From: Thermoleophilum album
GTDB taxonomy: Bacteria; Actinomycetota; Thermoleophilia; Solirubrobacterales; Thermoleophilaceae
Length of the DNA stretch: 64,000 nt
Direction of reading: 5' to 3'
Assembly (NCBI RefSeq): GCF_900108055.1
Contig: NZ_FNWJ01000001.1
Location: forward strand, 1 to 64,000
Shown here in pieces: positions 1 to 64,000 of this stretch. A program made the translations under genes and the position numbers. How positions within the stretch are numbered: position 1 is the first letter of the stretch; each line of letters starts with the position of its first letter. The notes beneath the pieces were generated by a model. That model did no database searches. It had not been told where the DNA came from and saw only the letters and a program-made list of their open reading frames with translations.

Positions 1-69
1 CCGCTCGAGCTTCCCCGCCACGTCACGCCCCCTCGGCTAGCTCGGGGGTGGCGAGCGTCCCTGCTCGCC

Positions 70-246
70 TCACGCCCCCTCCCTGAGAGCTTCCGCGGAC
101 GCGATGAGGGAGCGGCCGATCCGCTCCGCCTCGTCGGAGTCGGAGAGGGCGCGACGGTCGGCGCGGGCGAAGTACCACTCCCCGAGCATCGTGTTCCCGG
201 TCCGCCACGCATCCCCGACGATCATCGCCGCGACCGACTCGGACAC
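70..246 (-). CDS. Small hypothetical protein of the accessory element
   Basis: I do not recognise this 58-residue protein. The chosen GTG start lies one base past the stop codon of the upstream small gene; a TTG at 291 in the same frame would add 15 residues and overlap that gene. No signal peptide or membrane segment is visible; the sequence is soluble and mixed-charge (motifs GEWYFARADRR and SDSDEAERIGR). It belongs to a leftward chain of overlapping small genes. Its own TGA overlaps another GTG (73-71) opening a 16-codon frame, whose TGA overlaps a further GTG at 26 that runs off the window edge. This tight packing is typical of phage or plasmid modules. Confidence 0.45.
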   Translation of the reverse strand: MSESVAAMIVGDAWRTGNTMLGEWYFARADRRALSDSDEAERIGRSLIASAEALREGA

Positions 247-247
247 C

Positions 248-424
248 TCAACCCCCGTCGGCGGCGGGGTCGGACGCGAGCTGCTCGTCAAGCGGCAGCA
301 GCCCGCGAAGCTCCTCGTAGTCCTCGCCCTCGCAGGAGGCCCGCAGCTCCTCAGCGACGAGGCAGCGGAACGCCTCGACGCGCTCGGGCCGGATCGGGAG
401 TCGCGTCATCGTCGTGTTGGTCAT
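248..424 (-). CDS. Small acidic hypothetical protein
   Basis: A 58-residue acidic protein (EGEDYEELRGLLPLDEQ) that matches no family I know. Its ATG sits in an ATGA overlap with the stop of the upstream gene, and a GAGGAGG Shine-Dalgarno lies 6 bases before the ATG, inside the end of the upstream gene. That combination supports translation even though the frame is short. Its size and acidity resemble accessory phage proteins, but no function can be assigned. Confidence 0.5.
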   Translation of the reverse strand: MTNTTMTRLPIRPERVEAFRCLVAEELRASCEGEDYEELRGLLPLDEQLASDPAADGG

Positions 425-1029
425 CGGTTTGCCTCCTCGCGGCCGGACAGGGACAGGGAGGGGACGCGGCGCAGCGCGGCCAGTCGCTCATGGGCGAGCG
501 CGTCGGCGTCGATCACGCCGGCCAGGTCGGGTTCGTCGAGCAGAACGGCCACTTCCTCATCGGTCGCGCCGTAGCGGCGCAGCGCCTCCACGAACCGCCG
601 ACGCACCCCATCCACGGCATCGGCCGCGGCGTCGGCCGGTCCGCCGCCGCGCAGCTCCGCAGCCTGCTCGACCGCCCACGCGATCCCGTCGAGCAGCGGG
701 CGGATGCCGAGCTCGTCGAGGTCGCGGCGGGTGATCGTGTAACGGAGGCGACTCGCGAGCCGGGGGGCGAGCACGTCGCGGGCGAGCGCCTCGCACACGT
801 GGGCGAGCGCCTCGCGGCCGCCCTCGACCGTCACCGGCCCCTCAACCTCGTCGGGTAGCTGGGCGAGTAGCGCCAGGTCGTCGGTGAGGCACCACGCGCA
901 CGCGCGAACCTCCTCAACTTCCCCGCTATTGGCCTCGTGCTTGATCCCGTCCGCGTCCGACGCGATCTCACAGAACACCGCGGCGCGCATGTCATCGACA
1001 AGCGCCGCCGGCACCGTCACAGACGCCAT
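421..1029 (-). CDS. Hypothetical protein of the accessory element
   Basis: A 202-residue soluble protein without recognisable catalytic motifs. It is helix-rich and acidic in the middle (residues about 90-170). The ATG follows the stop of the upstream gene directly and is preceded by GGAAGGGGG, a plausible ribosome-binding site inside the upstream gene's last codons. It ends in an ATGA overlap with the next small gene, so translational coupling is likely. One short cysteine pair (CAWC, residues about 44-47) is present but not enough to call a zinc finger. Function unknown; context suggests an element-borne accessory protein. Confidence 0.6.
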   Translation of the reverse strand: MASVTVPAALVDDMRAAVFCEIASDADGIKHEANSGEVEEVRACAWCLTDDLALLAQLPDEVEGPVTVEGGREALAHVCEALARDVLAPRLASRLRYTITRRDLDELGIRPLLDGIAWAVEQAAELRGGGPADAAADAVDGVRRRFVEALRRYGATDEEVAVLLDEPDLAGVIDADALAHERLAALRRVPSLSLSGREEANR

Positions 1030-1479
1030 TCAGAACCCCCTTCCAGGCAGGGGAGGACGAAGCACCCGCGACGGGCGTTTGCGCGTACGATCCCGAATCG
1101 GCATGGGAGCCCGTACCTCCCGTGTCAGGCCCCGGTGTGGCGTGCCAGCGCCCGCCGGGGCCGCTTTGCGATACGGGCGCATCGTAACCGCGTCCATCCC
1201 GCGTCGCCACCCGCTCGGGGGACCGCAACCCCGCGGGCCGATTCGTTCCCGCGAACGGATGCGCCGTCCCTTCGCGAGGCGCTGCACCGCCCACACCGGG
1301 GCGGACAGCGCCCCACCGCTTACGCCACGCGGGCACCATCCCCAGGGGTTGAGGCGACCTCCGCGAGCGCGGCGGCGAGCGCCCACCACGGCGGCCCAGG
1401 GTTTGCGACGGTGGTCGTCGCAGCGCGGCCGCCCGTCAGGCACGAGGCGACCGCACACAACGCACGCTCTTTTCGGCAC
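1030..1479 (-). CDS. Protein with N-terminal zinc-finger-like cluster
   Basis: A 149-residue basic protein starting at GTG with a strong AAAGGAG site 7 bases upstream. Residues 5-23 hold CVVC, a later Cys and a His (RPRCDDH), a CxxC-C-H cluster resembling the N-terminal zinc knuckle of phage HNH-type or small zinc-ribbon proteins. The rest is Arg/Gly/Pro-rich and lacks a recognisable HNH core, so it may be a degenerated nuclease or a frameshifted gene. Its stop abuts the next ATG, which argues the frame is used to the end. The helically phased GTCAC array lies directly upstream and probably overlaps its promoter. Confidence 0.45.
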   Translation of the reverse strand: MPKRACVVCGRLVPDGRPRCDDHRRKPWAAVVGARRRARGGRLNPWGWCPRGVSGGALSAPVWAVQRLAKGRRIRSRERIGPRGCGPPSGWRRGMDAVTMRPYRKAAPAGAGTPHRGLTREVRAPMPIRDRTRKRPSRVLRPPLPGRGF

Positions 1480-1496
1480 GTCGCTGCTCCTTTCTG

Positions 1497-1591
1497 GTCA
1501 CATCGTCACAGAGCGTCACGCCAACGTCACGCCCCGTCACATCCGTGACGTTTCTGTGACGGGCTGTGACGTTTTCGTCACACGCCGTCAC
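1497..1591. repeat. Helically phased array of ten GTCAC/GTGAC pentamers
   Basis: Ten copies of GTCAC or its complement start at 1497, 1505, 1515, 1526, 1536, 1545, 1556, 1566, 1577 and 1587. Spacing is 8-11 bp, about one helical turn, so all copies face one side of the DNA. Orientation is five direct, three inverted, two direct. An isolated copy starts at 1619. The array lies in a gap between genes, just upstream of the gene starting at 1479. It looks like a cooperative protein-binding site: an operator, a partition site or a replication iteron cluster. Confidence 0.8.
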
Positions 1592-1770
1592 ATCACCGTC
1601 GTCGCGCTCGCGTTCGCAGTCACGCCGCCCTCCTGGTGGGCTTCGACGGCCGCAAGCGCCCGTTGCTCGATGCGCGAGGAAGCAGTCAACCTGCTCGGCG
1701 TCTCGGGGCGGGGAGGGAAATCGGCTGCGGCGCGGGGCGTTTGGTGGGGTGGGCGTGAAGTTTTGGCCCC
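1592..1770. other. Gap without a convincing gene
   Basis: No frame here has an acceptable start, ribosome-binding site and coding character together. A minus-strand frame through 1700-1850 (KRVREEFDRIARLP) looks protein-like and is out of phase with the end of the upstream gene (1771-2079). A frameshift at about 1830 could therefore extend that gene into this gap. Otherwise the stretch is probably leader DNA for the phased GTCAC array. Confidence 0.4.
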
Positions 1771-2079
1771 CTACCGGGAGGCGAGCGATCCGGTCGAACT
1801 CCTCGCGGACGCGCTTGGGGGCGCGAATGCTCGGCGTCGGGTCGACGCGGCGTACCATTGGCCGAGCAGCTCGAGCCGGTCGGCGTGCTTGGCGCAGACC
1901 CACCGGCCTGGGAGCGCGTCGGTCCCGCACGCACCGGCGCGCCACATGCACACCGTCCCTGGCGGAGGGAACGGCGGGACGCGGAGCGCCTCCCGGCGGG
2001 CGAGCGCCGCCGCGGGCAGCTCCCGCACCGGTCGGGCCTTCTTCGGGTAGCTGTGCTTGCGACGCCGACGGCACTTCAC
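1771..2079 (-). CDS. Small cysteine-rich protein, possible zinc-binding phage protein
   Basis: A 102-residue basic protein. The GTG start is in a GTGA overlap with the upstream stop. An N-terminal Lys/Arg-rich segment (KCRRRRKHSYPKK) is followed by a Cys/His group around residues 46-65 (CMWRAGACG, then WVCAKHADRL) that could hold zinc. This is the pattern of small phage HNH-adjacent or zinc-finger proteins, but no catalytic HNH motif is present. The C-terminus is Ser/Ala/Arg-rich with poor coding character, while another frame over the same bases looks better, so the true protein may change frame near 1830. Confidence 0.5.
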   Translation of the reverse strand: MKCRRRRKHSYPKKARPVRELPAAALARREALRVPPFPPPGTVCMWRAGACGTDALPGRWVCAKHADRLELLGQWYAASTRRRAFAPPSASARSSTGSLASR

Positions 2080-2318
2080 GCAGCCTCTTCCCGCCAGTCG
2101 GGGTCGTCCGCTTCGGGTTCCGGTGCGGGGTCGAGGCGGCGGCGAGTGAGCGCCCGCCCATCGGCAGCGAGCGCGAGCGCGACCGTGGGGCGCTGCGCTC
2201 GCCGGTGGTCGAGCGCGACCACGACCACCCCGCCCTTGAGCAGCCGGACCGCGACGGGGCCATACCGGCCGGCGATCCGCGCGAGCTCGCACGCCTGCGC
2301 GACGGTCAACACGATCAC
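2076..2318 (-). CDS. Small hypothetical protein of the accessory element
   Basis: An 80-residue protein with no family I can name. GTG start in a GTGA overlap with the stop of the HTH gene; GTGA overlap with the next gene at its end. The first 50 residues are a plausible compact beta/alpha domain (LTVAQACELARIAGRYG, then a hydrophobic strand LLKGGVVVVAL); the tail is acidic. The hydrophobic run is too short for a membrane span. It lies in the same presumed operon as the HTH protein and ATPase. Confidence 0.55.
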   Translation of the reverse strand: MIVLTVAQACELARIAGRYGPVAVRLLKGGVVVVALDHRRAQRPTVALALAADGRALTRRRLDPAPEPEADDPDWREEAA

Positions 2319-2608
2319 GGCCGCCGACCCCCTCCGTTCCGCAGCCAGTCGTCAAGCTCAGACTTGCGGGCGATGAGCGCCGACCCGTCGCGGTGGACGG
2401 GGATGCGCGGCGGGGTGCACGAGGCGAGCGCGTACACGCGCGATCGCGGCGCGTCGATGTAGCGCGCGATCGCGTCGGCGCCGCGAAGCCACCCATCGTC
2501 CGGCACCTGCCGACGTTCGGCGAGGATCTCCGCGACCCGCTCGGCGAGGTGGTCGATCAGCTCGGCCGGCAGCGGCAGCGCGAGGGGCTCGAGCCGCTGA
2601 CCGGTCAT
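2315..2608 (-). CDS. Excisionase-type helix-turn-helix DNA-binding protein
   Basis: A 97-residue protein. The C-terminal half (residues about 45-95) has the MerR/excisionase HTH_17 layout: 'LRGADAIARYID' and 'SRVYALAS' form the helix-turn-helix, followed by a wing (RIPVHRDGS) and the usual 'WL' ending (ELDDWLR). Proteins of this family act as Xis recombination directionality factors or small regulators in integrative elements. The ATG overlaps the stop of the ATPase gene (ATGA), so it is translationally coupled to it. Whether it is an excisionase or an operon regulator cannot be decided; the integrase it would partner is not in view. Confidence 0.75.
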   Translation of the reverse strand: MTGQRLEPLALPLPAELIDHLAERVAEILAERRQVPDDGWLRGADAIARYIDAPRSRVYALASCTPPRIPVHRDGSALIARKSELDDWLRNGGGRRP

Positions 2609-4191
2609 GCCGCGCCTCCTCGCCTGCGTGCCTTACCGTGCGCCGGAGGGACCCAGCGGTCGCATCGCTCGCAGAGCCAGCCGTGAGCGGTCGGGCGAGT
2701 CGGAACGATGCAGCCTTCGGGGTCGTCACAGGGCCTGCCGTGCCCTGCCGTGCCCTGCCGTGCCAACTCCGCGTCCTGGCACGACAGCCCCGCGGAGGGG
2801 CCGCAATCCCGCTTCCCATGCGGGTTTGGCTGTCGTGCCACCCCTGCCGTGCCAGGCGCCGATGGCACGGCAGGAAGGCGCCAGTGACCGACCGCACGCG
2901 AGGAGCCGGGCGGCGCGAATCGGGCCGTCTCGACGTCGAGACGCTCGCGCGCTCTACCGACCGTCCGCCATGCGATGTCCGCCGCCTTCGCAGCCTGGCG
3001 AATCTCCGCAGTCGGGTGCCACTCGCCGTCGCCGAGCTCGTCGGCGAGCCACTCTGCGGCGGCCTCGATCTCCGTGCGCGGCTCGACCGTCGGGGCCGAG
3101 AGCAGCTCGGCGGCGCTCGTCTCGCACTCGCCGACGAGCACGACCCGCGAAGTAGGGATGACCTCGCCGCCGTCGGCGCGCACCTCGCAGCCCTCGACCT
3201 TGTACGCGAGCGACGGCGAGAGCGGCCCCACGTTGCACTTCGCGTGCGCGAGCACTCGACTGGGGCCGTCCTCGTCGTTGGGTGCGCGGCCGAAAGCGAG
3301 CACGGACCGCGCGGCAGCCGTGAAGGCGATGGAGCCGGATACGCGGTCGAGCGCGTCTGCCGCCCCGCCCTTGCGGAGATGGATCGTGGCCAGGACGGCG
3401 AGGTCAGCTTGCTCGGCGAGCTGCGCGAGCGGGGCGAGCGCGCGGCGGACGTCCTGGTCGCGGTGCGCGTCGATCCCGCCGCCGAGCGCGGCGACAAGCG
3501 GATCGATGACAAGTAGCCGGGCTCCGTGCCCGTTCGTCGCTTCGGCGATGCGCTCGAGGTCGCCGGGGACGCTCACCAAGTCGGGGCGGCCGTCCTGCTC
3601 GGCCTCGAGGATGAGCACCCTGTCCAGGTCGGCCCCGGCGGCCATGAGGCGGGGAACGATGGTGCTGCGGGGGTGGTTCTCGTAGGAGAGCAGCACCACG
3701 CGGGCAGGCTCGCCCGCGAGGTCACCCTCGAGCCGACCGCGCGAGAGGTCGGCCGAGAGGCCAGCGATGAGGGTGGATTTGCCGAAGCCTTGGCGGCCGG
3801 CGAGGATGGTGACGGCGCCGAGCGGCACGCGGCCCGCCCACGCCCAGCGGGTGCGCTCCGGGGTGATCGCGCTCGCCGGCGTCAGGAGCACCCGCCGGTT
3901 GTTCTCGCCGCCGTCTCCTTTGCGAGCTGGGCCGTGCCCGTTCGTCGCCTCGCGGTGCCGGTCGGGCAGGTAGCGGGCGTAGGCGGCCGTGATTTCCTCA
4001 GGCGGGCAGCCGGCCGGGCAGCTCATCTCGAGCTGCGGGGGGTCGTCGGTGACGATCCGCACGTCGAGCGGACCCCCGCAGACGCGGCAGAAGGTGTGGA
4101 GCGTCCGGCCGTCGTCGGAGTAGCGGCAGCCCGGGTGCTCGTAGGCGGCGAGCGCGCGCCGGGGCGGGCTGGTGAGGGTCGAGCCGTTCAT
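2605..4191 (-). CDS. AAA-type (RepA/RecA-like) ATPase with zinc-finger N-terminus
   Basis: A 528-residue protein of the AAA_25/RepA-like helicase group found in plasmids and phages. Cysteines at about 22, 35, 38, 58 and 62 form a probable zinc-binding primase-like domain. Walker A is GRQGFGKST (132-140) and a Walker B-like LLVIDPL follows near residue 225, with a RecA-fold sensor region 'LATIHLRKGG'. Residues about 375-430 look like a winged helix (EWHPTAEIRQAAKAADI). The C-terminal 90 residues are Pro/Gly/Cys-rich and are encoded by the GC-rich iteron cluster, ending in a CERC zinc knuckle. Likely role: replication or primosome ATPase of the element. It overlaps its neighbours on both sides by ATGA. 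Confidence 0.8.
   Translation of the reverse strand: MNGSTLTSPPRRALAAYEHPGCRYSDDGRTLHTFCRVCGGPLDVRIVTDDPPQLEMSCPAGCPPEEITAAYARYLPDRHREATNGHGPARKGDGGENNRRVLLTPASAITPERTRWAWAGRVPLGAVTILAGRQGFGKSTLIAGLSADLSRGRLEGDLAGEPARVVLLSYENHPRSTIVPRLMAAGADLDRVLILEAEQDGRPDLVSVPGDLERIAEATNGHGARLLVIDPLVAALGGGIDAHRDQDVRRALAPLAQLAEQADLAVLATIHLRKGGAADALDRVSGSIAFTAAARSVLAFGRAPNDEDGPSRVLAHAKCNVGPLSPSLAYKVEGCEVRADGGEVIPTSRVVLVGECETSAAELLSAPTVEPRTEIEAAAEWLADELGDGEWHPTAEIRQAAKAADIAWRTVGRARERLDVETARFAPPGSSRAVGHWRLPAVPSAPGTAGVARQPNPHGKRDCGPSAGLSCQDAELARQGTAGHGRPCDDPEGCIVPTRPTAHGWLCERCDRWVPPAHGKARRRGGAA
2734..2874. repeat. Iteron-like CTGCCGTGCC repeats inside the ATPase gene
   Basis: Three exact tandem copies of CCTGCCGTGC start at 2734, 2744 and 2754. 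Further copies or variants follow: TGGCACGACAGCC (2776-2788) with its exact complement GGCTGTCGTGCCA (2828-2840), and CCTGCCGTGCCA (2843-2854) with its exact complement TGGCACGGCAGG (2863-2874). The 10-bp period is not a multiple of three, so the encoded peptide is not repeated. The constraint therefore appears to be on the DNA or RNA, as for replication iterons placed in a rep gene. Confidence 0.75.
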
Positions 4192-5108
4192 GCTGCTGCT
4201 CCGGGCGGATAGAGGACCGCGAGCAGCGCCTCCTCGCCGGACAGGCGGAGGGCATCAAGCACGAGCGCTGACCGCTCGCTGAGACTCAGGCGCCGGAAAG
4301 CCTCGAGTGCCGCTTCGGGCGCCGCGCTGGCCGCTGCGATGACCGCTCGCCGCTCGAGCGCGGCGCCGTCGAGGCCGCGGCTGGCGCGCATCCTGTGGGC
4401 GTCGTCGACGTAGCGCGCCTGCGGACGCTTGCCGAGCTCGTCGAGGTTCGCCCCGCAACCGCACGCGCACAAACGCGGCGCGTGCGGTCTGGGTTCGTCT
4501 GGGTCGCCGGCAGAGTCCGGGTCGCCCCGCGACGGCCGGGCGGTCGCAGCAAGCGACCGACGGGAGCCTCGAGAACGCGCATTTGTCGCCGGGCGAGGGG
4601 CACGGCCACGGGCGGCACGACGCCGCCCCGCTGCCGGTGGAAGCTTCCTCGCCCAGTCCTCACCGAACATTGTTGTGCCAAGCGCCGTCGCGGCCCGCAG
4701 TGCGCGCCGGGCCATGCGGGCGATCTCCGTCCGCTGCTTTTCCGGCGAGAGTCCCCGAAGCTCCGAGCACTTCAGGTCTGACGATCCCCCGGGCACAGGG
4801 AGAGTCGCGACGTCGACTCGACGAACAATCCGCTCTGCCACGCTTCGGCGAAGCTCCTCGCGAGCCGCGAGGCATTCCGCGTACATCTCCTCCGGGGACC
4901 GGCGAAAGCGGAACCCGTGCCGCCTGGCGATCTGGTCGCGAATCTGCAGCGAGCGCAGCGTCAGGTCCGCGCCTCGCCTTCGAAGGGCCAGCATTTGCGG
5001 ATCGGTCGCCTCGGCTTCGTTGACTTCCCGCCAGAAGGCGGCGACGCGTGCCTGAGTCGGGGAATGCGGTCGGCCGCCGTTGCGGCTAGCGCTTGGGTGA
5101 CGCTCCAT
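4188..5108 (-). CDS. Hypothetical protein with C-terminal zinc-ribbon-like segment
   Basis: A 306-residue protein, first gene of the leftward element operon. Residues 1-150 are helical and charged (for example WREVNEAEATDP). An Arg-rich linker follows at about 160-205. A cysteine cluster CACGCG with a downstream His (DDAHRMR) at about 215-240 resembles the small zinc-binding module seen at the ends of many phage proteins. The C-terminal 60 residues are helical and Leu/Ala-rich. The ribosome-binding site GAGGACC lies in one arm of the nested inverted repeat upstream, so a hairpin could mask it. It ends in an ATGA overlap with the ATPase gene. Function unknown. Confidence 0.65.
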   Translation of the reverse strand: MERHPSASRNGGRPHSPTQARVAAFWREVNEAEATDPQMLALRRRGADLTLRSLQIRDQIARRHGFRFRRSPEEMYAECLAAREELRRSVAERIVRRVDVATLPVPGGSSDLKCSELRGLSPEKQRTEIARMARRALRAATALGTTMFGEDWARKLPPAAGRRRAARGRAPRPATNARSRGSRRSLAATARPSRGDPDSAGDPDEPRPHAPRLCACGCGANLDELGKRPQARYVDDAHRMRASRGLDGAALERRAVIAAASAAPEAALEAFRRLSLSERSALVLDALRLSGEEALLAVLYPPGAAA

Positions 5109-5112
5109 GGTC

Positions 5113-5224
5113 GGTCCTCGGTCGTTTCATGTGCTGAGACGGTCCGCCGGTCGCGCGAGCGCGCGCGTCGCCCGCCGGTCCGGCAGCGGGCGACGCGGAA
5201 CGCTCAGCACATGCGACGAGGACC
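5113..5224. repeat. Nested inverted repeat upstream of the element operon
   Basis: Outer arms GGTCCTCG (5113-5120) and CATGTGCTGAG (5128-5138) are mirrored by CTCAGCACATG (5203-5213) and CGAGGACC (5217-5224). Inside lies a perfect 12-bp stem CGCGTCGCCCGC (5164-5175) and GCGGGCGACGCG (5186-5197) with a 10-base loop. The whole could extrude as a branched cruciform. The left outer arm holds the Shine-Dalgarno of the gene starting at 5108. Confidence 0.75.
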
Positions 5225-5353
5225 GTCACGCCTCCGAGCTTACGCGCGGGGTCGGCTGGCAGTTCGGGTTTTTCGCCCGCGCGTGCATCGTGTTGACCCA
5301 GGCGTTGACCCGAAACGCTCCGGGCGGCCGCCCACGCCGGCCCCGACCATGAG
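5225..5353. other. Non-coding junction between element and tRNA-Gly
   Basis: No supportable gene. Two direct GTTGACCC copies (5292-5299 and 5304-5311) are 12 bp apart, as arm-type recombinase sites or overlapping TTGACC hexamers might be. The right-hand boundary of the accessory element probably lies in or near this stretch, next to the tRNA 3' end, but no second attachment copy is in the window to prove it. Confidence 0.4.
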
Positions 5354-5373
5354 AAAACCCCGCGTTTGCGGGG
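5354..5373 (-). terminator. Rho-independent terminator after tRNA-Gly
   Basis: On the minus strand a CCCCGC/GCGGGG stem (5368-5373 with 5358-5363) with a 4-base loop is followed by TTTT at 5357-5354. It lies 12 bases past the tRNA 3' end and fits an intrinsic terminator for the tRNA transcript. Confidence 0.75.
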
Positions 5374-5385
5374 CTTTCCTGTGAG

Positions 5386-5458
5386 AGCGGACGACGGGGA
5401 TCGAACCCGCGACCTTCGGCTTGGGAAGCCGACGCTCTACCAACTGAGCTACGTCCGC
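5386..5458 (-). tRNA. tRNA-Gly(CCC)
   Basis: Complete cloverleaf of 73 nt without encoded CCA. The 7-bp acceptor stem GCGGACG/CGTCCGC is followed by discriminator U, as usual for tRNA-Gly. The D-arm has AGCTCAGTTGGTAGAGC, the anticodon stem-loop TCGGC-TTCCCAA-GCCGA carries anticodon CCC, and the T-arm has GGTTCGATCC. Its 3' end faces the accessory element, a classic integration target orientation. Confidence 0.97.
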
Positions 5459-5548
5459 ACCTGCCACCCCGCCGCCTGAGCTGCGGGACAGCGGTCTCAA
5501 GAATAGTGCGCGGAGCGTGGCCGGCGGGGCCCTTTACGCTTCGCTGCG

Positions 5549-6043
5549 ATGAGCCCGAGGGCGGCCTTCACGCGCTTGGCGGTGGTCGCGGTGCTGGCCG
5601 CGACCGTGAGCGCGCTCGCTCTCGCTGCCAGCGCCGCAGCCGCCACCTGTCCCCGCACGACACTCGCCGACGTTGAAGACGAAGTGATGTGTCCGGTGTG
5701 CGGCACGCCGCTTCAGCTCGTCACCGAGGCGCCCCAGGCGCAGCGCGAGCGAGCCCTGATCGTGCGCCTGATCGCACGCTGCCGCTCCAAAGAGGAGATC
5801 AAGCGCGCGCTGGTTGCCGAGTTCGGCCCGCGCGTGCTCGCTCTGCCCGAGGACCGCGGCACGCGCCTCGCCTCGTACCTCGTGCCGACCCTCGCACTCG
5901 GCTTCGCCGTACTCGGCCTGGTGTTCGCCGCCCGCCGCTGGCGGCGCAGCGGCGGCCGCGCCTTGGCGGCGACTACAGCTGCCCGCGGCGACCCGCACGA
6001 TCCCCGCGTGGACCGCGAACTGGAGCGCAGTGGTCTCCTCTGA
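5549..6043 (+). CDS. ccmH: Cytochrome c-type biogenesis protein CcmH (NrfF/CycL family)
   Basis: A 164-residue protein. An N-terminal signal segment (residues about 8-32, Ala/Val/Leu-rich) precedes a periplasm-side-type domain with the redox motif MCPVC (about 47-51). One C-terminal transmembrane helix follows (about 111-132), then a basic, soluble tail. CcmH proteins hold apocytochrome c cysteines reduced during haem ligation. The canonical motif is LRCxxC; here it is EVMCPVC, retaining both cysteines. The next gene downstream is ccdA, which feeds electrons to this thiol relay, so the pair forms a partial cytochrome c maturation operon. CcmF and the thioredoxin-like partner are not in the window. 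Confidence 0.9.
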   Translation: MSPRAAFTRLAVVAVLAATVSALALAASAAAATCPRTTLADVEDEVMCPVCGTPLQLVTEAPQAQRERALIVRLIARCRSKEEIKRALVAEFGPRVLALPEDRGTRLASYLVPTLALGFAVLGLVFAARRWRRSGGRALAATTAARGDPHDPRVDRELERSGLL

Positions 6044-6098
6044 CCGCACAGCAGTGATCGGTGATTCGCGCGCAGTGACCCCTAATTGCCACGCAGTG
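6028..6098. repeat. Degenerate repeats spanning the ccmH stop codon
   Basis: GCAGTG recurs with CAGTG starting at 6028, 6052, 6073 and 6094 (steps of 24, 21 and 21). The first copy is in the last ccmH codons. Three of the units end in a stop triplet: TGA at 6041, TGA at 6061-6063 (GGTGA) and TAA at 6083-6085 (CCTAA). It is one of the gene-end repeats described in the findings. Confidence 0.6.
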
Positions 6099-6124
6099 AT
6101 GCCCGGCAAAGGAGCGTGTGGAAC

Positions 6125-6898
6125 GTGAGCGCTTTGCTTTCCCCGGCTCTCCCGATCGCCGCCGGCGTCGACGCCAGTGTCGCGGCCGCCTTCGGCGTCG
6201 GCTTTGTGTCGTTCATCTCGCCCTGTGTGCTGCCGCTGGTGCCCGGCTACCTGTCGACGATCTCTGGCGTTTCGTTTGCCGACCTTCGGGCCGGGCACCG
6301 ACGCCTCGCGGTGCTCGGTCCGGCGCTCGTCTTCTGCCTTTCTTTCTCGCTCATGTTCGTCGCGCTCGGACTCACCGCGACCGGGCTTGGACGGCTCCTG
6401 CAAGACCACCGTGAGCTCTTGCAGAAGGTCGCGGGCAGCGCGATCGTGGGCCTGGGCTTGCTGTTCGTGGCTAGCGCGCTGCGCCCCGGTGTGGGTCGTG
6501 AGTGGCGGCCGCGCGCACTAGTCGAGCGGGCCGGCGCGGGCGGGCCGGTGATCGCCGGACTCGCCTTCGCTGTAGCCTGGCTGCCCTGCACGGGACCGAC
6601 GCTCGGGGCGATCCTCACCGCAGCCAGCACGGAGTCGACAGCTGACCGCGGTGCGCTGCTGCTCGCCGCTTACGCGGCGGGACTCGCCTTGCCGTTCCTT
6701 TTGTGCGCGCTCGCCTTCGAGCGCGTGACGCCGCTCTTTCGGTTCCTGCGCGACAAGTGGCGACTGGTGGCGCTGACCGCGGGTGGCGTGCTGGTGGCGA
6801 TGGGTGTGCTGGTCTACACCAACGAGCTCGCGCGCCTCAACGCCGAGGCCCTATCGCTGCTCGACCGGCTCGGCGTAAACGTGTTCAGCGAGCTATAG
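6125..6898 (+). CDS. ccdA: Cytochrome c biogenesis transmembrane protein CcdA
   Basis: A 257-residue polytopic membrane protein of the DsbD/CcdA family, moving electrons from cytosolic thioredoxin across the membrane to CcmH-type proteins. Six hydrophobic helices are visible. The two conserved Cys-Pro sites are present: SPCVLPLVPGY in the first helix and WLPCTGPTLG in the fourth. The GTG at 6125 was chosen because AAAGGAG lies 10 bases before it; an in-frame ATG at 6086 would start inside the repeat region and add 13 poor-quality residues. The 3' end overlaps the convergent oxidoreductase gene by 14 bp. Confidence 0.92.
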   Translation: MSALLSPALPIAAGVDASVAAAFGVGFVSFISPCVLPLVPGYLSTISGVSFADLRAGHRRLAVLGPALVFCLSFSLMFVALGLTATGLGRLLQDHRELLQKVAGSAIVGLGLLFVASALRPGVGREWRPRALVERAGAGGPVIAGLAFAVAWLPCTGPTLGAILTAASTESTADRGALLLAAYAAGLALPFLLCALAFERVTPLFRFLRDKWRLVALTAGGVLVAMGVLVYTNELARLNAEALSLLDRLGVNVFSEL

Positions 6899-8249
6899 CG
6901 GCGGCGAGCTCCTCGAGCGCCGGCACGTACGCCTCCACGTAGGTCGGGAACTGCGGCAAGAGCGCCGCGAGCAAGCGGGGCACAGGCAGGCGCGCGCCGA
7001 TCGCCAGCGCAGCCAAATGAATCCACTCCCCGGCGAGCGGCGCCAGCGCCCAGGCACCGACCAACTCGCCACTCGCCCGGTCCGCCAGCAGGCGCATGGC
7101 GCCACGCGGCTGGCGCTCGAAGGTGTAGGGACGAGCGATCGCAGTAGGTAGCTCGACGGTGGCACTCACCACGTCGATTCCCCGCTCAGCTGCAACGCGT
7201 TCCGAAACTCCTACCGCCGCTAGCTCAGGATCGCAGAACACGACCCGCGGCACCGCCCGATAGTCGGCCTGGAAACCGTGTCCGAGGATGTCGGCGACGG
7301 CCACACGCGCCTGGTACTTAGCCACGTGGGTGAATAGAGCGACGCCGGTGACGTCCCCGACCGCCCAAACATCCTCCGCAGCGCGGCAGTGCGCATCGAG
7401 CGACACAGCGCCCTGGTCGCCGAGCGCCCCTACGCGCTCGAGGCCGACGCCCCGCACGCGCGGAGCACGACCGGTCGCGACCAGCAGCTGCCGCGCGCGG
7501 AGCTCGCGATCATCGGCTAGCCGCAACGCGATCCGCCCGTCCGCGGTCTTCCGCACCGACCGCGCTCGCCCGCGCTTGACGATCCGTACACCGTCGTCCG
7601 CGAGGGCGTGCTCCACGAGCTCGCCCGCCGCACGGTCCTCGCGGCTAACCAACCACTCGCCGGAGTGAACTATCGTCACCTCGACCTCCAGCCGCGCAAA
7701 CAGCTGAGCGAGTTCGACGCCGACCGGTCCACCCCCCAAAACGATCAAGCTGTCAGGCAGCTCGCTAGTCGTCGTCGCCTCCTTGTTCGTCCACGCGCCA
7801 ACATCGCGAATACCAGCTATCGGAGGCAGCACCGGGTCGCTGCCGGTCGCAACGACGACGTACCGGCAAGCAAGCTCGCGGTCACCGGCACGAACACGGC
7901 CGGGACCGGTCAGCGACGCCTCGCCCTTGATCACTTCCGCACCCCGCTCGCGGTAGTGCGCAACCTGAGCGGAGTCGTCGAGTCCCCGAATCATCCAGTC
8001 GCGGTACGAAAAGGCGTCGCCGAGATCGAGCGCCGGCCGGTCGAGACCAGCCACGCGAGCGGCTGCAGCACGCGCCTCGACCACGCGCAGCAGCGTCTTA
8101 GAGGGGATACACGCCCAATACCCGCACTCGCCGCCGATCAGGTCGCGCTCGCAGACAACTACCCGCATCCCGGCGTCGATCAGTCGCCCGGCCGCGACCT
8201 CGCCGCCTGGCCCCATGCCGATCACGCAAGCGTCGAAGCGTTCCACCAA
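6885..8249 (-). CDS. FAD-dependent pyridine nucleotide-disulfide oxidoreductase
   Basis: A 454-residue class I disulfide oxidoreductase related to dihydrolipoamide dehydrogenase and mercuric reductase. FAD-binding GMGPGGEVAAG is near residue 12; the redox cysteines are in GGECGYWACIPSK (about 39-51). The NAD(P)H site is VLGGGPVGVELA (about 170) and the second FAD motif is VWAVGDVT (about 292). The C-terminal dimerisation domain lacks the His-Pro-Glu dyad of true lipoamide dehydrogenases, reading QFPTYVEAY instead. It is therefore more likely a mycothione/thiol or quinone-type reductase of this Cys-xxxx-Cys subgroup. No lipoyl-complex genes are nearby. Substrate unknown. Confidence 0.85.
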   Translation of the reverse strand: MVERFDACVIGMGPGGEVAAGRLIDAGMRVVVCERDLIGGECGYWACIPSKTLLRVVEARAAAARVAGLDRPALDLGDAFSYRDWMIRGLDDSAQVAHYRERGAEVIKGEASLTGPGRVRAGDRELACRYVVVATGSDPVLPPIAGIRDVGAWTNKEATTTSELPDSLIVLGGGPVGVELAQLFARLEVEVTIVHSGEWLVSREDRAAGELVEHALADDGVRIVKRGRARSVRKTADGRIALRLADDRELRARQLLVATGRAPRVRGVGLERVGALGDQGAVSLDAHCRAAEDVWAVGDVTGVALFTHVAKYQARVAVADILGHGFQADYRAVPRVVFCDPELAAVGVSERVAAERGIDVVSATVELPTAIARPYTFERQPRGAMRLLADRASGELVGAWALAPLAGEWIHLAALAIGARLPVPRLLAALLPQFPTYVEAYVPALEELAAAIAR

Positions 8250-8257
8250 CAGCTCGG

Positions 8258-9655
8258 CTAGCGGTTCGTGCGGCCGTGCTGGTCCATAACGAAGCGGCGC
8301 AGGAACGGCACCACGGTCTTCAGGAAGCGGTTCGAGCGGGGATCACCGACGACCGGGTCGAGGTGGCTCGCTTGGGGATCGTCGACGAGCACCGCACGCT
8401 TGACCCGCGACAGCTTCACGAACCTGCGTGCACCGCGCAGCACGCGGCCACCGGTGAGGTCCGTTTGGTAGGCGTAGAGCGGCACGTTTACCGCTCGCGC
8501 CCAACGCAAACGCAGGCGCAGCACTTTCGCTGCCTCGGTCATCCGCAGGTCGTTGGCGGCGTCGACGTCGAGGCGCAGACGACGCGGGAAGTACCACTCG
8601 ATGAAATCCGGCTTCAGCGCCGCCATCGCTCGCGCCAGCCGCTGAATCGGCGTGCGCTCCCCGCTCACCCAACGGCGCGGATCGCCGCTCGCCGCCAACG
8701 AACCGGCACGCACACGGATGAACTCGAAACCGGGCGGGGAGCTGTCGCGGTCGAAGGCGTAGCCGACCAACGCCTCGTTGGTGACGGTGAACGGCGGCCT
8801 GAACGCCGGCGGCACCAGCGGCTGGAGCTTCGCTGGCGCGTTCGGTGCCTGCACGGCGTACAGGCCAGCGGTCTCCACGAAAATCCCCGCAAGCTCTGGC
8901 GCGCCCAGGCCCAACACATCCTCGAACGGCTGGCCGCGCCGGATCTCGTCGAGCTCGCGACGCGCTCGCTGCGCGTCCGCGGAGTCGAAAGTGCCGAGCA
9001 GGCCCCCGTCGATTAGGACCAGACCGGCGATGTCGCGGTAGCCCGGACGGCCGTCGAAGTCCCAGGCCGCGTAGGCGAGCGCAGTCGATGCGCCCAGCGA
9101 GTGGCCGCCCAGCACCACGCGCCGCCCACCGGCCCGCGCGGCCAGCACCACGCGCCGCAGATCGGCGAGCTGGACGGCAAGCCCCCACTCGGAGACGTAG
9201 GGCACGTCGAGGCCCCGCACCCGTCGATAGCGGCCACCGAAGTAGTAGTCGAAGGCGGCGTTGGCGCTGCGGCTCGCGAAGCCGCGCTGATCCTCGAGCG
9301 CCTGCTCGCGCCGGTCGACAACCCAAACCTGTGTTTGCGGCAGCCGCGCCGCGAGATCGCGAGCGACCGGCGCGATCGTGCCGGCGCCACCCAGGAACCC
9401 GGGAACCAGCACCAGCACCGTTCGCGCCCGCCGCTCGCCCACCTGGTACACAAAGACACGGTCGAAGCGGACCGACCCCGGCGCCGGCGCCCCCTGCAGG
9501 CTGACGTAGCGCTCGATCCGCGCCGCGGACGCGGCCGGCGGAGCGCTAAGCGCGAGCACAAACCCGAGGAGCGCCAACAGCGGTACGAGCCGCGCAAACG
9601 CCTGCGAGACCCGCAACCCACGGGCACTGCCGGACACCCCCCTCGTCGCCAGCAC
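8258..9655 (-). CDS. Secreted alpha/beta hydrolase
   Basis: A 465-residue protein with a signal peptide (residues about 18-45, LLALLGFVLALSAPPAASA, Ala-x-Ala cleavage). The hydrolase fold shows an oxyanion strand VLVLVPGFLGG (about 80), the nucleophile elbow GGHSLGAS (about 185), a likely acid near GLVLIDGG, and a late histidine in DDPQASHLDP (about 435). A long cap domain occupies about 220-400. It is much longer than minimal lipases, and substrate cannot be predicted. It ends 8 bases before the oxidoreductase start and may be cotranscribed with it. Confidence 0.75.
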   Translation of the reverse strand: MLATRGVSGSARGLRVSQAFARLVPLLALLGFVLALSAPPAASAARIERYVSLQGAPAPGSVRFDRVFVYQVGERRARTVLVLVPGFLGGAGTIAPVARDLAARLPQTQVWVVDRREQALEDQRGFASRSANAAFDYYFGGRYRRVRGLDVPYVSEWGLAVQLADLRRVVLAARAGGRRVVLGGHSLGASTALAYAAWDFDGRPGYRDIAGLVLIDGGLLGTFDSADAQRARRELDEIRRGQPFEDVLGLGAPELAGIFVETAGLYAVQAPNAPAKLQPLVPPAFRPPFTVTNEALVGYAFDRDSSPPGFEFIRVRAGSLAASGDPRRWVSGERTPIQRLARAMAALKPDFIEWYFPRRLRLDVDAANDLRMTEAAKVLRLRLRWARAVNVPLYAYQTDLTGGRVLRGARRFVKLSRVKRAVLVDDPQASHLDPVVGDPRSNRFLKTVVPFLRRFVMDQHGRTNR

Positions 9656-9700
9656 AGGACGATCCTAACCGGCGCCCCGCAGCGCGCCGCAGCGCGCTCG

Positions 9701-11410
9701 CTACATGCGCGAGGGCGCGGAGATCCCGAGCAACCCGAGGCCTCGGGCGAGCGCGTCGCGCACGGCGATGCAGACGGCGAGGCGGAAGTCTTCGTCTCCC
9801 CCCTCCTCGCTCGCCCCGAGGACCCGGCAGTCGCGGTAGAAGGCGGAAAAAGCGCGTGCCAAGTCGAGCAAGTAGGCCGTCAGGCGGTGGGGTGCTCGTC
9901 GCTCCACTGCCTCCCCCACCTCAACGGGCAGTGCGAACAGCGTAAGCAGCAGTTCACGGGCGGCCGGTGCGAGGTGCTCGCGCGAGGCCGCGAGGTCGCA
10001 CGAGCGCACCGCTTGCTCGCGTCCCTCGCCGGCGCGCTCGAGGATGCTCGCGATCCGCGCGTGCGCGTACTGCACGTAGTACACCGGGTTCTCCTGGGCC
10101 TCGCGACGCGCCAGATCGAGGTCGAGCTCGAGCGTCGTGTCGTGGCTGCGGGAAAGCAAGAACCAGCGGGCCGCGTCGACGCCGATGTCGTCGATCAGTT
10201 CGTCGAGCGTGACGACGGTACCGGCGCGCTTCGACATCTGCGCCCGCTCGCCCCCCTCGACGAGGTGGACGAGCTGCATGATCACCAGCTCCAGACGATC
10301 AGGGTCACCGCCCAGCGCCTGCCAAGCGGCGCGCATGCGTGCGACGTAACCGTGGTGATCGGCACCAAGCACGTCGATCGCGCGCGCCCCGCCCGGCTCC
10401 TCGGCGCGCGCTAGGCGCTCCAGTTTGTCGGCGTGGTAGGCGATGTCCGCCGCGAAGTACGTGTACTCGCCGCTCGAGCGGCGCAGCACGCGGTCCTTGT
10501 CGTCGCCGAAGGCCGTCGTGCGCAACCAAAGGGCACCCTCGCGCTCGTAGGTGTGGCCGCGCTCGGCGAGACGCGCGAGCACGCTTTCGATCGCGCCGCG
10601 TTCATGCAGAGAGCGCTCCGAGAAGAAGCGATCCATCTGCACCCCGAAGCGATCAAGCGTCGCGCGCACGGAGTCCAGCATCGCCTCGACGCCGCGCTGG
10701 GCGAGCTCGTCGAGCGGCAGCTCCGCCGCGCCCGGAATCTGGTGTGCGAGCACGCTCACGTAGGCGCCGTGGTAGCCATCCTCCGGCGGCTCCTCGCCGC
10801 GCGCGCGGGCAGCCAGCGAACGAGCGAAACGCTCGACCTGTGAACCGGCGTCGTTGACGTAGTACTCGCGCTCGACCGCGTGTCCTGCGAACTGAAGCAA
10901 GCGGCAGAGCGCGTCGCCGTAGGCGGCGTGGCGACCGGAGGCGACGGTCAGTGGGCCGGTCGGGTTGGCGCTTACGAACTCGACCAGCACGCGCTCCGGG
11001 AGCACCGCGCGCGGGCGCCCGAACGACTCGCCCGCGGCGATTACGGCACCCAGCGACTGCTTGAACCAGGCGTCACCGAGGCGCAGATTGAGGAACCCGG
11101 GACCGGCCACATCGATGCTCTCGACGCGCGCCCCTAGCCGCTCCGCAAGCTCGGCAGCGAGCTTCGGTGCCACCGTCCGCGGCGCCGAACGCACCACGGG
11201 CGCCAGCAGCAGCGCGGCGTTGCTGGCGAAGTCGCCGAGTTCGCGGTCGGGCGGCCGCTCGAGCGTCGGCTCGCGCGGAAGCTCGCCGCCACCGGCAACC
11301 GCGCGCGCCGCGTCGACCAGCAGGTCCCGTAACTCGCCGACCGGGTCGCAAAGGGTGCCGCTCGTAGCGCTCACGTCGAGGGCGCAGACTACTGACGCGG
11401 TCAGGGCCAT
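9701..11410 (-). CDS. argS: Arginyl-tRNA synthetase with altered HIGH motif
   Basis: A 569-residue class I synthetase charging tRNA-Arg. The N-terminal additional domain (residues about 20-110) precedes the catalytic domain with FVSANPTGPL at about 142. In the usual enzyme this continues HVGHGR; here it reads TVASGR, so both HIGH histidines are missing. The second signature is present as AQMSKRAGT (about 390), with Gln where the first KMSKS lysine usually sits. The C-terminal anticodon-binding DALR domain is intact (VQYAHARIASILE to the end). Start is uncertain: ATG at 11410 or GTG at 11374; neither has a clear ribosome site. Two tandem CCGCAGCGCG copies (9677-9696) follow the stop. Confidence 0.93.
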   Translation of the reverse strand: MALTASVVCALDVSATSGTLCDPVGELRDLLVDAARAVAGGGELPREPTLERPPDRELGDFASNAALLLAPVVRSAPRTVAPKLAAELAERLGARVESIDVAGPGFLNLRLGDAWFKQSLGAVIAAGESFGRPRAVLPERVLVEFVSANPTGPLTVASGRHAAYGDALCRLLQFAGHAVEREYYVNDAGSQVERFARSLAARARGEEPPEDGYHGAYVSVLAHQIPGAAELPLDELAQRGVEAMLDSVRATLDRFGVQMDRFFSERSLHERGAIESVLARLAERGHTYEREGALWLRTTAFGDDKDRVLRRSSGEYTYFAADIAYHADKLERLARAEEPGGARAIDVLGADHHGYVARMRAAWQALGGDPDRLELVIMQLVHLVEGGERAQMSKRAGTVVTLDELIDDIGVDAARWFLLSRSHDTTLELDLDLARREAQENPVYYVQYAHARIASILERAGEGREQAVRSCDLAASREHLAPAARELLLTLFALPVEVGEAVERRAPHRLTAYLLDLARAFSAFYRDCRVLGASEEGGDEDFRLAVCIAVRDALARGLGLLGISAPSRM

Positions 11411-11430
11411 GGAGCCGCTGTCGCAGTAGC

Positions 11431-11499
11431 GATGGGCGCGCGCCCTCAGTGCTGATGGACGCGCGCTCTGAGTGCTGACGTACGCGCGCTCTCAGTAGT
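11431..11499. repeat. Three 23-bp tandem units at the rlmH stop
   Basis: Units starting at 11431, 11454 and 11477 share the pattern GA(T/C)G-x-(A/G)CGCGCGC-x-CTxAGTGCTGA. The third unit covers the rlmH stop (TCA at 11492-11494), so the two others look like downstream copies of the last rlmH codons. The period is exactly 23 bp. They fill the gap between rlmH and argS. Confidence 0.75.
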
Positions 11500-11899
11500 G
11501 ATAAGGCTCGCCGGCGAGGATCTTGTGCGCCCTGAAGAGCTGTTCAAGCAGCACCACCCGCGCCAACTGGTGAGGCAGGGTCAGCGGTCCCAGCGAGAGC
11601 GTCTCGTCGGCCTCCGCGAGGTCGATTCCTTGCGGGCCCCCAATCACGAACCAAAGATCGCGGGCGGCGAGCAGCCGCCGCTCGAGCCAGCGGGCGAATT
11701 CGAGCGAGGTGCGTGCGCGACCGCGCTCCGACAACAGCACCACGTGGGCCTCGGCAGGTAGCCGCTCACGGGCGCGGCGCTCGTCGCGGGCCTCCACCAG
11801 CTCTACCCGGAGGCGGCCCCGCAGCAGTCGCAGATAATGATCGCAGTCGTCGACGAACGGCGGCTTGGCGCGCCCGACCGCAAGGATCACGATGCGCAC
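11492..11899 (-). CDS. rlmH: 23S rRNA (pseudouridine1915-N3)-methyltransferase RlmH
   Basis: A 135-residue SPOUT-class methyltransferase acting on pseudouridine 1915 of 23S rRNA in assembled ribosomes. The GTG start at 11899 gives VRIVILAVGRAK, the family's usual N-terminus; the frame is open upstream to 12049 but that part is unlike the family. The SAM-knot region FVIGGPQGID is at about 85-94 and LTLPHQLARVVLLEQLFRA near the end matches the SPOUT trefoil. The C-terminus GEPYHY corresponds to the usual GEPYHK/R tail that contacts RNA. The stop lies in a 23-bp repeat array. Confidence 0.92.
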   Translation of the reverse strand: MRIVILAVGRAKPPFVDDCDHYLRLLRGRLRVELVEARDERRARERLPAEAHVVLLSERGRARTSLEFARWLERRLLAARDLWFVIGGPQGIDLAEADETLSLGPLTLPHQLARVVLLEQLFRAHKILAGEPYHY

Positions 11900-11966
11900 A
11901 CCTTGAGGATGACGCGCCACGACCCCTGCACTGCCCGCTCCGCGGCCGCTTGCGATACTTGCCGGC

Positions 11967-12263
11967 GTGAGCGAAGAACAGGCCGAGCGCAGGTTCAACA
12001 TCCACGCCGATCCCGAGACGATGGCCGGTGTATACGCGAACTTCGCCAACGTCTCCCACTCCGACTACGAGTTTTCGATCACCTTCGCGCGCGTCGACCA
12101 CGAGGTGGAGGAGGGGGAGGTCCCGGGGGTCGTCGTCTCGCGGATCAACATGTCGCCGCGCTTCATGCGCGAGCTGATCGACGCCCTGCAGGACAACTAC
12201 GCGCGGTGGCAGACTCGGCAAGGCATCCGCGACCTACCGGAGTACGGCGGTCCCGAGGACTGA
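11967..12263 (+). CDS. DUF3467 family protein
   Basis: A 98-residue protein closely matching DUF3467: HADPETMAGVYANFANVSHS, then YEFSITFARVDHEVEEGE, then VVSRINMSPRFMRELIDAL are the conserved blocks. These small soluble proteins occur widely in bacteria and archaea; their biochemical role is not established. The gene is divergent from rlmH, with 67 bp between starts, which must hold both promoters. No membrane segment, cysteine cluster or catalytic motif is seen. Confidence 0.85.
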   Translation: MSEEQAERRFNIHADPETMAGVYANFANVSHSDYEFSITFARVDHEVEEGEVPGVVVSRINMSPRFMRELIDALQDNYARWQTRQGIRDLPEYGGPED

Positions 12264-12339
12264 CGAGTCGGTCGAAGACGCGGGCTTCGCGCCATCCGGT
12301 CGCGCGCAGCACCCGCCCGGCCGTTGGCAACGAGCGCCA

Positions 12340-13071
12340 TTGATCGCGCTGATATCCGACGTCCACGGCAACCTGCCAGCGCTGCGCGCGGTGCTGGAGG
12401 ACGTCGAGCGCGTCGGCGTGAGCGAGATCTGGTGTTTAGGCGACGTCGTCGGCTACGGCGCGCACCCGAACGAATGCGTGGAGCTCGTCGCTGAGCGCTG
12501 CTCGCGCTGGCTAGCCGGTAACCACGATCTGGTCGTCTGCGGCACGCTGCCGATCGAGGAGTTCGCGGCGCACGCCCGAGTGGCGGCGGAGTGGACGCGG
12601 GAGGTGCTCGACCCTCAGGCACGCGAGCTCTTGGCCGCACGCATGCCCTTCGATCTCAGCGGACCGGTTGGGCTCTGGCACGCCAGTCCGCGCGACCCGG
12701 TGTGGGAGTATGTGCTCGCAATCCCGCAAGCTGCCGAGTGCATCGCGCTGATGCCCTTCCGGATCGGCTGCATCGGCCACTCGCACGTTGCCCTGTTTTT
12801 CTCCAGCAGCGACGGCGCGCGCGAAACGATCGGCGCCGTCGCTGATCCCGGGCGAGAACTCGTGCTGCACACGGGCCGGTGGTTGCTGAACCCCGGGAGT
12901 GTCGGTCAGCCGCGCGACTCCGACCCGCGGGCGAGCTGGCTTCTACTCGACACGGAGCGGCAAACGGCGCGCTGGCGGCGCGTCGAGTACCCGATCGCCG
13001 AGGCCGCCGAGGCGATCCTCGCAGCGGGCCTGCCCACAATCCTCGCCGAGCGGCTTTGGACCGGTACCTAG
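12340..13071 (+). CDS. Calcineurin-like metallophosphoesterase (YfcE/DUF2437 type)
   Basis: A 243-residue metal-dependent phosphoesterase. Metal-ligand motifs are in order: ISDVHGNLPAL (about 4-14), CLGDVVGYG (about 31), GNHD (about 61), and later GHSHVA (about 147) with LLNPGSVGQPRD (about 178), the standard ending of the family. The start is TTG at 12340; a few residues earlier no better codon exists. Family members hydrolyse phosphodiesters or phosphomonoesters, but the substrate is not predictable here. It is followed after 18 bp by the lipoprotein gene, so cotranscription with the kinase is plausible. Confidence 0.85.
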   Translation: MIALISDVHGNLPALRAVLEDVERVGVSEIWCLGDVVGYGAHPNECVELVAERCSRWLAGNHDLVVCGTLPIEEFAAHARVAAEWTREVLDPQARELLAARMPFDLSGPVGLWHASPRDPVWEYVLAIPQAAECIALMPFRIGCIGHSHVALFFSSSDGARETIGAVADPGRELVLHTGRWLLNPGSVGQPRDSDPRASWLLLDTERQTARWRRVEYPIAEAAEAILAAGLPTILAERLWTGT

Positions 13072-13089
13072 GCCCTAGGGTTTCGACGC

Positions 13090-13683
13090 GTGGCGCGCAA
13101 ACCAGGGAGCGGACTTCGGGTCATCAGTCTCGTGCTGGCGATCGCCACGCTGACGCTCGCCGCTTGCGGGCCGGTGCGCCGTGAGCGCTCGCCGGCGCGT
13201 CTCGACCCCACCGTCGCCGAAACGCTCGCGCGCCAACTGGACTCGATCGAGCGTCGCTTCCAGGTCGGCGGCGGCGCTTGTAATGACATCGTCGACGGGC
13301 GCGATCCCAACACCATCCCCGTCGCCGAGGCGATCGCGCGGGTCCGCGACCCCGAGCTGCGGTCCGCGCTCAAGGAGAGCTTCGACCATCTGTTCGCTTT
13401 GGTGCGCGAACAGTGCGTGACGACGCCCTCCCAGCCGCAGATCACGCCGACCACGCCACCGCCACCGACCACGACCGAGACGACACCGACCGAGACTTCC
13501 ACCGAGATGACCACTCCCACCACGACGCAGCCGGCACCAGCACCCGGTAGCGAGAGCGGAGGTGCGGGCGCTCTCGCCCCGGCGAAGCCGAACAAGGGCA
13601 AAGGCAAGGGTCTGCCCAAGCAGGCCGAACCCGGGGGCGGCGCGATCGCCCCGCCCGGAGGCACGGGCAACCAGGGGGGTTGA
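13090..13683 (+). CDS. Putative lipoprotein with Thr/Pro-rich tail
   Basis: A 197-residue protein. The signal peptide has a lipobox LTLAAC (cysteine at about residue 26), so it is probably anchored by lipid on the outer face of the membrane. A short globular part (about 40-105) contains two cysteines that could pair (GACND and EQCVT). A long Thr/Pro-rich segment follows (about 110-150) and then a Gly/Lys-rich tail, both typical of wall-spanning linkers. Its end overlaps the kinase start by TTGA, so the two are likely coexpressed. It may act as a sensor or substrate partner for the kinase; that is inference only. Confidence 0.7.
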   Translation: MARKPGSGLRVISLVLAIATLTLAACGPVRRERSPARLDPTVAETLARQLDSIERRFQVGGGACNDIVDGRDPNTIPVAEAIARVRDPELRSALKESFDHLFALVREQCVTTPSQPQITPTTPPPPTTTETTPTETSTEMTTPTTTQPAPAPGSESGGAGALAPAKPNKGKGKGLPKQAEPGGGAIAPPGGTGNQGG

Positions 13684-14882
13684 CGGTGGCGACTCCCACG
13701 TTGCTTGCCGGGCGCTACCGGATTGAGGAGCGGATCGGCGCCGGCGGCATGTCAACCGTCTTTCGCGCCTTCGACCAGGTGCTGGAGCGGCCAGTCGCGA
13801 TCAAGCTGCTGGCCGAACACCTAGCCCAGGACCAATCCTTCGTAGCGCGCTTCCGCCACGAGGCGCTGGCCGCCGCGCGCTTGCAGCATCCGAACATCGT
13901 GCAGGTCTACGACTCCGGCTTCGACCCGGAGTCAGGCCGCCACTACATCGTGATGGAGTACGTGGAAGGCCACTCCTGCGCCGAGCTGCTGCGCGACCGG
14001 CGCAAGCTGGAGGTGGCGGAAGCGGTGGCAATCGCTCGTGACGCCTGCCTGGCGCTGGACTACGCGCACCGCGCAGGCGTCATCCACCGTGACGTCAAGC
14101 CCGCGAACCTGCTCGTCTCGGCGGCGACAGGAGTTACCAAACTGACCGACTTCGGGATCGCCAAAGCGGCTGAGCAAACGCGCATCACGCAGGTCGGGTC
14201 GGTGCTCGGTACCGCCGCCTACCTGTCACCGGAGCAGGCGCGCGGCGAGGAGGTCGGTCCCGCTTCCGACATCTATTCGCTCGGGGTTTGCGTCTACCAG
14301 TTTCTGACCGGGCGCCTCCCCCACGAGTACGGATCGTTGACGGAGCTCGCGCTCAAGCAGCAGCAGGAGGAGATACGCCCGATCACCGAACTGCGCCCAG
14401 AGGTTCCCGAGGAGCTCGACCGCGCGGTGCGCGTGGCGCTCGCCCGCGACCCGGCCGCGCGCTACGCCCGGGCGCTCGATTTCGCGCAGGCGCTCGAGGC
14501 GGGACTGCGCGGACAGGTCACGGCAACCACCGCGGCCCTCGAAAACCAGGCAACGCGGCTTTTGGCAGCGGTCACGCCAGGGGCGCAAGAGGAGGCGACG
14601 CGTGTGCTCGATCGTGGCGGGTCAGCGCCGATCGGTCGCTCGCCGCTAGCCGCTCCCCCGCCGCCAGCCGTCGACCACCTACCCTCCACCAGCCGGGGGA
14701 AACGAGGTAGGCGAGCGTTAACGGCACTCGCCCTAGTCGCTTTGCTGGGGGTTCTGGCGCTTGCGGGACTCGCGGTCCTCCGCAGCACCACCCCCGTCCA
14801 GCGCCCCCAGCCGGTGCGCGCGCCCGACGTGCAGACGCAGATCGACGGGATCCGCCAGTTCCTGCGCGAGTGGAGCCGTTAG
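13680..14882 (+). CDS. PknB-type membrane Ser/Thr protein kinase
   Basis: A 400-residue Hanks-type kinase. The glycine loop GAGGMSTVFRA (about 21-31), ATP-binding lysine in VAIKLL (about 41), HRDVKPANLL catalytic loop (about 137), DFGIAK (about 157) and activation segment GTAAYLSPEQARG are all intact, so it should be active. After the kinase domain (about 10-275) comes a flexible linker, one transmembrane helix (about 343-365), and an extracellular tail of only about 33 residues. PASTA repeats, usual in PknB, are absent. Start is TTG at 13680 or GTG at 13686. It is convergent with tgt, overlapping by 4 bp. Confidence 0.92.
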   Translation: MTVATPTLLAGRYRIEERIGAGGMSTVFRAFDQVLERPVAIKLLAEHLAQDQSFVARFRHEALAAARLQHPNIVQVYDSGFDPESGRHYIVMEYVEGHSCAELLRDRRKLEVAEAVAIARDACLALDYAHRAGVIHRDVKPANLLVSAATGVTKLTDFGIAKAAEQTRITQVGSVLGTAAYLSPEQARGEEVGPASDIYSLGVCVYQFLTGRLPHEYGSLTELALKQQQEEIRPITELRPEVPEELDRAVRVALARDPAARYARALDFAQALEAGLRGQVTATTAALENQATRLLAAVTPGAQEEATRVLDRGGSAPIGRSPLAAPPPPAVDHLPSTSRGKRGRRALTALALVALLGVLALAGLAVLRSTTPVQRPQPVRAPDVQTQIDGIRQFLREWSR

Positions 14883-16141
14883 CCGGCGGTGTGCGGGCGC
14901 TCGCCCGGCGCCGCGCAACGGCCGCCGAACGGCTCTTCGCCGGCCAGCACCGCCGCCCGATACTGCTGGAAGCGGCCCTCGCGGATCGCTGCCCGGATCC
15001 CACTCATCAGCGCCTCCATGAAAGCGAGGTTGTGGAGCGTCAAGAGGCGCCCGGCGCTCGGCTCGCCCGCGCGCACCAGGTAGTGCAGGTAGGCGCGCGT
15101 GTGACGCGCGCACACCGTGCAGGGACAGCCTTCGACGAGTGGCCGCGCGTCATCGCGCGAGGCCGCCTTTGCGAGGTCGAGACGGAAGCGGCGCGCCGGC
15201 TCGGGAACGAGCGCTGTGCCGTGACGAGCAAGCCGCGTCGGGGTCGCGCAGTCGAAGCTGTCGATACCGAGCGCCACTGCGTCGAGGAGGTCCTCGACGT
15301 CGCCGATCCCGAGCAGATGGCGGGGTAAAGCGTCGGGCAGATCGCGCACCGACCAGGCGACCACTTGCCTCATCTGCTGCTTGTCGCGCCCTAGCGAGCC
15401 GCCGATAGCGATGCCGTCGATGTCGCTTGTGAGCAGGTGCGCCTTGGAGCGCTCACGCAGGTCCTCCCAGACTCCCCCCTGCACGATTCCGTAGAGCGCC
15501 TGCCAGCTGGGTGCGTTGGCGCGCTGCCAGGCGATGCAGCGATCGAGCCAGCGGTTGGTGCGCTCCAAGGCCCGCTCCGTGTATTCGCGACCGGCGTGGA
15601 ACGGCGTGCACTCGTCGAACGCCAGCGCGATATCGGAAGCCAAGGCAGCCTGCACGGCCATCGAGCGCTCGGGGGTGAGAAGCTGCTCGGAGCCGTCGAC
15701 GTACGAGCGGAAGCGCGCGCCGCGCTCGTCGATTCCCAACAGCAGTCGCTCGCCAGCGGGACGCGAACGGCTGCCCTTGATCTCGTCGGCAACGGAGCCG
15801 TGACCGAGCGAGAAGACCTGGAAGCCCCCCGAGTCGGTGATGAACGCTCCTTGCCAGCCGCTGAATTCGCGCAGCCCACCGAAGCGCGCCACGAGTTCGG
15901 CGCCCGGACGCAACATCAAGAGAAAGGTGTTGCCGAGCAACAGGCGGTAGCCGAGACGCTCGACGTCGTCGAAGTCGAGGGTCCGTACGGTGGCCGCCGA
16001 CGCCAGCGGGACAAACACCGGTGTCGCGATCGTCGCGTGACGCAGCTGCAGGAGTCCCGCGCGGGCGTCCCCGTCGCGTGCTTCCACCACGAACCGAAGG
16101 CGAGGACCGTCGGCGCGCGCTGTGGGTCGATCGGCGAGCAT
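14879..16141 (-). CDS. tgt: Queuine/preQ1 tRNA-guanine transglycosylase
   Basis: A 420-residue TIM-barrel enzyme exchanging guanine 34 for preQ1 in GUN-anticodon tRNAs. The general acid/base aspartate is in FITDSGGFQVFSL (about 100), substrate-binding GIVQGGVW is near 218, and the nucleophile aspartate is in GIDSFDCATPTRLARHG (about 290). The zinc site is CPCTVC with a following His in AYLHYL (about 340-355). The N-terminus begins MLADRPT; a start up to 15 residues later would also fit the family. Queuosine synthesis genes are not in the window, so preQ1 must come from genes elsewhere or from salvage. Confidence 0.95.
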   Translation of the reverse strand: MLADRPTARADGPRLRFVVEARDGDARAGLLQLRHATIATPVFVPLASAATVRTLDFDDVERLGYRLLLGNTFLLMLRPGAELVARFGGLREFSGWQGAFITDSGGFQVFSLGHGSVADEIKGSRSRPAGERLLLGIDERGARFRSYVDGSEQLLTPERSMAVQAALASDIALAFDECTPFHAGREYTERALERTNRWLDRCIAWQRANAPSWQALYGIVQGGVWEDLRERSKAHLLTSDIDGIAIGGSLGRDKQQMRQVVAWSVRDLPDALPRHLLGIGDVEDLLDAVALGIDSFDCATPTRLARHGTALVPEPARRFRLDLAKAASRDDARPLVEGCPCTVCARHTRAYLHYLVRAGEPSAGRLLTLHNLAFMEALMSGIRAAIREGRFQQYRAAVLAGEEPFGGRCAAPGERPHTAG

Positions 16142-16237
16142 CCGCGCGAGGCTACCGGCGCTGGCGCGGCACCCGCAGGACGCGCTGTGACCGGTGAACG
16201 CCGGCCAGCGAGCGGCGCACGCAGCACGAAATGAAGA

Positions 16238-16267
16238 CCGCGGGCGCGCCGTCCGGCGCGCCCGCGG
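16238..16267. terminator. Strong 13-bp hairpin downstream of hsp20
   Basis: Perfect 13-bp arms CCGCGGGCGCGCC (16238-16250) and GGCGCGCCCGCGG (16255-16267) enclose a GTCC loop. No long T-run follows on either strand. It lies between the 3' end of hsp20 and the 5' end of tgt, so it most likely ends hsp20 transcription. Confidence 0.65.
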
Positions 16268-16305
16268 TTAACCGATCTGGAGAGCGAGAACCGCCGGGCG
16301 TGCGA

Positions 16306-16767
16306 TTAGGCCTTCTCGCGCGCCTCGCCCTCTACGGTCCCTGGCTCGGATTCCGCTGCCGCGCGGATCTGGATCCGATGCGGCCGCTGCTGCTCGGGCT
16401 TGGGCACGCGAACCGTCAGCACGCCCTTGTCGAACTCGGCGGTGATGCGGCTCGGGTCGACGCCCTCCGGCAGCGTGAGCGAGCGGCTGAAGCGACCGAA
16501 GGCGCGCTCTGCGCGCAGCCAACCGTCGCGATGCTCCTCACGCTCGGAGCGGCGCTCCCCCGAGATCGTCAACACGCCGTTCTCGACCTCGATCGATACG
16601 TCCTTCTCGGAGAGCCCGGGTAGGTCGGCCTTCAGCACGTAGGCGTCATCGGTCTCGTAAAGGTCCATGGCCGGAAGCCACCGATCCGCCCGCGGCTCCC
16701 CGAAGATCGACGTGAACAGACGATCGAGTTCGGTGCTTAGCGGTTCCGGACGTACCAGCATGGCCAT
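16306..16767 (-). CDS. Hsp20/alpha-crystallin small heat-shock protein
   Basis: A 153-residue ATP-independent chaperone that holds unfolding proteins in a refoldable state. The alpha-crystallin domain covers about 33-130: start PAMDLYETDDAYVLKADLPG, middle VENGVLTISGERR, and the diagnostic ending FDKGVLTVRVPKP. The short N-terminus (LSTELDRLFTSIF) is the usual oligomerisation arm. ATG start with GAGGAGGTGAG upstream. A near-consensus sigma-70 promoter with an inverted repeat around the -10 box lies just before it. The gene stands alone and ends at a strong hairpin. Confidence 0.95.
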   Translation of the reverse strand: MAMLVRPEPLSTELDRLFTSIFGEPRADRWLPAMDLYETDDAYVLKADLPGLSEKDVSIEVENGVLTISGERRSEREEHRDGWLRAERAFGRFSRSLTLPEGVDPSRITAEFDKGVLTVRVPKPEQQRPHRIQIRAAAESEPGTVEGEAREKA

Positions 16768-16804
16768 CGCGCCTCACCTCCTCTCGCCCTGAGTACTTGG
16801 GTCA

Positions 16805-16840
16805 CCGACTTTTATAGAGATCTAAGTCGGCCTGTGTCAA
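16805..16840 (-). promoter_or_regulatory. hsp20 promoter with inverted repeat over the -10 region
   Basis: On the minus strand TTGACA (16840-16835) and TATAAA (16816-16811) are separated by 18 bp. CCGACTT (16830-16824) and AAGTCGG (16811-16805) form a 7-bp inverted repeat that flanks the -10 hexamer, a layout expected of a repressor operator. It does not match the CIRCE or HAIR consensus. This AT-rich patch stands out in otherwise GC-rich DNA. Confidence 0.7.
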
Positions 16841-16860
16841 CTTTTCGGAGCGAGAGGCGC

Positions 16861-18246
16861 TTAGGTCTCGCACGCTTGCGAGACACTGTCGCGGGCACTC
16901 GCCCGGTCCGGCGAGGGGCTCGGGGCATCCCGCTGCGGGGGCGTGGTCCCCTCGCTGGACGGCGGAAATACGCCCAGCAGGCGCAGGGCCCGCCAGCGTG
17001 CGGAGGGTCTTCGATTGCTGGCCGGTGGCGCGCCAGTGGCAGATGGAGCGCCGGGGGCGGGCGAGTCGCCGCTGGCCGGTGGCGCGCCACCGGCGGGGGA
17101 GTCGGCGGTCGTCGGCGGTTGGTCAAGCGGCTCGGCGAGGACCGACAGTGTCGTCAAGGGATCGAGCCGGCCGGGCGCCAGGTCGCCTAGCTCGAGCGTC
17201 GCCTCGGCGCGCAGCGCACGCTGGTCGTCGACCGAGACGGTGAGATCCTGCCGCGCATCGATCACCAGCACCGTCAGCGGCAGAGAGCGCTGTGGCCGAC
17301 CCCGCCCGGCGATTTCAACAACTTGCGGGCAGCGCGCGCCCGGGGCGAACAGCAAGGTCGCTCGCACCGGCGTGCCCACCGCTACCGGCGGCCACTGGGG
17401 ATCCGGCTGCGGACGGGGCTCCGGCTGCGCTTGGGAGCCAGGCTGCGCTTGGGCATCTCGCTGCGCTTGGGCATCTCGCTGCGCTTGGGCATCTCGCTGC
17501 GCAGCCGTCGCTCGGTCGAAGCGCACCGCAAACGAAGCGAAAGGCACCGACAGCACGCCGCTGGCATCGGTGCGGTCTAGATAGGTGAGCGTTGCCCGTA
17601 CGGTCGCTTGCGCGCTCCGACCTTGAACGCTGCGCCGGCGCTCGAGCAGCGGCTGGCGCGGGCGCGGTGCCGCGACCACGGCGACGCGCTCACCGAGTTC
17701 GGGGGCGCCGGCGGCCGCTGCGGCCGAGACCACCGCCAGGCGACCGTCTTCGTCGGCGACGACGAACCACCGCAGCGGCTGGTTGACGTGCACCACCACG
17801 CCACGGATCACGACCGCTCCCCGAGAGCGCTCACGCCCGGGTTCGCGGTTCTTGTCGGGAAGAGATTGTTCGTTGGAAGGTGCGCTCGGCGTACGCGTGG
17901 TGGTGCTCGCGACCTCCCCCGCCCCGACCGGCTCGAGCGCGGCCGGAGCAAGCGACGGCGGTGTCGCGACGGGAGGTGCCGGTGCGGGCTCGCTCGCAGC
18001 CGCGGAGTCGGGGGAAGCAAGCTGACCGACGTTGGTCAGCGGGGATGGTTGGTCGCCCGCGCTGCGCGCCGGTCCGGGTGGCACGAGGACCACCACTGGC
18101 TGGGCCGAGCGGCGTGCCGCACCCGGTGCCGGCAAGAGCGCAGACCCCACCAGCGAACCTGCAGCGAAGGCGGTCGCCAAGGTGACACCGACGAGCCGGT
18201 ACCCGAACGAGCCCAAGCGCGCGGCTTGCGTGAGCAGCGCGCTCAC
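16861..18246 (-). CDS. Membrane-anchored Ala/Pro-rich protein with QRDAQA repeats
   Basis: A 461-residue protein of unknown function. A single N-terminal hydrophobic helix (about 16-42) acts as signal or anchor. A low-complexity linker (about 45-140) leads to a beta-rich region with VVIRGVVVHVNQPLRWFVVADEDG (about 145-165) resembling an OB-like fold. A tandem repeat QRDAQA occurs three times (18-bp exact DNA repeats at 17442-17495) within a Gln/Pro-rich insert near 250-285. The last 100 residues are Pro/Ser/Gly-rich with repeats of AGGAPPA type. It is the last gene of the pst-linked operon, its GTG in a GTGA overlap with the zinc-ribbon gene. Probably extracytoplasmic. Confidence 0.6.
   Translation of the reverse strand: MSALLTQAARLGSFGYRLVGVTLATAFAAGSLVGSALLPAPGAARRSAQPVVVLVPPGPARSAGDQPSPLTNVGQLASPDSAAASEPAPAPPVATPPSLAPAALEPVGAGEVASTTTRTPSAPSNEQSLPDKNREPGRERSRGAVVIRGVVVHVNQPLRWFVVADEDGRLAVVSAAAAAGAPELGERVAVVAAPRPRQPLLERRRSVQGRSAQATVRATLTYLDRTDASGVLSVPFASFAVRFDRATAAQRDAQAQRDAQAQRDAQAQPGSQAQPEPRPQPDPQWPPVAVGTPVRATLLFAPGARCPQVVEIAGRGRPQRSLPLTVLVIDARQDLTVSVDDQRALRAEATLELGDLAPGRLDPLTTLSVLAEPLDQPPTTADSPAGGAPPASGDSPAPGAPSATGAPPASNRRPSARWRALRLLGVFPPSSEGTTPPQRDAPSPSPDRASARDSVSQACET
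17442..17495. repeat. Three exact 18-bp in-frame tandem repeats
   Basis: GCTGCGCTTGGGCATCTC occurs at 17442, 17460 and 17478 without a mismatch, and a diverged fourth unit precedes it at 17424. The period is six codons, so the protein gains QRDAQA units. This is an ordinary coding microsatellite, likely variable between strains. Confidence 0.85.
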
Positions 18247-18662
18247 CGGGCGTCGCGCTCAGCGTTAACGCCCGATAGCGGTCGCCCGCAGCCTGGGCAG
18301 AAGACCGCCCCTTCGGGGAACAGGCGACCGCACCCCGGGCACGCTCCGGCCGCCGCCTGCTCACCGAGCTTCGACGACCACTCGACGGCCGCCAGCTCCC
18401 AATCGAGCTGCTGCAGCTCTGCCGCCTTGCGCAGCACGATGTCGAGCCGGATGTGGTCGCGGGCCGCCATTTCGTAGACCAGCCCACCAAGGTCGTACTG
18501 GCGCCGCGCGAACTCCGCCACGAGAGCCTCGCGGCGAGCTCGCAAGGCCTCGCGACCAAGTTGCCCCGGCGGTGGTGGAGCATCCTTGTTGCCACGCCCG
18601 AGCGTCCGCGCCAAGTCGCCGAGGCGCGCGAGCGAGTGGCTCAATCGTGTAGCCGCGCTCAT
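18243..18662 (-). CDS. Zinc-ribbon protein
   Basis: A 139-residue soluble protein. Residues 1-95 are helical and charged, probably a coiled coil (ELQQLDWELAAVEWS). The C-terminus is a double-CxxC zinc ribbon: CPGCGRLFPEGAVFCPGCGRPL (given here as two knuckles, CPGCG at about 110 and again at about 124). ATG start in an overlap with the stop of the next zinc-ribbon gene upstream, and a GTGA overlap with the downstream secreted-protein gene. The combination of an alpha-helical body and one zinc ribbon is common in actinobacterial envelope-associated regulators. No enzymatic motif is visible. Confidence 0.7.
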   Translation of the reverse strand: MSAATRLSHSLARLGDLARTLGRGNKDAPPPPGQLGREALRARREALVAEFARRQYDLGGLVYEMAARDHIRLDIVLRKAAELQQLDWELAAVEWSSKLGEQAAAGACPGCGRLFPEGAVFCPGCGRPLSGVNAERDAR

Positions 18663-19276
18663 TTGATCTCGATCGCGTTGCTGCCCCCACCGGGCGGCTT
18701 GTTGTCCTTGGGCGGCGGCTTGCCTGGCAGAACGATCGTGGTCGGGAGCTTGCGCGAGCGTTTGACGTAGGCCTCGCCGCTCGCCTGATCGAGCGCGCGA
18801 ACAGCCGCCGGCGGCCGTCCTCGCGTTTGCGAATCACGACCTTGTGCGCGCTCGCGCCCCTTACCTTTGGCAGCACCAGCGCGCTCGTTAGCTGCAACTG
18901 CGCCCCCTCCGCCCGCGCCACTGTTCGAGCCACCCGCTTGCACGCGGACCACCACCGGCTCGCGCGTCTGCGTTGTGGAGGCACCGTTCTCGCGCCCCAC
19001 GATCACGCCGAGCGTGAACAGCGCCGCAACACCGAGGACCAGCGCCGCCGCGAGAAGCTCGCGTGCTGGACTGGAACCGGCCTTTGACGAAGCCTCTGCG
19101 GTCGCCAAAGCTTGCGTTGGCGCGACCTGCACGCGCGGTTCGCCGATCCGTTCACCGCACGCCAGGCAGTAACGCTGGTCGCTTGCGACGGGAGCCCCGC
19201 AGTTAACGCAGTTCTCCACCCCGGGCAACTGCCCTGTGACCGACACCGCGCGCGGATCGATCGTCGAGCTGGTCAC
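18659..19276 (-). CDS. Zinc-ribbon membrane protein
   Basis: A 205-residue protein with an N-terminal zinc ribbon (CVNCGAPV then CLACGERIG, about 23-44), a linker, one transmembrane helix (about 72-94, LLAAALVLGVAALFTLGVIVG), and a Gly/Arg/Lys-rich outer segment of about 110 residues. Topology is therefore cytoplasmic zinc ribbon, single span, extracytoplasmic tail. ATG overlaps the end of the upstream lipoprotein gene. Such ribbon-plus-span proteins often sense or scaffold, but no specific function is known for this one. The tail ends in a Lys/Pro-rich stretch. Confidence 0.7.
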   Translation of the reverse strand: MTSSTIDPRAVSVTGQLPGVENCVNCGAPVASDQRYCLACGERIGEPRVQVAPTQALATAEASSKAGSSPARELLAAALVLGVAALFTLGVIVGRENGASTTQTREPVVVRVQAGGSNSGAGGGGAVAANERAGAAKGKGRERAQGRDSQTRGRPPAAVRALDQASGEAYVKRSRKLPTTIVLPGKPPPKDNKPPGGGSNAIEIK

Positions 19277-20040
19277 GCTCCCCCACCTCCCGCACTGGCG
19301 CGAGCGGCGACACGCGCCCCCCGCGGATCACCACCCAGCAGGAACGCGTGGAAGCGCTGGGGCTTGTTGCCGCGCAGTCGCTCGATGCGCGCACGCCCAG
19401 CGGCGACCACGCGCCCCGCGCGCAGCGCCACACAGGTGACGATCACCTCGCGCAGGTCTCGTCCGGCAGCCGAACGAACGGTACCCACGGCCTCCCACCC
19501 GGAGACCGGATCGCGCATTACGGAGACGCGTTCGACCTGCGCTCGATCAGCGGCGACGCCGCGCACGGCAGCGGCAGCTGCGCGACCGGCCCCCACCTTG
19601 ACCTCGACGCGCACGGGGGTCGCCGTCGGGTAAGCCTGATCGTTGACCCACCAGATCTGCTGGCCCGGATCGATCCGGGCGACATGCGTCAGGGAGCGTT
19701 CGAGCCCGGGCGCGTCGTTGCGAAACACGATGCGACCGCGACGGTCGCGCAGCGCGATCGACACCGGCAGCGACGACTGCACTTGCGTGGAGCGATTGCG
19801 CAACAGTGCCGCTACCGCCCAGCCGTCGCTTCCGCGCAGAAGCGACGTCCGCTCAACCACCACCGCGCTGTTTTGCGCGCCGACACGCACGCCGGCAGCG
19901 TGCAAGCTCCTTTGCGCCTGTTCTTGCAGGCGGCGGCTCTTCTCCTGGCTGGACTCGCAGCCCGACCCGAGCATTGCCGACAGCGCGACCAGCGCGCCCA
20001 CCGCGACGACCCCTCCTCTGCGTTGCCAACACCAGCTCAT
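19273..20040 (-). CDS. Lipoprotein with FxLYD-like beta domain
   Basis: A 255-residue protein starting at ATG 20040 in an ATGA overlap with the pstB stop; longer starts would run into pstB. The signal peptide ends in a lipobox-like AMLGSGC (cysteine at about 28). After a short Gln/Arg-rich helix (SRRLQEQAQRSLHA) there are two copies of a beta-sandwich-like segment, each with 'VERxSxLR/MRD' starts (about 60 and about 165), resembling the FxLYD/DUF3426-type domains found on envelope lipoproteins. It is the first of four non-Pst genes following pstSCAB, so it may share phosphate control. Function unknown. Confidence 0.65.
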   Translation of the reverse strand: MSWCWQRRGGVVAVGALVALSAMLGSGCESSQEKSRRLQEQAQRSLHAAGVRVGAQNSAVVVERTSLLRGSDGWAVAALLRNRSTQVQSSLPVSIALRDRRGRIVFRNDAPGLERSLTHVARIDPGQQIWWVNDQAYPTATPVRVEVKVGAGRAAAAAVRGVAADRAQVERVSVMRDPVSGWEAVGTVRSAAGRDLREVIVTCVALRAGRVVAAGRARIERLRGNKPQRFHAFLLGGDPRGARVAARASAGGGGA

Positions 20041-20780
20041 CCGAACAGCCCCCGCACGTAGTCGCGTGTTCTCGGCGCTTGCGGGTTCTCGAGCACTTCG
20101 CGGGCCGGACCACACTCGACGAGATCCCCCAGGTACATGAAGGCGACGCGGTCGGCGACTCGCCACGCCTGTTGCAGGTTGTGGGTGACCACCACGACCG
20201 CGATCTCGCGTGCCAGCTCATGCATCAGCTGTTCGATCTTTTCGGTGGAGATTGGGTCGAGCGCAGAGCAAGGCTCGTCGAGCAGCAACACTTCCGGCTC
20301 GACCGCGAGCGCCCGGGCGATGCAGAGCCGCTGCTGCTGTCCGCCAGACAGCCGTAGCGCTGGGTGACCGAGGTCGTCGGCTACCTCTTCGTAGAGACCG
20401 GCGCGCTTCAGTGCAGTGACGACCTGCTGCTCGAGCTCGGACCCTCGTTTCGGTCGGCGGCCCCCTTCGACGAGCCCGTAGGCCACGTTCTCGAAGATCG
20501 AAAACGGGAAGGGGTTCGGCTGCTGGAAGACCATCGTGACGCGCCGCCGCAGCTCGGTCGGCTCGAGCTCATAGATGTCGGCGCCATCGAGGGTGATCGT
20601 GCCCCAGCGATTAGCTCCCGGCGTCAGTTCGACGAGGCGGTTGAGGGAGCGCAGGAGGGTCGTCTTCCCGCAACCGGACGGTCCGATCAGGGCGAGCACC
20701 TCGCCCGAGCGCACCGTCAGCGAAACCCGGTTTACAGCGACCTTGTCGCCGTAGGCGATCGTGAGCTCGACGGTGCGCAT
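20037..20780 (-). CDS. pstB: Phosphate ABC transporter ATP-binding protein PstB
   Basis: ATPase of the high-affinity phosphate importer. Walker A GPSGCGKTT, Q-loop VFQQPNPFPFSIFENV (PstB-typical), signature LSGGQQQRL, Walker B EVLLLDEPCSALDP, and switch VVVTHNLQQA are all present. I start at ATG 20780 (248 residues, the family length). The same frame stays open to 21044, and no good ribosome site precedes ATG 20780, so a GTG start further upstream is possible and would fill the 203-bp space to pstA. That extension (VRETVERMRTVEL and before) has no PstB counterpart. Order is pstS-C-A-B; phoU is not present. Confidence 0.93.
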   Translation of the reverse strand: MRTVELTIAYGDKVAVNRVSLTVRSGEVLALIGPSGCGKTTLLRSLNRLVELTPGANRWGTITLDGADIYELEPTELRRRVTMVFQQPNPFPFSIFENVAYGLVEGGRRPKRGSELEQQVVTALKRAGLYEEVADDLGHPALRLSGGQQQRLCIARALAVEPEVLLLDEPCSALDPISTEKIEQLMHELAREIAVVVVTHNLQQAWRVADRVAFMYLGDLVECGPAREVLENPQAPRTRDYVRGLFG

Positions 20781-20983
20781 GCGCTCGACGGTTTCGCGAA
20801 CCGTCTCCTGCGCTTCGCCCCGGGCGACCTGCGACGCCAATGTTGGCCTTACGCTCAGCGCTTGCCGCTGCTCACTTTCTCCGACCAGCACGGTCGGTAC
20901 GGCGTCGGGGTCGATGGCGCGCACAGGCGGCGGGAAGGTGTTGTGGCGGCCCGTTTGCGCGCCGTCCCGGCTGGAGTTCGAGG

Positions 20984-21955
20984 CTAAGACTCCCAGCGTG
21001 GGCCTCCCTTCTTTTGGATGACGTCGACGGCGAAGTTCAGGCACAGCACGATCAGCAGCAACACGAAGGCCGCCGCGTACGCCTTCTGCGGCGCATTGCC
21101 TTCTCCCGCGGGCGAGTTGTTGTAGACGTAAGAGGTGAGCGTGCTGCCCGTCCCGCGCAGCGTGCGCAGGATCGGCAGATCCCCCTGCGGGGATAGCTGC
21201 AGCGACGCCCCCAGCAAGATCACGACGATCGCGGTGTCTCCGGCGACGCGCCCCATCCCCAGTGCGGCGCCGGTTGCTATGCCGCTGCGCGCCCCTGGCA
21301 GCAGAACGCGCCTGATCGTCGCCGCCTTGCTCTTCCCAAGTGAGTACGACGCCTCGCGCACGTGATCGGGAATCGAGCGCAGGGCCTCGCGGGTCGCGCC
21401 AACCACCAGCGGCAGCGCGATCAGCGCCATCATCGCGCCCGCCGTCAGGAACGATCGCGCGAACACGGCGCCGCCTTCCGCCTTAAACGACATGAAGGCG
21501 AAGATGTGCTGCTGGAACAGCACGAGCCCGAAGATCGCGAGCACCACGCTCGGTGTTCCCGCCACGACCTCAACACCGGCCTCGACCGCCCGAGCCAGCC
21601 AGGCCGGACGGCCGAACTCCGCAAGCCATACGGCGATGCCGACACCGAGCGGCAGCGCCAGCAGGATCGCGAGCACGGTCAGGATCAGCGTCCCGAGCAG
21701 GGGATCGAGGAAACCACCGGACTTGCTCTGGTCAAGCTCGGCGCGCGGGTGAGAGATGAGCAGATCGAAGTTCAGGAACTGCAGGCCGCGGACCAGCATG
21801 TAGACCACGATCGCCAGCGCGATCGCGCACAGCGCGAGCCCCGCGAGCCAGGCTCCTGCTACCCCCAGGCGGTCGCCGAGCGTCCAGCCTGCCCGCAGTC
21901 GACCGCCGCGACCGACGCGGTTGCGCAGCGCCTCTGGGGCAGCGACTCTGCTCAC
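20984..21955 (-). CDS. pstA: Phosphate ABC transporter permease PstA
   Basis: A 323-residue membrane protein forming half of the phosphate channel. Six helices are visible, the first at about 38-62. The cytoplasmic EAA loop reads SIPDHVREASYSLGKSKAATI (about 215-235), the contact for PstB. GTG 21955 was chosen because it sits in a GTGA overlap with the stop of pstC; the frame is open another 14 codons upstream but these overlap pstC. The Arg residue used for phosphate coordination in family models lies in the region following the EAA loop and is present. Confidence 0.92.
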   Translation of the reverse strand: MSRVAAPEALRNRVGRGGRLRAGWTLGDRLGVAGAWLAGLALCAIALAIVVYMLVRGLQFLNFDLLISHPRAELDQSKSGGFLDPLLGTLILTVLAILLALPLGVGIAVWLAEFGRPAWLARAVEAGVEVVAGTPSVVLAIFGLVLFQQHIFAFMSFKAEGGAVFARSFLTAGAMMALIALPLVVGATREALRSIPDHVREASYSLGKSKAATIRRVLLPGARSGIATGAALGMGRVAGDTAIVVILLGASLQLSPQGDLPILRTLRGTGSTLTSYVYNNSPAGEGNAPQKAYAAAFVLLLIVLCLNFAVDVIQKKGGPRWES

Positions 21956-23034
21956 CGTCCGACCCCCGGCAAGGCCAGTGAGCGACGGAGGCGCCAACCG
22001 ATGAAAGAGAGCGCCATCGTCGATACGAGGAGAACCGCGGCGAACGAGTAGAGCGTCTGTGCGAAGGGCTTGACCGACAGACCCTCGGCGTTGTCGACGA
22101 TCGTCGCCGCTAGCGGGCGGGCGGGCTCGAAGAAGAAGGTCAGCCCGTCGAGCGGGTTCGGCGCGAACGCCACCGAACCCGACACCATCGACAGCATGAT
22201 CGCCTCGCCCAGCGCCCGCCCGACCGCTAGCACGGTGGCGGCGACGATCGCCGGCCGCACCGCCCGCAGGGCGACGGTGCGCATCACCCGCCAGCGGTTG
22301 ACGCCCAGCGCCAGCGCGCCCTCAAGCCACAGTCGCGGCACGGCGGCGAGGGCATCGCAGGTAATCGCGATCATGATCGGCGCGATCATCACCGTCAGCA
22401 CGATCGTCGCCACTAGCACCGAGCTGCCGTCGAGCTGCACGACCCCGGCTACCGATGCCTTGCGCGCATCGCTGATTAGGTAGTGGTCGACGAACGGCAC
22501 GAGCACCAAGATCCCGAGCAGGCCGTAGACGACCGAGGGCACGGCCGCCAGCAGCCGCACCACCGCCCGCAGCACCGCGGCAAGCGAGCGCGGTGCGAAC
22601 TCGGTGATGAAGACCGCCGCTAGCAGCGCCAACGGCAAGGCCAAGATGACCGCCCCCACGGTCACCAGGGCGGTGGCGTACAGGAGCGGCCAGGCGCGAA
22701 TCTCATAGACCCAGCGGTCGGGGTCGGCGGGCGAGTTGAAGATCGCCGTCAGTTGGCGGTCGACGTTGCCGCCGGCAGCGAACCAAGCGAGCCCGTTGTG
22801 TGCGAACGACGGCCATGCCTTGGCGAAGACGAAGGCCAGCATCGCGGCGATCAGCGCCAGCACCAGCACTGCTAGGCCCCGCAGCGTCCGCTCGGCGCGG
22901 AGGTCTGCGGGGTTGGCAGGCGCATCCGCTACCCCGCCGGCGCGAGGCGGGAACGCGCCTGCCCCGGTGCGCAGCAGACCGCGCACGCGAGCCATCAACG
23001 CGGCCACCCGTCGTGCCTTTGGCGCACCGTTCAT
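21952..23034 (-). CDS. pstC: Phosphate ABC transporter permease PstC
   Basis: A 360-residue permease with a long N-terminal cytoplasmic leader of about 45 residues before the first helix (about 52-75). The periplasmic loop contains DPDRWVYEIRAWPLLYATAL. The EAA loop is LWLEGALALGVNRWRVMRTVALR (two parts, about 228-250). It partners PstA, overlapping its start by four bases. The gene begins 32 bp after pstS in the direction of transcription. Confidence 0.92.
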   Translation of the reverse strand: MNGAPKARRVAALMARVRGLLRTGAGAFPPRAGGVADAPANPADLRAERTLRGLAVLVLALIAAMLAFVFAKAWPSFAHNGLAWFAAGGNVDRQLTAIFNSPADPDRWVYEIRAWPLLYATALVTVGAVILALPLALLAAVFITEFAPRSLAAVLRAVVRLLAAVPSVVYGLLGILVLVPFVDHYLISDARKASVAGVVQLDGSSVLVATIVLTVMIAPIMIAITCDALAAVPRLWLEGALALGVNRWRVMRTVALRAVRPAIVAATVLAVGRALGEAIMLSMVSGSVAFAPNPLDGLTFFFEPARPLAATIVDNAEGLSVKPFAQTLYSFAAVLLVSTMALSFIGWRLRRSLALPGVGR

Positions 23035-23066
23035 CGATCGTTACCGTCGAGACCCCGCAGACGGCC

Positions 23067-23876
23067 TCAGCGCAGCGGCACCCAGTCGGTAGCGATCACC
23101 CGGCGCGCGGTGGTGCTGCGCTGCACCCAGCGAATGAAGCGCGCGGCGGCGCCGGTCGGCTTTCCGCGGGTGACCATGTAGAAGTTGCGGACGCCCTCGT
23201 ACTGTCCGGACACCGCATTGCGGAGCGTGCAGGCGACGCCCTTGTAACGGACGGTGTGCACCCCGCGCGTGAAGTCCAGCGACACGTAGCCGATGCCGTT
23301 GCGGTCGCGCTGCACAGCCTGCTGAATGAGACCGTTCGACGCCTTTTGGCTGGCGACCGTCGAGACCTTCTGGGGCTTCATGAAGATCTTGTCGAAGGCG
23401 TCCTGGGTGCCCGACGCTGGGGTCCTCACGAAGAGATCGATCGGGCCGCTGATCGTCGAGCCAGGAACCTGACGCCAGTCGCGCACGGACCCCGAGAAGA
23501 TCGCCTGCACCTGCGCTTGCGAGAGGTTCGGCAGGCGGTTGGCGGGGTTAGTGATGATGCAGATCGCGTCGCGCGCGATCTTGTTGAACACAAGTCCCCC
23601 GGGATCGCCCGGCTTCGGGTCGCGCGATGAGTTGCCGATCGTCACGCGCCCACGGGCGACGTCGGAGATACCGACGTCGGAGCCGCCCTGCAGCAACTTG
23701 AAACGCACACAGCCGCGGCACTCCCGCAGATAGGCGCGTGCCAGCTTTGCCGCCAGCGGCGCCACCGAGGTCGAACCGCTCATCGTGATCGTCGGCTTGG
23801 CGAGCGCACCGGCGGGAGCTGCCGCCGCGAACGCCAACGCACCGACACCGACCGCTGCTGCGCTTTGGATTCTCAT
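23067..23876 (-). CDS. pstS: Phosphate-binding protein PstS-like
   Basis: A 269-residue periplasmic-type substrate-binding protein. Signal peptide at residues 1-26 (VGVGALAFAAAAPAGALA). The phosphate loop begins TITMSGSTSVAPLA (about 30-43), a standard PstS feature; RTPASGTQDAFDKIF (about 145) gives the second ligand set. The family often carries a lipobox, but no cysteine lies near the cleavage site, so it may be free or held by charge. ATG start with GAGGAGG eight bases upstream. First of the pst genes, downstream of a secreted unknown protein. Confidence 0.93.
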   Translation of the reverse strand: MRIQSAAAVGVGALAFAAAAPAGALAKPTITMSGSTSVAPLAAKLARAYLRECRGCVRFKLLQGGSDVGISDVARGRVTIGNSSRDPKPGDPGGLVFNKIARDAICIITNPANRLPNLSQAQVQAIFSGSVRDWRQVPGSTISGPIDLFVRTPASGTQDAFDKIFMKPQKVSTVASQKASNGLIQQAVQRDRNGIGYVSLDFTRGVHTVRYKGVACTLRNAVSGQYEGVRNFYMVTRGKPTGAAARFIRWVQRSTTARRVIATDWVPLR

Positions 23877-23931
23877 CGTCCGTGTACCTCCTCAGTCGCG
23901 TTCCTGTACGAAAAAACCGGCACCGGCACCC

Positions 23932-24489
23932 TCAGCGCGCTCGCCGACCCTTGGTCGATCGTGTCTTGCGCGTGGGAACGGCTCGCTTCGCTGCCTGTGC
24001 GCGCGGACAGTCGGGCCCCACCAGCCGGCGCGGCTGACCGACCTGGCCGTCGGCGCCGGCGGCGACGATCGCCACACGCAGCGGTGTCTTGCCGCACGGC
24101 TCGGTCGGGACCGTGAGGCTCCCTTGGGCGTAGGCCAGTCGCGCCGGCTGCTTCGCTACGCAGCGAAAGCCGTGCGCCGGGATCTCGCCTTCGCAGCGGA
24201 ACTCGAGCGGCGCACCGTCGACGCCGTAGGCGTCGATCTCCGGCGAGAACGAGTCGACGGGCCGGTTGGTGACGATCGCGAACGAACGCACCGGTCCCGA
24301 GCAACCCAGCTTCCAGACGACGCTCGCCTCGTCGGCGACCTCATTCTGCGTTTCGAGGTGGCCGCCGCAGCTCAAGAACAGCGGTTCCTCGTTGTCACCG
24401 GCGGCCACGGCGGCGCTGCCGGCGACCGCGACGAGTCCCGCACCGAAGGCGGCCAGAGCGATCTTCAGTCTTCTCGGCAAGGCGGGCAT
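23932..24489 (-). CDS. Secreted cysteine-rich protein ahead of the pst operon
   Basis: A 185-residue protein of no family I recognise. A signal peptide (residues about 9-31, ending VAAGD) is followed by a compact domain with about seven cysteines (LSCGG, KLGCSG, FRCEGE, FRCVAK, EPCGKT, GPDCPR), enough for three disulfides. The C-terminal 30 residues are Arg/Lys-rich and probably disordered. It is the first gene downstream of a four-unit PHO-box-like array and 55 bp before pstS. A role in phosphate acquisition or storage is suggested only by position. Confidence 0.65.
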   Translation of the reverse strand: MPALPRRLKIALAAFGAGLVAVAGSAAVAAGDNEEPLFLSCGGHLETQNEVADEASVVWKLGCSGPVRSFAIVTNRPVDSFSPEIDAYGVDGAPLEFRCEGEIPAHGFRCVAKQPARLAYAQGSLTVPTEPCGKTPLRVAIVAAGADGQVGQPRRLVGPDCPRAQAAKRAVPTRKTRSTKGRRAR

Positions 24490-24567
24490 CTCCCTTGTTC
24501 GTCTTGCGGCCCCGGTGGGGCCGGCGTTGCGTTACGACGGCCGGCATTGCACAAGGGGTCGCCTGGG

Positions 24568-24611
24568 CGCTCGTAAACGCCAGGTCAAGAACACGTGAAG
24601 GAGGTGTAAAG
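24568..24611 (-). promoter_or_regulatory. Four contiguous 11-bp PHO-box-like direct repeats
   Basis: Read on the minus strand, CTTTACACCTC (24611-24601), CTTCACGTGTT (24600-24590), CTTGACCTGGC (24589-24579) and GTTTACGAGCG (24578-24568) abut without a gap. Each unit begins (G/C)TTxAC, matching the actinobacterial PhoP box (GTTCACC repeated every 11 bp). They lie about 80 bp upstream of the secreted protein and pst genes. Confidence 0.65.
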
Positions 24612-24620
24612 AGGAGGCCG

Positions 24621-26156
24621 CTAGCCGGCGCGCAGGCTCCGGCCGGTCATCTGCGCGGGCTGCTCGAGCCCGAGCAGGTCGAGCACCGTCGGCGCGACGT
24701 CGGCGAGGACGCCGCCGGCGGCTCGCAGCTCGCCGACCGCCGGCTCGATCACGAACGGAACCGGGTTCATCGAGTGCGCGGTGTTGGGGCTGCCGTCGGG
24801 CTCCAGCATGTTGTCGGCGTTGCCGTGATCGGCCGTGATCACGCAGGCTCCACCGTCGGCGCGCACTGCCTCGATCACCTCGCCGAGGCACGCGTCGACG
24901 CACTCCACGGCGCGCACCGCCGCTGCGATGACGCCGGTGTGGCCCACCATGTCGGGGTTCGCGAAGTTCACGATCCCGAACGCGTGGTCGCCTCCTCGCC
25001 AGCGTTCGCAAAAGGCACGGGCGACCTCGGGCGCCGACATCTCGGGCTTGTGGTCGTAGGTTGGTACGTCGCGCGGCGAGTCGATCAGTATCCGCTCCTC
25101 GCCCGGGAACGGTTCCTCGACGCCCCCGTTGAAGAAGTAGGTGACGTGCGGGTACTTCTCCGTCTCGGCAGCGTGCAGCTGGGTCATGCCCCGCTCGGCA
25201 AGTACCGAGGCCAGTGTCACCTCCGGCTTCTCGGGTAGGAAGGCGACCGGGTACTGCCACTCTTCCTGGTAGCGGGTGAGCGTGACCAAGCGTGCGACCG
25301 GCGCGGCCCCCCGCTCGAACTCCGCGAACTCCGGCTCCGCTAGTGCGCGCACGAGCTGCCGCGCGCGATCCGGTCGGAAGTTGAAGAACACGACGACGTC
25401 GCGCTCGGGCCGCACGCGCCCTTCCGCCCCGACCAGTCGCGGCGTCACGAACTCGTCGGTTTCGCCCGCCTCGTAGGCGGCCCGCACAGCTGCCACCGGA
25501 TCGTCGAAGCGCCCGCCCTCGGCGCGACCGTGAACGATCGCGTCGTAGGCCTTTTGCGTCCGCTCCCAGCGCCGGTCGCGATCCATCGCGAAGTAGCGCC
25601 CGCAGATCGTCGCGATGCGCCCCACTCCGAGCTCGCCGAACCAGCGCTGCACGGTGGCGATGTGCTGGGCGCCGGAGGTCGGTGGCGTGTCGCGACCGTC
25701 GGTGAAGGCGTGGACGACGACGTCCGCTACCCGCTCTCGCCGCGCTAGCTCGAGCAGCGCGCGCAGGTGCTCCATGCTCGCGTGCACGCCGCCGTCCGAG
25801 ACCAGCCCGAGCAGGTGCAGGCGCCCTGAGCCGTCGCGCGCCGCGGCACAGGCCTCGCGCAGCGTCTGGTTAGCGAAGAACGAGCCGTCGGCGATCGCAT
25901 CATCGATCCGCGTGAGGTCCTGGCGAACGATGCGGCCGGCCCCGAGGTTTAGGTGGCCAACCTCGGAGTTGCCCATCTGACCTTCGGGCAAACCGACCGC
26001 GCGCCCACAAGCCGTCAGCTGGGTGCGCGGCAGCGAGCTCCAGAGCCGGTCGAAGACGGGCGTGTCGGCGAGCGAAATAGCGTTGCCCGGTCCGGGCGGC
26101 GCAAGACCCCAGCCATCGAGGACGACCAAACAGACCCGCTGGAAGGGCGTGCTCAT
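24621..26156 (-). CDS. gpmI: 2,3-bisphosphoglycerate-independent phosphoglycerate mutase
   Basis: A 511-residue two-domain Mn-dependent mutase interconverting 3- and 2-phosphoglycerate. The metal-binding DGWG is at about 14-17 and the phosphoserine site is MGNSEVGH with Ser at 64. The transferase domain covers about 82-300; the phosphatase domain resumes with KPEMSA, NFANPDMVGHTG (about 403) and ITADHGNADNM (about 440). The ATG overlaps the tpiA stop by ATGA. It is the last gene of the gap-pgk-tpiA-gpmI run. Confidence 0.95.
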   Translation of the reverse strand: MSTPFQRVCLVVLDGWGLAPPGPGNAISLADTPVFDRLWSSLPRTQLTACGRAVGLPEGQMGNSEVGHLNLGAGRIVRQDLTRIDDAIADGSFFANQTLREACAAARDGSGRLHLLGLVSDGGVHASMEHLRALLELARRERVADVVVHAFTDGRDTPPTSGAQHIATVQRWFGELGVGRIATICGRYFAMDRDRRWERTQKAYDAIVHGRAEGGRFDDPVAAVRAAYEAGETDEFVTPRLVGAEGRVRPERDVVVFFNFRPDRARQLVRALAEPEFAEFERGAAPVARLVTLTRYQEEWQYPVAFLPEKPEVTLASVLAERGMTQLHAAETEKYPHVTYFFNGGVEEPFPGEERILIDSPRDVPTYDHKPEMSAPEVARAFCERWRGGDHAFGIVNFANPDMVGHTGVIAAAVRAVECVDACLGEVIEAVRADGGACVITADHGNADNMLEPDGSPNTAHSMNPVPFVIEPAVGELRAAGGVLADVAPTVLDLLGLEQPAQMTGRSLRAG

Positions 26157-26920
26157 CGCTCGGGGGCGGCAGCGACGATCTGCGCGAAGCTCTCCGGATC
26201 GAGGCTGGCACCGCCGACCAGCGCACCGTCGACGTCGGGCTGCGCCAGGATTTCGGCGGCGTTTTCCGGTTTCACGCTGCCGCCGTAGAGGATGCGCACG
26301 CGCGCGGCCGCCTCGCGCGAGCGGTCAGCGACGAGCGCGCGGATGAACGCGATCGCCTCTTGCGCCTGTTCGGGCGTGGCGGTGCGACCGGTGCCGATCG
26401 CCCAGACCGGCTCGTAGGCGATCACCACGTCGGCGAGACGCTCGTCGGCGACGTCCTCGAGCGCCTCCCAAACCTGTTGGCGCAAGCGACGTTCGGTCTC
26501 CCCCTGCTCGCGCTCCTCCTCAGTTTCGCCGACGCACAGAATCGGCTCGAGTCCCGCTGCCAGCGCCACCGGCAGCTTTTCCCGCAAAGCACGGTCGGTC
26601 TCGCAGTGGTCGCGGCGCCGCTCGGAATGCCCGAGCACTACCCCGTGCACTCCCAGCTCGGTCAGCATCGGCGCCGAGATCTCGCCGGTGTGCGCGCCCT
26701 CGGGCGCCTGGTGCATGTTTTGCGCGAGCACACGGACGTCGCCGCCGCGCACCGCCTCGAGGCAGACGTCTAGGGCCGTGAACGGCACGCAGAGAGCGAC
26801 GTCCGCGCGCCGCTGGGGCGGTGGCGGGAGCAGCTCGAGGAGGCGCGGGCAGTAGGCGCGCGTCTGTGCGCGCGTACCCCACATCTTCCAGTTTCCGGCT
26901 ACGTACGGCTTGCGTTGCAC
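26153..26920 (-). CDS. tpiA: Triosephosphate isomerase
   Basis: A 255-residue TIM-barrel enzyme converting dihydroxyacetone phosphate and glyceraldehyde 3-phosphate. Catalytic residues: Asn/Lys in VAGNWKM (about 7-13), His in VLGHSERR, Glu in AYEPVWAIGTG; phosphate-binding ILYGGSVKPENA and the final GGASL are intact. I choose GTG 26920 because GGAGGGGAG lies just upstream; the ATG at 26935 would place that ribosome site inside the gene and adds MEGSR, which the family lacks. It follows pgk after 39 bp. Confidence 0.94.
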   Translation of the reverse strand: MQRKPYVAGNWKMWGTRAQTRAYCPRLLELLPPPPQRRADVALCVPFTALDVCLEAVRGGDVRVLAQNMHQAPEGAHTGEISAPMLTELGVHGVVLGHSERRRDHCETDRALREKLPVALAAGLEPILCVGETEEEREQGETERRLRQQVWEALEDVADERLADVVIAYEPVWAIGTGRTATPEQAQEAIAFIRALVADRSREAAARVRILYGGSVKPENAAEILAQPDVDGALVGGASLDPESFAQIVAAAPER

Positions 26921-26959
26921 TCGGCTCCCCTCCATGGGTCTGGCGCCACGCCCGACGCC

Positions 26960-28189
26960 TCAGGCGTCATCGAGCGCTTCGACGCCCGGAAGCTTTCGGC
27001 CCTCCAACAACTCGAGCGCAGCGCCGCCCCCCGTCGAAACGTGGTCTACCCGCGTGTCGAGCCCGAAGGCTACCAGCGCCGCAGCGGAATCGCCCCCGCC
27101 GACGACGGTCCTACCGGGCGCCTCGGCAACTGCTTCGGCGAGGGCTCGCGTACCCACCGCGAACGGCTCAAGCTCGAAAGCCCCCAGCGGTCCGTTCCAG
27201 AAGACGCAGCCCGCGCGCTTCACCCGCTCGGCGTATTCGCGAGCGGTCTGCGGACCTATGTCGAGGCCCATCCAGCCATCCGGCACGTCGACGCCGTCGA
27301 GCTCCCGTCTTTCGGCGTCGGCCGCGAAACGATCACCCACCACCAGGTCGCGCGGCAGCACCAGCTCGCAAGGTGTGCCGCCCGCTCGCTCGAGCACTCG
27401 CCGGGCGAGCTCCACGCCCTCCTCCTCGACCAGCGATGCGCCGGTCGCATGGCCCTGCGCCCGGAAGAAGGCGAAGCACATCGCGCCACCGATCAGGAGC
27501 TCGTCGGCAAGCTCCAGGAAGCGCTCGATCAGCTTGATCTTGTCGGTCACCTTCGCGCCACCGAGCACCACCACGAAGGGGCGCGGCGGGTCCTCGAGCA
27601 GGCGCTCCAGCGTCGTCACCTCGCGCTCCAAAAGGAAACCGGCGACGGCCGGACGCAAAAACGCGCAGACGCCGGCGGTCGAAGCGTGGGCGCGGTGGGC
27701 GGCCCCGAAAGCATCGTTGACGTAGGCGCGAGCCAGCGCGGCGAGACGCTGCGCGAAGGCCGGATCGTTGGCCGTCTCCCCGGGCTCCCAGCGGAGGTTT
27801 TCGAGCAACACCACGTCCCCCGGCGCCGCCTGCTCGACGGCGCGACGGGAGTCGGGACCGGCGACGTCGCGGGCCAGCACCACCTCCGAGCCAAGGAGCT
27901 CGGAAAGCCGCTCGGCAACCGGTCGCAGGGAGGTTTTTGGATCGGGTCCCTTGGGCCGACCGAGGTGCGAGCACAGCACCAGGCGCGCTCCGTGCTCTCG
28001 CAGGTACTCGATGGTCGGCAAGGCCGCGCGGATCCTGCGCTCGTCGGTGATGAGTCCGTCGACAAGCGGCACGTTGAAGTCAGCGCGCACAAGCACCGGA
28101 GTGCCTGCAGCCAGCTCGAGGTCACGGACCGTGCGCTTACGGAAGCGCACGCCCGGCTCGGCGCCTACGCTGCCTTGGTCGGCGGTCAC
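26960..28189 (-). CDS. pgk: Phosphoglycerate kinase
   Basis: A 409-residue two-domain kinase that makes ATP from 1,3-bisphosphoglycerate. N-domain substrate motifs are VRADFNVPL, CSHLGRPKG and the family's DAFGAAHRAHAST; C-domain nucleotide motifs are VLGGAKVTDK, GGGDSAAAL and HVSTGGGAALELLEG. GTG at 28189 gives the best N-terminus (VTADQGSVG), slightly longer than E. coli Pgk. The frame stays open upstream to 28768 across gap, which is a shadow. The stop codon sits in a palindrome GACGCC-TGA-GGCGTC. Confidence 0.95.
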   Translation of the reverse strand: MTADQGSVGAEPGVRFRKRTVRDLELAAGTPVLVRADFNVPLVDGLITDERRIRAALPTIEYLREHGARLVLCSHLGRPKGPDPKTSLRPVAERLSELLGSEVVLARDVAGPDSRRAVEQAAPGDVVLLENLRWEPGETANDPAFAQRLAALARAYVNDAFGAAHRAHASTAGVCAFLRPAVAGFLLEREVTTLERLLEDPPRPFVVVLGGAKVTDKIKLIERFLELADELLIGGAMCFAFFRAQGHATGASLVEEEGVELARRVLERAGGTPCELVLPRDLVVGDRFAADAERRELDGVDVPDGWMGLDIGPQTAREYAERVKRAGCVFWNGPLGAFELEPFAVGTRALAEAVAEAPGRTVVGGGDSAAALVAFGLDTRVDHVSTGGGAALELLEGRKLPGVEALDDA

Positions 28190-28203
28190 CGCGGGTCCGA
28201 CGG

Positions 28204-30382
<2,179 letters not shown>

Positions 30383-30386
<4 letters not shown>

Positions 30387-32248
30387 CGGACCTTGTGGAG
30401 TTGCTCGTGGATGCGGCGCGCGATCTTGGGTGGCAGGCCGGGAACCGCCTCGAGCTCTTCGCGCGTAGCTTCGAGCACCCGCTCGGGCGAGCCGAAGTGC
30501 CGCAGAATCGCGCGCTTGCGCGCCGGACCGATGCCCGGCAGCTCGTCGAGCAGGGAGCGCCGAAGGTCACGTGTCCGTCGCCGACGGTGGTAGTCGAGCG
30601 CGAAGCGGTGCGCCTCGTCACGGATTCGCTGCAGCAACTGCAGCTCGGGACTCGAGCGGTCAAGGCGGATCGGCTCTTCGGCACCGGGCAGGTAGATCTC
30701 CTCGAGGCGCTTGGCGAGCGCGCAGACGGCCACCCCAGCGGCTCGCAGCTCGTCGAGCTCCGTGAGTCCCGCCGAGAGCTGGCCGCGTCCGCCGTCGATC
30801 AGGATGAGATCGGGCGTGGCGGCGAAGCTCGGGTCGCGCTCGGGATCGTGCGGCGACAGCGCCAGCTGACGCCGACGCTCCTCTACTCGCCGGCGTAGCA
30901 CTTGGGCGATCGCGGCGAAGTCGTCCTGCACCACCTCGCGTACGGCGAAGCGCCGATAGTGAGCCTTTTTGGGCAGCGCCCCCTCGAAGACGACCAGCGC
31001 CGCGACGGTGTGCGCGTGCATCAAGTTGGAGATGTCGACCGCCTCGATCCGCATCGGCAGCCGCTCGAGCCGCAGCGCGCTGCGCAAGCGCTCGAGTGTC
31101 TCGATGCGGTGGCTGCGGCGCCGCTGTGCGCGCAGGCGATCTTGGCTGAGCGCGAGCTCCGCGTTGCGCAGCGCTAGTTCCAGGATGCGACGCTTGTCGC
31201 CGCGCTCGGCAACCCGCACCTCGACGCGCGCCCCCCGTTTGCGCGCGAGCGCCTCGGCGATCTCGCCGATACTCGCGACGCCCGCTTGTACGACCACCTC
31301 GGGGGGCACCGAGAGCGCGCCTTCGTAGTACTGGAGCAGGAACTCCTCGGCGACCTCGGGCGCGGTGCGCTGCGCGGGATTGTCGAGATAGAAGCTCTGG
31401 CGGTCGGCGAGCACGCCATCGCGGACACGGAAGATCTGCGCGTTGGCGTCGGTGCCGGACACCGCGACCGCGACCACGTCGACGTCGCCCACCGCGGCGT
31501 TGGCGATCCGCTGGCGCTCGAGCAGCGCTCGCACCGCCTGCAGCCGGTCACGCAGCCGCGCCGCACGCTCGAACTCCTGGCGGGCCGCAGCGCGCTGCAT
31601 CTCCTCCTCGAGCTCCCGCTCGACGGCGCGGTAACGACCCGACAGGAAGTCGATGATCGCCTCGATCGAACGCCGGTATTCGGCCGCGCTGACGTAGCCC
31701 ACACAGGGCGCTTGGCAGCGCTCGATGTGGTAGTCGAGGCAGGGGCTACCGGAAGCCCGCCCCGGACGCTCGCCCTCGCAGGTCCGGAACTGGAAGATCC
31801 GTCCCAGCAGGTCCAGCGTCTCGCGCACTTTGCGGGCGTTCGAGAAGGGTCCGAAGTAGATGCGGCCCGGCCGGTGTCGCTCGCGGGTGAAGTAGACGCG
31901 CGGGAACTCCTCATCGAGGGAGATCGCGATGAACGGGTACGACTTGTCGTCGCGCAGGCGGACGTTGTAGATCGGCCGATGCAGCTTGATGAAGCGCTGC
32001 TCGGCGAGCAGCGCTTCGGCCTCGGTGTCGGTGACCAGGAACTCGATCTCCGCGACGGCGTCCGCTAGTGACCGCGTGCCGCGACCGCGGCGCGAGAAGT
32101 GCGAGTTGACGCGCTTGCGCAGCGAGCGCGCCTTGCCGACGTAGATCACCCGCCCGCGCTCGTCGCGGAACAGGTACACGCCCGGCGCGTCGGGAAGGCT
32201 CCGGCGCTGCTCCTCTACCTGTTCCTGCGCGGCGCGGGCGGTGTCCAA
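30383..32248 (-). CDS. uvrC: UvrABC excinuclease subunit C
   Basis: A 621-residue dual-incision nuclease of nucleotide excision repair. The GIY-YIG domain (APGVYLFRDERGRVIYVGKA, about 20-40) makes the 3' cut. A cysteine cluster (CLDYHIERCQAPCVGYV, two parts, about 170-190) may bind an Fe-S cluster as in E. coli. A UVR domain that binds UvrB is at about 205-240, the RNase H-like domain with VDISNLMHAHTVAA is at about 395, and two helix-hairpin-helix motifs close the protein (LPGIGPARKRAILRHFG). Start appears to be TTG at 32248 with only a weak ribosome site. Confidence 0.95.
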
Positions 32249-32359
32249 ACCTCGCTCAAGGCAAGGTTAGGGGTAGCGCGTGACTGCTGGCCGCTCGCCC
32301 CAGGCAAGCCCGCAAGGCGCTGAGGCAGCCGGCGCCGCTTCCGCGCGCGACCCGTGTCC

Positions 32360-32824
32360 TCAAGCGAGCAGCCGCACCACCGAGTCAGCGACGCAGGCCG
32401 GCTTCTTGGAGCCCTCGACCTCAACCGTGAAGCGCTGCACGAGTTGCCACCAGCCGTTTCCAACCTCTTCGAACTCGACCGTCTGGCAGGAGACACGAAT
32501 GCGCGCGCCCGACGGCACCGGAGCCGGGAAGCGGACCTTGTTCCAGCCGTAGTTGATCGCCATCCGGAAACCCTCAAGCGCGACCAGTTGGGAGCGGAAG
32601 CCGTCGATCAGCGAGAGCGTGAGGTTGCCGTGGGCGATCGTCGTACCGAAGGGGCTCTCGCGCTTAGCGCGCTCGCGGTCCACGTGAATCCACTGGTGGT
32701 CACCGGTGAGATCCGCGAACGTGTCAATCATCTCCTGCGTTACGGGGCGCCAGTCGCTCGGCCCGATCGTCTGCCCAACCAGCGCCTTGACGTCCTCAAC
32801 TCCGTTGACCGTGACCTGTGTCAT
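32360..32824 (-). CDS. MaoC-like (R)-specific enoyl-CoA hydratase
   Basis: A 154-residue hot-dog-fold hydratase. Hydratase motif 2 is clear: FADLTGDHQWIHVDRERA with Asp and His (about 38-56), followed by PFGTTIAHGNLTLSL. Such enzymes hydrate trans-2-enoyl-CoA to R-3-hydroxyacyl-CoA for PHA or lipid pathways. ATG 32824 was selected; the frame remains open upstream but lacks family similarity. It precedes uvrC by 111 bp with no terminator visible. No PHA synthase is nearby, so the CoA substrate is unknown. Confidence 0.88.
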   Translation of the reverse strand: MTQVTVNGVEDVKALVGQTIGPSDWRPVTQEMIDTFADLTGDHQWIHVDRERAKRESPFGTTIAHGNLTLSLIDGFRSQLVALEGFRMAINYGWNKVRFPAPVPSGARIRVSCQTVEFEEVGNGWWQLVQRFTVEVEGSKKPACVADSVVRLLA

Positions 32825-32891
32825 GGCTCGGGAGCCTAGAAGGCCACGGCCGTCGCGGGTTGTGCAGCATCGCTCTTGCTCGGGCTGCGAG

Positions 32892-34316
32892 CTAGGCGGC
32901 GAGCGCGATCGCCAATCGTTGGCTGGAGATCTCGCCGACTCCGCCAAGGAGCCCGAGGATGCGGGCGACGTACGCGCGCGTCTCGACAAACGGCGGGACG
33001 CCACCGTATCGATCTACTGCGGCGGGCCCGGCGTTGTAGGCAGCGAGCGCGAGTGCCAGCTTGCCGCCGTAGCGGTCCAAGAGGTCGCGCATCAAGTGGG
33101 CTTGCGCGTCGATCGCCTGCCAGGGGTCGAAGGGATCGCGCAAGCCGTAGGCGCGGGCGGTTGCCGGCATGAATTGGGCGATGCCCAGCGCGCCGGCGGT
33201 ACTGCGCGCGAAGGGGTTGAATCCTGACTCGGCGTAGAGCTGTGCGGCGAGCAGCGCAGAAGACACGTTCCAGCGCTGGGCGGCCCGAGCGATCGGTGCT
33301 TCGAGGTGCGCAGGGACGAAGGCCGGCAGGCCACTCGTGATCCGCGAGTGATCGCCGCCGGGCGGCTCCCAGGAGCCGCGCTCGTACTGGGCGGGGTGCT
33401 CGCGGTCGCGGGGGTTCGGGCCAAAGCCGAAGTGCCAGGCCTCCCACGCGTAACGCTTGATGAAACCGAAACGACGGGCGTTGCGTGCTAGCCAGGGCCA
33501 GGCCGCGGGTGGTCCGAGATCGAGCTCGGTGCCGTAGCGATGGAGGCTCGTGCCGGGCGGTGCCACCCACCGTGGGTTCGGGTTGGCTGCATACAGCCGT
33601 GCCTGCTCCGCGTCGGAGCGGTAGGCACTGGTGATCGCAAGCGCCAGGTGTGCCTCGCGCCAGGCGGCCGCCGCCATCCGGTCGAAGGCTCGCGCTACTT
33701 CAGGGCGCATGCCTTTTCCCTGGCGATAGGCGAGGGGTCCACCGTAGCCACCCCCAGCCGCCACCGCGTCTGCGGCGACGGTCGCGTCGCCCGCCGTCAC
33801 GAGCTCGGCGACGGCGCGCACCTCGGCGCGGAGCCGCGGGTCGCCGGCGCGCTTGCGGGCAATCGGCGTCTCCACGCTGTCAGCGACGGCCACGGTCACC
33901 TGGGTGGTGGCGAAACCCGGGCCGAAGGCGACACGCGCCCGCTGCCAGCGCACACCGTTGGCAGCAAGCGTTTTGCGAGCTGCTTGCGCGGCGAGCGCAC
34001 GGTATTCGGGCTCGTCGAGGTGCGCGGGATTCGGCCTCCCGTCGGCGAGTGTCGGTGGCGTGAAGAGGCGCTGGTAGTTCGCCGCCATCGCGCGGGCCGC
34101 ACTGAGCGCAGCGAGATCGGTGGCCCTTTGCAAACGCCCCTTCCCGAGCAGTGCTGAAGCGAACGCCGAGAAGGCGACGGTGAGACCGGCCACGACCACG
34201 ACTAGCCCGAGCGTGAAGGGGAGCGCTTGCGCGCGCTCGCCAGCGAAGCCCGGGAGCGGGCGCGTCGAACGTGCGCCCTCGCGGCGCCGGTACGCACGCG
34301 AGAGGTCTACGCCCAT
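32892..34316 (-). CDS. TadG-like / VanY M15 peptidase / lytic transglycosylase fusion
   Basis: A 474-residue three-part protein. Residues about 25-80 hold a TadE/TadG-like pilin-type anchor: short basic N-terminus, QALPF, a hydrophobic helix, and 'LQRATDLAALSAARAMA'. Residues about 195-315 are an M15 (VanY/D,D-carboxypeptidase) domain with metal motif SLHRYGTELDLG and EAWHFGF. Residues about 345-460 form a GH23 soluble lytic transglycosylase domain: catalytic Glu in YAESGFNPFA, ALGIAQFMPATA, and AYNAGPAAVDRYGG. Both peptidoglycan domains keep their catalytic residues. Start ATG 34316 is my choice; two ATGs lie within 30 bases upstream. It lies next to two TadE-like genes and a MinD/CpaE-like gene, so cell-wall opening for pilus assembly is a fair hypothesis. 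Confidence 0.85.
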   Translation of the reverse strand: MGVDLSRAYRRREGARSTRPLPGFAGERAQALPFTLGLVVVVAGLTVAFSAFASALLGKGRLQRATDLAALSAARAMAANYQRLFTPPTLADGRPNPAHLDEPEYRALAAQAARKTLAANGVRWQRARVAFGPGFATTQVTVAVADSVETPIARKRAGDPRLRAEVRAVAELVTAGDATVAADAVAAGGGYGGPLAYRQGKGMRPEVARAFDRMAAAAWREAHLALAITSAYRSDAEQARLYAANPNPRWVAPPGTSLHRYGTELDLGPPAAWPWLARNARRFGFIKRYAWEAWHFGFGPNPRDREHPAQYERGSWEPPGGDHSRITSGLPAFVPAHLEAPIARAAQRWNVSSALLAAQLYAESGFNPFARSTAGALGIAQFMPATARAYGLRDPFDPWQAIDAQAHLMRDLLDRYGGKLALALAAYNAGPAAVDRYGGVPPFVETRAYVARILGLLGGVGEISSQRLAIALAA

Positions 34317-34482
34317 GCGGCGACCGTTACGCATGCCCATGCGCCGACGGTGACGCGGAGGAGCGCACGTGCGCGTTGCGGGCGTTGCAATCGTGCGACG
34401 AAGATCCTCTGTAACCCGCGCGTCCCCCTCTGAAACCCGCGCGGTCCCTTGTCTCGACCGCGCCACGCACGGTCCGCCCCAC

Positions 34483-34594
34483 GCCGTTTGGCAGTTACGC
34501 CGTCTGGCGGCTACGCGGTCTGGCGGCTACGCCGTCTGGCGGCTACGCGGTCTGGCCGCTACGCGCTCTGGCGGCCACGGCGTCGCGCCACTAC
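34483..34594. repeat. Seven 16-bp tandem units at a gene 3' end
   Basis: Units of exactly 16 bp start at 34483, 34499, 34515, 34531, 34547, 34563 and 34579. Reverse-strand consensus is CCGCCAGACCGCGTAG; the last two read-out units are diverged. Four of the units carry TAG and another TAA in the minus-strand direction, and since 16 is not a multiple of three, successive stops fall in different frames. Each unit can also form GCCG-loop-CGGC. The CDS end (CTGCCAGCCCGCTCGCGTAG) resembles one unit. Confidence 0.85.
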
Positions 34595-35607
34595 GCGAGC
34601 GGGCTGGCAGCTCCACAGTAGGCACGCCGAGACGCGCGGACGGTCTCGAAGGCGAGCGACCAGACCCTGTTCGCTGGTGCGGCCAACGCACCCGCCGTGA
34701 GCCCGGCGCGAGCGAGGCGCGCCGCGAGCGGTGCGTGCGGCAACTGCACGCACTCGGCCCTGCCGCCGACCGCGGCGGCGGCGTCACAAGCTGGCCGCTG
34801 GCGAGTGGTGGGAGCACCGCGGATCGCAACCGCGACGATCGCCGCGCCCTGCTCGGTAGGTGCCGAAGAGACGGTCAGCATTAGTTCGAACAGTGCGGGG
34901 TGGGTGTCTGCGCCCGCGACCACGACTAACGCGTCGAGCGCGCCGAGCACGGGATCGTCGAGCGCGCGCCGGCCGAGGTCAGCGACCAGCACCGAAACCC
35001 CGAGGTACGGAGCGATGGTGCGCAGACGATCGAGAGAGGACGCGAGCTCCTGTGGGCGCAATGCGCGATCCGCTGCGGACTGCGGAACCGCGAGCAAACA
35101 AAGACGACCGCAGCTGACCGCCGCGATCCCCGCGGCGCCGAGCCGCCGCGCCACCGTTCGCGCGCAACCGAGCGCCGGACGCAGGCCGCGCTGCGCATCG
35201 CAGCGAGGAGGTCGGACGTCCGCATCGGCGGCCGCGGATTCGGGCAGGTCGCGCGCGCTGGCGAGCGAAACGACGGGGGTCGGGCCGAAGCCGGGGCGCC
35301 TCGCCTGGGCGACCAGCGCCAACACGCGCGCAAGCGTAGTCGCACCCGCCCGCGGCCGCAGGCTCAGCACTCCCAACGCGAGCGCACGAGAACTGGGCGT
35401 TGTCCGATCGGCGTACGATCGCTCGCCCTGCTCGCTGGCTACGAGCTCCCCGAAGGCAGCACACCTCTGCGCCCTTAGCGGTGCTTCCCGCGCACGTCGC
35501 AGCGCCCGCGGGCGGCCGTGATTGGTCGCGCGCTCGTCGAGCGTGACGCGCTCGAAGAGGAAGTCGTCGAGCGCCCGTGCCACAGCAGCCAAACGACTCA
35601 TCGGCAC
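34591..35607 (-). CDS. Degenerate CpaE/MinD-like protein of the Tad-type cluster
   Basis: A 338-residue protein with no firm family. Residues about 77-100 (LGVLSLRPRAGATTLARVLALV) resemble a deviant Walker A of ParA/CpaE proteins, but the signature lysine is missing; a Walker B-like VSVLVADLG follows near 208 and ALDALVVVAGAD near 225. Many residues are Arg/Ala. Position beside TadE-like genes suggests a CpaE/TadZ-like localisation factor that no longer binds ATP. GTG 35607 or ATG 35601 are both possible starts. The stop at 34591 is followed by the seven-unit 16-bp array. Confidence 0.5.
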   Translation of the reverse strand: MPMSRLAAVARALDDFLFERVTLDERATNHGRPRALRRAREAPLRAQRCAAFGELVASEQGERSYADRTTPSSRALALGVLSLRPRAGATTLARVLALVAQARRPGFGPTPVVSLASARDLPESAAADADVRPPRCDAQRGLRPALGCARTVARRLGAAGIAAVSCGRLCLLAVPQSAADRALRPQELASSLDRLRTIAPYLGVSVLVADLGRRALDDPVLGALDALVVVAGADTHPALFELMLTVSSAPTEQGAAIVAVAIRGAPTTRQRPACDAAAAVGGRAECVQLPHAPLAARLARAGLTAGALAAPANRVWSLAFETVRASRRAYCGAASPLA

Positions 35608-35619
35608 CGCCAGCTTCGG

Positions 35620-35970
35620 TCAGGGCTCGGCGACCGCGGCGCGTGCTTCGACGCGCAAAGCACGCTCGGAGATCCCGGGCACGAGCGACCGTGGCCTTAG
35701 CGCGACGACGATCTCGCGCTCGCCGACGGCCAGAGACAGCCGCTGACGCTGGGCGGGTGTCAGGGATTCGCGCACCGCTCGCACGGGATCGCCCCCCGCG
35801 ACCAGCGCCAACGCGCCCGCTTCTGCGGCCGCCGCGGCGACCGCATGCGCTCGCCAGACCCAGAAAGCCTGCAAGGACGCGAGGCCGAGCACCACCAACA
35901 ACAGCGCACCAGCGAGCGCCTCGATCGTCGCCTGGGCCCGTGAGCCGGTCAGTAGCCGGTCGCCGCTCAT
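35620..35970 (-). CDS. TadE-like pseudopilin
   Basis: A 116-residue protein with a typical Tad-pilus pseudopilin N-terminus: a short basic leader, then GSRAQATIEALAGALLLVVLGLASLQAFW, a single N-terminal helix preceded by a Glu (E at +5-type position). The outer part (about 55-116) is a small beta-rich domain. TadE-type proteins are cut by the TadV peptidase and help assemble Flp pili; none of the Tad motor genes is in the window. The ATG is in an ATGA overlap with the upstream TadE-like gene. Confidence 0.7.
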   Translation of the reverse strand: MSGDRLLTGSRAQATIEALAGALLLVVLGLASLQAFWVWRAHAVAAAAAEAGALALVAGGDPVRAVRESLTPAQRQRLSLAVGEREIVVALRPRSLVPGISERALRVEARAAVAEP

Positions 35971-36320
35971 CGGGTTCGCCTGGCGAACGCTGGCGGTGCT
36001 TGTCGGCCGAGCGCTGCGCGACCGAACAGATTGACCTTTGCTGCCCCCCAAAAGACGCGCGCCACCACCCGCGTGCGCACGGTGCCCTCGTTGGTGCGCA
36101 CCTCGAGCCCGCCCCGCAGGGAGGTCGGCAGCGCCGAGCGCGCGGCCACGAACGGGTCGTCGCCGACGGCGTGTGCCCGCGCAGCCACCCGCGCAGCGTT
36201 CTGGGCGAGCGTCGCAGCGTTACCTATTGCTGCCAACTGCCACGAGCCGCCAGCCACCACCAAAAGCAGCGCGACCGCGGCGAGCAACTCGATCGAGGCC
36301 TGCCCATGGTTTCGGCGCAC
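35967..36320 (-). CDS. TadE-like pseudopilin
   Basis: A 117-residue protein. GTG at 36320 gives VRRNHGQASIELLAAVALLLVV: basic leader, then the A-S-I-E-L-L motif that defines TadE-like pseudopilins, and one hydrophobic helix. The remaining about 75 residues include an extracellular domain (ARAHAVGDDPFVAARSALP). The frame is open upstream to 36482 through the 29-bp repeats, but that extension is not typical of the family. It is the first gene of the Tad-like cluster and is likely cotranscribed with the next. Confidence 0.7.
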   Translation of the reverse strand: MRRNHGQASIELLAAVALLLVVAGGSWQLAAIGNAATLAQNAARVAARAHAVGDDPFVAARSALPTSLRGGLEVRTNEGTVRTRVVARVFWGAAKVNLFGRAALGRQAPPAFARRTR

Positions 36321-36445
36321 GCTCGAAACTTCCCTCAGCCCGCTGCAAGCAACAGCAAACAGTGCAACGGAAGTGCAAATAAACGCTGCCGCCTGGGCCG
36401 CTTGGCGCCGAGACCTGAGATCGCGAACGTCGCCTCGCGCGCCCG

Positions 36446-36506
36446 CTAGCCACGCCGCCCCGCGCTCGCGGCCACTAGCCACGCCGCCCCGCGCTCGCGG
36501 CCACTA
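36446..36506. repeat. Exact 29-bp tandem duplication at a gene end
   Basis: Two identical 29-mers occupy 36446-36474 and 36475-36503, beginning CTAGCCACGCCGCCCCGCG. A third CTA at 36504-36506 is the stop codon of the following minus-strand gene, so every unit boundary carries a TAG when read on the minus strand. Period 29 is not a multiple of three. No mismatch between the copies implies recent origin or gene conversion. Confidence 0.9.
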
Positions 36507-36860
36507 ACTCAGCGTGCGGTAGCGCGTCCAAACCCACACCAGGCCGTAACAGGACCCGCCCAGCAAGGCGAGCCACAAGAGCAGCCCACCGCCACCGAGA
36601 CCGAGCAGACGCGACGTCGCGGCGATCGTCCATGCCGCAAGACCGAGCGACCCGTACAGCACCAACCGCTGGCGTGTCGGCAGGGACTCGATCTCCACGC
36701 GATGACGTCGCCACAGCCGGATGGCAGCGACCGCCAACGCCCCCAGGAAGGCAAGCGTGAGCGCGGCTCCCACCAGTTGCAGAAAGCTCCCGCCCGCTGG
36801 CGCGAGCGCTAGCACCAGCGCGAGCAACGCCAGCAGCGCGAAGTTTCCGGCTCGCCGCAT
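36504..36860 (-). CDS. Small integral membrane protein
   Basis: A 118-residue protein with four predicted helices (about 7-25, 31-48, 66-82, 88-108) and short loops; no catalytic motif. It resembles small unnamed actinobacterial membrane proteins. ATG start at 36860, 3' end within the 29-bp duplication. It stands between uppP and the Tad-like genes in the same direction. The role is unknown. Confidence 0.6.
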   Translation of the reverse strand: MRRAGNFALLALLALVLALAPAGGSFLQLVGAALTLAFLGALAVAAIRLWRRHRVEIESLPTRQRLVLYGSLGLAAWTIAATSRLLGLGGGGLLLWLALLGGSCYGLVWVWTRYRTLS

Positions 36861-36929
36861 GCGACTGCAGACTAGCCGCCGGTGTCCGGTGCTCCACGCC
36901 GTAAACCCCCTCGGGCGCGCGGCGTCGTA

Positions 36930-37012
36930 GGAGAGCAGACCCGCGGCGGCCGTTTCAGGCGCCACACCCGCGGCGGCCGCTTCAGCTTCAGGAGATCAGA
37001 CCGGCGGTGGCC
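36930..37012. repeat. Copies of the uppP 3' end downstream of its stop
   Basis: GGAGA-CAGACC-GCGG-GGCC is present at 36991-37012 (uppP codons) and again at 36930-36951 with four mismatches. A 20-bp middle element ACCCGCGGCGGCCG(T/C)TTCAG occurs at 36939 and 36966 (27 bp apart). TCA (TGA on the minus strand) appears at 36988, 36982 and 36955, all in one frame. Confidence 0.75.
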
Positions 37013-37815
37013 AGCGCTAGAACCGCTGCTCCCAGCGCGACGCGGTAGACGACGAACGCGAACATCGTGTGCGTCTGCAGATAACGAAGCAAGAACGCGA
37101 TCGAGGCGTAGCCCGTGACGAACGCCAGGCCGGTAGCGATCACCACGGCTCCCGCGCTCGCGGTTTGGTGGGCGCTGCCGTCGAGCAGCTTGTGTAGCTC
37201 GAACAAACCGCTGAGCACGATCGCAGGGATCGAAAGCAGGAACGAGAAGCGTGCGGCAGCAGCCCGTTCGAGTCCGAGCAACAGTCCCGCCGAGATCGTC
37301 GACCCGGAGCGCGAAACCCCCGGCACTAGCGCCAAGGCCTGAGCGAAGCCGACGGTCACGGCGTCGCGCAGCCGCACATCGCTGAGCGGACGCTGACGCG
37401 TGGCGACGCGCTCGGCAGCGAGCATCCCGAAGCCGACGACGATCAGCGCACCGGCGATCAGGTACAGGTTGCGCGCTTGCGTCTCGATCGCGTGCTGAAA
37501 GGCCAGGCCGAAGATCGAGATCGGCACGGTTGCCACGATCAAGAACCAACCGAGCCGAGCGTCGAGATCGACCGGCGCGAGGTCGCGTCGACGCACGCTG
37601 GCTAGCCAGGCGCGCGCTACTCGCCAAAGCTCACGTCGGAAGTAAAGGACCACGGCCACGGTCGTGCCCAACTGGACGACGGCCGTAAACGCGGCACCGG
37701 GGTCTCCCCACCCCGCAAACGCCGGCACGATGCGTAGATGCGCGGTGCTCGAGATCGGCAAGAATTCGGTGAGCCCTTGCACGATGCCGAGCACAATCGC
37801 TTCGATCGTCGACAT
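36988..37815 (-). CDS. uppP: Undecaprenyl-diphosphatase
   Basis: A 275-residue polytopic membrane phosphatase that recycles the C55 lipid carrier for peptidoglycan synthesis. Signatures are EFLPISSTAHL (about 17-27) and PGVSRSGSTISAG (about 164-176), the BacA/UppP active-site pair. About eight helices are predicted. ATG start 37815 with the family's MSTIEAIVLGIVQGLTEF. It is divergent from the small membrane-protein gene at 37945; the 129-bp gap holds the promoters. Its stop lies within a duplicated 3' end. Confidence 0.95.
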   Translation of the reverse strand: MSTIEAIVLGIVQGLTEFLPISSTAHLRIVPAFAGWGDPGAAFTAVVQLGTTVAVVLYFRRELWRVARAWLASVRRRDLAPVDLDARLGWFLIVATVPISIFGLAFQHAIETQARNLYLIAGALIVVGFGMLAAERVATRQRPLSDVRLRDAVTVGFAQALALVPGVSRSGSTISAGLLLGLERAAAARFSFLLSIPAIVLSGLFELHKLLDGSAHQTASAGAVVIATGLAFVTGYASIAFLLRYLQTHTMFAFVVYRVALGAAVLALATAGLIS

Positions 37816-37944
37816 AGAGCCTTCCTCGTTGGCGACAGACGTGATTTCGGGTCGCGCGAAGCGAGCCTCGGCCCCGAAGAGCGCCGAAAGCTAGCGAGTC
37901 GCCTCACCGCAAAGCGCGCGCAGCACCGATAGAGTTCGCGCGCG

Positions 37945-38217
37945 ATGCAGTCTCGGCGATCCGCGCTTCCCAGGCTCTCGGCGACGCTCTTTGGGGGCTC
38001 GCTGCTTTCGTTGGTGCTCGCCTCACCGGCGCTGGCGTCGGACAACGGCGAGGGCTTGCTCGGCGAGACCAACGACAAGCTCGTCACTTTCTTCGCCCTT
38101 GGGGTCCTCGGGTTCTTCGTCGCCGTGGTGGTGATCGGGTCGCTCATCCAGGCGCTCCTCGAGCAGCGCAAGGAGCGCCAGAAGGCGCTCCACCTACGCC
38201 GCCGCATCGGCTGGTAG
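37945..38217 (+). CDS. Small membrane protein of unknown function
   Basis: A 90-residue protein with a signal segment (residues about 12-31, cleaved at ALAS) followed by one transmembrane helix (about 46-70, TFFALGVLGFFVAVVVIGSLI) and a short Arg/Lys-rich cytoplasmic tail. This arrangement gives an outside-in single-span protein. It matches no named family in my memory. It is 34 bp ahead of the crotonase gene and probably cotranscribed. Confidence 0.6.
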   Translation: MQSRRSALPRLSATLFGGSLLSLVLASPALASDNGEGLLGETNDKLVTFFALGVLGFFVAVVVIGSLIQALLEQRKERQKALHLRRRIGW

Positions 38218-38251
38218 GCAGGTATACGGCGCGAGCGGGCGCTGAGCGGCG

Positions 38252-39004
38252 ATGGCGGTCCGATACGAGCGTCAGGGGCCGGCCGCCGTCGTCACGATCG
38301 ACCGTCCGGAGCGGCGCAACGCGATCGATGGGGAGACCGCGGAGGCGCTAGCTCGGGCGCTCGAGCGGTTCGAGCGCGATGACGCCTTCGTGATGATCCT
38401 GACCGGCGCTGGCAGCGAAGCGTTCTGCGCGGGCGCGGACCTCAAATCTTTCGAGACGCTGGCAGGACGGATCGCTGACCCAGGCGGCCCCCTCGGCTTT
38501 ACCCACCGCACGGCTCGGAAACCGACCATCGCCGCGATCTCCGGCTGGTGCGTAGCCGGCGGCCTCGAGCTGGCCGCTTGGTGCGATCTGCGTATCGCGA
38601 CCGTCGATGCCCGCTTCGGCTGCACCGAGCGGCGCTTCGGTGTGCCGCTCGTCGACGGCGGCACGCAACGCCTGCCGCGGCTGATCGGTCTCGGGCCGGC
38701 GCTCGACCTGATCCTGACCGGCCGGGTGATCGACGCCCGCCGTGCGCTCGAGCTTGGTCTCGTTAGCGAGGTCGTAGAGAGCGGCCGGCATCTTGCGCGC
38801 GCTCTCGAGGTCGCCGAGCTGATCGCCCGCTTCCCACGCCGCGCCTTGCTCGGCGACCGCGAGGCGGCACTACGCGCACACGACCTCACGCTCACCGAGG
38901 GCATAGAACTGGAGCGACGCCTCGGTGAGCGCGCGCTGAGCGAGGCCGCCGACGGCGCCAAGCGCTTCGCGGCTGGCGCCGGAAGGCACGCGGAGGACGT
39001 GTAG
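38252..39004 (+). CDS. Enoyl-CoA hydratase/isomerase (crotonase) family protein
   Basis: A 250-residue crotonase-fold enzyme. The oxyanion-hole motifs are present: FCAGADLKSF (about 56) and VAGGLELAAWCDLRIA (about 100). The acid-base pair region reads CTERRFGVPLVDGGTQRLPRLIG; the first Glu is present but the second is replaced by Asp, so isomerase or another crotonase activity is possible. Typical length. Probably follows the small membrane protein in one transcript. The CoA substrate is unknown. Confidence 0.87.
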   Translation: MAVRYERQGPAAVVTIDRPERRNAIDGETAEALARALERFERDDAFVMILTGAGSEAFCAGADLKSFETLAGRIADPGGPLGFTHRTARKPTIAAISGWCVAGGLELAAWCDLRIATVDARFGCTERRFGVPLVDGGTQRLPRLIGLGPALDLILTGRVIDARRALELGLVSEVVESGRHLARALEVAELIARFPRRALLGDREAALRAHDLTLTEGIELERRLGERALSEAADGAKRFAAGAGRHAEDV

Positions 39005-39013
39005 AACCGGACG

Positions 39014-39087
39014 TCGGGCGTCTGCGGAGGGCCGGACGCCCGGGGCTGACACAGGGCGGTCAGGCGTCTGCGGAACCGGCTGCGATG
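39014..39087. repeat. Duplicate of the glycosyltransferase 3' end
   Basis: The last bases of the minus-strand glycosyltransferase (39060-39087, TCAGGCGTCTGCGGA then CCGG) recur at 39014-39033 as TCGGGCGTCTGCGGAGGGCCGG, 46 bp downstream. In the copy the stop triplet has become CGA. Confidence 0.65.
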
Positions 39088-40526
39088 AGCGTCTGCGCAC
39101 CCTCCCGCGCCGGCCGCCCTAGGACCACGTCCTCGTACACGCGAGCTAACCCCTGCGCCAGCGCCGGCCAGCCGTAGCGCGCCCGCGCCACCCGATAGGC
39201 CCGCTCTGCGCGCGCCCGCCGCTCGTGTTCGTCGCGCGCCGCCGCCACCATCGCGCGCGCCAGTGCCTGCTCGTCGTCGGGAGGCACGAGCCATCCGGTC
39301 ACCCCATCCTCGACGATCTCCGCGGGCCCGTAGGCGTTCACTACGATCGGCGGCAGCCCACAGGCCATCGCCTCCACGATTACCGCACCAAACTCCTCGC
39401 GAACCGACGGCAGCACAAAAACGTCGGCCGCATTCAGCGCTTGCGGCAGCTCTTCGTGCCCGTGCCAGCCAGCGAGGAACGCGTAGCGGTTGCCGGTCTC
39501 GCGAATTGCCGCCAGCGGATGCTCGCCCTCCCATTCGCCAGGGAAACCACCGATGATCACGAGCGGCGCCGGTCGCTCGAGCTCGGCGAGAGCACGCGCG
39601 TGCGCTCGCACCAGTAGCGGGACGCGCTTCATCGCCGTGAAACGGCCAACGAAAACGAAGGTCGGTCCGCCCGCGCGGAAAGGCGCCAGGTCTTCCTCCC
39701 GGTAGGCAGCCGACCCGGGACGGCCCGACTCGTCCCAGCCGCGTGGCTCCTCCACCAGCCAGCGTCGCCACAGCTTGATCCGCTCGTCCGCCGGGAGCGG
39801 GCGCCGGTCGAACGCTTCGGGATCGAAGCCGTTGGGTGCCCAAACGACCCGCTCAGGCTCGACCCCGAGCTCAGCGGGGACCCGGCGCACGGCTTCGGGG
39901 GATAGCACCAGCAGTCGCTCGCACGCTTGCGCCCAACGCCGCATGCGCTGCGCCCAGCGCTCGGCGTAGGTCCAGGTTGGCGGGGCACCCTCACGGATGC
40001 GGTCGAGCATCGCCAGCTCGGTGCCGTGGATGTGGCCGATCCGCGGGACGTTCGGAAAGCGACGGATCGCCGCCTCGTGGATCGGCGTCAGATGGTGCAA
40101 GTGGAGGATGTCGGCGTGGTCCGCGTCGGCGGCCTCCAGTTGGTTCGACCAGAGGGCCACGAGTCGCTCAAAGGTCTCGTCGTCGACGCTCGCGTAGACA
40201 CGGTCGGGAGCGCCCGGCCGGTCCTCGAAGGAGGGCTGGAACGGCGGCTCCGCGTGCAGCGGGTCGGGCGCGTCGCGCGCGGCCGTGAAATCGACGGCGC
40301 GCACGTCGAGCCCCGCGTAAAACGTCTCGGCATGCGACGGTTCCCCCGGCCGCCCGAGCGACCCGCAGACGATCGTGGTTTGCCAACCGCAGGCGCCCAG
40401 GCCGCGTGTGAGGTAACGCGCCACCTGCGCCGAGCCACCGCGCGGGAAGAAAGCCAAAGCCATCACGGCTCGACGGGCCGCTTCCGCGCGCTCGCGCAGG
40501 GAGCTCTCGCGTGATCGTTCTGGCAC
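39060..40526 (-). CDS. Family 4 (GT-B) glycosyltransferase
   Basis: A 488-residue retaining glycosyltransferase. The N-terminal domain has an acceptor loop MALAFFPRGGSAQVARYL (about 22-40) and a later HLHHLTPIHEAAI. The C-domain nucleotide-sugar part shows FVGRFTAMKRV (about 286), FVLPSVREEFGAVIVEAMACGLP (about 370-392, the EX7E signature) and PIVVNAYGPAEIV. Such enzymes build surface glycolipids or sucrose/trehalose-type glycosides. Start GTG 40526 gives MPERSRESSLRER; the ATG at codon 22 is a reasonable alternative. It stands alone. Confidence 0.87.
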   Translation of the reverse strand: MPERSRESSLRERAEAARRAVMALAFFPRGGSAQVARYLTRGLGACGWQTTIVCGSLGRPGEPSHAETFYAGLDVRAVDFTAARDAPDPLHAEPPFQPSFEDRPGAPDRVYASVDDETFERLVALWSNQLEAADADHADILHLHHLTPIHEAAIRRFPNVPRIGHIHGTELAMLDRIREGAPPTWTYAERWAQRMRRWAQACERLLVLSPEAVRRVPAELGVEPERVVWAPNGFDPEAFDRRPLPADERIKLWRRWLVEEPRGWDESGRPGSAAYREEDLAPFRAGGPTFVFVGRFTAMKRVPLLVRAHARALAELERPAPLVIIGGFPGEWEGEHPLAAIRETGNRYAFLAGWHGHEELPQALNAADVFVLPSVREEFGAVIVEAMACGLPPIVVNAYGPAEIVEDGVTGWLVPPDDEQALARAMVAAARDEHERRARAERAYRVARARYGWPALAQGLARVYEDVVLGRPAREGAQTLIAAGSADA

Positions 40527-40587
40527 GGATGCGGCAGGCTAACGCCCGCTTGGGCCCGAGCGCGCCGGCAAGGCGGCGCCCAGTGGT

Positions 40588-40685
40588 TCGAGTCGGCGGA
40601 CCAGAACCCGCTAATCCGACACTGCAAGGGTGCTGCCGCGCCCGTCCGAGGCGGCGAACCAGAACCCGCTAACCGGATGCTGAAA
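40588..40685. repeat. Duplicate of the diguanylate cyclase 3' end
   Basis: Minus-strand segment CCCTTTCAGCATCCGG-TTAG-CGGGTTCTGG (40686-40642) and a copy CCCTTGCAGTGTCGGA-TTAG-CGGGTTCTGG 58 bp downstream match at about 80% over 45 bp. The stop TAG (40671-40669) and its neighbours are conserved between copies; the second TAG is at 40613-40611. Confidence 0.85.
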
Positions 40686-41898
40686 GGGGGCCGATCGCCG
40701 TGCCCTTGCCGGCCGCCTTGGCCGCCCGCAGGCGTGCGTCGGCGGCCGCGATCAGGTCCTCCGGCTTGCGTCCGTCCTGCGGCGCGATGGCGCCTCCGGC
40801 ACTAGCTCCGAGGGCCATCTCCGCGGCTTCCGGGATACCGAGGTCGCGGGCTCGCGTTGGTACCGCCGCGACCGCACGCCGCGCGATCCGTTCGACCAGC
40901 GGAGGGTCGGCGCGGCTTACGACGATCGCGAACTCGTCACCGCCGAGGCGCACCAGCAGGTCGTGTTCGCGGATCACCGCGCGCAGCCGCGCCGCCGCCC
41001 CGCGGATCACGCGGTCGCCGATGAGGTACCCGAACTTCGTGTTGAACTGCTTGAAGCTGTCGAGGTCGATCACGATCAGTCCGGTCCCCCGCCACTCGTT
41101 GGCGTGCGCGAGCTCGCGCTCCAGGCGTGCGAGCATGGCGCGCCGGTTCCCGAGACCAGTGAGGTAGTCGGTCAAGGCGCGCAGGCGCTCGCGCTCACGC
41201 CAGGCGCGAGCGGCGTCGCGCGCCCGCGCCGCCAATAGGGCCCAAGCGCAGAAAAGCGGCAACAGCACCGCAGCCTCGCCGACCAGCTCCCGCTCTTCGG
41301 CCCCGCCCGTACCGACTACGCGCAAGCTCGCTAACCAACCGAAGTGCTCGGCGACCAGCGGTGCCAGGTAAGCCGCGAGCGCGATCGGAAAGTAGAAGCG
41401 AGCCTGCCGCCAGGGGAAGAAGTAAGCGATGTACAGGAGGATGAAGAGCGCGTAGAAACGAAAGGGCGAGCCCGGCCCGACGACGAGGCCCACGTAGCCG
41501 GTCAGGGCCAAGGCGCTAAGCCCCGGAACGTGCCACACCCATTCGCGAACACGCTCCCCTTGGAGCGTGAACAGGCAAAGCGCCCCCCAGGCAAGGCAGG
41601 CGCTGCCTGCAGCGAGCGCTAGCCGGTGCACCTCCGGCTGCCAGTAGACGGCGAGCCCGACCAGCAGGATCGTCGCTCCCCCCACGCACCAGAGCGCGCC
41701 GGCCACGCGCATCGCGAGCCGACGCTCCTCGGCTAACCGCCACCCCTGCGCCGATAGCTCGGCGCCCGCGCCTCTTTCGACCTCCTGAGCTACGCGTCGG
41801 ACGCTAGCGCCAGCGGTGGCGTCGGTGCCATCTTCTCCGTCGTCCGCCACTCGCCGCCGGCGCGCGCCGGCGCTCCGCGATCGCCCAGCCACTGTCAC
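40669..41898 (-). CDS. Membrane-bound diguanylate cyclase (GGDEF)
   Basis: A 409-residue protein. A disordered N-terminus (about 1-60) precedes five or six membrane helices (about 63-225), then a coiled linker and a C-terminal GGDEF domain (about 240-405). The domain has TDYLTGLGNRRAM, VIDLDSFKQFNTKFGYLIGD, and an intact GGDEF A-site (RLGGDEFAIV, about 320), so c-di-GMP synthesis is likely. The inhibitory RxxD site five residues upstream of GGDEF is absent. It pairs functionally with the HD-GYP protein at the window's right edge, which would degrade c-di-GMP. Confidence 0.9.
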   Translation of the reverse strand: MTVAGRSRSAGARRRRVADDGEDGTDATAGASVRRVAQEVERGAGAELSAQGWRLAEERRLAMRVAGALWCVGGATILLVGLAVYWQPEVHRLALAAGSACLAWGALCLFTLQGERVREWVWHVPGLSALALTGYVGLVVGPGSPFRFYALFILLYIAYFFPWRQARFYFPIALAAYLAPLVAEHFGWLASLRVVGTGGAEERELVGEAAVLLPLFCAWALLAARARDAARAWRERERLRALTDYLTGLGNRRAMLARLERELAHANEWRGTGLIVIDLDSFKQFNTKFGYLIGDRVIRGAAARLRAVIREHDLLVRLGGDEFAIVVSRADPPLVERIARRAVAAVPTRARDLGIPEAAEMALGASAGGAIAPQDGRKPEDLIAAADARLRAAKAAGKGTAIGPLSASG

Positions 41899-42202
41899 CT
41901 ACTCGCTCCGTACCCCTGCCTTTACGACCAGGCATCGGCAGCGGCAGCGGCTGTCTTGAACGACAAGCGAGCTCCGGGATCTGATCATGCGGGCGCCGGC
42001 GCACCCCCGTATCAGCGCAGGCCATTCCGCAGCACACGTTTCGACGGATGTTCGACTAATGCCGCGCATCCGCAGCGCCGATCTCCGGCTCTAGCCGGCC
42101 GGCACCGCACCGACCGGCAGAAGTGGAACCCCCCGAGCCCGGATCGGGCGCTTGCACCGACCGGACCCCGTCAGATCTCAAAGCCCGCTGGAGGAACCCG
42201 CC
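41899..42202. promoter_or_regulatory. Intergenic region upstream of the TasA-like gene
   Basis: No gene in this 304-bp stretch between divergent transcription units. Repeated elements: GCACCGACCGG at 42107-42117 and again at 42154-42164; and TTCGAC twice, 12 bp apart, around 42038-42055 ahead of TAATGC, which could be part of a promoter. GGAGGAA precedes the calY-like ATG. I saw no riboswitch; a GEMM-I aptamer was specifically looked for because of the neighbouring cyclase and not found. Confidence 0.45.
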
Positions 42203-42781
42203 ATGAGCCGTACTCGAAAGCTGCTTGCGACGCTCGCGACGGTCGGCACGCTCGGCTCGCTTGCCGCGTACGCCGCCTTCTCAGCCTTCTCGAGCTCGAC
42301 CACCAACCCCGGCAATAACGTCTCTACGGGCACGGTCGTGCTGAGCGACAACGACGCCGGCGCCGCGCTCTACAACCTCACCAACCAGGCACCCAACAAC
42401 GTTGTCCAGCGGTGCATCAAGGTGAGCTACACCGGTTCGCTCGACGCCGACGTGAAGCTGTACCTACCGGGCGGCTCGGTCGGCTCGCTCGGTCCGTACG
42501 TGAACCTGACGGTCGAGAAGGGCACGCAGGCGAGCCCCTCCTTCCCCAGCTGCTCCGGTTTCACTCCGCAGAGCACCGTTTACAACGGCACCCTGCAGAA
42601 CTTCGCTGCGAGCTACAGCGGCTGGTCGAACGGTCTGGCCGTCTTCCCCGGCTCGCAGACCAAGTGGAACCCCGGCGACGAGCTCGTCTTCCGGTTCACG
42701 GTCTCGGTCCAGGACGACAACAACGCTCAGGGCCTTACCACCGGCTCGCACGCCTTCACCTGGGAAGCTCGTAACCAGTAA
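42203..42781 (+). CDS. TasA/CalY-like (camelysin family) surface protein
   Basis: A 192-residue secreted protein. Signal segment RKLLATLATVGTLGSLAAYAAFSAFSSST resembles those processed by SipW, with an AxA-type site near residue 26. The mature domain begins with the camelysin/TasA-type pattern NNVSTGTVVLSDNDAG (about 38-52), followed by a beta-sandwich. Such proteins polymerise into matrix fibres in bacilli. Two cysteines are present (RCIKV and PSCSGF) that could pair. The gene is first in a cluster with the signal peptidase (43450) and other secreted proteins. It is followed by a strong hairpin, so it may be made in excess of the downstream genes. Confidence 0.8.
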   Translation: MSRTRKLLATLATVGTLGSLAAYAAFSAFSSSTTNPGNNVSTGTVVLSDNDAGAALYNLTNQAPNNVVQRCIKVSYTGSLDADVKLYLPGGSVGSLGPYVNLTVEKGTQASPSFPSCSGFTPQSTVYNGTLQNFAASYSGWSNGLAVFPGSQTKWNPGDELVFRFTVSVQDDNNAQGLTTGSHAFTWEARNQ

Positions 42782-42806
42782 GCCGCCGGTCCCCCGCCGG
42801 AGTGTC

Positions 42807-42834
42807 GCCCGGCCGGCCGCCTAGCCGGCCGGGC
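42807..42834. terminator. Hairpin after the TasA-like gene
   Basis: Perfect 11-bp inverted repeat GCCCGGCCGGC (42807-42817) and GCCGGCCGGGC (42824-42834) with a 6-base loop, 26 bp after the stop. No T-tract follows. It may terminate or attenuate transcription into the downstream genes. Confidence 0.6.
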
Positions 42835-42898
42835 GCACACGACGGACCCAAGCGGCACGCGAGGGTCGGCTAGCGGTCGGTGCGAGGAGCGTTCGGCG

Positions 42899-43453
42899 AT
42901 GACTGCCACGGCTGTGGGTCTCAAAGGGGCGCGCATCATCGCGGCTGCGGCAGGACTGGTGGCAGCCCTGCAACTAGCCGCTCTCGGCCGCGTGCCGCGC
43001 GGCGCGCCGCCCGCTCCCTACGCCCAGCTGACGGTGTCGGTGCCGGGCGAGCTGGACCCGCCGGGCACGCGCACGCCGCTCGCCGGTCCCCTAACAGCGG
43101 GACGCCCGCGCTCGGCCGTGCTCGAGCTCGCCAACGTCGCCGGCCGGGCGCGGCTCGTGGTGTTTCGCGTGAGCGTCTCGGACCGCGCACTCGCCCGCCA
43201 CGTGCGTCTCGAGCTGCGAAGCGGGACGCGCAGCTTGCGGGCGCTCGCGCTCGCTCCTTCGCAGGGAGGCGCTCGCAAGTTCGTCGACGAGCGTCCTTTG
43301 CGCCCGCGTGAGCGTCGCCGCTATCGCTTCTCCTTGTCGGCGGACGCCGCCGCTCGCAGGTTCGCGGCGCGCGCGCTCGACGTCCGAATCGACGTCGCGA
43401 CTACCGCGCCGCCGCGTGCGCGGCGCACACACCTCGGGAGGAAAGGGCGGTGA
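42899..43453 (+). CDS. Secreted accessory protein of the TasA-like locus
   Basis: A 184-residue protein with an N-terminal hydrophobic helix (about 10-28) and an Arg/Ala-rich outer domain rich in beta strands (LELANVAGRARLVVFRVSVSD, about 72-93) reminiscent of TasA-type repeats. Its ATGA-like end overlaps the signal peptidase start (GTGA). A Leu/Arg alternation and RRRYRFSLSADAA near 140 suggest a beta-sandwich. No catalytic residues are evident. Probably an assembly or anchoring factor for the fibre protein; this is inferred from position only. Confidence 0.55.
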   Translation: MTATAVGLKGARIIAAAAGLVAALQLAALGRVPRGAPPAPYAQLTVSVPGELDPPGTRTPLAGPLTAGRPRSAVLELANVAGRARLVVFRVSVSDRALARHVRLELRSGTRSLRALALAPSQGGARKFVDERPLRPRERRRYRFSLSADAAARRFAARALDVRIDVATTAPPRARRTHLGRKGR

Positions 43454-44010
43454 GCCGCACTGTCGCGAGCGCCGCGGTGCCGGTCGATCGATCGCGCAGG
43501 TCGCTCGGGCGCGCGCCGCTCACGCTCGGTGGCTGGTTCATTGGCGGCTTTTTGGCGGGTCTGCTCGCGCTTCTCGCCCTGCCCCTGCCCTTCGGCTGGC
43601 GGCCGCTGACGGAGATGAGCGACAGCATGCGCCCCTTGCTGCGCGCCGGCGACATCGTGGTGGTCGCGCCGCTCGCGCCGACCCGCGCCCGGGTGGGTGA
43701 CGTGGTCGCCTTCAGCGATCCTCTCGGCAGTGGACGCACGATCACCCATCGGGTGTTGTCGGTGCGAATCAGCGGCGACCGCGTCCGCTTCGTAACCCGA
43801 GGCGACGCCAACAGTTCGGTAGAGCGCTGGTCGGTGGCGACCGACGGGCGCCTTGGCCGCGTGGTCTTTCGTTTGCCGCGCCTGGGGGCGTTGTTGGCAC
43901 CACTGGGTACGCGAAGCGGCCGGCTGTTGCTAGTCGCGCTGCCGCTTGCGCTGCTCTGTTTGCTCGAGCTTTGGCGGATTTGGCGCCCGGTGGCGACGGC
44001 GGAGGGGTGA
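43450..44010 (+). CDS. ER-type (SipW-like) signal peptidase I
   Basis: A 186-residue membrane peptidase of family S26 in its ER-type branch. A first helix (about 27-45) leads to the catalytic serine in EMSDSMRPLLRAGDIVVV (about 57-74). The second catalytic region is TITHRVLSVR, where histidine replaces the lysine used by LepB, which is the defining trait of SipW/ER-type peptidases; VTRGDANSS follows. A second helix is at about 160-178. SipW processes TasA and TapA in Bacillus, and here it stands between TasA-like genes, so the same role is expected. Confidence 0.9.
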   Translation: MSRTVASAAVPVDRSRRSLGRAPLTLGGWFIGGFLAGLLALLALPLPFGWRPLTEMSDSMRPLLRAGDIVVVAPLAPTRARVGDVVAFSDPLGSGRTITHRVLSVRISGDRVRFVTRGDANSSVERWSVATDGRLGRVVFRLPRLGALLAPLGTRSGRLLLVALPLALLCLLELWRIWRPVATAEG

Positions 44011-44011
44011 G

Positions 44012-44995
44012 ATGGGCACCGCCCGGCCAGCGACGATCCGCCGCGCGCTCGCGCTAGTCGCCGCCTCGGTGGCGGGCGCGGCAGCCGTCGTCGGCAACGC
44101 CGCCTTCGGCAACTTCTCCGCGCAAACCCAGAACGGCGGCAACCAGATCGCGACCAAGCCCGACTTCCGCGCGCCACAAGTAGTGCGGGCGGCGGTCGCG
44201 AAAACCGTCGGCTTCGATCCCGACTTCGTTCGCCAGGGCGGCAGCTACTACGTCTACGCACAGGTCAGTGATCTCGGCAATCCGCCGAGTGGCACCGCCT
44301 CGGTTACCGCCAACGTCTCCTCGCTCACGAGCGGCCACAGCGCCGTCCCGCTGGTTGCCGGCAGCTACGCGGTCGGCGGCCAGACCTACAACTACCGGTC
44401 GAACGCACTGGCGGCCGCGAACCCTTTGGCCGCGGGCACCTACGCGTTCACCATCGCCACCGCCGACAACGCCGGCAACGCCGCGACCTCGACGCCTTAC
44501 AGCGTCACCGTCGACAACACGCAGCCCCAGGCGAGCGACGTGCAAACGCAGAACTTGGGCGCTACCCCTTGCCGAGCGGAGAGCGGCGACACCGTCACCT
44601 TCACCTACAGCGAGCCGATCGACCCGCAGTCGATCCTCGCCGGCTGGGACGGCTCGCCGACCACCGTCACGGTGCGCATCGCCAACGCCGGAACCGGCGA
44701 CCAGCTCACCGTCCGTAACCAGGCGAACACCACACAGCTTCCGATCGCCAACACCCTGAACCTCGGTCGCACCGACTACGTGACGGCGACCCGCGACTTT
44801 ACGAACTCGACGATGCAGCGCTCCGGCAACGCGATCGTCGTCAAGCTCGGCACCCCGAGCGGGGCCGTCAGCACCGCCGCCGGCAGCGGAACGATGACCT
44901 GGACGGTGCCGACGACCGGCGCCTACGACCGTGCCGGCAACAACATCATGACCGGCATCCGCAGCGAGCAAGGAGGCGCCGATTGCGAGTTCTGA
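44012..44995 (+). CDS. Secreted Ig-like surface protein
   Basis: A 327-residue protein with a signal segment (residues about 12-34) ending ALVAASVAGAAAVVGNAAFG, similar to the TasA-like gene's. The remainder has repeated beta-sandwich segments: VYAQVSDLGNPPSGTASVTANVS (about 95-117), FTIATADNAGNAATSTPYSVTVD (about 148-170), both of the invasin/Big-like bacterial Ig type. It ends at a conserved 'GADCEF'. ATG start with GGAGGGG eight bases upstream, 2 bp after the signal peptidase stop. Probably a cell-surface or matrix component exported by the neighbouring peptidase. Confidence 0.7.
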   Translation: MGTARPATIRRALALVAASVAGAAAVVGNAAFGNFSAQTQNGGNQIATKPDFRAPQVVRAAVAKTVGFDPDFVRQGGSYYVYAQVSDLGNPPSGTASVTANVSSLTSGHSAVPLVAGSYAVGGQTYNYRSNALAAANPLAAGTYAFTIATADNAGNAATSTPYSVTVDNTQPQASDVQTQNLGATPCRAESGDTVTFTYSEPIDPQSILAGWDGSPTTVTVRIANAGTGDQLTVRNQANTTQLPIANTLNLGRTDYVTATRDFTNSTMQRSGNAIVVKLGTPSGAVSTAAGSGTMTWTVPTTGAYDRAGNNIMTGIRSEQGGADCEF

Positions 44996-46326
44996 CGGCG
45001 CCTACTGTGACGCGTCTGATCGTGCTCGCCGCGCTGGCGCTGGCAGCAGCCGCGGCGACCGTGCGTTGGCCGAACCCGACGCCGGAGCCGACGCCCCTCG
45101 TTCTGCGCGCGACCGCCGACGGTGGCGCGTTGCGCATCACCTCGACGCCTGACGGGCGCGCCCTGCTGAGCGCCACGAATTTGGCGCCGGGCAAAAGCGC
45201 CGAGGGCACGGTCGCGCTGCGCAACGACGGTTCGCTCGGCGGGTCACTTGCGGTATCGGCGACGAACCTGCGCTACGGCGCGGGTCCCGGGGGTGGTTCG
45301 CTCGCCGCGGGACTGCAGCTGGAGATCGAGGAGCGCACCGATCCGACGCGACCGACCGTGCTTTTCCGCGGGCCGCCCGAAGCGCTCGGCGGTTTCCAGC
45401 TCGGCGCCCTCCCGGCCGGCACCGGTCGCGTGTTCCTGGTAAGGGCGCACATCGATCCCGCGCTGGGCAACACCGCGCAGGGCTCGTCGCTCGCTTTCGA
45501 CCTCGTTTGGAGCGCGACCGCCGACTCCTCGTGTGTGCCGCCGCCGAGCCTCGCCGACCTTCGTCCACCGACCCTCCGTCTGCGGGTCGCGAGTCGCAGT
45601 GCGCTGCTTCGGCGGCGTCCGCTCACCGTTTACCTGCGCAGCGACGAGCGCGTGAGCGTCACGCTCTCCGCACTGCTCAGCGACGGTCGCCGCAGCGTCC
45701 GCGTGCGCTCGCTCCTGTCGCGTCCGGCGCGGCTCGAGGCCGGTAAAACGGCGCGGCTGCGTGTGCGCCTGCCGAGGCCCGCTGCGCGTTTCGTGAGCGC
45801 GCGCGTCGCACGGCGTCTGCCGTTCGTCGTGAGTATCACGGCGAGCGCCCGCGACGCGGCCGGCAATGTCCGGCGTGCGACCGCCGCGATCGCCGTCGGT
45901 CGTCTCCCCGCCCGTGCGCGCCGCGCCCAGAGCGACGAGCTGGCGCGCTGCGCCCGGGCACCGGCGGACGGGCGGGCGCCGCGGGTAAGCGCGCGCCTTT
46001 TGGATGCCCGCGCGCTAGCGCGCGGTCGCCAGCCGACGCTCGTCGTCAGCTCCGACGAGGACGCGACCGCCACGCTCGCCGGCTCGATCAATTACGGACG
46101 CAAGACGGCGCGCATAAAGGGCCTGCGTCCCTCGCGGATCGTGCTGCGTGGCGGGCGCACCGCGCGGCTGCGCCTGGGTCTACCGAGAAAGGTGCTTGCG
46201 CGCGCCCGGGCCGAGCTCCGCCGGCGCCGCGCAATCGCGCTGCGCATCACAGTGACGGCGCGCGACCGCGCTGGCAACACCCGCGCGGTGACGGCCGCCT
46301 TGCGCCTGCGACCTCGCCGCAGCTAG
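44983..46326 (+). CDS. Large secreted TasA-domain protein
   Basis: A 447-residue protein. Signal segment at residues about 10-30. Residues about 40-190 have a TasA-like domain: LRITSTPDGRALLSATNLAPG then VALRNDGSLGGSLAVSATNL. Two later beta-sandwich repeats (about 205-300 and about 330-440) share the motif SxSARDxAGNxRxAT/TVTARDRAGNTRAVTAAL and are Arg-rich. Start TTG 44983 overlaps the previous gene; GTG 45007 is an alternative. No membrane anchor or sortase signal is present, so it is presumably released or fibre-bound. It completes the surface locus. Confidence 0.65.
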   Translation: MRVLTAPTVTRLIVLAALALAAAAATVRWPNPTPEPTPLVLRATADGGALRITSTPDGRALLSATNLAPGKSAEGTVALRNDGSLGGSLAVSATNLRYGAGPGGGSLAAGLQLEIEERTDPTRPTVLFRGPPEALGGFQLGALPAGTGRVFLVRAHIDPALGNTAQGSSLAFDLVWSATADSSCVPPPSLADLRPPTLRLRVASRSALLRRRPLTVYLRSDERVSVTLSALLSDGRRSVRVRSLLSRPARLEAGKTARLRVRLPRPAARFVSARVARRLPFVVSITASARDAAGNVRRATAAIAVGRLPARARRAQSDELARCARAPADGRAPRVSARLLDARALARGRQPTLVVSSDEDATATLAGSINYGRKTARIKGLRPSRIVLRGGRTARLRLGLPRKVLARARAELRRRRAIALRITVTARDRAGNTRAVTAALRLRPRRS

Positions 46327-46332
46327 CTGCCT

Positions 46333-46431
46333 GCGCACCGGCGACGACCGCACCGTCGACCGGGAACCTCGCGCGCGCTCGGCGGCGCGGCCTCAGAACG
46401 CCGGCACGGCCCCGCCGTCGACCGGGAAAAC
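46333..46431. repeat. Duplicate of the SDR gene 3' end
   Basis: Minus-strand TTCCCGGTCGACGG (46431-46396 region, codons for FPVDGGAVPAF and the stop) recurs about 62 bp downstream at 46368-46333 with TTCCCGGTCGACGG identical and the rest partly conserved. The second copy would encode FPVDGAVVAGAQ and is not followed by a stop at the matching point. Confidence 0.85.
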
Positions 46432-47181
46432 GGCACCCGTGGCGTTGCCGAAACGCGGTGACAAAAGCAGCGCCACGAGCAGTGCGACCTCGTGGGGCGT
46501 GGTCATGCGGCCGGTCGGGATGCGGGAGCTCGTGGCCGCCAGCACCTCCGTCGACGTGGTGCCGAGGCGCGCTGCCAACTCCTCGGCCAGCCCACCGCGC
46601 GCCTCCCACAAATCCCCGGCGACTGGCCCCGGTGCCACGACGTTGACGAGCACGCCGCGGGCCGCGAAACGGTCGGCGAAAGCGCGCGAGAGCGAGTGTT
46701 GAGCGGCTTTCGTTACCGAGTAGCTCATGTCGAGCGTGCTCGACGGTCGTCGGCCGGCCGATGAGCCGAGGTTCACCACGCGGCCGCCGCCCCCATTGGC
46801 CATCGCCGGACACAGTTCCCGCATCAGCCGCATCGGGGCTAACACGTGCAGCCGCCACTGCTCGTCCCAAGCCTCGTCCGGCAACTCTTCGAGCGGCCGT
46901 GCGCGGGTCGTGCCGGCGCCGTTCACGAGACCCCACGGGCGCAGCCGGCCTCGTTCCAAGAAAGACCGTAGCTGTCGGGGCGCATCGGGATCGGTGACGT
47001 CGAGGGGTAGCGCGAGGGCAGAGCCGCCAACCTCGTCGGCCGCTCGCCGTAACCGCTGCCGGTCGCGCGCGATCATCACCACCCGCGCACCTTCGGCCGC
47101 CAAAAGACGCGCGCAGGCGAAACCGATTCCCCGACTCGCGCCGGTCACCACGCAAACCTTTCCGCGCAATTCGAGATCCAT
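46393..47181 (-). CDS. SDR-family oxidoreductase
   Basis: A 262-residue classical short-chain dehydrogenase/reductase. Cofactor motif TGASRGIGFACARL (about 13-26), structural NGAG region (LVNGAGTTRARP), catalytic Ser in VVNLGSSAG (about 136), and YSVTKAAQHSL (Tyr/Lys, about 153-157) are present. The adenine-binding segment MIARDRQRL favours NADP. The substrate is unknown. It is divergent from yjbQ, the two starts being 17 bp apart. Its 3' end lies in a repeat. Confidence 0.9.
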   Translation of the reverse strand: MDLELRGKVCVVTGASRGIGFACARLLAAEGARVVMIARDRQRLRRAADEVGGSALALPLDVTDPDAPRQLRSFLERGRLRPWGLVNGAGTTRARPLEELPDEAWDEQWRLHVLAPMRLMRELCPAMANGGGGRVVNLGSSAGRRPSSTLDMSYSVTKAAQHSLSRAFADRFAARGVLVNVVAPGPVAGDLWEARGGLAEELAARLGTTSTEVLAATSSRIPTGRMTTPHEVALLVALLLSPRFGNATGAVFPVDGGAVPAF

Positions 47182-47198
47182 GGAGGTGATCCTCAGCG

Positions 47199-47660
47199 AT
47201 GAAGGCGCACACCGTCTACCGCACCTTCCACACCCGCGAACGTCGTGAGCTCGTGCGCATCACCGAGGACGTCCAGCGGGCCGTCGACGAGGCGGGTATC
47301 GAGGAAGGGATCGCCGTGGTCTGCGCGATGCACATTACGGCCGCGGTCTGGATCAACGACGACGAGCCGGGGCTGCACGAGGACGTGCTGGAGTGGCTCG
47401 ACAAGCTGGCACCGCCGAGCTGGCGACCGCCCGCCAACGAAGTGGCGCGCCAGCTCCTACCGGACCCGGGCGACTACCGCCACCATGCCGGCGGCGAGGA
47501 CAACGGCGACGCCCACCTGAAGAACCTGCTCGTCCACCATCAGGTGATCGTGCCGGTCACGTCGGGCCGTCTCGATCTCGGTCCCTGGCAGCAGATCTTC
47601 TACTGCGAGTTCGACGGTCAGCGCCCGAAGCGAATGGTCATCAAGGTCTTGGGGACCTAG
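47199..47660 (+). CDS. YjbQ/UPF0047 family protein
   Basis: A 153-residue protein of the YjbQ (UPF0047) family, some of whose members have thiamin phosphate synthase activity. The His-rich pattern [28 protein letters not shown], then [49 protein letters not shown] (in two parts) matches the family; several His ligate a metal. ATG start preceded by GGAGGTGATC, an unusually perfect Shine-Dalgarno that overlaps the start codon of the divergent SDR gene. Widely conserved, exact role uncertain. Confidence 0.9.
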
Positions 47661-47711
47661 GCGGCTCGCGGGGCGCGAAGCCTTTCGAGGCCAGCGAGGA
47701 GGTGCAACGTG

Positions 47712-47945
47712 ATGGCGACCTGCGAGGTTTGCGGGAACGAGTACGAACGGCCGATGGAGGTCACGATCGCCGGCGAGCGGCACGTGTTCGACTGTTTCGA
47801 GTGCGCCATCCACGCGCTCGCACCCCGCTGCGAACACTGCGGCTGCCGAGTGATCGGACACGGCGTGGAGGCCGGCGAGGCGATCTTCTGTTGCGCGTCC
47901 TGCGCCGAGCGGGCAGGGGTCGTCGGCCTGCGCGACCACGTTTAG
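47712..47945 (+). CDS. Prokaryotic metallothionein-like zinc protein
   Basis: A 77-residue protein built from cysteine pairs: CEVCGNEY, then DCFECAIHALAPRCEHCGCRVIGHG, and FCCASCAERAG. It matches the small actinobacterial family often annotated as metallothionein or metal-binding protein, in which the 'FECAIHALAP' core is conserved. ATG 47712 was chosen with AGGAGGTG upstream; GTG 47709 is three bases earlier. It probably binds zinc; function unknown. Confidence 0.85.
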   Translation: MATCEVCGNEYERPMEVTIAGERHVFDCFECAIHALAPRCEHCGCRVIGHGVEAGEAIFCCASCAERAGVVGLRDHV

Positions 47946-47966
47946 ACGGAGGCGCGGGAGGCGGCG

Positions 47967-49379
47967 CTACGAGCGGTCCCCGCCGAGCTCGGCGGCGACC
48001 GCGTGCGCTGCCTCCTCGCCCGACCTGATGGCGCCGTCCATGTAGCCGTTCCAGCGCGTCGCGTACTCCGCGCCGGCCCAGTGCAGGGGACCGATGGGGG
48101 CCCGCAAGGCTGGCCCGAAGTCGGTCCAGGTGCCGGGAGTGAAGTGGCAGCCGTAGCAGCCCCGCGACCACGGGTCGTCGGCCCAGCTGTGCTCGAGATA
48201 GGCAAGCGGGTCGCGCGCCCGCGGTCCGAACAGGCGCGCGAAACAAGCGATGACCGCTTCGCGACGCTCGCTCTGCGGTCGCCCGACGAGCGCTCGCGCT
48301 GCCCGGCCCTCGAGGAAACCGAGCAGAACGCCCGGCGCGCCGTCGGGCGGGGAGTTGTCGAAGGTCACGCCCACCGGACCGCTGGTGCTCGTCGCTTCGC
48401 CCGACAAGCCCTCCTCACGCCAGAACGGCTCGTCGTACACCGCCATGCACTTGATGACCGTGCCGAGCGGCGTGCGCTGCGTGAGTTGGTCGCGCAAAGC
48501 CGGTAGCGGCGGGTCGTATTCGATGCGTGCGGCGAGCGGCGGTGGCACGGCCACGACGCAGCGGCTCGCGTGCGCGGTAACGCGTTCGGCGTGCACCGTG
48601 ACCCCTGCCTCGCGCCACTCGATCCGCCGCACCGGGCTCGCCAGCAGCGGCTGTGTGGCGAGCGCCGCGGCCAGCGCGTACGGCAAACGCTGCGAGCCGC
48701 CGACGAATCGTCGTTCCTGCGCGCCCCCTTCGGTGTCGAGCAGGCGGTTCATCCCGCCCGCCGAGCGCACGTAGAACAGGAGGTGCAGGAGCGAGAGGTC
48801 CTCTGGCTCGCACGCCCACACCGCCTCGACGGCCAGCGCCAGCAAGCGCCGCGCGGTCGGCGTGGCGACGTTGCGGCGAACCCAGCTCGCCGCCGTCTGA
48901 CCGTCGAGGCGGCGCGCGTCGGGCGCCGTCCACGGGGCTTCCGGCGGCACGCGCTGCGCCAGTCGGTCGATCCGCCAGAGCGCTTGCTGGACGTCGGCGA
49001 GGACGAGCGGGCTCAGCTTGGGGATCGTGCCCCGGTAGCGCCGGACCGACCCGTCGTGTTCGAGCAGGTTCTCGCCCGCCGTGTACGTCGGGAAGGTGTC
49101 GATCCCGAGCTCCGAGGCCAGCGCTAGAACCCGATCTTGCGTTGGCCCCACCCACTGCGCACCGAGCTCGACGTACTTGCCGCGATCGATCTCGGCGCCG
49201 AGCACGCGGCCACCGACGCGGTCGCGCGCCTCGACCACCAGGACCGACAGCCCGCGCGCTTCGAGGGAGCGCGCGCAGGCGAGGCCCGCAAGCCCGGCGC
49301 CCACCACCACGACGTCCACGCGGACCGCTTGCGAAGCGCGGCTTTGGCCTGCCGCTAGAGCCTCCTTCTCGCCCCCCAT
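47967..49379 (-). CDS. Flavin monoamine oxidase family protein
   Basis: A 470-residue FAD oxidase. The N-terminal dinucleotide fold has VVVGAGLAGLACARSL (about 26-41) then LVVEARDRVGGRV (about 50-62), and the C-terminal motif GPLHWAGAEYATRWNGYMDGAIRSG (about 435-460) binds the flavin's pyrophosphate and isoalloxazine. Family members oxidise amines, including polyamines and some amino acids. The substrate-cavity aromatic residues typical of MAO are partly present (HSWADDPWSRGCYG). Its 3' end faces the metallothionein-like gene's end, 21 bp apart. Confidence 0.9.
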   Translation of the reverse strand: MGGEKEALAAGQSRASQAVRVDVVVVGAGLAGLACARSLEARGLSVLVVEARDRVGGRVLGAEIDRGKYVELGAQWVGPTQDRVLALASELGIDTFPTYTAGENLLEHDGSVRRYRGTIPKLSPLVLADVQQALWRIDRLAQRVPPEAPWTAPDARRLDGQTAASWVRRNVATPTARRLLALAVEAVWACEPEDLSLLHLLFYVRSAGGMNRLLDTEGGAQERRFVGGSQRLPYALAAALATQPLLASPVRRIEWREAGVTVHAERVTAHASRCVVAVPPPLAARIEYDPPLPALRDQLTQRTPLGTVIKCMAVYDEPFWREEGLSGEATSTSGPVGVTFDNSPPDGAPGVLLGFLEGRAARALVGRPQSERREAVIACFARLFGPRARDPLAYLEHSWADDPWSRGCYGCHFTPGTWTDFGPALRAPIGPLHWAGAEYATRWNGYMDGAIRSGEEAAHAVAAELGGDRS

Positions 49380-49437
49380 AGAGCTCTCTCCGCCTCCTCG
49401 CTCGTCGAAGCCCTTGGAACGCTAGCCTCGGGCGGCG

Positions 49438-50157
49438 ATGTCCGCAGCCGCGGGAAGCAGGGACGCGCGCGGCGGACGCCTGTCGCTGCGCACGCTGGTG
49501 GTCGCGAGCCTCTCGTCGGCGATCGCGGCCGTCGTGAGCGCGCAGATCTGGCGTCCGGGCACGCCGCTCGCCGCCGCCCTCACGCCGGTGATCGTGGCGC
49601 TCGTCAGCGAGCTGCTCGAGCGACCGCTCGAGCGCATCGAGCCGCGCTTGCGCCGCCTCCCGCCAGCGACCGCCAGGAGTCCCCGTGGAAACGGCGAGCA
49701 CCCGTCGGAGCTGCCAGCGATGCGCATCTACCGACCGCGCGTCGAGCGCCGGCGACGAGCGCTGATTCGGGTCGCGCTGGTAACCGGCCTGCTCGGCTTT
49801 CTGCTCGGAGGCGCGGCGCTTACGGTGTCGGAGCTCCTGGCTGGTGGCGCGCTCGGCGGTCATGGCCGCACGACGCTCTTCGGCGGCGCGGGCGGCGAGG
49901 CGCCGCCCGCTCGCACGAACCGCAACCCAACCGAGCCGGCCGTCACACCGACCTCCCCCGAGCGCCCCGCCGCTGGCTCACCGACGCCGCGCCCGGACGG
50001 GCAGACGGGGGGTCCCGCGAGTCGCTCCACCAAGGGCCGCGAAAGCACCCGCGCGCTGCCTGCCCCGAATCCGAGCGGCGGCACGACCACCCGCAGCGAC
50101 ACCTCCGCCACCTCCACGACGCCGAGCCCCGGCGGCCCAGCGGTGCCCGCCCCTTGA
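49438..50157 (+). CDS. Membrane protein with Pro/Thr-rich extracellular tail
   Basis: A 239-residue protein. A hydrophobic segment at residues about 18-60 resembles helix pairs, then a basic cytoplasmic stretch (about 65-105), a clear transmembrane helix (about 110-135, ALVTGLLGFLLGGAALTVSELL), and a tail of about 100 residues rich in Pro, Thr, Ser and Gly. It looks wall-spanning and otherwise featureless. Not assigned to a family. It is followed 53 bp later by the CDF transporter. Confidence 0.55.
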   Translation: MSAAAGSRDARGGRLSLRTLVVASLSSAIAAVVSAQIWRPGTPLAAALTPVIVALVSELLERPLERIEPRLRRLPPATARSPRGNGEHPSELPAMRIYRPRVERRRRALIRVALVTGLLGFLLGGAALTVSELLAGGALGGHGRTTLFGGAGGEAPPARTNRNPTEPAVTPTSPERPAAGSPTPRPDGQTGGPASRSTKGRESTRALPAPNPSGGTTTRSDTSATSTTPSPGGPAVPAP

Positions 50158-50210
50158 GACACGCACGAAAGCCGCTCGCCGGCGACTGCGCGCTCTGCGA
50201 GCATTGAGCT

Positions 50211-51260
50211 GTGCGCGACGTTCAGCGGCACGATTCCGCGCACTCGCCGGGGCACCGTCAGTGGCCCGCGCACGGCCACCACGCGCACCGCCGCGACCAC
50301 GCCGACCACGGCCAACACATCCATCTCCACGACCTCTCACGCGTCGGCGATCGTCGCCGCCTGGCCCTGGTTCTGGGCTTGCTGCTCGGCTTCATGGTCG
50401 CGGAGGTCGTGGCGGCAGTGGTCGCTGGTTCGCTGGCGCTGCTCTCAGATGCTGCGCACATACTCACCGACTTCAGCGCGCTGGCGCTGGCGCTGATCGC
50501 GGCGCGCCTCGCCGCGAAACCCCCACAGGGCGGCTACACCTTCGGCCTGCGACGAGCCGAGATCATCTCGGCCCAGCTCAACGGCCTGACGTTGGTGGGG
50601 TTAGCCCTGGTGATCCTCTACGAGGCGGTTCGAAGGGTGATCGAGCCGCCCCCGATCGATGGGCCGATCGTGGTCGCAACAGCGTTCGCCGGGGTGCTCG
50701 TGAGCCTCGCGTGCGTGCGGCTTTTGACCGGCGTGGGTAGGCGCAGCCTCAACGTCGAGGGTGCCTTCCAGCACGTCCTGACCGACCTCTATGCCTTCGT
50801 CGCGACGGCGATCTCGGGGCTGCTCGTCTGGTTCGCGGACTTCACCCGCGCCGACGGCCTAGCGGCAGCGTTGGTAGCGGCCTTGATGTTGCGATCCGGG
50901 TGGCGTCTGGTGCGGGAGTCGGCGCACGTGCTGCTCGAGGGTGCGCCCCGCGATGTGGCCCCGGCAGCGGTCGTCGAGACGCTCGCCGCTCACCCCGACG
51001 TGATCGATGTACACGACGTCCACGTGTGGGAGGTGACTTCCGGGTTCCCGGCGCTGTCTGCGCACGTGCTGGTGCGGGCCGGGGCCGACTGCCACGCGAT
51101 CAGACGCGAGCTGGCACGGCGCGTACGCGAGCGCTTCGGGATCGAACATTCGACGCTCCAGGTCGATCACGTAGCGGAGCCCGGGCGGGGCCTCTCGATC
51201 GAGCTGGCGCAGGGTCAGAGCGTGCCCCGCACCCCGGAGGGGGGAGCCCCTGACCCGTGA
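50211..51260 (+). CDS. Cation diffusion facilitator (zinc-type) transporter
   Basis: A 349-residue six-helix CDF exporter, probably for zinc. The N-terminus is His-rich (HGHHAHRRDHADHGQHIH, about 21-38), a common metal-sensing trait. The metal site in helices two and five is HxxxD: SDAAHILTDFSA (about 82-93) and FQHVLTDLYAF (about 193-203). A C-terminal cytoplasmic ferredoxin-like domain (about 260-345) contains DVHDVHVWEV. GTG start at 50211. Its stop overlaps the LigD gene start by GTGA, suggesting cotranscription of unrelated functions. Confidence 0.93.
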   Translation: MRDVQRHDSAHSPGHRQWPAHGHHAHRRDHADHGQHIHLHDLSRVGDRRRLALVLGLLLGFMVAEVVAAVVAGSLALLSDAAHILTDFSALALALIAARLAAKPPQGGYTFGLRRAEIISAQLNGLTLVGLALVILYEAVRRVIEPPPIDGPIVVATAFAGVLVSLACVRLLTGVGRRSLNVEGAFQHVLTDLYAFVATAISGLLVWFADFTRADGLAAALVAALMLRSGWRLVRESAHVLLEGAPRDVAPAAVVETLAAHPDVIDVHDVHVWEVTSGFPALSAHVLVRAGADCHAIRRELARRVRERFGIEHSTLQVDHVAEPGRGLSIELAQGQSVPRTPEGGAPDP

Positions 51261-52294
51261 GCGTTGCGCCGCGAGCTCACGACGCCGCGGCCGGCGAGCC
51301 GGTGGCGCTCGACGTCGACGGCCGGCAAGTAACCGTCTCACGCCCGCGCAAACTGCTTTTCCCGGCGGCCGGTCTCAGCAAGCTCGACCTGGCGCGTCAC
51401 TATCAGCGCGTGGGGCCACTGATGCTCCCCCACGTGCGCGAGCGACCGGTAAGCATGGAGCGCTATCCGGACGGCGTTGCTAGCGAGGGCTTCTTCCACA
51501 AGGACGTTCCCCCGCACTTTCCGTCTTGGATCGCCCGCGTGCGGGTGCCGCGGCGATCCGATGGAGAGACCGTGTACGCGGTCATCGACTCGGTCGCAAC
51601 GCTCGTCTATCTGGCGGACCAGGCTTGCGTGACGCCCCACGTTTGGACCTCGCGGCGACCGGACCTGGAGCGCCCCGATCGCCTGATCTTCGACCTCGAT
51701 CCGCCCCCCGGCGCGCCACCCGCGGTGGCACGTCGGGCGGCGCGCCTGGTGGGCGATGCGCTGCGCTGCGTCGGCCTCGTCCCGTACTTCCTGGCAACCG
51801 GGAAGCGGGGATTTCACGTGGTCGCACCGATCCACCCGACCCACAAGTTCGAGGCGGTGCGCGCGTTGGCCCGGGAGCTAGCCGCGCGCCTCGCCCGACG
51901 GCACCATGACGAATTGACCGATGCGCAACGCAAGGCGGCCCGGGGCGGTCGCGTCTACGTCGACGTCGCGCGTAACGGCTTCGCCCAGACGGCCGTGCCA
52001 CCGTACGCCGTGCGCGCCACGCCGAAAGCGAGCGTCGCCGTGCCGATCGGCTGGAACGAGCTCGCGCGTTCGAGCACCCGGCCCGACCGCTTCCACCTGC
52101 GCAACGTCTGGCGACGGCTCGGTGTGGTCGGTGACCTGTGGCGAGCGATCGACAGCGACGCCCGCGAGCTCGACGACGTCCGACGCCGGCTGGTGGCGCT
52201 GGAACCGTCGGGCGTTAGCGGCGCCCGGCGCGCGAAGCGGCGAGGAGCTCGGTCGGGAAGTCCGGAACCGGACCCGAGCGGGCGACCGCGATGA
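51257..52294 (+). CDS. LigD-type DNA polymerase/primase domain protein (NHEJ)
   Basis: A 345-residue stand-alone polymerase domain of the LigD family, which adds ribonucleotides during non-homologous end joining. Metal-binding aspartates lie in IFDLDPPPGAP (about 138-148); TGKRGFHVVAPI (about 186-197) is the (S/T)GxxGxHV nucleotide motif and KASVAVPIGWNEL matches the family end. There is no ligase or nuclease domain in this chain, and neither Ku nor a ligase gene lies in the window. The last 80 bp overlap the convergent gene at 52215. GTG start overlaps the CDF stop. Confidence 0.9.
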   Translation: MSVAPRAHDAAAGEPVALDVDGRQVTVSRPRKLLFPAAGLSKLDLARHYQRVGPLMLPHVRERPVSMERYPDGVASEGFFHKDVPPHFPSWIARVRVPRRSDGETVYAVIDSVATLVYLADQACVTPHVWTSRRPDLERPDRLIFDLDPPPGAPPAVARRAARLVGDALRCVGLVPYFLATGKRGFHVVAPIHPTHKFEAVRALARELAARLARRHHDELTDAQRKAARGGRVYVDVARNGFAQTAVPPYAVRATPKASVAVPIGWNELARSSTRPDRFHLRNVWRRLGVVGDLWRAIDSDARELDDVRRRLVALEPSGVSGARRAKRRGARSGSPEPDPSGRPR

Positions 52295-52727
52295 GGTCGT
52301 CGAGTAGCTGCAGCACCCGTCGATGGGCGTCCGGCTGGGAACAAGCCGCGGCCATCGCGGCGCGCTGAGCGATCGCCTCACGGCGCCGACGCCCCCACGC
52401 CAGCACCGGCATCCGGAACAGGCCCGAGGCGGGAAGCGAACGGGCGAACTGCCAGCACATGCGAGCGCGCACGCGCTCGGCCTGCTTGCCACGGTTCGTC
52501 CCGACCACGCGCGCGGCGTACGGATAGAGGTCCTGACGCGGTTCGTCTGCCAGCAGGTCGTTGTAGGTGCGCAGGAACGCGCCGATCACAGGGCACACGG
52601 CACGCGGCTTGTCGGAGAAACGCTCGCCCGCGAGCATCGAGGCGAGCTCCATCACACACGCCCCCTGCTCCGGCCGCTCGTGACGTCCGCGCGCTAGCCG
52701 CACCGTCTGGTGGCTGGCGGGCTGCAT
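52215..52727 (-). CDS. Conserved hypothetical protein (actinobacterial)
   Basis: A 170-residue protein. The part at about 20-75 (QGACVMELASMLAGERFSD, then PVIGAFLRTYNDLL, YPYAARVVGTN) matches a frequent unnamed actinobacterial protein in which EDGACVMEYVS..LAGE is conserved. No catalytic or membrane features. ATG start with a very strong GGAGGAGGC site. Its C-terminal end overlaps the LigD gene by 80 bp convergently; whether both frames are used to the end is uncertain. Function unknown. Confidence 0.6.
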   Translation of the reverse strand: MQPASHQTVRLARGRHERPEQGACVMELASMLAGERFSDKPRAVCPVIGAFLRTYNDLLADEPRQDLYPYAARVVGTNRGKQAERVRARMCWQFARSLPASGLFRMPVLAWGRRRREAIAQRAAMAAACSQPDAHRRVLQLLDDLIAVARSGPVPDFPTELLAASRAGRR

Positions 52728-52846
52728 CGCCTCCTCCTCTCTCCTACCCCTTCCGCCGAACGCGACGACGCCGCCTCGACGGGTGAAACCAAGGGTAGAG
52801 ACGCCCGCCTGCCGCGACTCGCTGAGCGCGCCGCTGTGACCCGCGG

Positions 52847-53368
52847 TTAGGTGTCGTGTACGCCGTGTGCACGCGCCTCGACGCGCGGTCCGATGGCGTA
52901 CAGCTCGAGCGCTCGCTCGAGCAGCTCCGCCGCTTGTTCGGGCGGTGTCGGTAGGTCGTCGACGTAGCTCGGTAGACCCGGCTCCGCCACGTGAATTTCG
53001 TCGACGACCCGCCCGGCGGCTTCCTGCAGCTCACGCGGCGCCGCCGGGAAACCGGCGATGACGCGGCGCGCTCCCATTTCGCGCACGCGTTCGACCGCTG
53101 CGATCAGCTGCTCGGGATCGGCACCGCCATCGTCAACCAGCAGCACCTCCCGACCCCTCAGGTCCAGCGCAGGTGGCTCGCCGCGCCACGCGCGGGCTTC
53201 CCCGGGAACCCCGTCGAGGCGCGCGTCGAGCGCTCGGGCGACCTCGAAAGCGACCGGCAGGGCGTCGCGCCGTAGCGCCAGCACGACCACATCCCCGTCG
53301 AGCCCGTCGAGCAGGACTGCGAGGCGGCGCCCCGCCTCGAAGCGGTCGGCGAACTTGCCCTTGCTCAT
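52847..53368 (-). CDS. Phosphoribosyltransferase-like protein
   Basis: A 173-residue protein with a type I PRTase layout: DRFEAGRRLAVLL (about 7-19), a weak hood region, and the PRPP-loop position EVLLVDDGGADPEQLIAAVERV (about 84-105). The loop lacks the usual D-x-T/S-G-x-T/S, reading VDDGGADP, so PRPP binding is doubtful. Ending in HGVHDT. It lies next to rtcB, as does another PRTase-like gene at 55290, which is intact. Perhaps a regulatory or structural relative of the other. Confidence 0.7.
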   Translation of the reverse strand: MSKGKFADRFEAGRRLAVLLDGLDGDVVVLALRRDALPVAFEVARALDARLDGVPGEARAWRGEPPALDLRGREVLLVDDGGADPEQLIAAVERVREMGARRVIAGFPAAPRELQEAAGRVVDEIHVAEPGLPSYVDDLPTPPEQAAELLERALELYAIGPRVEARAHGVHDT

Positions 53369-53391
53369 GGTCCTCCCCCCTTCGCGGCCGC

Positions 53392-54834
53392 TCAGCCCTT
53401 GATGACCCCGACCGGCACGAGTCGAACGACGCGTCGGGCAATGCCCGCTCGTTCGACCACCTCTACGACCTTATCCACCTCCTTGTACGCAAACGGCGCC
53501 TCTTCGGCGAGTCCACGCGCCGAGGCTGCGCGAACGGCGATGCCCCGGGCCGCTAATTGACGCTCCAGCTCGCGCCCATGGATCTGCTTGCGCGCGCGTG
53601 TTCGGCTGAGTCGGCGGCCCGCGCCGTGACAGGTGGTGCCGAAGGTCCGCTCGACCGATCCCGGCGCTCCTACCAGCACCCAACTGGCGGTGCCCATACT
53701 GCCGGGGATGAAGACCGGCTGGCCGCAGCTTCGGTAGCGCTCGGGGATCTCCGGCGAGCCCGCCGGGAAGGCGCGCGTCGCGCCCTTACGGTGAACGAGC
53801 ACGCGACGCTCCGCATACGCCTCGAACTTGGCGACGTTGTGGGCGACGTCGTACACGGTCTGCGTAGCAGCCGCGACCTCGCGACCCAGTACACGGGCGA
53901 TGGCCTCGCGCACGCGCGCTGCGATCGCATGCCGGTTCGCCCAGGCGAAGTTCGCGGCAGCGGCCATCGCCGCCAGGTAGGCGCGGCCCTCGGGGGACCT
54001 GATCGGCGCGCACGACAGCTGCCGGTCGGGCAGGCGAATGCCGTAACGCGCAAGCATGGCGTCCATCTTGCGGACGTAGTCGGTGCAGACCTGGTGGCCC
54101 AACCCTCGCGAGCCGGAGTGGATCAAGACCGTCAACTGCCCCTCCCGCAGGCCGAGCGTGGCGGCCGCTTGCTCGCCCACCACTCGCTCGACCCGCTGCA
54201 GCTCCACGAAGTGGTTGCCTGACCCGACCGTCCCGAGCTGATCGTGCCCGCGTTCGCGCGCGCGCTGCGAGACCGCCGCAGGGTCGGCACCCTCGATCCG
54301 CCCGCGCGACTCGCAGTGCTCGACATCGTCATCGCGACCGATGCCCTTGTCGACCAGCACCCGCGGTCCCTCGCGCAACACCGCCTCGAGCTCGCCCGGG
54401 CGCAGGGGGACGCCGCCGCCGCGGCCGGTACCAACCGGTACCCGCGCGAACAGTTCGTCCATCAGCCGCTCCTTCCGCTCGGCGCCGAGCTCGTCGGCGT
54501 CGAGCGGCAGCGCGAGCAGACGGACACCGCAGTTGATGTCGTAGCCGACGCCGCCCGGCGAGACGACCCCCTCCTCGACATCCATCGCGGCGACTCCTCC
54601 GACCGGGAAGCCGTAGCCCTGGTGGATGTCGGGCATCGCGATCACCGCATCCACAACGCCGGGCAACGTCGCGACGTTCTGCAGTTGCACCAGCGATTCA
54701 TCACCGCGGATCTCGGCCAGAAGCTCGCCGTCGGCGATGATCCGGGCCGGCACGCGCATGTCGGGGCGCGCCGATGCGGGGATCTCCCACGTGGTCGCGT
54801 CGATCCGGTGCAGGCTGACTGTGGCCGTCGCCAT
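53392..54834 (-). CDS. rtcB: RNA-splicing ligase RtcB
   Basis: A 480-residue RNA ligase joining 2',3'-cyclic phosphate or 3'-phosphate ends to 5'-OH ends through a GMP-histidine intermediate. Metal ligands appear in SPGGVGYDINCGVRL (Asp/Cys), GSGNHFVEL (His) and HSGSRGLGHQ (His); the nucleophilic His is in GTTCHGAGRRLSR (about 402). ATG start with archease encoded 3 bp upstream in the same direction, as in many genomes. Roles range from tRNA repair to RNA recovery after MazF-type cleavage. Confidence 0.95.
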   Translation of the reverse strand: MATATVSLHRIDATTWEIPASARPDMRVPARIIADGELLAEIRGDESLVQLQNVATLPGVVDAVIAMPDIHQGYGFPVGGVAAMDVEEGVVSPGGVGYDINCGVRLLALPLDADELGAERKERLMDELFARVPVGTGRGGGVPLRPGELEAVLREGPRVLVDKGIGRDDDVEHCESRGRIEGADPAAVSQRARERGHDQLGTVGSGNHFVELQRVERVVGEQAAATLGLREGQLTVLIHSGSRGLGHQVCTDYVRKMDAMLARYGIRLPDRQLSCAPIRSPEGRAYLAAMAAAANFAWANRHAIAARVREAIARVLGREVAAATQTVYDVAHNVAKFEAYAERRVLVHRKGATRAFPAGSPEIPERYRSCGQPVFIPGSMGTASWVLVGAPGSVERTFGTTCHGAGRRLSRTRARKQIHGRELERQLAARGIAVRAASARGLAEEAPFAYKEVDKVVEVVERAGIARRVVRLVPVGVIKG

Positions 54835-54837
54835 CGA

Positions 54838-55293
54838 CTAGACGTCTAGCACCACCCGCGCCCGCCATCTATCGCCCGCTGGCGCAAGCTCGAGACGGTG
54901 GTAGGTGGCAGCCTTGACGAGACTCGACGGCTGCCCGATGTGGCCACGAACGGTGGCCTTGAGCGTCCGCTCAGCGACATCGATGTGCTCGATCGCGTCC
55001 GGCACGAAGCCGTCGCGATCGGCCAGGTAGACGAGCTCCGAGAGCCAGTCAGCCAAAAGCGCCGCGCGATCGCTCGACTCGATCACGACCTCGCGCAACA
55101 CCGGCGCTCCCGCGCGTTCTTCGCCGGGCCCCTCGAGCAGCTCGGCGAGCGCCCGCAGCGCCTGCGCGAAAACGGCCTCCAAAGTCGGCGCTTCGATCTC
55201 GAGCTCGAGCTCACCGGTGTGCTCGGCGAACCAGTGCCGTGCCGGCGGAGCGCTGCTCGGGTCGTCGCTAAGGAGGCTCGGGTCGTCGCTCAC
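54838..55293 (-). CDS. Archease
   Basis: A 151-residue archease, the activator that helps RtcB perform multiple turnovers. Family motifs: HWFAEHTGELELEIEAPTLEAVFAQALRALAEL (in two parts, about 19-50) and ELVYLADRDGFVPD (about 86-99), with the C-terminal ATYHRLELAP. GTG 55293 is in a GTGA overlap with the upstream PRTase stop. Its first residues SDDPSLLSDDPSS are encoded by the same short repeat that ends the PRTase gene, so the start may have been created by duplication. It is followed by rtcB after 3 bp. Confidence 0.88.
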   Translation of the reverse strand: MSDDPSLLSDDPSSAPPARHWFAEHTGELELEIEAPTLEAVFAQALRALAELLEGPGEERAGAPVLREVVIESSDRAALLADWLSELVYLADRDGFVPDAIEHIDVAERTLKATVRGHIGQPSSLVKAATYHRLELAPAGDRWRARVVLDV

Positions 55294-55310
55294 GGGTTCG
55301 GGTCGTCGCT
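55257..55310. repeat. Three TCGGGTCGTCGCT copies at the PRTase-archease junction
   Basis: TCGGGTCGTCGCT is present at 55257-55269, 55278-55290 and 55298-55310 (steps of 21 and 20). On the minus strand each encodes SDDP in one frame or another. The repeat covers the PRTase stop (55290-55292) and the archease start. Confidence 0.8.
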
Positions 55311-55976
55311 CGCGGGGCCTTGAAAGCGTGCGAGCAGTTCTCGCACCTGATGGTCGCTGACTTGCTCGAAGTCGCTGTACCAAGCGCCGACCGCGTAGAA
55401 CGGCTCCGGTGTCAGCAGCGCCACCACCTCGTCGGCTTCCTGGGCGAGCGCCGCGACCGTATCGGGTGGCGCGACCGGTACGGCCACGATCACGCGCTCG
55501 GGCTCGCCGGTGCGCACGGCACGCACCGCGGCACGCATCGTGGAGCCGGTCGCGAGCCCGTCATCAACGAGGATCACGTTGCGGCCGCGTAGTTGCGGGC
55601 GCGTGGTGGCCCCATACAGACGTTCGCGGCGTGCGATCTCCGCCAGCTCGCGCCTGGTGATCGCCTCAATCGTCGCGGCATCGAGGCCGGCTGCTTCGAT
55701 CACCCGCGGGTCGAGGACGCGTAAACCACCGCTTGCCACCGCTCCAAAGGCGAGCTCCTCGTGCCCAGGGACGCCGAGCTTGCGGACGACCAACACGCCG
55801 AGCGGGGCACGGAGCGCACGCGCGACTTCGGCGGCGACGACGACCCCGCCGCGCGGCAAGCCAAGCACGAGGTCGTTAGCGCTGCGACCCCGCCGGCGGC
55901 GAAGCTCCTCGCCAAGCGCGATTCCGGCCTCAACGCGGTCGCGAAAAGGGGCTTCCGCGAACGAAGCAGCCGACAC
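55290..55976 (-). CDS. Phosphoribosyltransferase
   Basis: A 228-residue type I PRTase. The PRPP loop is VILVDDGLATGSTM (about 122-135), intact. FRDRVEAGIALGEEL starts the family N-terminus and GLPRGGVVVAAEVARAL is the hood-strand segment (about 38-56). Such free-standing members are often linked to erythromycin-like or nucleobase salvage, or act with dienelactone hydrolases. Here it is upstream of archease and rtcB, suggesting an RNA-repair link. Substrate base not known. Confidence 0.85.
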   Translation of the reverse strand: MSAASFAEAPFRDRVEAGIALGEELRRRRGRSANDLVLGLPRGGVVVAAEVARALRAPLGVLVVRKLGVPGHEELAFGAVASGGLRVLDPRVIEAAGLDAATIEAITRRELAEIARRERLYGATTRPQLRGRNVILVDDGLATGSTMRAAVRAVRTGEPERVIVAVPVAPPDTVAALAQEADEVVALLTPEPFYAVGAWYSDFEQVSDHQVRELLARFQGPASDDPNP

Positions 55977-56011
55977 TCCTCCAGCCTAGCCGCTGCTGCT
56001 GGAGGCGCTAT

Positions 56012-56296
56012 TCAGGCGGCCTTGGCGTGCTGCTTCTCAAGGAACGAAAAGCGCACCGTGCCGCGCTGGATGCAGGCGTCCAGAACTTTGTCGCGTAGGC
56101 GCGGCTCGACGGCCCGCTCGATGTACACCTCGACCCCACGCTCGCGCACCACGGCATCGTCCGGTGCGGGGGGCGCGAGCGTTAGGTCCCAGCGGTCGCC
56201 GCGTGCGCAAACGCGCATCACAGCGCGATCGTGTGCGCTCACGGTGGCCAGCACACCCCGGATTGCCTCGGCTGCGCTGCAGGTGATGGTGAGCAT
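56012..56296 (-). CDS. HesB/IscA-like protein lacking the cysteine triad
   Basis: A 94-residue protein that fits the HesB-like Fe-S biogenesis fold: LTITCSAAEAIRGVLA at the start, and DKVLDACIQRGTVRFSF at the end. The three cysteines that hold the iron-sulfur cluster in IscA are missing; only non-equivalent cysteines occur. Several actinobacteria have such relatives with unknown function. An imperfect hairpin (CTCCAGC/GCTGGAG, about 55978-55999) lies downstream. No Fe-S genes are adjacent. Confidence 0.7.
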   Translation of the reverse strand: MLTITCSAAEAIRGVLATVSAHDRAVMRVCARGDRWDLTLAPPAPDDAVVRERGVEVYIERAVEPRLRDKVLDACIQRGTVRFSFLEKQHAKAA

Positions 56297-56338
56297 CTTT
56301 TGGGGGACCTCCGGTCCGTTCCCGAACCCTCTGTCAGT

Positions 56339-57121
56339 CTATTGGTCGGCGGGGCGGAAAGGACGTTTAACCGTGTGCTCGGCTAGCAGCGCCCGCAGCC
56401 GCCTTGCGTCGCGCACGGCGTGACCTGCTAGGTCATTGTTGAAGTACGCGTAGACGTCGCGACCGGATCTCAGGACCTCTTGGAGCCAGGCCGCGGCGTC
56501 CTCGAGCTCGCTTGTCGTGTAGGCACCCCCGCCGCCGCCCCCGTAGTGAAAGCGCAGGTAGGCGAAGGGAGCGGTCAAGCGCCGGGGCGAGCTGGCGTCG
56601 GGATGGCGGTGAGCCACGACCAGCGCGGCCTGGTGCCGCTGCAAAAGCTCGTAGACGTCCTCGCAGAACCAGCTCTCGTGGCGGAACTCGAAGGCGTGCC
56701 GACCCGGCGGAAGTGAGCGGAGAGTGGCGGCGAGTCGCTCGTCGTCGCGCTCGAAACGCGGCGGCAGTTGCCACAGCCAAGGACCTAGCCGTCCGCTCGC
56801 CCGCAGGGGGGTGAGGAGATCGTGAAAGCGCGTAATCGAGTCGTGTTCGGGGGCTAGGCGGCGTAGGTGCGTCACGTAGCGACTCACCTTGACGGCGAAC
56901 ACGAAGCCGGGGGGCGTGCGCTGCGCCCACCGCGCCACCGTTTCCGGCCGCGGTAAGCGGTAGAAGGTGGCGTTTACCTCGACCGTGTCGAACTCCCGCG
57001 CGTAGCGCTCCAGCCAGCGTTCGGCGGGTAGACCAGCCTCGTAGAGGACGCCTCGCCAATGACTGTAGTTCCAGCCAGAACAGCCGATCCTGAGATCAGG
57101 CGTTGGGCTTCGCCCCCGCAT
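56339..57121 (-). CDS. DUF72 family protein
   Basis: A 260-residue TIM-barrel DUF72 protein. Diagnostic blocks are LRIGCSGWNYSHWRGVLY (about 10-27), FDTVEVNATFYRLPRPETVARWAQRTPPGFVFAVKVSRYVTHLRRL (in parts, about 45-90), and the later VYAYFNNDLAGHAVRDA near the end. Active-site-like acidic and His residues are kept. The activity of the family is not established. It is divergent from the sigma-factor gene; the 105-bp gap holds a LexA-like site. Confidence 0.88.
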   Translation of the reverse strand: MRGRSPTPDLRIGCSGWNYSHWRGVLYEAGLPAERWLERYAREFDTVEVNATFYRLPRPETVARWAQRTPPGFVFAVKVSRYVTHLRRLAPEHDSITRFHDLLTPLRASGRLGPWLWQLPPRFERDDERLAATLRSLPPGRHAFEFRHESWFCEDVYELLQRHQAALVVAHRHPDASSPRRLTAPFAYLRFHYGGGGGGAYTTSELEDAAAWLQEVLRSGRDVYAYFNNDLAGHAVRDARRLRALLAEHTVKRPFRPADQ

Positions 57122-57200
57122 GGCCCGCGCGCAAGCGTAGGGGCAGCGCGCTGACGCTGCCGGGAAGCTTCGCTGCGTGCAGGTGATCGCAACCTGACGC

Positions 57201-57216
57201 TCGAACGTACGTTTCG
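57201..57216. promoter_or_regulatory. LexA/SOS-box-like site upstream of the sigma factor
   Basis: TCGAAC-GTAC-GTTTCG at 57201-57216 matches the actinobacterial SOS box TCGAAC(N4)GTTCGA except in the last half-site. It ends 11 bp before the sigma-factor GTG. A longer palindrome CGTACG-TTT-CGTACG overlaps it. Possible LexA regulation. Confidence 0.4.
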
Positions 57217-57226
57217 TACGCTAAGA

Positions 57227-58414
57227 GTGCACTTACCGAAAGTGAGCAGGGGTAAACGAGATCAGCTACTATTCGACGTGAATCGAACCATCGAACGAGA
57301 GGAGTACGAAATCCGCGACGAGACGTTCACGCTCGACCGCGACCCGGTCGGGTACGAGGATGACTTCGAGCTCGACGCCGATCGGGGCGAGGTCGAGCCG
57401 TTTGCGCCTGCGCTGGAAGAGGAGCTTGAGCTGGCGCCGCTCGAGGCGCAGCTGGACCGCCCGGAGGAGGTCGACGAGGAGCTGCTCGGCGAGTCCTTCG
57501 AGGAGCGGGCCGCGGGCGACGTAGAGGACGAGGAGGAGGCTGAGGAGTCGGCGCTCGAACGGGTGCTGCGTCAGGCCCAGGCCGAGACTCCCGACACCAC
57601 CGACACGCTGCAGCTGTTCTTCGCTGAGGCCCGCAAGTACCCGTTGCTGACGGCCGAGGAGGAGGTCGAGCTCGCCAAGCGCATCGAGCGCGGCGACCTG
57701 GCCGCCAAGGAGCGCATGATCAACTCGAACCTGCGCTTGGTGATCTCGGTCGCGCGGCGCTACCAAGGGCAGGGTCTGCCGCTGCCCGATCTCATCCAGG
57801 AAGGGATGCTCGGGCTGATTCGCGCAGTCGAGAAGTTCGACTGGCGCAAGGGCTTCAAGTTCTCCACCTACGGCACGCTTTGGATCCGTCAGGCGATCGG
57901 TCGCGGCCTCGCCAACTCGAGCCGCACCGTGCGCCTGCCCGTCCACATCGGCGCGCAGGCGCGCAAGATCGTCGACGCCGAGCGCAAGCTATCGGCGCGG
58001 CTGGGGCGCTCGCCGCGACTTGATGAGATCGCCGATGAGGTCGGCTTGCCGCTGGAGGAGGTCGAGGAGATTCTCCGTGCCGACCGGGCACCGACCAGCC
58101 TCGACCAGGGCGTGGGCGAGGACGGCGACACCTCGCTCGGCGATCTGATCGCTCGCGACGAGGAGGGCCCCGACGAGCAGGTCGCGTCGCAGCTCTCGCA
58201 CGAGCTCTTGCGCCGCAAGGTCGAGGAGCTGCCAGAACCGGAGCGCAAGGTCGTGACGCTGCGCTTCGGCATTGGCCGCGATCAGCCCGGCTCAATCGCC
58301 GAGACGGGGCGGCGCCTGGGGCTCTCGGAGCGCAAGGTGCGGGAGCTCGAGCGGCGGGCGCTGCAGCGCCTGGCCGACGACGAAGCGCTCGCCGAGCTGC
58401 GCGACGCCGCTTGA
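57227..58414 (+). CDS. Primary-type RNA polymerase sigma factor (RpoD/SigA/HrdB-like)
   Basis: A 395-residue sigma-70 protein. An acidic, disordered N-terminus (about 20-115) replaces region 1.1. Region 1.2 begins DTLQLFFAEARKYPLLTAEEEVELAKRIERG (about 125). Region 2 has NLRLVISVARRYQGQGLPLPDLIQEGMLGLIRAVEKFDWRKGFKFSTYGTLWIRQAIGRGL (in parts, about 165-225), the -10 recognition and melting part. Region 4 with an HTH (RRLGLSERKVRELERRALQRL, about 360) recognises -35. Its length and intact regions 2-4 suggest a principal or close paralogue sigma. GTG 57227 is the likely start; a GTG at codon 6 (VSRGKR) is an alternative. Confidence 0.9.
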   Translation: MHLPKVSRGKRDQLLFDVNRTIEREEYEIRDETFTLDRDPVGYEDDFELDADRGEVEPFAPALEEELELAPLEAQLDRPEEVDEELLGESFEERAAGDVEDEEEAEESALERVLRQAQAETPDTTDTLQLFFAEARKYPLLTAEEEVELAKRIERGDLAAKERMINSNLRLVISVARRYQGQGLPLPDLIQEGMLGLIRAVEKFDWRKGFKFSTYGTLWIRQAIGRGLANSSRTVRLPVHIGAQARKIVDAERKLSARLGRSPRLDEIADEVGLPLEEVEEILRADRAPTSLDQGVGEDGDTSLGDLIARDEEGPDEQVASQLSHELLRRKVEELPEPERKVVTLRFGIGRDQPGSIAETGRRLGLSERKVRELERRALQRLADDEALAELRDAA

Positions 58415-59316
58415 GCGCCAGGCCCGCGGAGCGCGCGCCCGGCGTGTCGTCGCCTCACCGAACGGCAAGCGCAGAGCGCGAGCGCGGAGAGCCGCTCGGC
58501 GCGGCCTTCTACCTGCCGCTGGGCGACGGACGGTTCCGCGCGACCGAGTGGACGCGTGGCCCGTGGTCGCCGGCCGCCCAGCATGGTGGGCCGCCAGCGG
58601 CGTTGCTCGGTCGCTGTCTCAGGGAGCAGGCGGGCGCGGGTTTCCAGCTCGTGCGCCTGACGCTCGAGATTCTGCGGCCGCTGCCGGTCGCGGAGCTGGC
58701 AGTGCGGGTGTCGACGCTGCGACCCGGCCGCCGCGTGGCGCTGCTCGAGGGATCGATCGAGGTGGAGGGGCAGCCGGTCGTGTCGGCGCGCGCCTGGTTC
58801 GTCCGCGAGGCCACCGTCGCGGTGCCCGCTTACGCGCTCGAGGCGTCGCGCGAGGTGTGGCGAGAACTCGGCGAGGAGGTCGCCTGGGACGGTCGCGCCG
58901 AGCCGCCCGGGGCGCAGCCGACGCAGCTGCCCGCGCAATGGTCGCCGAGTTATCTGGAGGCCGTTGAGTGGCGGCTTGTGCACGGCGATTTCGCAGAGCC
59001 CGGACGAGCTTCGGTGTGGACGCGGTTGCGGATACCGCTCCTCCCGGACTCGCCAGCTACACCGCTGGAACGCGTGCTCGCCGCCGCTGACTCGGGCAGC
59101 GGCGTCTCGTCGGCGTTGCCTTTTGACGAGTGGACGTTCGTGAACACCGACCTCTCTGTCCACCTGGCCCGCAAGCCGCGCGGCGAATGGTTTTTGCTGC
59201 ACGCCGTGACCCATCTCGGCACGAGCGGAGCGGGACTCGCCGACACGTTGCTGGCCGACGCTGACGGTCCGCTCGGTCGCTGCGAGCAGGCGCTGTTCGT
59301 CGAACCGCGGGGCTGA
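58411..59316 (+). CDS. TesB-like acyl-CoA thioesterase
   Basis: A 301-residue double hot-dog protein. The first half contains RGPWSPAAQHGGPPAALLGRCLREQAGAGFQLVRLTLEILRPLP (in parts, about 50-93), the second half DEWTFVNTDLSVHLARKPRGEWFLL (about 235-260). Layout matches the thioesterase-like family (acyl-CoA thioesterase II superfamily) of actinobacteria. The TTG start overlaps the end of the sigma-factor gene by 4 bp. Substrate chain length unknown. The last bases CGAACCGCGG recur 24 bp later (59301 and 59325). Confidence 0.82.
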   Translation: MSARPAERAPGVSSPHRTASAERERGEPLGAAFYLPLGDGRFRATEWTRGPWSPAAQHGGPPAALLGRCLREQAGAGFQLVRLTLEILRPLPVAELAVRVSTLRPGRRVALLEGSIEVEGQPVVSARAWFVREATVAVPAYALEASREVWRELGEEVAWDGRAEPPGAQPTQLPAQWSPSYLEAVEWRLVHGDFAEPGRASVWTRLRIPLLPDSPATPLERVLAAADSGSGVSSALPFDEWTFVNTDLSVHLARKPRGEWFLLHAVTHLGTSGAGLADTLLADADGPLGRCEQALFVEPRG

Positions 59317-59375
59317 GCGACACGCGAACCGCGGGCGGGGCGCAGCCGGCAGCGTCCCAGCGGTCGTGGGCCGCG

Positions 59376-60281
59376 TCAGGCCGCTGCGCTGCTGAGGCCC
59401 ACACGCGGACCGGCGCGGCGCGCGTTGGCGGCGATCTGGTCGGCGAGCTCGGGCCACAGCGGCTCCGGGAGGTCGTGCCCCATCCCGGCGAACTCGAGGT
59501 AACGCGCCGCCGGCACGGCGACGGCGACTGCCCGGCCCGCGCGCGGCCGCACCAAGGGGTCGGCGCTGCCGTGGATCACGAGCGTCGGAGCCTCGACCGT
59601 CCGCAGCGCACGCACGCGCGCCGGCGCGGTCAGGATCGCTACCAGCTGGCGGGCCGTCCCGGCGCTGCTGAAGCCGCGGTCGTACGCGCGACCGGCGAGT
59701 TCACGCAGCCGCTCGGGATCGGGCGGATAGGCGGGCGATCCGATCATCCGGAAGACCTTCACCATGTGCTCGACGAAGCGCTCGCGATCGCGCGGCGGAC
59801 GTGCCAAGAGGGCGCCGAGGGCGCGCAGTCGCGGGAGGTCGCGGCGTCGGCCGGCGCTCGACATGATCGAACAGAGCGAGGCGACGCGTCGCCGGTGCTC
59901 GATCGCCATCAGCTGAGCGATCATCCCGCCCATCGAAGCGCCGACGACGTGCGCCCGCTCGATCTCCAGATGGTCGAGGAGGCCGACGGCGTCACGCGCC
60001 ATGTCGGAGAGCGAGTAGGCGGCGACGCGCCGGTCACCGACCAGCGCCCGCGCGATGTTGGGGCGCGGCCCGCCCGAGATCTTCGAGGAGCGGCCGGCGT
60101 CGCGGTTGTCGAAACGGATGACGCGGAAGCCGCGCTCGCGCAACAGCTCGCAGAAGCCGTCCTGCCAGTGGATCAATTGCATGCCGAGGCCCATCACCAG
60201 CAGCAGGGGCTCGCCGTCGGCGGGGCCTAGGTCCTCGAAGCAGAGCTCGATCGGACCGATCTGCGCGAAGCTCTCCGCCAC
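59376..60281 (-). CDS. Alpha/beta hydrolase
   Basis: A 301-residue cytoplasmic alpha/beta hydrolase. Catalytic serine in VVGASMGGMIAQ (about 112-123), oxyanion loop LVMGLGMQLIHWQDG (about 30-45), acid near PTLVIHGSADPLVRP (about 230) and His in GMGHDLPE (about 275). Such proteins are usually hydrolases of esters or C-C bonds; the substrate is unknown. No signal peptide. Stands alone. Confidence 0.85.
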   Translation of the reverse strand: MAESFAQIGPIELCFEDLGPADGEPLLLVMGLGMQLIHWQDGFCELLRERGFRVIRFDNRDAGRSSKISGGPRPNIARALVGDRRVAAYSLSDMARDAVGLLDHLEIERAHVVGASMGGMIAQLMAIEHRRRVASLCSIMSSAGRRRDLPRLRALGALLARPPRDRERFVEHMVKVFRMIGSPAYPPDPERLRELAGRAYDRGFSSAGTARQLVAILTAPARVRALRTVEAPTLVIHGSADPLVRPRAGRAVAVAVPAARYLEFAGMGHDLPEPLWPELADQIAANARRAGPRVGLSSAAA

Positions 60282-60337
60282 GGCCGGAACGCTACACGAG
60301 CCGATGCGCTGTAAATCGGCTGGCTCGCGCTGGCAGG

Positions 60338-60393
60338 ATCACTCACGGCCGCAGGACCTGGGGGGAACACTCACGGCCGGAGGATCAGCTTCG
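60338..60393. repeat. Duplicate of the quinone-reductase 3' end
   Basis: CACTCACGGCCG-AGGA at 60340-60355 and 60368-60383 (28 bp apart). The second covers the stop codon (TCA 60371-60373) and the last codons; the first is its downstream copy. Read on the minus strand each copy reproduces (I/V)LRP followed by TGA. Confidence 0.8.
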
Positions 60394-61321
60394 CGCCGGG
60401 ACCTTGGCGTTGCCGCTCCCAGGCTTCGGCAATGCGGTCGAGCGGCATCTCCTCGTAGGGCGCGTGGAGGTTACCGGCGAGGTGCTCGCCGCACATGCGC
60501 AGGAAGGCGCCGCGCTTGACCGGCCAGGGCAGCGCGAAGTTCGTGTAGCCGAGCACGTCGGCAACCCGCCCGCGCAGCTCCCCGGCGGCGATCGACTGCT
60601 CGGCGCGAGCGGCGTTCCCGACCTGCACAAGGCGGCCACCGCGTTCTAGACAGGCGAGCGCGGCGCGGGCGGGTGGCCCCCAGACCGGGTCGAGCACCAC
60701 CTGGAACCCCCGCGGCTCGACCTCGCGCAGCGCCGCGGCGAGCTCTGCCGGATCGCTCGCAGCGGGCGTCAGCACGGTCGCTTCGGCGCCGAGCGCGCGG
60801 GCGCGCGCGAGCGCCTCGGGGCGGCGGCTCGCCGCGACGACGCTGCCGGCCCCGAGCAGGCGAGCCGCCTGCACGCCGATCTGCCCGACCAACCCGCCGG
60901 CGCCGAGCACCAGCACGCGTTCGTCCGGGCGCAGCTTGGCGCGCTGCTCGAGCGAGCACCAGGCGGCGAGGCCGGCGATGCCGAAGCAGAGCGCTTGCGC
61001 CGCCCCGATCCCGGCCGGTAGGGGTACGGTCCGCGCGGGGTCCACGAGCGTCCGCTCGGCGAGTGACCCGAAGCGTTGATCGAGCTGATCGCTCCACGCC
61101 AGGCGGCCGTCGGGGAGCTCGACGATCCCCTCTCGCCCGGGCACGTAGGGCAGCTCCGGCGAACCGGCGTAGAAGCGGCCGCTAGCGATGTGGAGATCGA
61201 CGGGGTTGAGACCGGCGGCGTGCACGGCGAGCGCCTGTCGCTGCTCGTCGCCGCGCGGCTCCGACCAGTCCGGGCGCAGGACGGGAGGCTCGCCGTAGGT
61301 ATCGATGACCGCGGCTCTCAC
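60371..61321 (-). CDS. MDR-family NAD(P)H quinone reductase-like protein
   Basis: A 316-residue medium-chain reductase of the quinone oxidoreductase type. GTG 61321 gives VRAAVIDTYGEPPVLR, the usual N-terminus; the catalytic zinc cysteines of alcohol dehydrogenases are missing. The substrate loop LAVHAAGLNPVDLHIASG (about 34-51) and cofactor fold VLVLGAGGLVGQIGVQAARLLGA (about 142-164) are clear; ASRRPEAL favours NADPH. Stands upstream of the hydrolase with no evident operon. Reduces quinones or enones; substrate unknown. Confidence 0.87.
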   Translation of the reverse strand: MRAAVIDTYGEPPVLRPDWSEPRGDEQRQALAVHAAGLNPVDLHIASGRFYAGSPELPYVPGREGIVELPDGRLAWSDQLDQRFGSLAERTLVDPARTVPLPAGIGAAQALCFGIAGLAAWCSLEQRAKLRPDERVLVLGAGGLVGQIGVQAARLLGAGSVVAASRRPEALARARALGAEATVLTPAASDPAELAAALREVEPRGFQVVLDPVWGPPARAALACLERGGRLVQVGNAARAEQSIAAGELRGRVADVLGYTNFALPWPVKRGAFLRMCGEHLAGNLHAPYEEMPLDRIAEAWERQRQGPGAKLILRP

Positions 61322-61420
61322 GCTCGAACAGTTAGCGCATCGTTGCCGGCGCGGGTTCGCTGAGACCTGAGACCTGGCGCGGTTGCGGGACACGCTAGCG
61401 GCGGGCTCGGGCGGGGCCGT

Positions 61421-62212
61421 CTAGGCGAGCTCGCGGATCCGCTCCCCGGGCTCTACCAGCCGCCGACGCACCAGCACCAGCGCGAGCAGCGCGCTGGTGG
61501 CGACCGCACCGAGCAACAGGTAGAGCAGGATCAGCTGCAGGCGGATGGCGTCGAGCGGCTCGGCACCGGCGACGAGCATGCCGACCATCGTGCCGGGGAA
61601 GAAGATCAGTCCGGTCGTCTTGGTCGAGTCGACGAGCGGGATCATTCCCGCTCTCAGGGCGACACGCAGGGCCGGGCGCAGGGCCAGGGTTGCGGGCGCC
61701 CCGAGCGCGAGACGCGCCTCGATGCGGGCTCGCTCGGCGCGTAGCTCAGCGGCGAGGCGGTCGAGCGCAACGGCCGCCGCGGTCATCGCGTTGCCAACGA
61801 CCATCCCACCGACCGGCACGAGCGCCCGCGCGTCGGCCGGGAAGATGCCGAGCGCAAGCACTGCTCCGAGGGTCAGTGCGGCGCTGGCGGCGAGTGCGGC
61901 GGCGAGGTCGGGCAGCGCTCCCGGTAGGTCGCGCGCTCGGCGTCTCGCGGTGAGCGCACCGAAGGCAACCATTACCCCTAACAGCGCGACGACGAAGAGC
62001 AGGCTGCGCGAGTCGAAGATGAGGTGGATGACGTAGCCGATCGCCGTCAGCTGCAGGAACGAGCGGACCACCGCGACACCGATCTCGCGTTCCAGCGCTG
62101 CGCGCTGCCAGAGCGACACCCCGGCTGCCAGAGCGACCAGCGCCAGTGCGGCCAGCACGCGCTCGAAGCCGATGTGCCCACCAACCACCGCTGTCGGCAG
62201 CATCGTGCTCAC
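61421..62212 (-). CDS. FetB-like ABC transporter permease (UPF0014)
   Basis: A 263-residue polytopic membrane protein of the FetB/YbbM family. Helices from about 17 on; conserved segments are VRSFLQLTAIGYVIHLIF (about 49-66), PVGGMVVGNAMTAAAVALDRL (about 130-150) and the signature STKTTGLIFFPGTMVGMLVAGAEPLDAIRLQ (in parts, about 195-222). FetAB exports iron in E. coli. It is encoded 3 bp downstream of the cognate ATPase gene in the same direction. Predicted 6-7 membrane helices. Confidence 0.9.
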   Translation of the reverse strand: MSTMLPTAVVGGHIGFERVLAALALVALAAGVSLWQRAALEREIGVAVVRSFLQLTAIGYVIHLIFDSRSLLFVVALLGVMVAFGALTARRRARDLPGALPDLAAALAASAALTLGAVLALGIFPADARALVPVGGMVVGNAMTAAAVALDRLAAELRAERARIEARLALGAPATLALRPALRVALRAGMIPLVDSTKTTGLIFFPGTMVGMLVAGAEPLDAIRLQLILLYLLLGAVATSALLALVLVRRRLVEPGERIRELA

Positions 62213-62215
62213 CGG

Positions 62216-63004
62216 TCACCCGCCTACCCGGCCGAGGACCTCGGAGCAAGAGCCCGCCGCGACCAGCTTCCCGCGATCGAGTTCGACCACCCACTCGCAC
62301 AGCCGCGCGACTTGCTGGCGGTCGTGACTGACCAGGACCAGTGCGATCCCGCGCTCGCGGCGCAGCCGCGTGAGCGTCTGCTCGACCTGCCGGCGCGAGT
62401 CAGCGTCGAGCGCGGCGGTCGGCTCGTCGAGGAGCAGCACTTCGGGATCGAGCGCGAGCGCCCGCGCGATCATCACGCGCTGTTGCTCGCCGACCGAGAG
62501 TCGCTCGGCTTGGCGCGCGAGGTATTCGGGGCCGAGCCCGACGCTTGCAAGGAGCTTGGCAAGTGCGTCTCGGTCGGCGCCAGCGGCGTCTGCCCCCGTT
62601 GCGCCGACTTGGCGTCCCCAGCGCAACCAGCGCCCGACGGCGGCGAAGCGCTGGCCGAGTCGCAGGTTGTCGGCGACGGTCGCCGGTTCTAGGGCCGGTA
62701 GCTGCGGCACGAGGGCGACGCGGCGGCGCAGTTCGAGCGGGTCGATTTCGCGCAGGTCGCGCCCCTCGTAGAGGACGGCGCCGCGGCTCGGTTCGAGCAG
62801 GCGGTTGAGGAGGCGCAGGAGTGTCGACTTGCCGGCACCGGACGGCCCGAACACGGCGACGCTGCCGCCCGGCAACGTCGCGCTCACGTCGTCGAGCACG
62901 AGCCGTCCGGCGCGCTCGACGGAGACTTCACGGAGCTCGAAACGGCGGGGGCGGGCCCGGCCGTCGGTGGCCCCGATCTGGCCGTTGCCCGCGTCGTGAA
63001 ACAA
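62216..63004 (-). CDS. FetA-like ABC transporter ATP-binding protein
   Basis: A 262-residue ABC ATPase. Walker A GPSGAGKST (about 52-60), Q-loop LVPQLPAL, signature LSVGEQQRV (about 168), Walker B EVLLLDEPTAALD, switch VLVSHDRQQVARL. It partners the FetB-like permease and may export iron or another metal. Start is unclear: TTG at 63004 immediately follows the tmRNA 3' end (63006); the first 20 residues are poorly conserved, so a later codon is possible but none is good. A 25-residue extra loop (RWLRWGRQVGATGADAAG) sits after the Q-loop. Confidence 0.88.
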   Translation of the reverse strand: MFHDAGNGQIGATDGRARPRRFELREVSVERAGRLVLDDVSATLPGGSVAVFGPSGAGKSTLLRLLNRLLEPSRGAVLYEGRDLREIDPLELRRRVALVPQLPALEPATVADNLRLGQRFAAVGRWLRWGRQVGATGADAAGADRDALAKLLASVGLGPEYLARQAERLSVGEQQRVMIARALALDPEVLLLDEPTAALDADSRRQVEQTLTRLRRERGIALVLVSHDRQQVARLCEWVVELDRGKLVAAGSCSEVLGRVGG

Positions 63005-63005
63005 G

Positions 63006-63367
63006 TGGAGACGCCGGGAGTCGAACCCGGGTCCGCGGGCGCGTGACGGGACAGCGTCTACGAGCGTAGCCGGCGCTTCGTTCTCGTCCCCCGCTCGCCG
63101 CGCCGGCGGGCTCGCGGAGAACCAGCCCCCGTTTGGCGTCCCCGCTCCGCCGGAGGCGCCCGGAGCGGGCGAGCCCGTTAGCTGATGCCGATCCCGGCGC
63201 CACGGGCCGAGCGCCGGGCCGACACCTCACCGTCTAATTAAGCGGCGAGGGCGAACTCGTGGTTACGGTCCGCACTTGCTTTTTGTCCCGGTTGTTTTAC
63301 GAGGCCGACCGGGGACCTCGGCTCGCAACTGCCCCCACGGACGCCCACGTCGAAGCCAGCCGTCCCC
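63006..63367 (-). ncRNA. ssrA: Transfer-messenger RNA (tmRNA)
   Basis: One-piece tmRNA of 362 nt. Ends GGGGACG (63367-63361) and CGTCTCC (63013-63007) pair as the tRNA-like acceptor stem with discriminator A; the 3' end holds GGGTTCGACTCCC as T-arm and the 5' end GGCTGGCTTCGACG as D-like segment. The tag frame starts with resume codon GCA at 63279 and reads ASADRNHEFALAA then TAA (63240-63238). It rescues stalled ribosomes with SmpB, adding an ALAA-type degron for ClpXP. Encoded 3' CCA is not evident. Confidence 0.95.
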
Positions 63368-63467
63368 AGAGGCACGGCCGATGGTAGCGGCGACTCACCG
63401 CTGTGGCGACAACGCTGTGCGTGCAGCGCACGATCCCGCGACGCTCGATCTCTCTTGCCGCAGCAGC

Positions 63468-64000
63468 TCAGAGAGCGGGCCCAGGTAGCGTCTCTCGCTC
63501 TAGCACCGCCAGCAGCGCGTCGACCACCCGCGGGTCGAACTGGCTGCCGGCGCAGCGCCGCATCTCGGCCTTCGCTTCGTCGGCCGATAGGGCCTTGCGG
63601 TATGGCCGGTCGGAGGTCATCGCGTGGAAGGCGTCACAGACGGCGATGACGCGCGCGCCGAGCGGGATGTCTTCGCCGGCGAGACCGTCGGGGTAGCCGC
63701 GGCCGTCCCAGCGCTCGTGCGCGGCTCGCACCAGCACCAGCACCGGTCCGAAGCCGGGGATCCGCTCCAGCATGCGGGCGCCGATCTCGGAGTGCTTTTT
63801 CATCTCCTCGAACTCCTCTTCGGTGAGGCGCCCGGGCTTGCGCAGGATCTCCTCGCGAATCCCGATCTTGCCGACGTCGTGCAGCAGCGCCGCGTAACGC
63901 AGCCAGCGCATCTCGTCGCCGCGGATACCCAGCTCCTCGCCCACCGCCTCAGCGAGGTCGGCGACGTCGCGCGCGTGCTCGGCGGTGTACGGGTCCTTCG
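63468..64000 (-). CDS. HD-GYP domain phosphodiesterase (5' end outside window)
   Basis: C-terminal 176 residues of an HD-GYP protein, its start lying beyond the right edge. The HD motif LLHDVGKIGI, EMKKHSEIGARML and the GYP segment HERWDGRGYPDGLAGEDIPLGARVIAVCDAFHAMTSDRPYR (given in parts) are complete, with all the metal ligands expected for c-di-GMP hydrolysis. It would degrade the c-di-GMP made by GGDEF proteins such as the one at 40669-41898. The N-terminal sensory part is not visible. The 100 bp between its stop and the tmRNA hold no gene. Confidence 0.92.
   Translation of the reverse strand, partial: KDPYTAEHARDVADLAEAVGEELGIRGDEMRWLRYAALLHDVGKIGIREEILRKPGRLTEEEFEEMKKHSEIGARMLERIPGFGPVLVLVRAAHERWDGRGYPDGLAGEDIPLGARVIAVCDAFHAMTSDRPYRKALSADEAKAEMRRCAGSQFDPRVVDALLAVLERETLPGPAL

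What the first reader, a model, noticed from the sequence alone, without database searches (positions are those of the whole stretch)
32892..34316. Pilin-type anchor fused to two peptidoglycan hydrolases
One protein joins a TadG-like helix, an M15 D,D-carboxypeptidase/VanY domain and a GH23 lytic transglycosylase domain, all with catalytic residues. It stands with TadE-like genes. I know of no described fusion in this order. It may open the wall for pilus assembly, and could be self-cleaving by the TadV-type peptidase.
Basis: partly seen in the sequence, partly recalled or inferred. Interest (0 to 1): 0.65.

Follow-up and report, generated by a model that had tools for sequence, protein, structure and literature searches.

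The report
Tad-pilus tip protein with wall-cutting enzymes
An actinobacterium and most of its relatives carry a protein that looks like the first (tip) piece of a Tad pilus welded to two enzymes that cut the cell wall, which may explain how this kind of pilus gets out through the wall, a step for which no enzyme has been reported so far.

Summary
The fusion is real: one 474-aa ORF (32892-34316, minus strand) with a TadG-type pilin helix, an M15B (VanY/LdcB-like) zinc peptidase and a GH23 lytic transglycosylase, catalytic residues intact. It is no assembly error: the same protein, in the same place near uvrC, occurs in about two thirds of sampled genomes of the order (Solirubrobacterales, by a match to Conexibacter arvalis) and in a second family of the class; it was not found outside the class in the genomes sampled. 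The enzyme parts are under strong purifying selection. Neighbours are TadE, a TadF-like pilin and a degenerate MinD-fold (TadZ-like) protein, which in one family is fused in frame to the enzyme. The genome has no other TadE/F/G; tadABC, a flp candidate and the only prepilin peptidase lie elsewhere. The protein has three published signs of a filament-initiating tip pilin: largest, hydrophobic at +5, last in the cluster. Best explanation: the tip subunit of a split Tad system that opens the wall as the pilus starts. A 2025 paper says no such enzyme is known for Tad pili. 'Self-cleaving' is not supported. Enzyme activity and localisation are inferred, not shown.

The parts
32892..34316 (-). TadG-like minor pilin fused to M15B peptidase and GH23 lytic transglycosylase (474 aa)
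   Evidence: Pfam; structure; conservation
34089..34229 (-). Tad (PF13400) N-terminal helix of the fusion, with conserved (G/A)|Q site and hydrophobic residue at +5
33429..33713 (-). M15B (VanY-like) domain, residues 202-296; motifs SLHRYGTELD and WEAWH
33000..33293 (-). GH23 (SLT) domain, residues 342-439; motif ESGFNPFARSTAGALGIAQFMPATA ... AYNAG
34591..35607 (-). TadZ-like protein: MinD/ParA fold with degenerate P-loop (no lysine)
   Evidence: homologue model pLDDT 88 and Foldseek MinD/ParA/FlhG hits; alignment A2; homologues fused in frame to the enzyme in family f3
35620..35970 (-). TadF-like minor pilin, RA|QATIE (Glu at +5); 4-bp overlap with TadE if it starts at this ATG
35967..36320 (-). 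TadE-like minor pilin, HG|QASIE (Glu at +5); likely GTG start at 36320
   Evidence: NCBIfam TadE_Rv3655c E 6e-4 (below cut-off)
36504..36965 (-). small membrane protein at the head of the cluster
   Evidence: synteny; no Pfam family

Best explanation
The protein is the TadG-type minor pilin of a Tad (type IVc) pilus system whose genes are split over the chromosome. With the TadE and TadF neighbours it would form the three-subunit tip that starts pilus assembly. Its helix sits in the membrane with the N-terminus inside. Outside, the M15B peptidase would trim or cut peptide stems (D,D- or L,D-specific; not decided) and the GH23 domain would cut glycan strands, so that a local gap opens where the pilus starts and, if the tip travels with the filament, along its way out. 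The TadZ-like protein (in some genera fused to its N-terminus, so on the cytoplasmic side) would place or license the tip at the TadABC motor, so that cutting is confined to the assembly site. Shown: sequence, domain content, conservation, selection, synteny, the fused TadZ-like domain, the make-up of the Tad genes. Inferred: enzyme activity, membership of the tip, use for pilus passage.
For: Domains and catalytic residues; dN/dS about 0.04-0.18 for the enzyme parts in six pairs of relatives, dS near saturation in some. Conserved cluster membrane protein-TadE-TadF-TadZlike-fusion near uvrC over the order and in part in the second family f10. It is the only PF13400 protein over cut-off, and the cluster holds the only clear TadE/F proteins, in the own genome; the tadABC triads of twelve fusion-bearing genomes have no such TadE/F/G beside them; a Flp pilin candidate with G|QGTVEY lies at C2:52 kb. 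Association of the fusion with TadA in 158 genomes of the order: 92 of 108 against 21 of 50, Fisher p 8.5e-8, not corrected for ancestry; genus g8 lacks both. TadZ-like domain fused in frame in five genera. [quoted passage not shown] In Myxococcus TadE/F/G-like pilins form the tip and the TadG-like one carries a variable head (PMC12075869). In a monoderm, hydrolase LytF promotes pilus extrusion (PMC13192262). G034 carries an M23 peptidase gene in the same cluster.
Against: No experiment. The Tad motor is unlinked, so the functional tie rests on co-occurrence and on being the only tip set. In 16 fusion-bearing genomes no TadA was found (some of them over 95% complete). The structure model is of medium quality (pLDDT 72) and no complex was modelled. 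The flp candidate is weak by family score (Pfam E 0.006-0.013). It is not known whether such large heads could pass with the filament.
Confidence: 0.6

Rival explanations
1. A housekeeping wall hydrolase for growth or division that merely borrowed a Tad-type helix as membrane anchor; its TadE/F neighbours are relics or anchor partners.
For: Single copy, vertically inherited, next to housekeeping genes uppP, uvrC, gap, pgk; tadABC unlinked and not found in 16 genomes that have the fusion.
Against: Kept with TadE, TadF and the TadZ-like gene; missing together with TadA in genus g8; absent from whole genera (g43-g45) and from 111 genomes of other families of the class, so dispensable for growth; tip-pilin signature at +5.
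Confidence: 0.2
2. An armed pilus tip used against other cells: contact-dependent wall damage on prey or rivals, as with the Kil tips of Myxococcus.
For: Kil tips carry variable heads on the TadG-like subunit and kill by contact; lytic heads would suit.
Against: No immunity-like gene is constant beside it; one conserved copy per genome without diversification, with strong purifying selection.
Confidence: 0.1
3. The Tad system here is a DNA-uptake pilus and the hydrolase serves transformation, as tad genes do in Micrococcus luteus and LytF does in Streptococcus sanguinis.
For: Actinobacterial tad genes are needed for transformation in M. luteus, where tadV is also unlinked (PMC4322843); LytF.
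Against: Competence genes were not examined here; this is a use of the pilus and does not exclude the best explanation.
Confidence: 0.07
4. Artefact: three genes joined by a sequencing or assembly error.
For: None.
Against: Same fusion in about a hundred independent assemblies, some single-contig.
Confidence: 0.01

Closest known systems
TadG / KilN (TadG-like tip minor pilins of Tad and Kil pili)
   Same: PF13400-type helix, pilin-like head, extra C-terminal domains, encoded with TadE and TadF
   Different: known heads are von Willebrand A-like (own knowledge) or of unknown function (KilN, PMC12075869); here two peptidoglycan hydrolases
GspK-family minor pseudopilins of type II secretion
   Same: largest minor pilin, hydrophobic at +5, last gene of the cluster, proposed tip
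   Different: different machine; GspK has no enzyme domain
Specialised lytic transglycosylases of secretion, pilus and flagellar systems (VirB1-like, BB0259-like)
   Same: GH23 fold and role of opening the wall for a machine
   Different: those are separate proteins, not fused to a filament subunit; here also an M15 peptidase
Rv3654c-Rv3660c tad-like locus of Mycobacterium (TadE_Rv3655c, Ssd)
   Same: actinobacterial TadE-like proteins and a TadZ/Ssd-like MinD-fold protein
   Different: there the tad genes are together and Rv3654c is small and has no hydrolase (own knowledge)
LytF of Streptococcus sanguinis
   Same: peptidoglycan hydrolase that helps a pilus leave a monoderm cell (PMC13192262)
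   Different: a separate hydrolase, not fused to a pilin; other pilus (Com)

Membership tests
TadG-like (PF13400) minor pilins | PF13400 match over gathering cut-off | tested here: met
   25.5 bits against 22.3; 30.7 in the genome search
TadG-like (PF13400) minor pilins | encoded with TadE and TadF | tested here: met
TadG-like (PF13400) minor pilins | Tad motor (TadA/B/C) and Flp in the same genome | tested here: met
   tadABC; Flp candidate (weak family score)
TadG-like (PF13400) minor pilins | part of the pilus or needed for it | not testable with these tools
   needs genetics or microscopy
Filament-initiating (GspK-type) tip pilins | hydrophobic residue at +5, the other minor pilins with Glu5 | tested here: met
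   31/31 without Glu5; Glu invariant in TadE/F
Filament-initiating (GspK-type) tip pilins | largest minor pilin, at the 3' end of the cluster | tested here: met
Filament-initiating (GspK-type) tip pilins | leader removed by prepilin peptidase | not testable with these tools
   conserved (G/A)|Q site; one A24 peptidase in the genome
M15B (VanY/LdcB) peptidases | SxHxxGxxxD and ExWH zinc and catalytic residues | tested here: met
M15B (VanY/LdcB) peptidases | D,D- or L,D-carboxypeptidase activity | not testable with these tools
   Foldseek favours BaLdcB/VanY-like, which does not settle specificity
GH23 lytic transglycosylases | catalytic Glu in ESxF..., GxxQ and AYNxG motifs and fold | tested here: met
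   (Z 18.2, rmsd 1.9 over 136 residues)
TadZ/CpaE (for the neighbour 34591-35607) | MinD/ParA fold | tested here: met
   model of a homologue
TadZ/CpaE (for the neighbour 34591-35607) | sequence match to a TadZ/ParA family model | tested here: not met
   no Pfam or NCBIfam hit; hence 'TadZ-like' by fold and place, not filed as TadZ

The most novel reading that the evidence does not exclude
The first subunit of a pilus is itself a two-enzyme wall cutter: the tip bores its own hole through the peptidoglycan, positioned by a cytoplasmic MinD-like domain of the same complex, and stays on the outer end of the pilus. Temperate elements repeatedly use the codons of its zinc-binding histidine as their attachment site, so that integration removes the transglycosylase half and may switch the pilus off.
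Probability: 0.3. Interest if true: 0.85.

Novelty: new variant of a known kind. Interest (0 to 1): 0.7.

Why it matters
How Tad pili cross the cell wall is open: a 2025 structural paper notes that, unlike other appendages, no peptidoglycan hydrolase or lytic transglycosylase has been reported with the Tad pilus (PMC12307814). Here a tip-type pilin carries both kinds of cutting enzyme, in a conserved family with cultured members such as Conexibacter arvalis, so the question becomes directly testable.

Tried and rejected
Artefact or genes fused by frameshift: rejected. Phage or plasmid origin: no phage or plasmid record covers 80% of the protein; the best hits are to the SLT part alone; the one long viral hit (L216) looks like host sequence at the edge of a prophage. 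Prepilin-type self-cleavage: rejected for lack of any such protease part. A TadV in the window: the own-genome search gave a single A24 peptidase, at C2:302 kb. Flp by family models: PF04964 none, PF14029 only weak; found instead by motif. A second Tad-linked SLT+M15 protein (L204) looked like a parallel, but its homologue in the own genome (L004) shows no tad genes in the 3 kb held, so I treat the linkage as chance. No paper in the library on Tad pili in Thermoleophilia. Pilin folds did not appear in the fold search of the whole model, which is dominated by the SLT domain; that is no evidence against a pilin head.

Full report
What is there. The minus-strand ORF 32892-34316 encodes 474 aa with three Pfam domains over their cut-offs: Tad PF13400, VanY PF02557 and SLT PF01464. 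The order is membrane helix, M15B peptidase, GH23 transglycosylase. The AlphaFold model (mean pLDDT 72) shows a 60-residue N-terminal helix with a small alpha/beta head up to about residue 175, as in pilins, then the two enzymes. Foldseek and VIA-align recover Slt/MltF/MltE for the SLT part (Z 18.2, 1.9 A over 136 residues) and Foldseek recovers BaLdcB/VanY-like for the M15 part.

Is it real and old? A search of 61 relatives gave full-length matches in most of them. With a profile, 300 genomes of the class showed it in four families of the same order and in one more family, f10. One member, G060, is Conexibacter arvalis DSM 23288 (contig of 259,901 bases, same place), so the order is Solirubrobacterales. 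By my tally about 108 of 158 genomes of the order have it (fragments at contig edges counted); in f10, 21 of 31 have a match that spans both enzyme domains; 0 of 111 genomes of the other families have it. In 396 genomes drawn from the phylum, listed matches outside the class cover the SLT part only. All catalytic residues are invariant in 31 sequences, and dN/dS of the enzyme parts is low (0.04-0.18). So both enzymes appear to be kept active by selection.

Neighbours. Over the order the gene stands in a nearly fixed block: (uppP) - small membrane protein - TadE - TadF - TadZ-like - fusion - (MaoC) - uvrC - rapZ - gap - pgk. TadE and TadF have the prepilin-type site with invariant Glu at +5. 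In the window TadE and TadF overlap by 4 bases if TadF starts at its ATG. The third gene is unknown to Pfam and NCBIfam. Its homologues share a motif like GLxxGCGxTTVARAL, a P-loop without its lysine, and the model of one (pLDDT 88) matches ParA, MinD and FlhG, the fold of TadZ/CpaE. In five genera of family f3 (G038, G044, G057, G047, G041) this domain is in the same ORF as the fusion, upstream of its helix; G047 is a single-contig genome. That is strong evidence that the two work together and that the N-terminus is on the cytoplasmic side. In G034 an M23 peptidase gene lies between the two.

The rest of the Tad system. In the own genome tadA, tadB and tadC form a triad at C2:726-729 kb without other tad genes. 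The only PF13400 protein over cut-off is the fusion and the only clear TadE/F are its neighbours. The only A24 peptidase is at C2:302 kb, near what look like type IVa pilus genes. A small protein at C2:52 kb has ...SERG|QGTVEYVALILLVALVMAGVV..., the Flp processing site G/XXXXEY. In the other fusion-bearing genomes looked at, tadABC triads likewise lack such TadE/F/G. tadV unlinked from tad loci is usual in actinobacteria (PMC4322843). Fusion and TadA go together in the order (92 of 108 against 21 of 50; Fisher p 8.5e-8; not corrected for ancestry), and most of the fusion-less genomes with TadA (genera g43, g45) match a TadA of lower similarity.

How it most likely works. [quoted passage not shown] The fusion has all three. 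In Myxococcus TadE-, TadF- and TadG-like pilins form a three-subunit tip, with the C-terminal head of the TadG-like subunit outermost (PMC12075869). Putting these together, the fusion should be the outermost subunit of a Tad tip, with an M15 and a GH23 head facing the wall. A Tad pilus of a monoderm must cross thick peptidoglycan. A hydrolase that aids pilus extrusion is known in Streptococcus (PMC13192262), and PMC12307814 states that none is known for Tad pili. I give 0.6 to 'Tad tip or tip-associated hydrolase that opens the wall for the pilus', and less to a plain anchored housekeeping hydrolase (0.2) or a weapon (0.1).

Membership. It is a member of the TadG-like (PF13400) group and of GH23 and M15B by sequence. 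It meets the sequence signs of a GspK-type first subunit. The neighbour is TadZ-like by fold and place only.

Side finding. In three cases the gene is cut at the same codons, those of W-H-Y in the M15 motif: a 10.8-kb element with a large serine recombinase in G216, a prophage-like element with a serine recombinase N-terminus at the junction in G276, and a 59-kb viral contig. The gene is thus probably an attachment site of temperate elements, and integration separates the SLT half. This resembles serine-integrase phages in Listeria comK (own knowledge), which also affect a pilus-related system.

Noticed in passing
L178:3952 and 14687; L179:8566-8600 with L180:6355; L216:800-815: Three insertions (two with serine recombinase genes at or near the junction) split the fusion gene at the same codons (W-H-Y of the M15 motif): a recurrent attachment site of temperate elements inside a pilus gene.
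   Followed up: partly
L019, L020, L025, L172, L174: In family f3 the TadZ-like MinD-fold domain is fused in frame to the N-terminus of the TadG-M15-GH23 protein.
   Followed up: yes
L064:10698-11513 (minus): M23 peptidase gene with a FlgD-like Ig domain inserted in the tip cluster of G034, a third wall hydrolase.
   Followed up: partly
L049, L051, L059: In family f4 a GGDEF (c-di-GMP synthase-like) gene lies between the small membrane protein and TadE, hinting at c-di-GMP control.
   Followed up: no
L190:1423-1692 (own genome C2:52 kb): Flp-type prepilin candidate with G|QGTVEY, far from the other tad genes; missed or only weakly hit by Flp family models.
   Followed up: partly
window 34479-34597: Tandem array, period 16/48 bases, in the gap between the TadZ-like gene and the fusion gene, reaching the 3' end of the former.
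   Followed up: no
L004 and L204:4061-5893 (minus): Another secreted-looking protein with SLT followed by an M15-like domain (reverse order) occurs in the own genome; in G277 it lies beside a second tad locus.
   Followed up: partly
window 29310-30386 (minus): RapZ-like protein with an insert of [11 protein letters not shown]-type repeats that at least some relatives lack.
   Followed up: no
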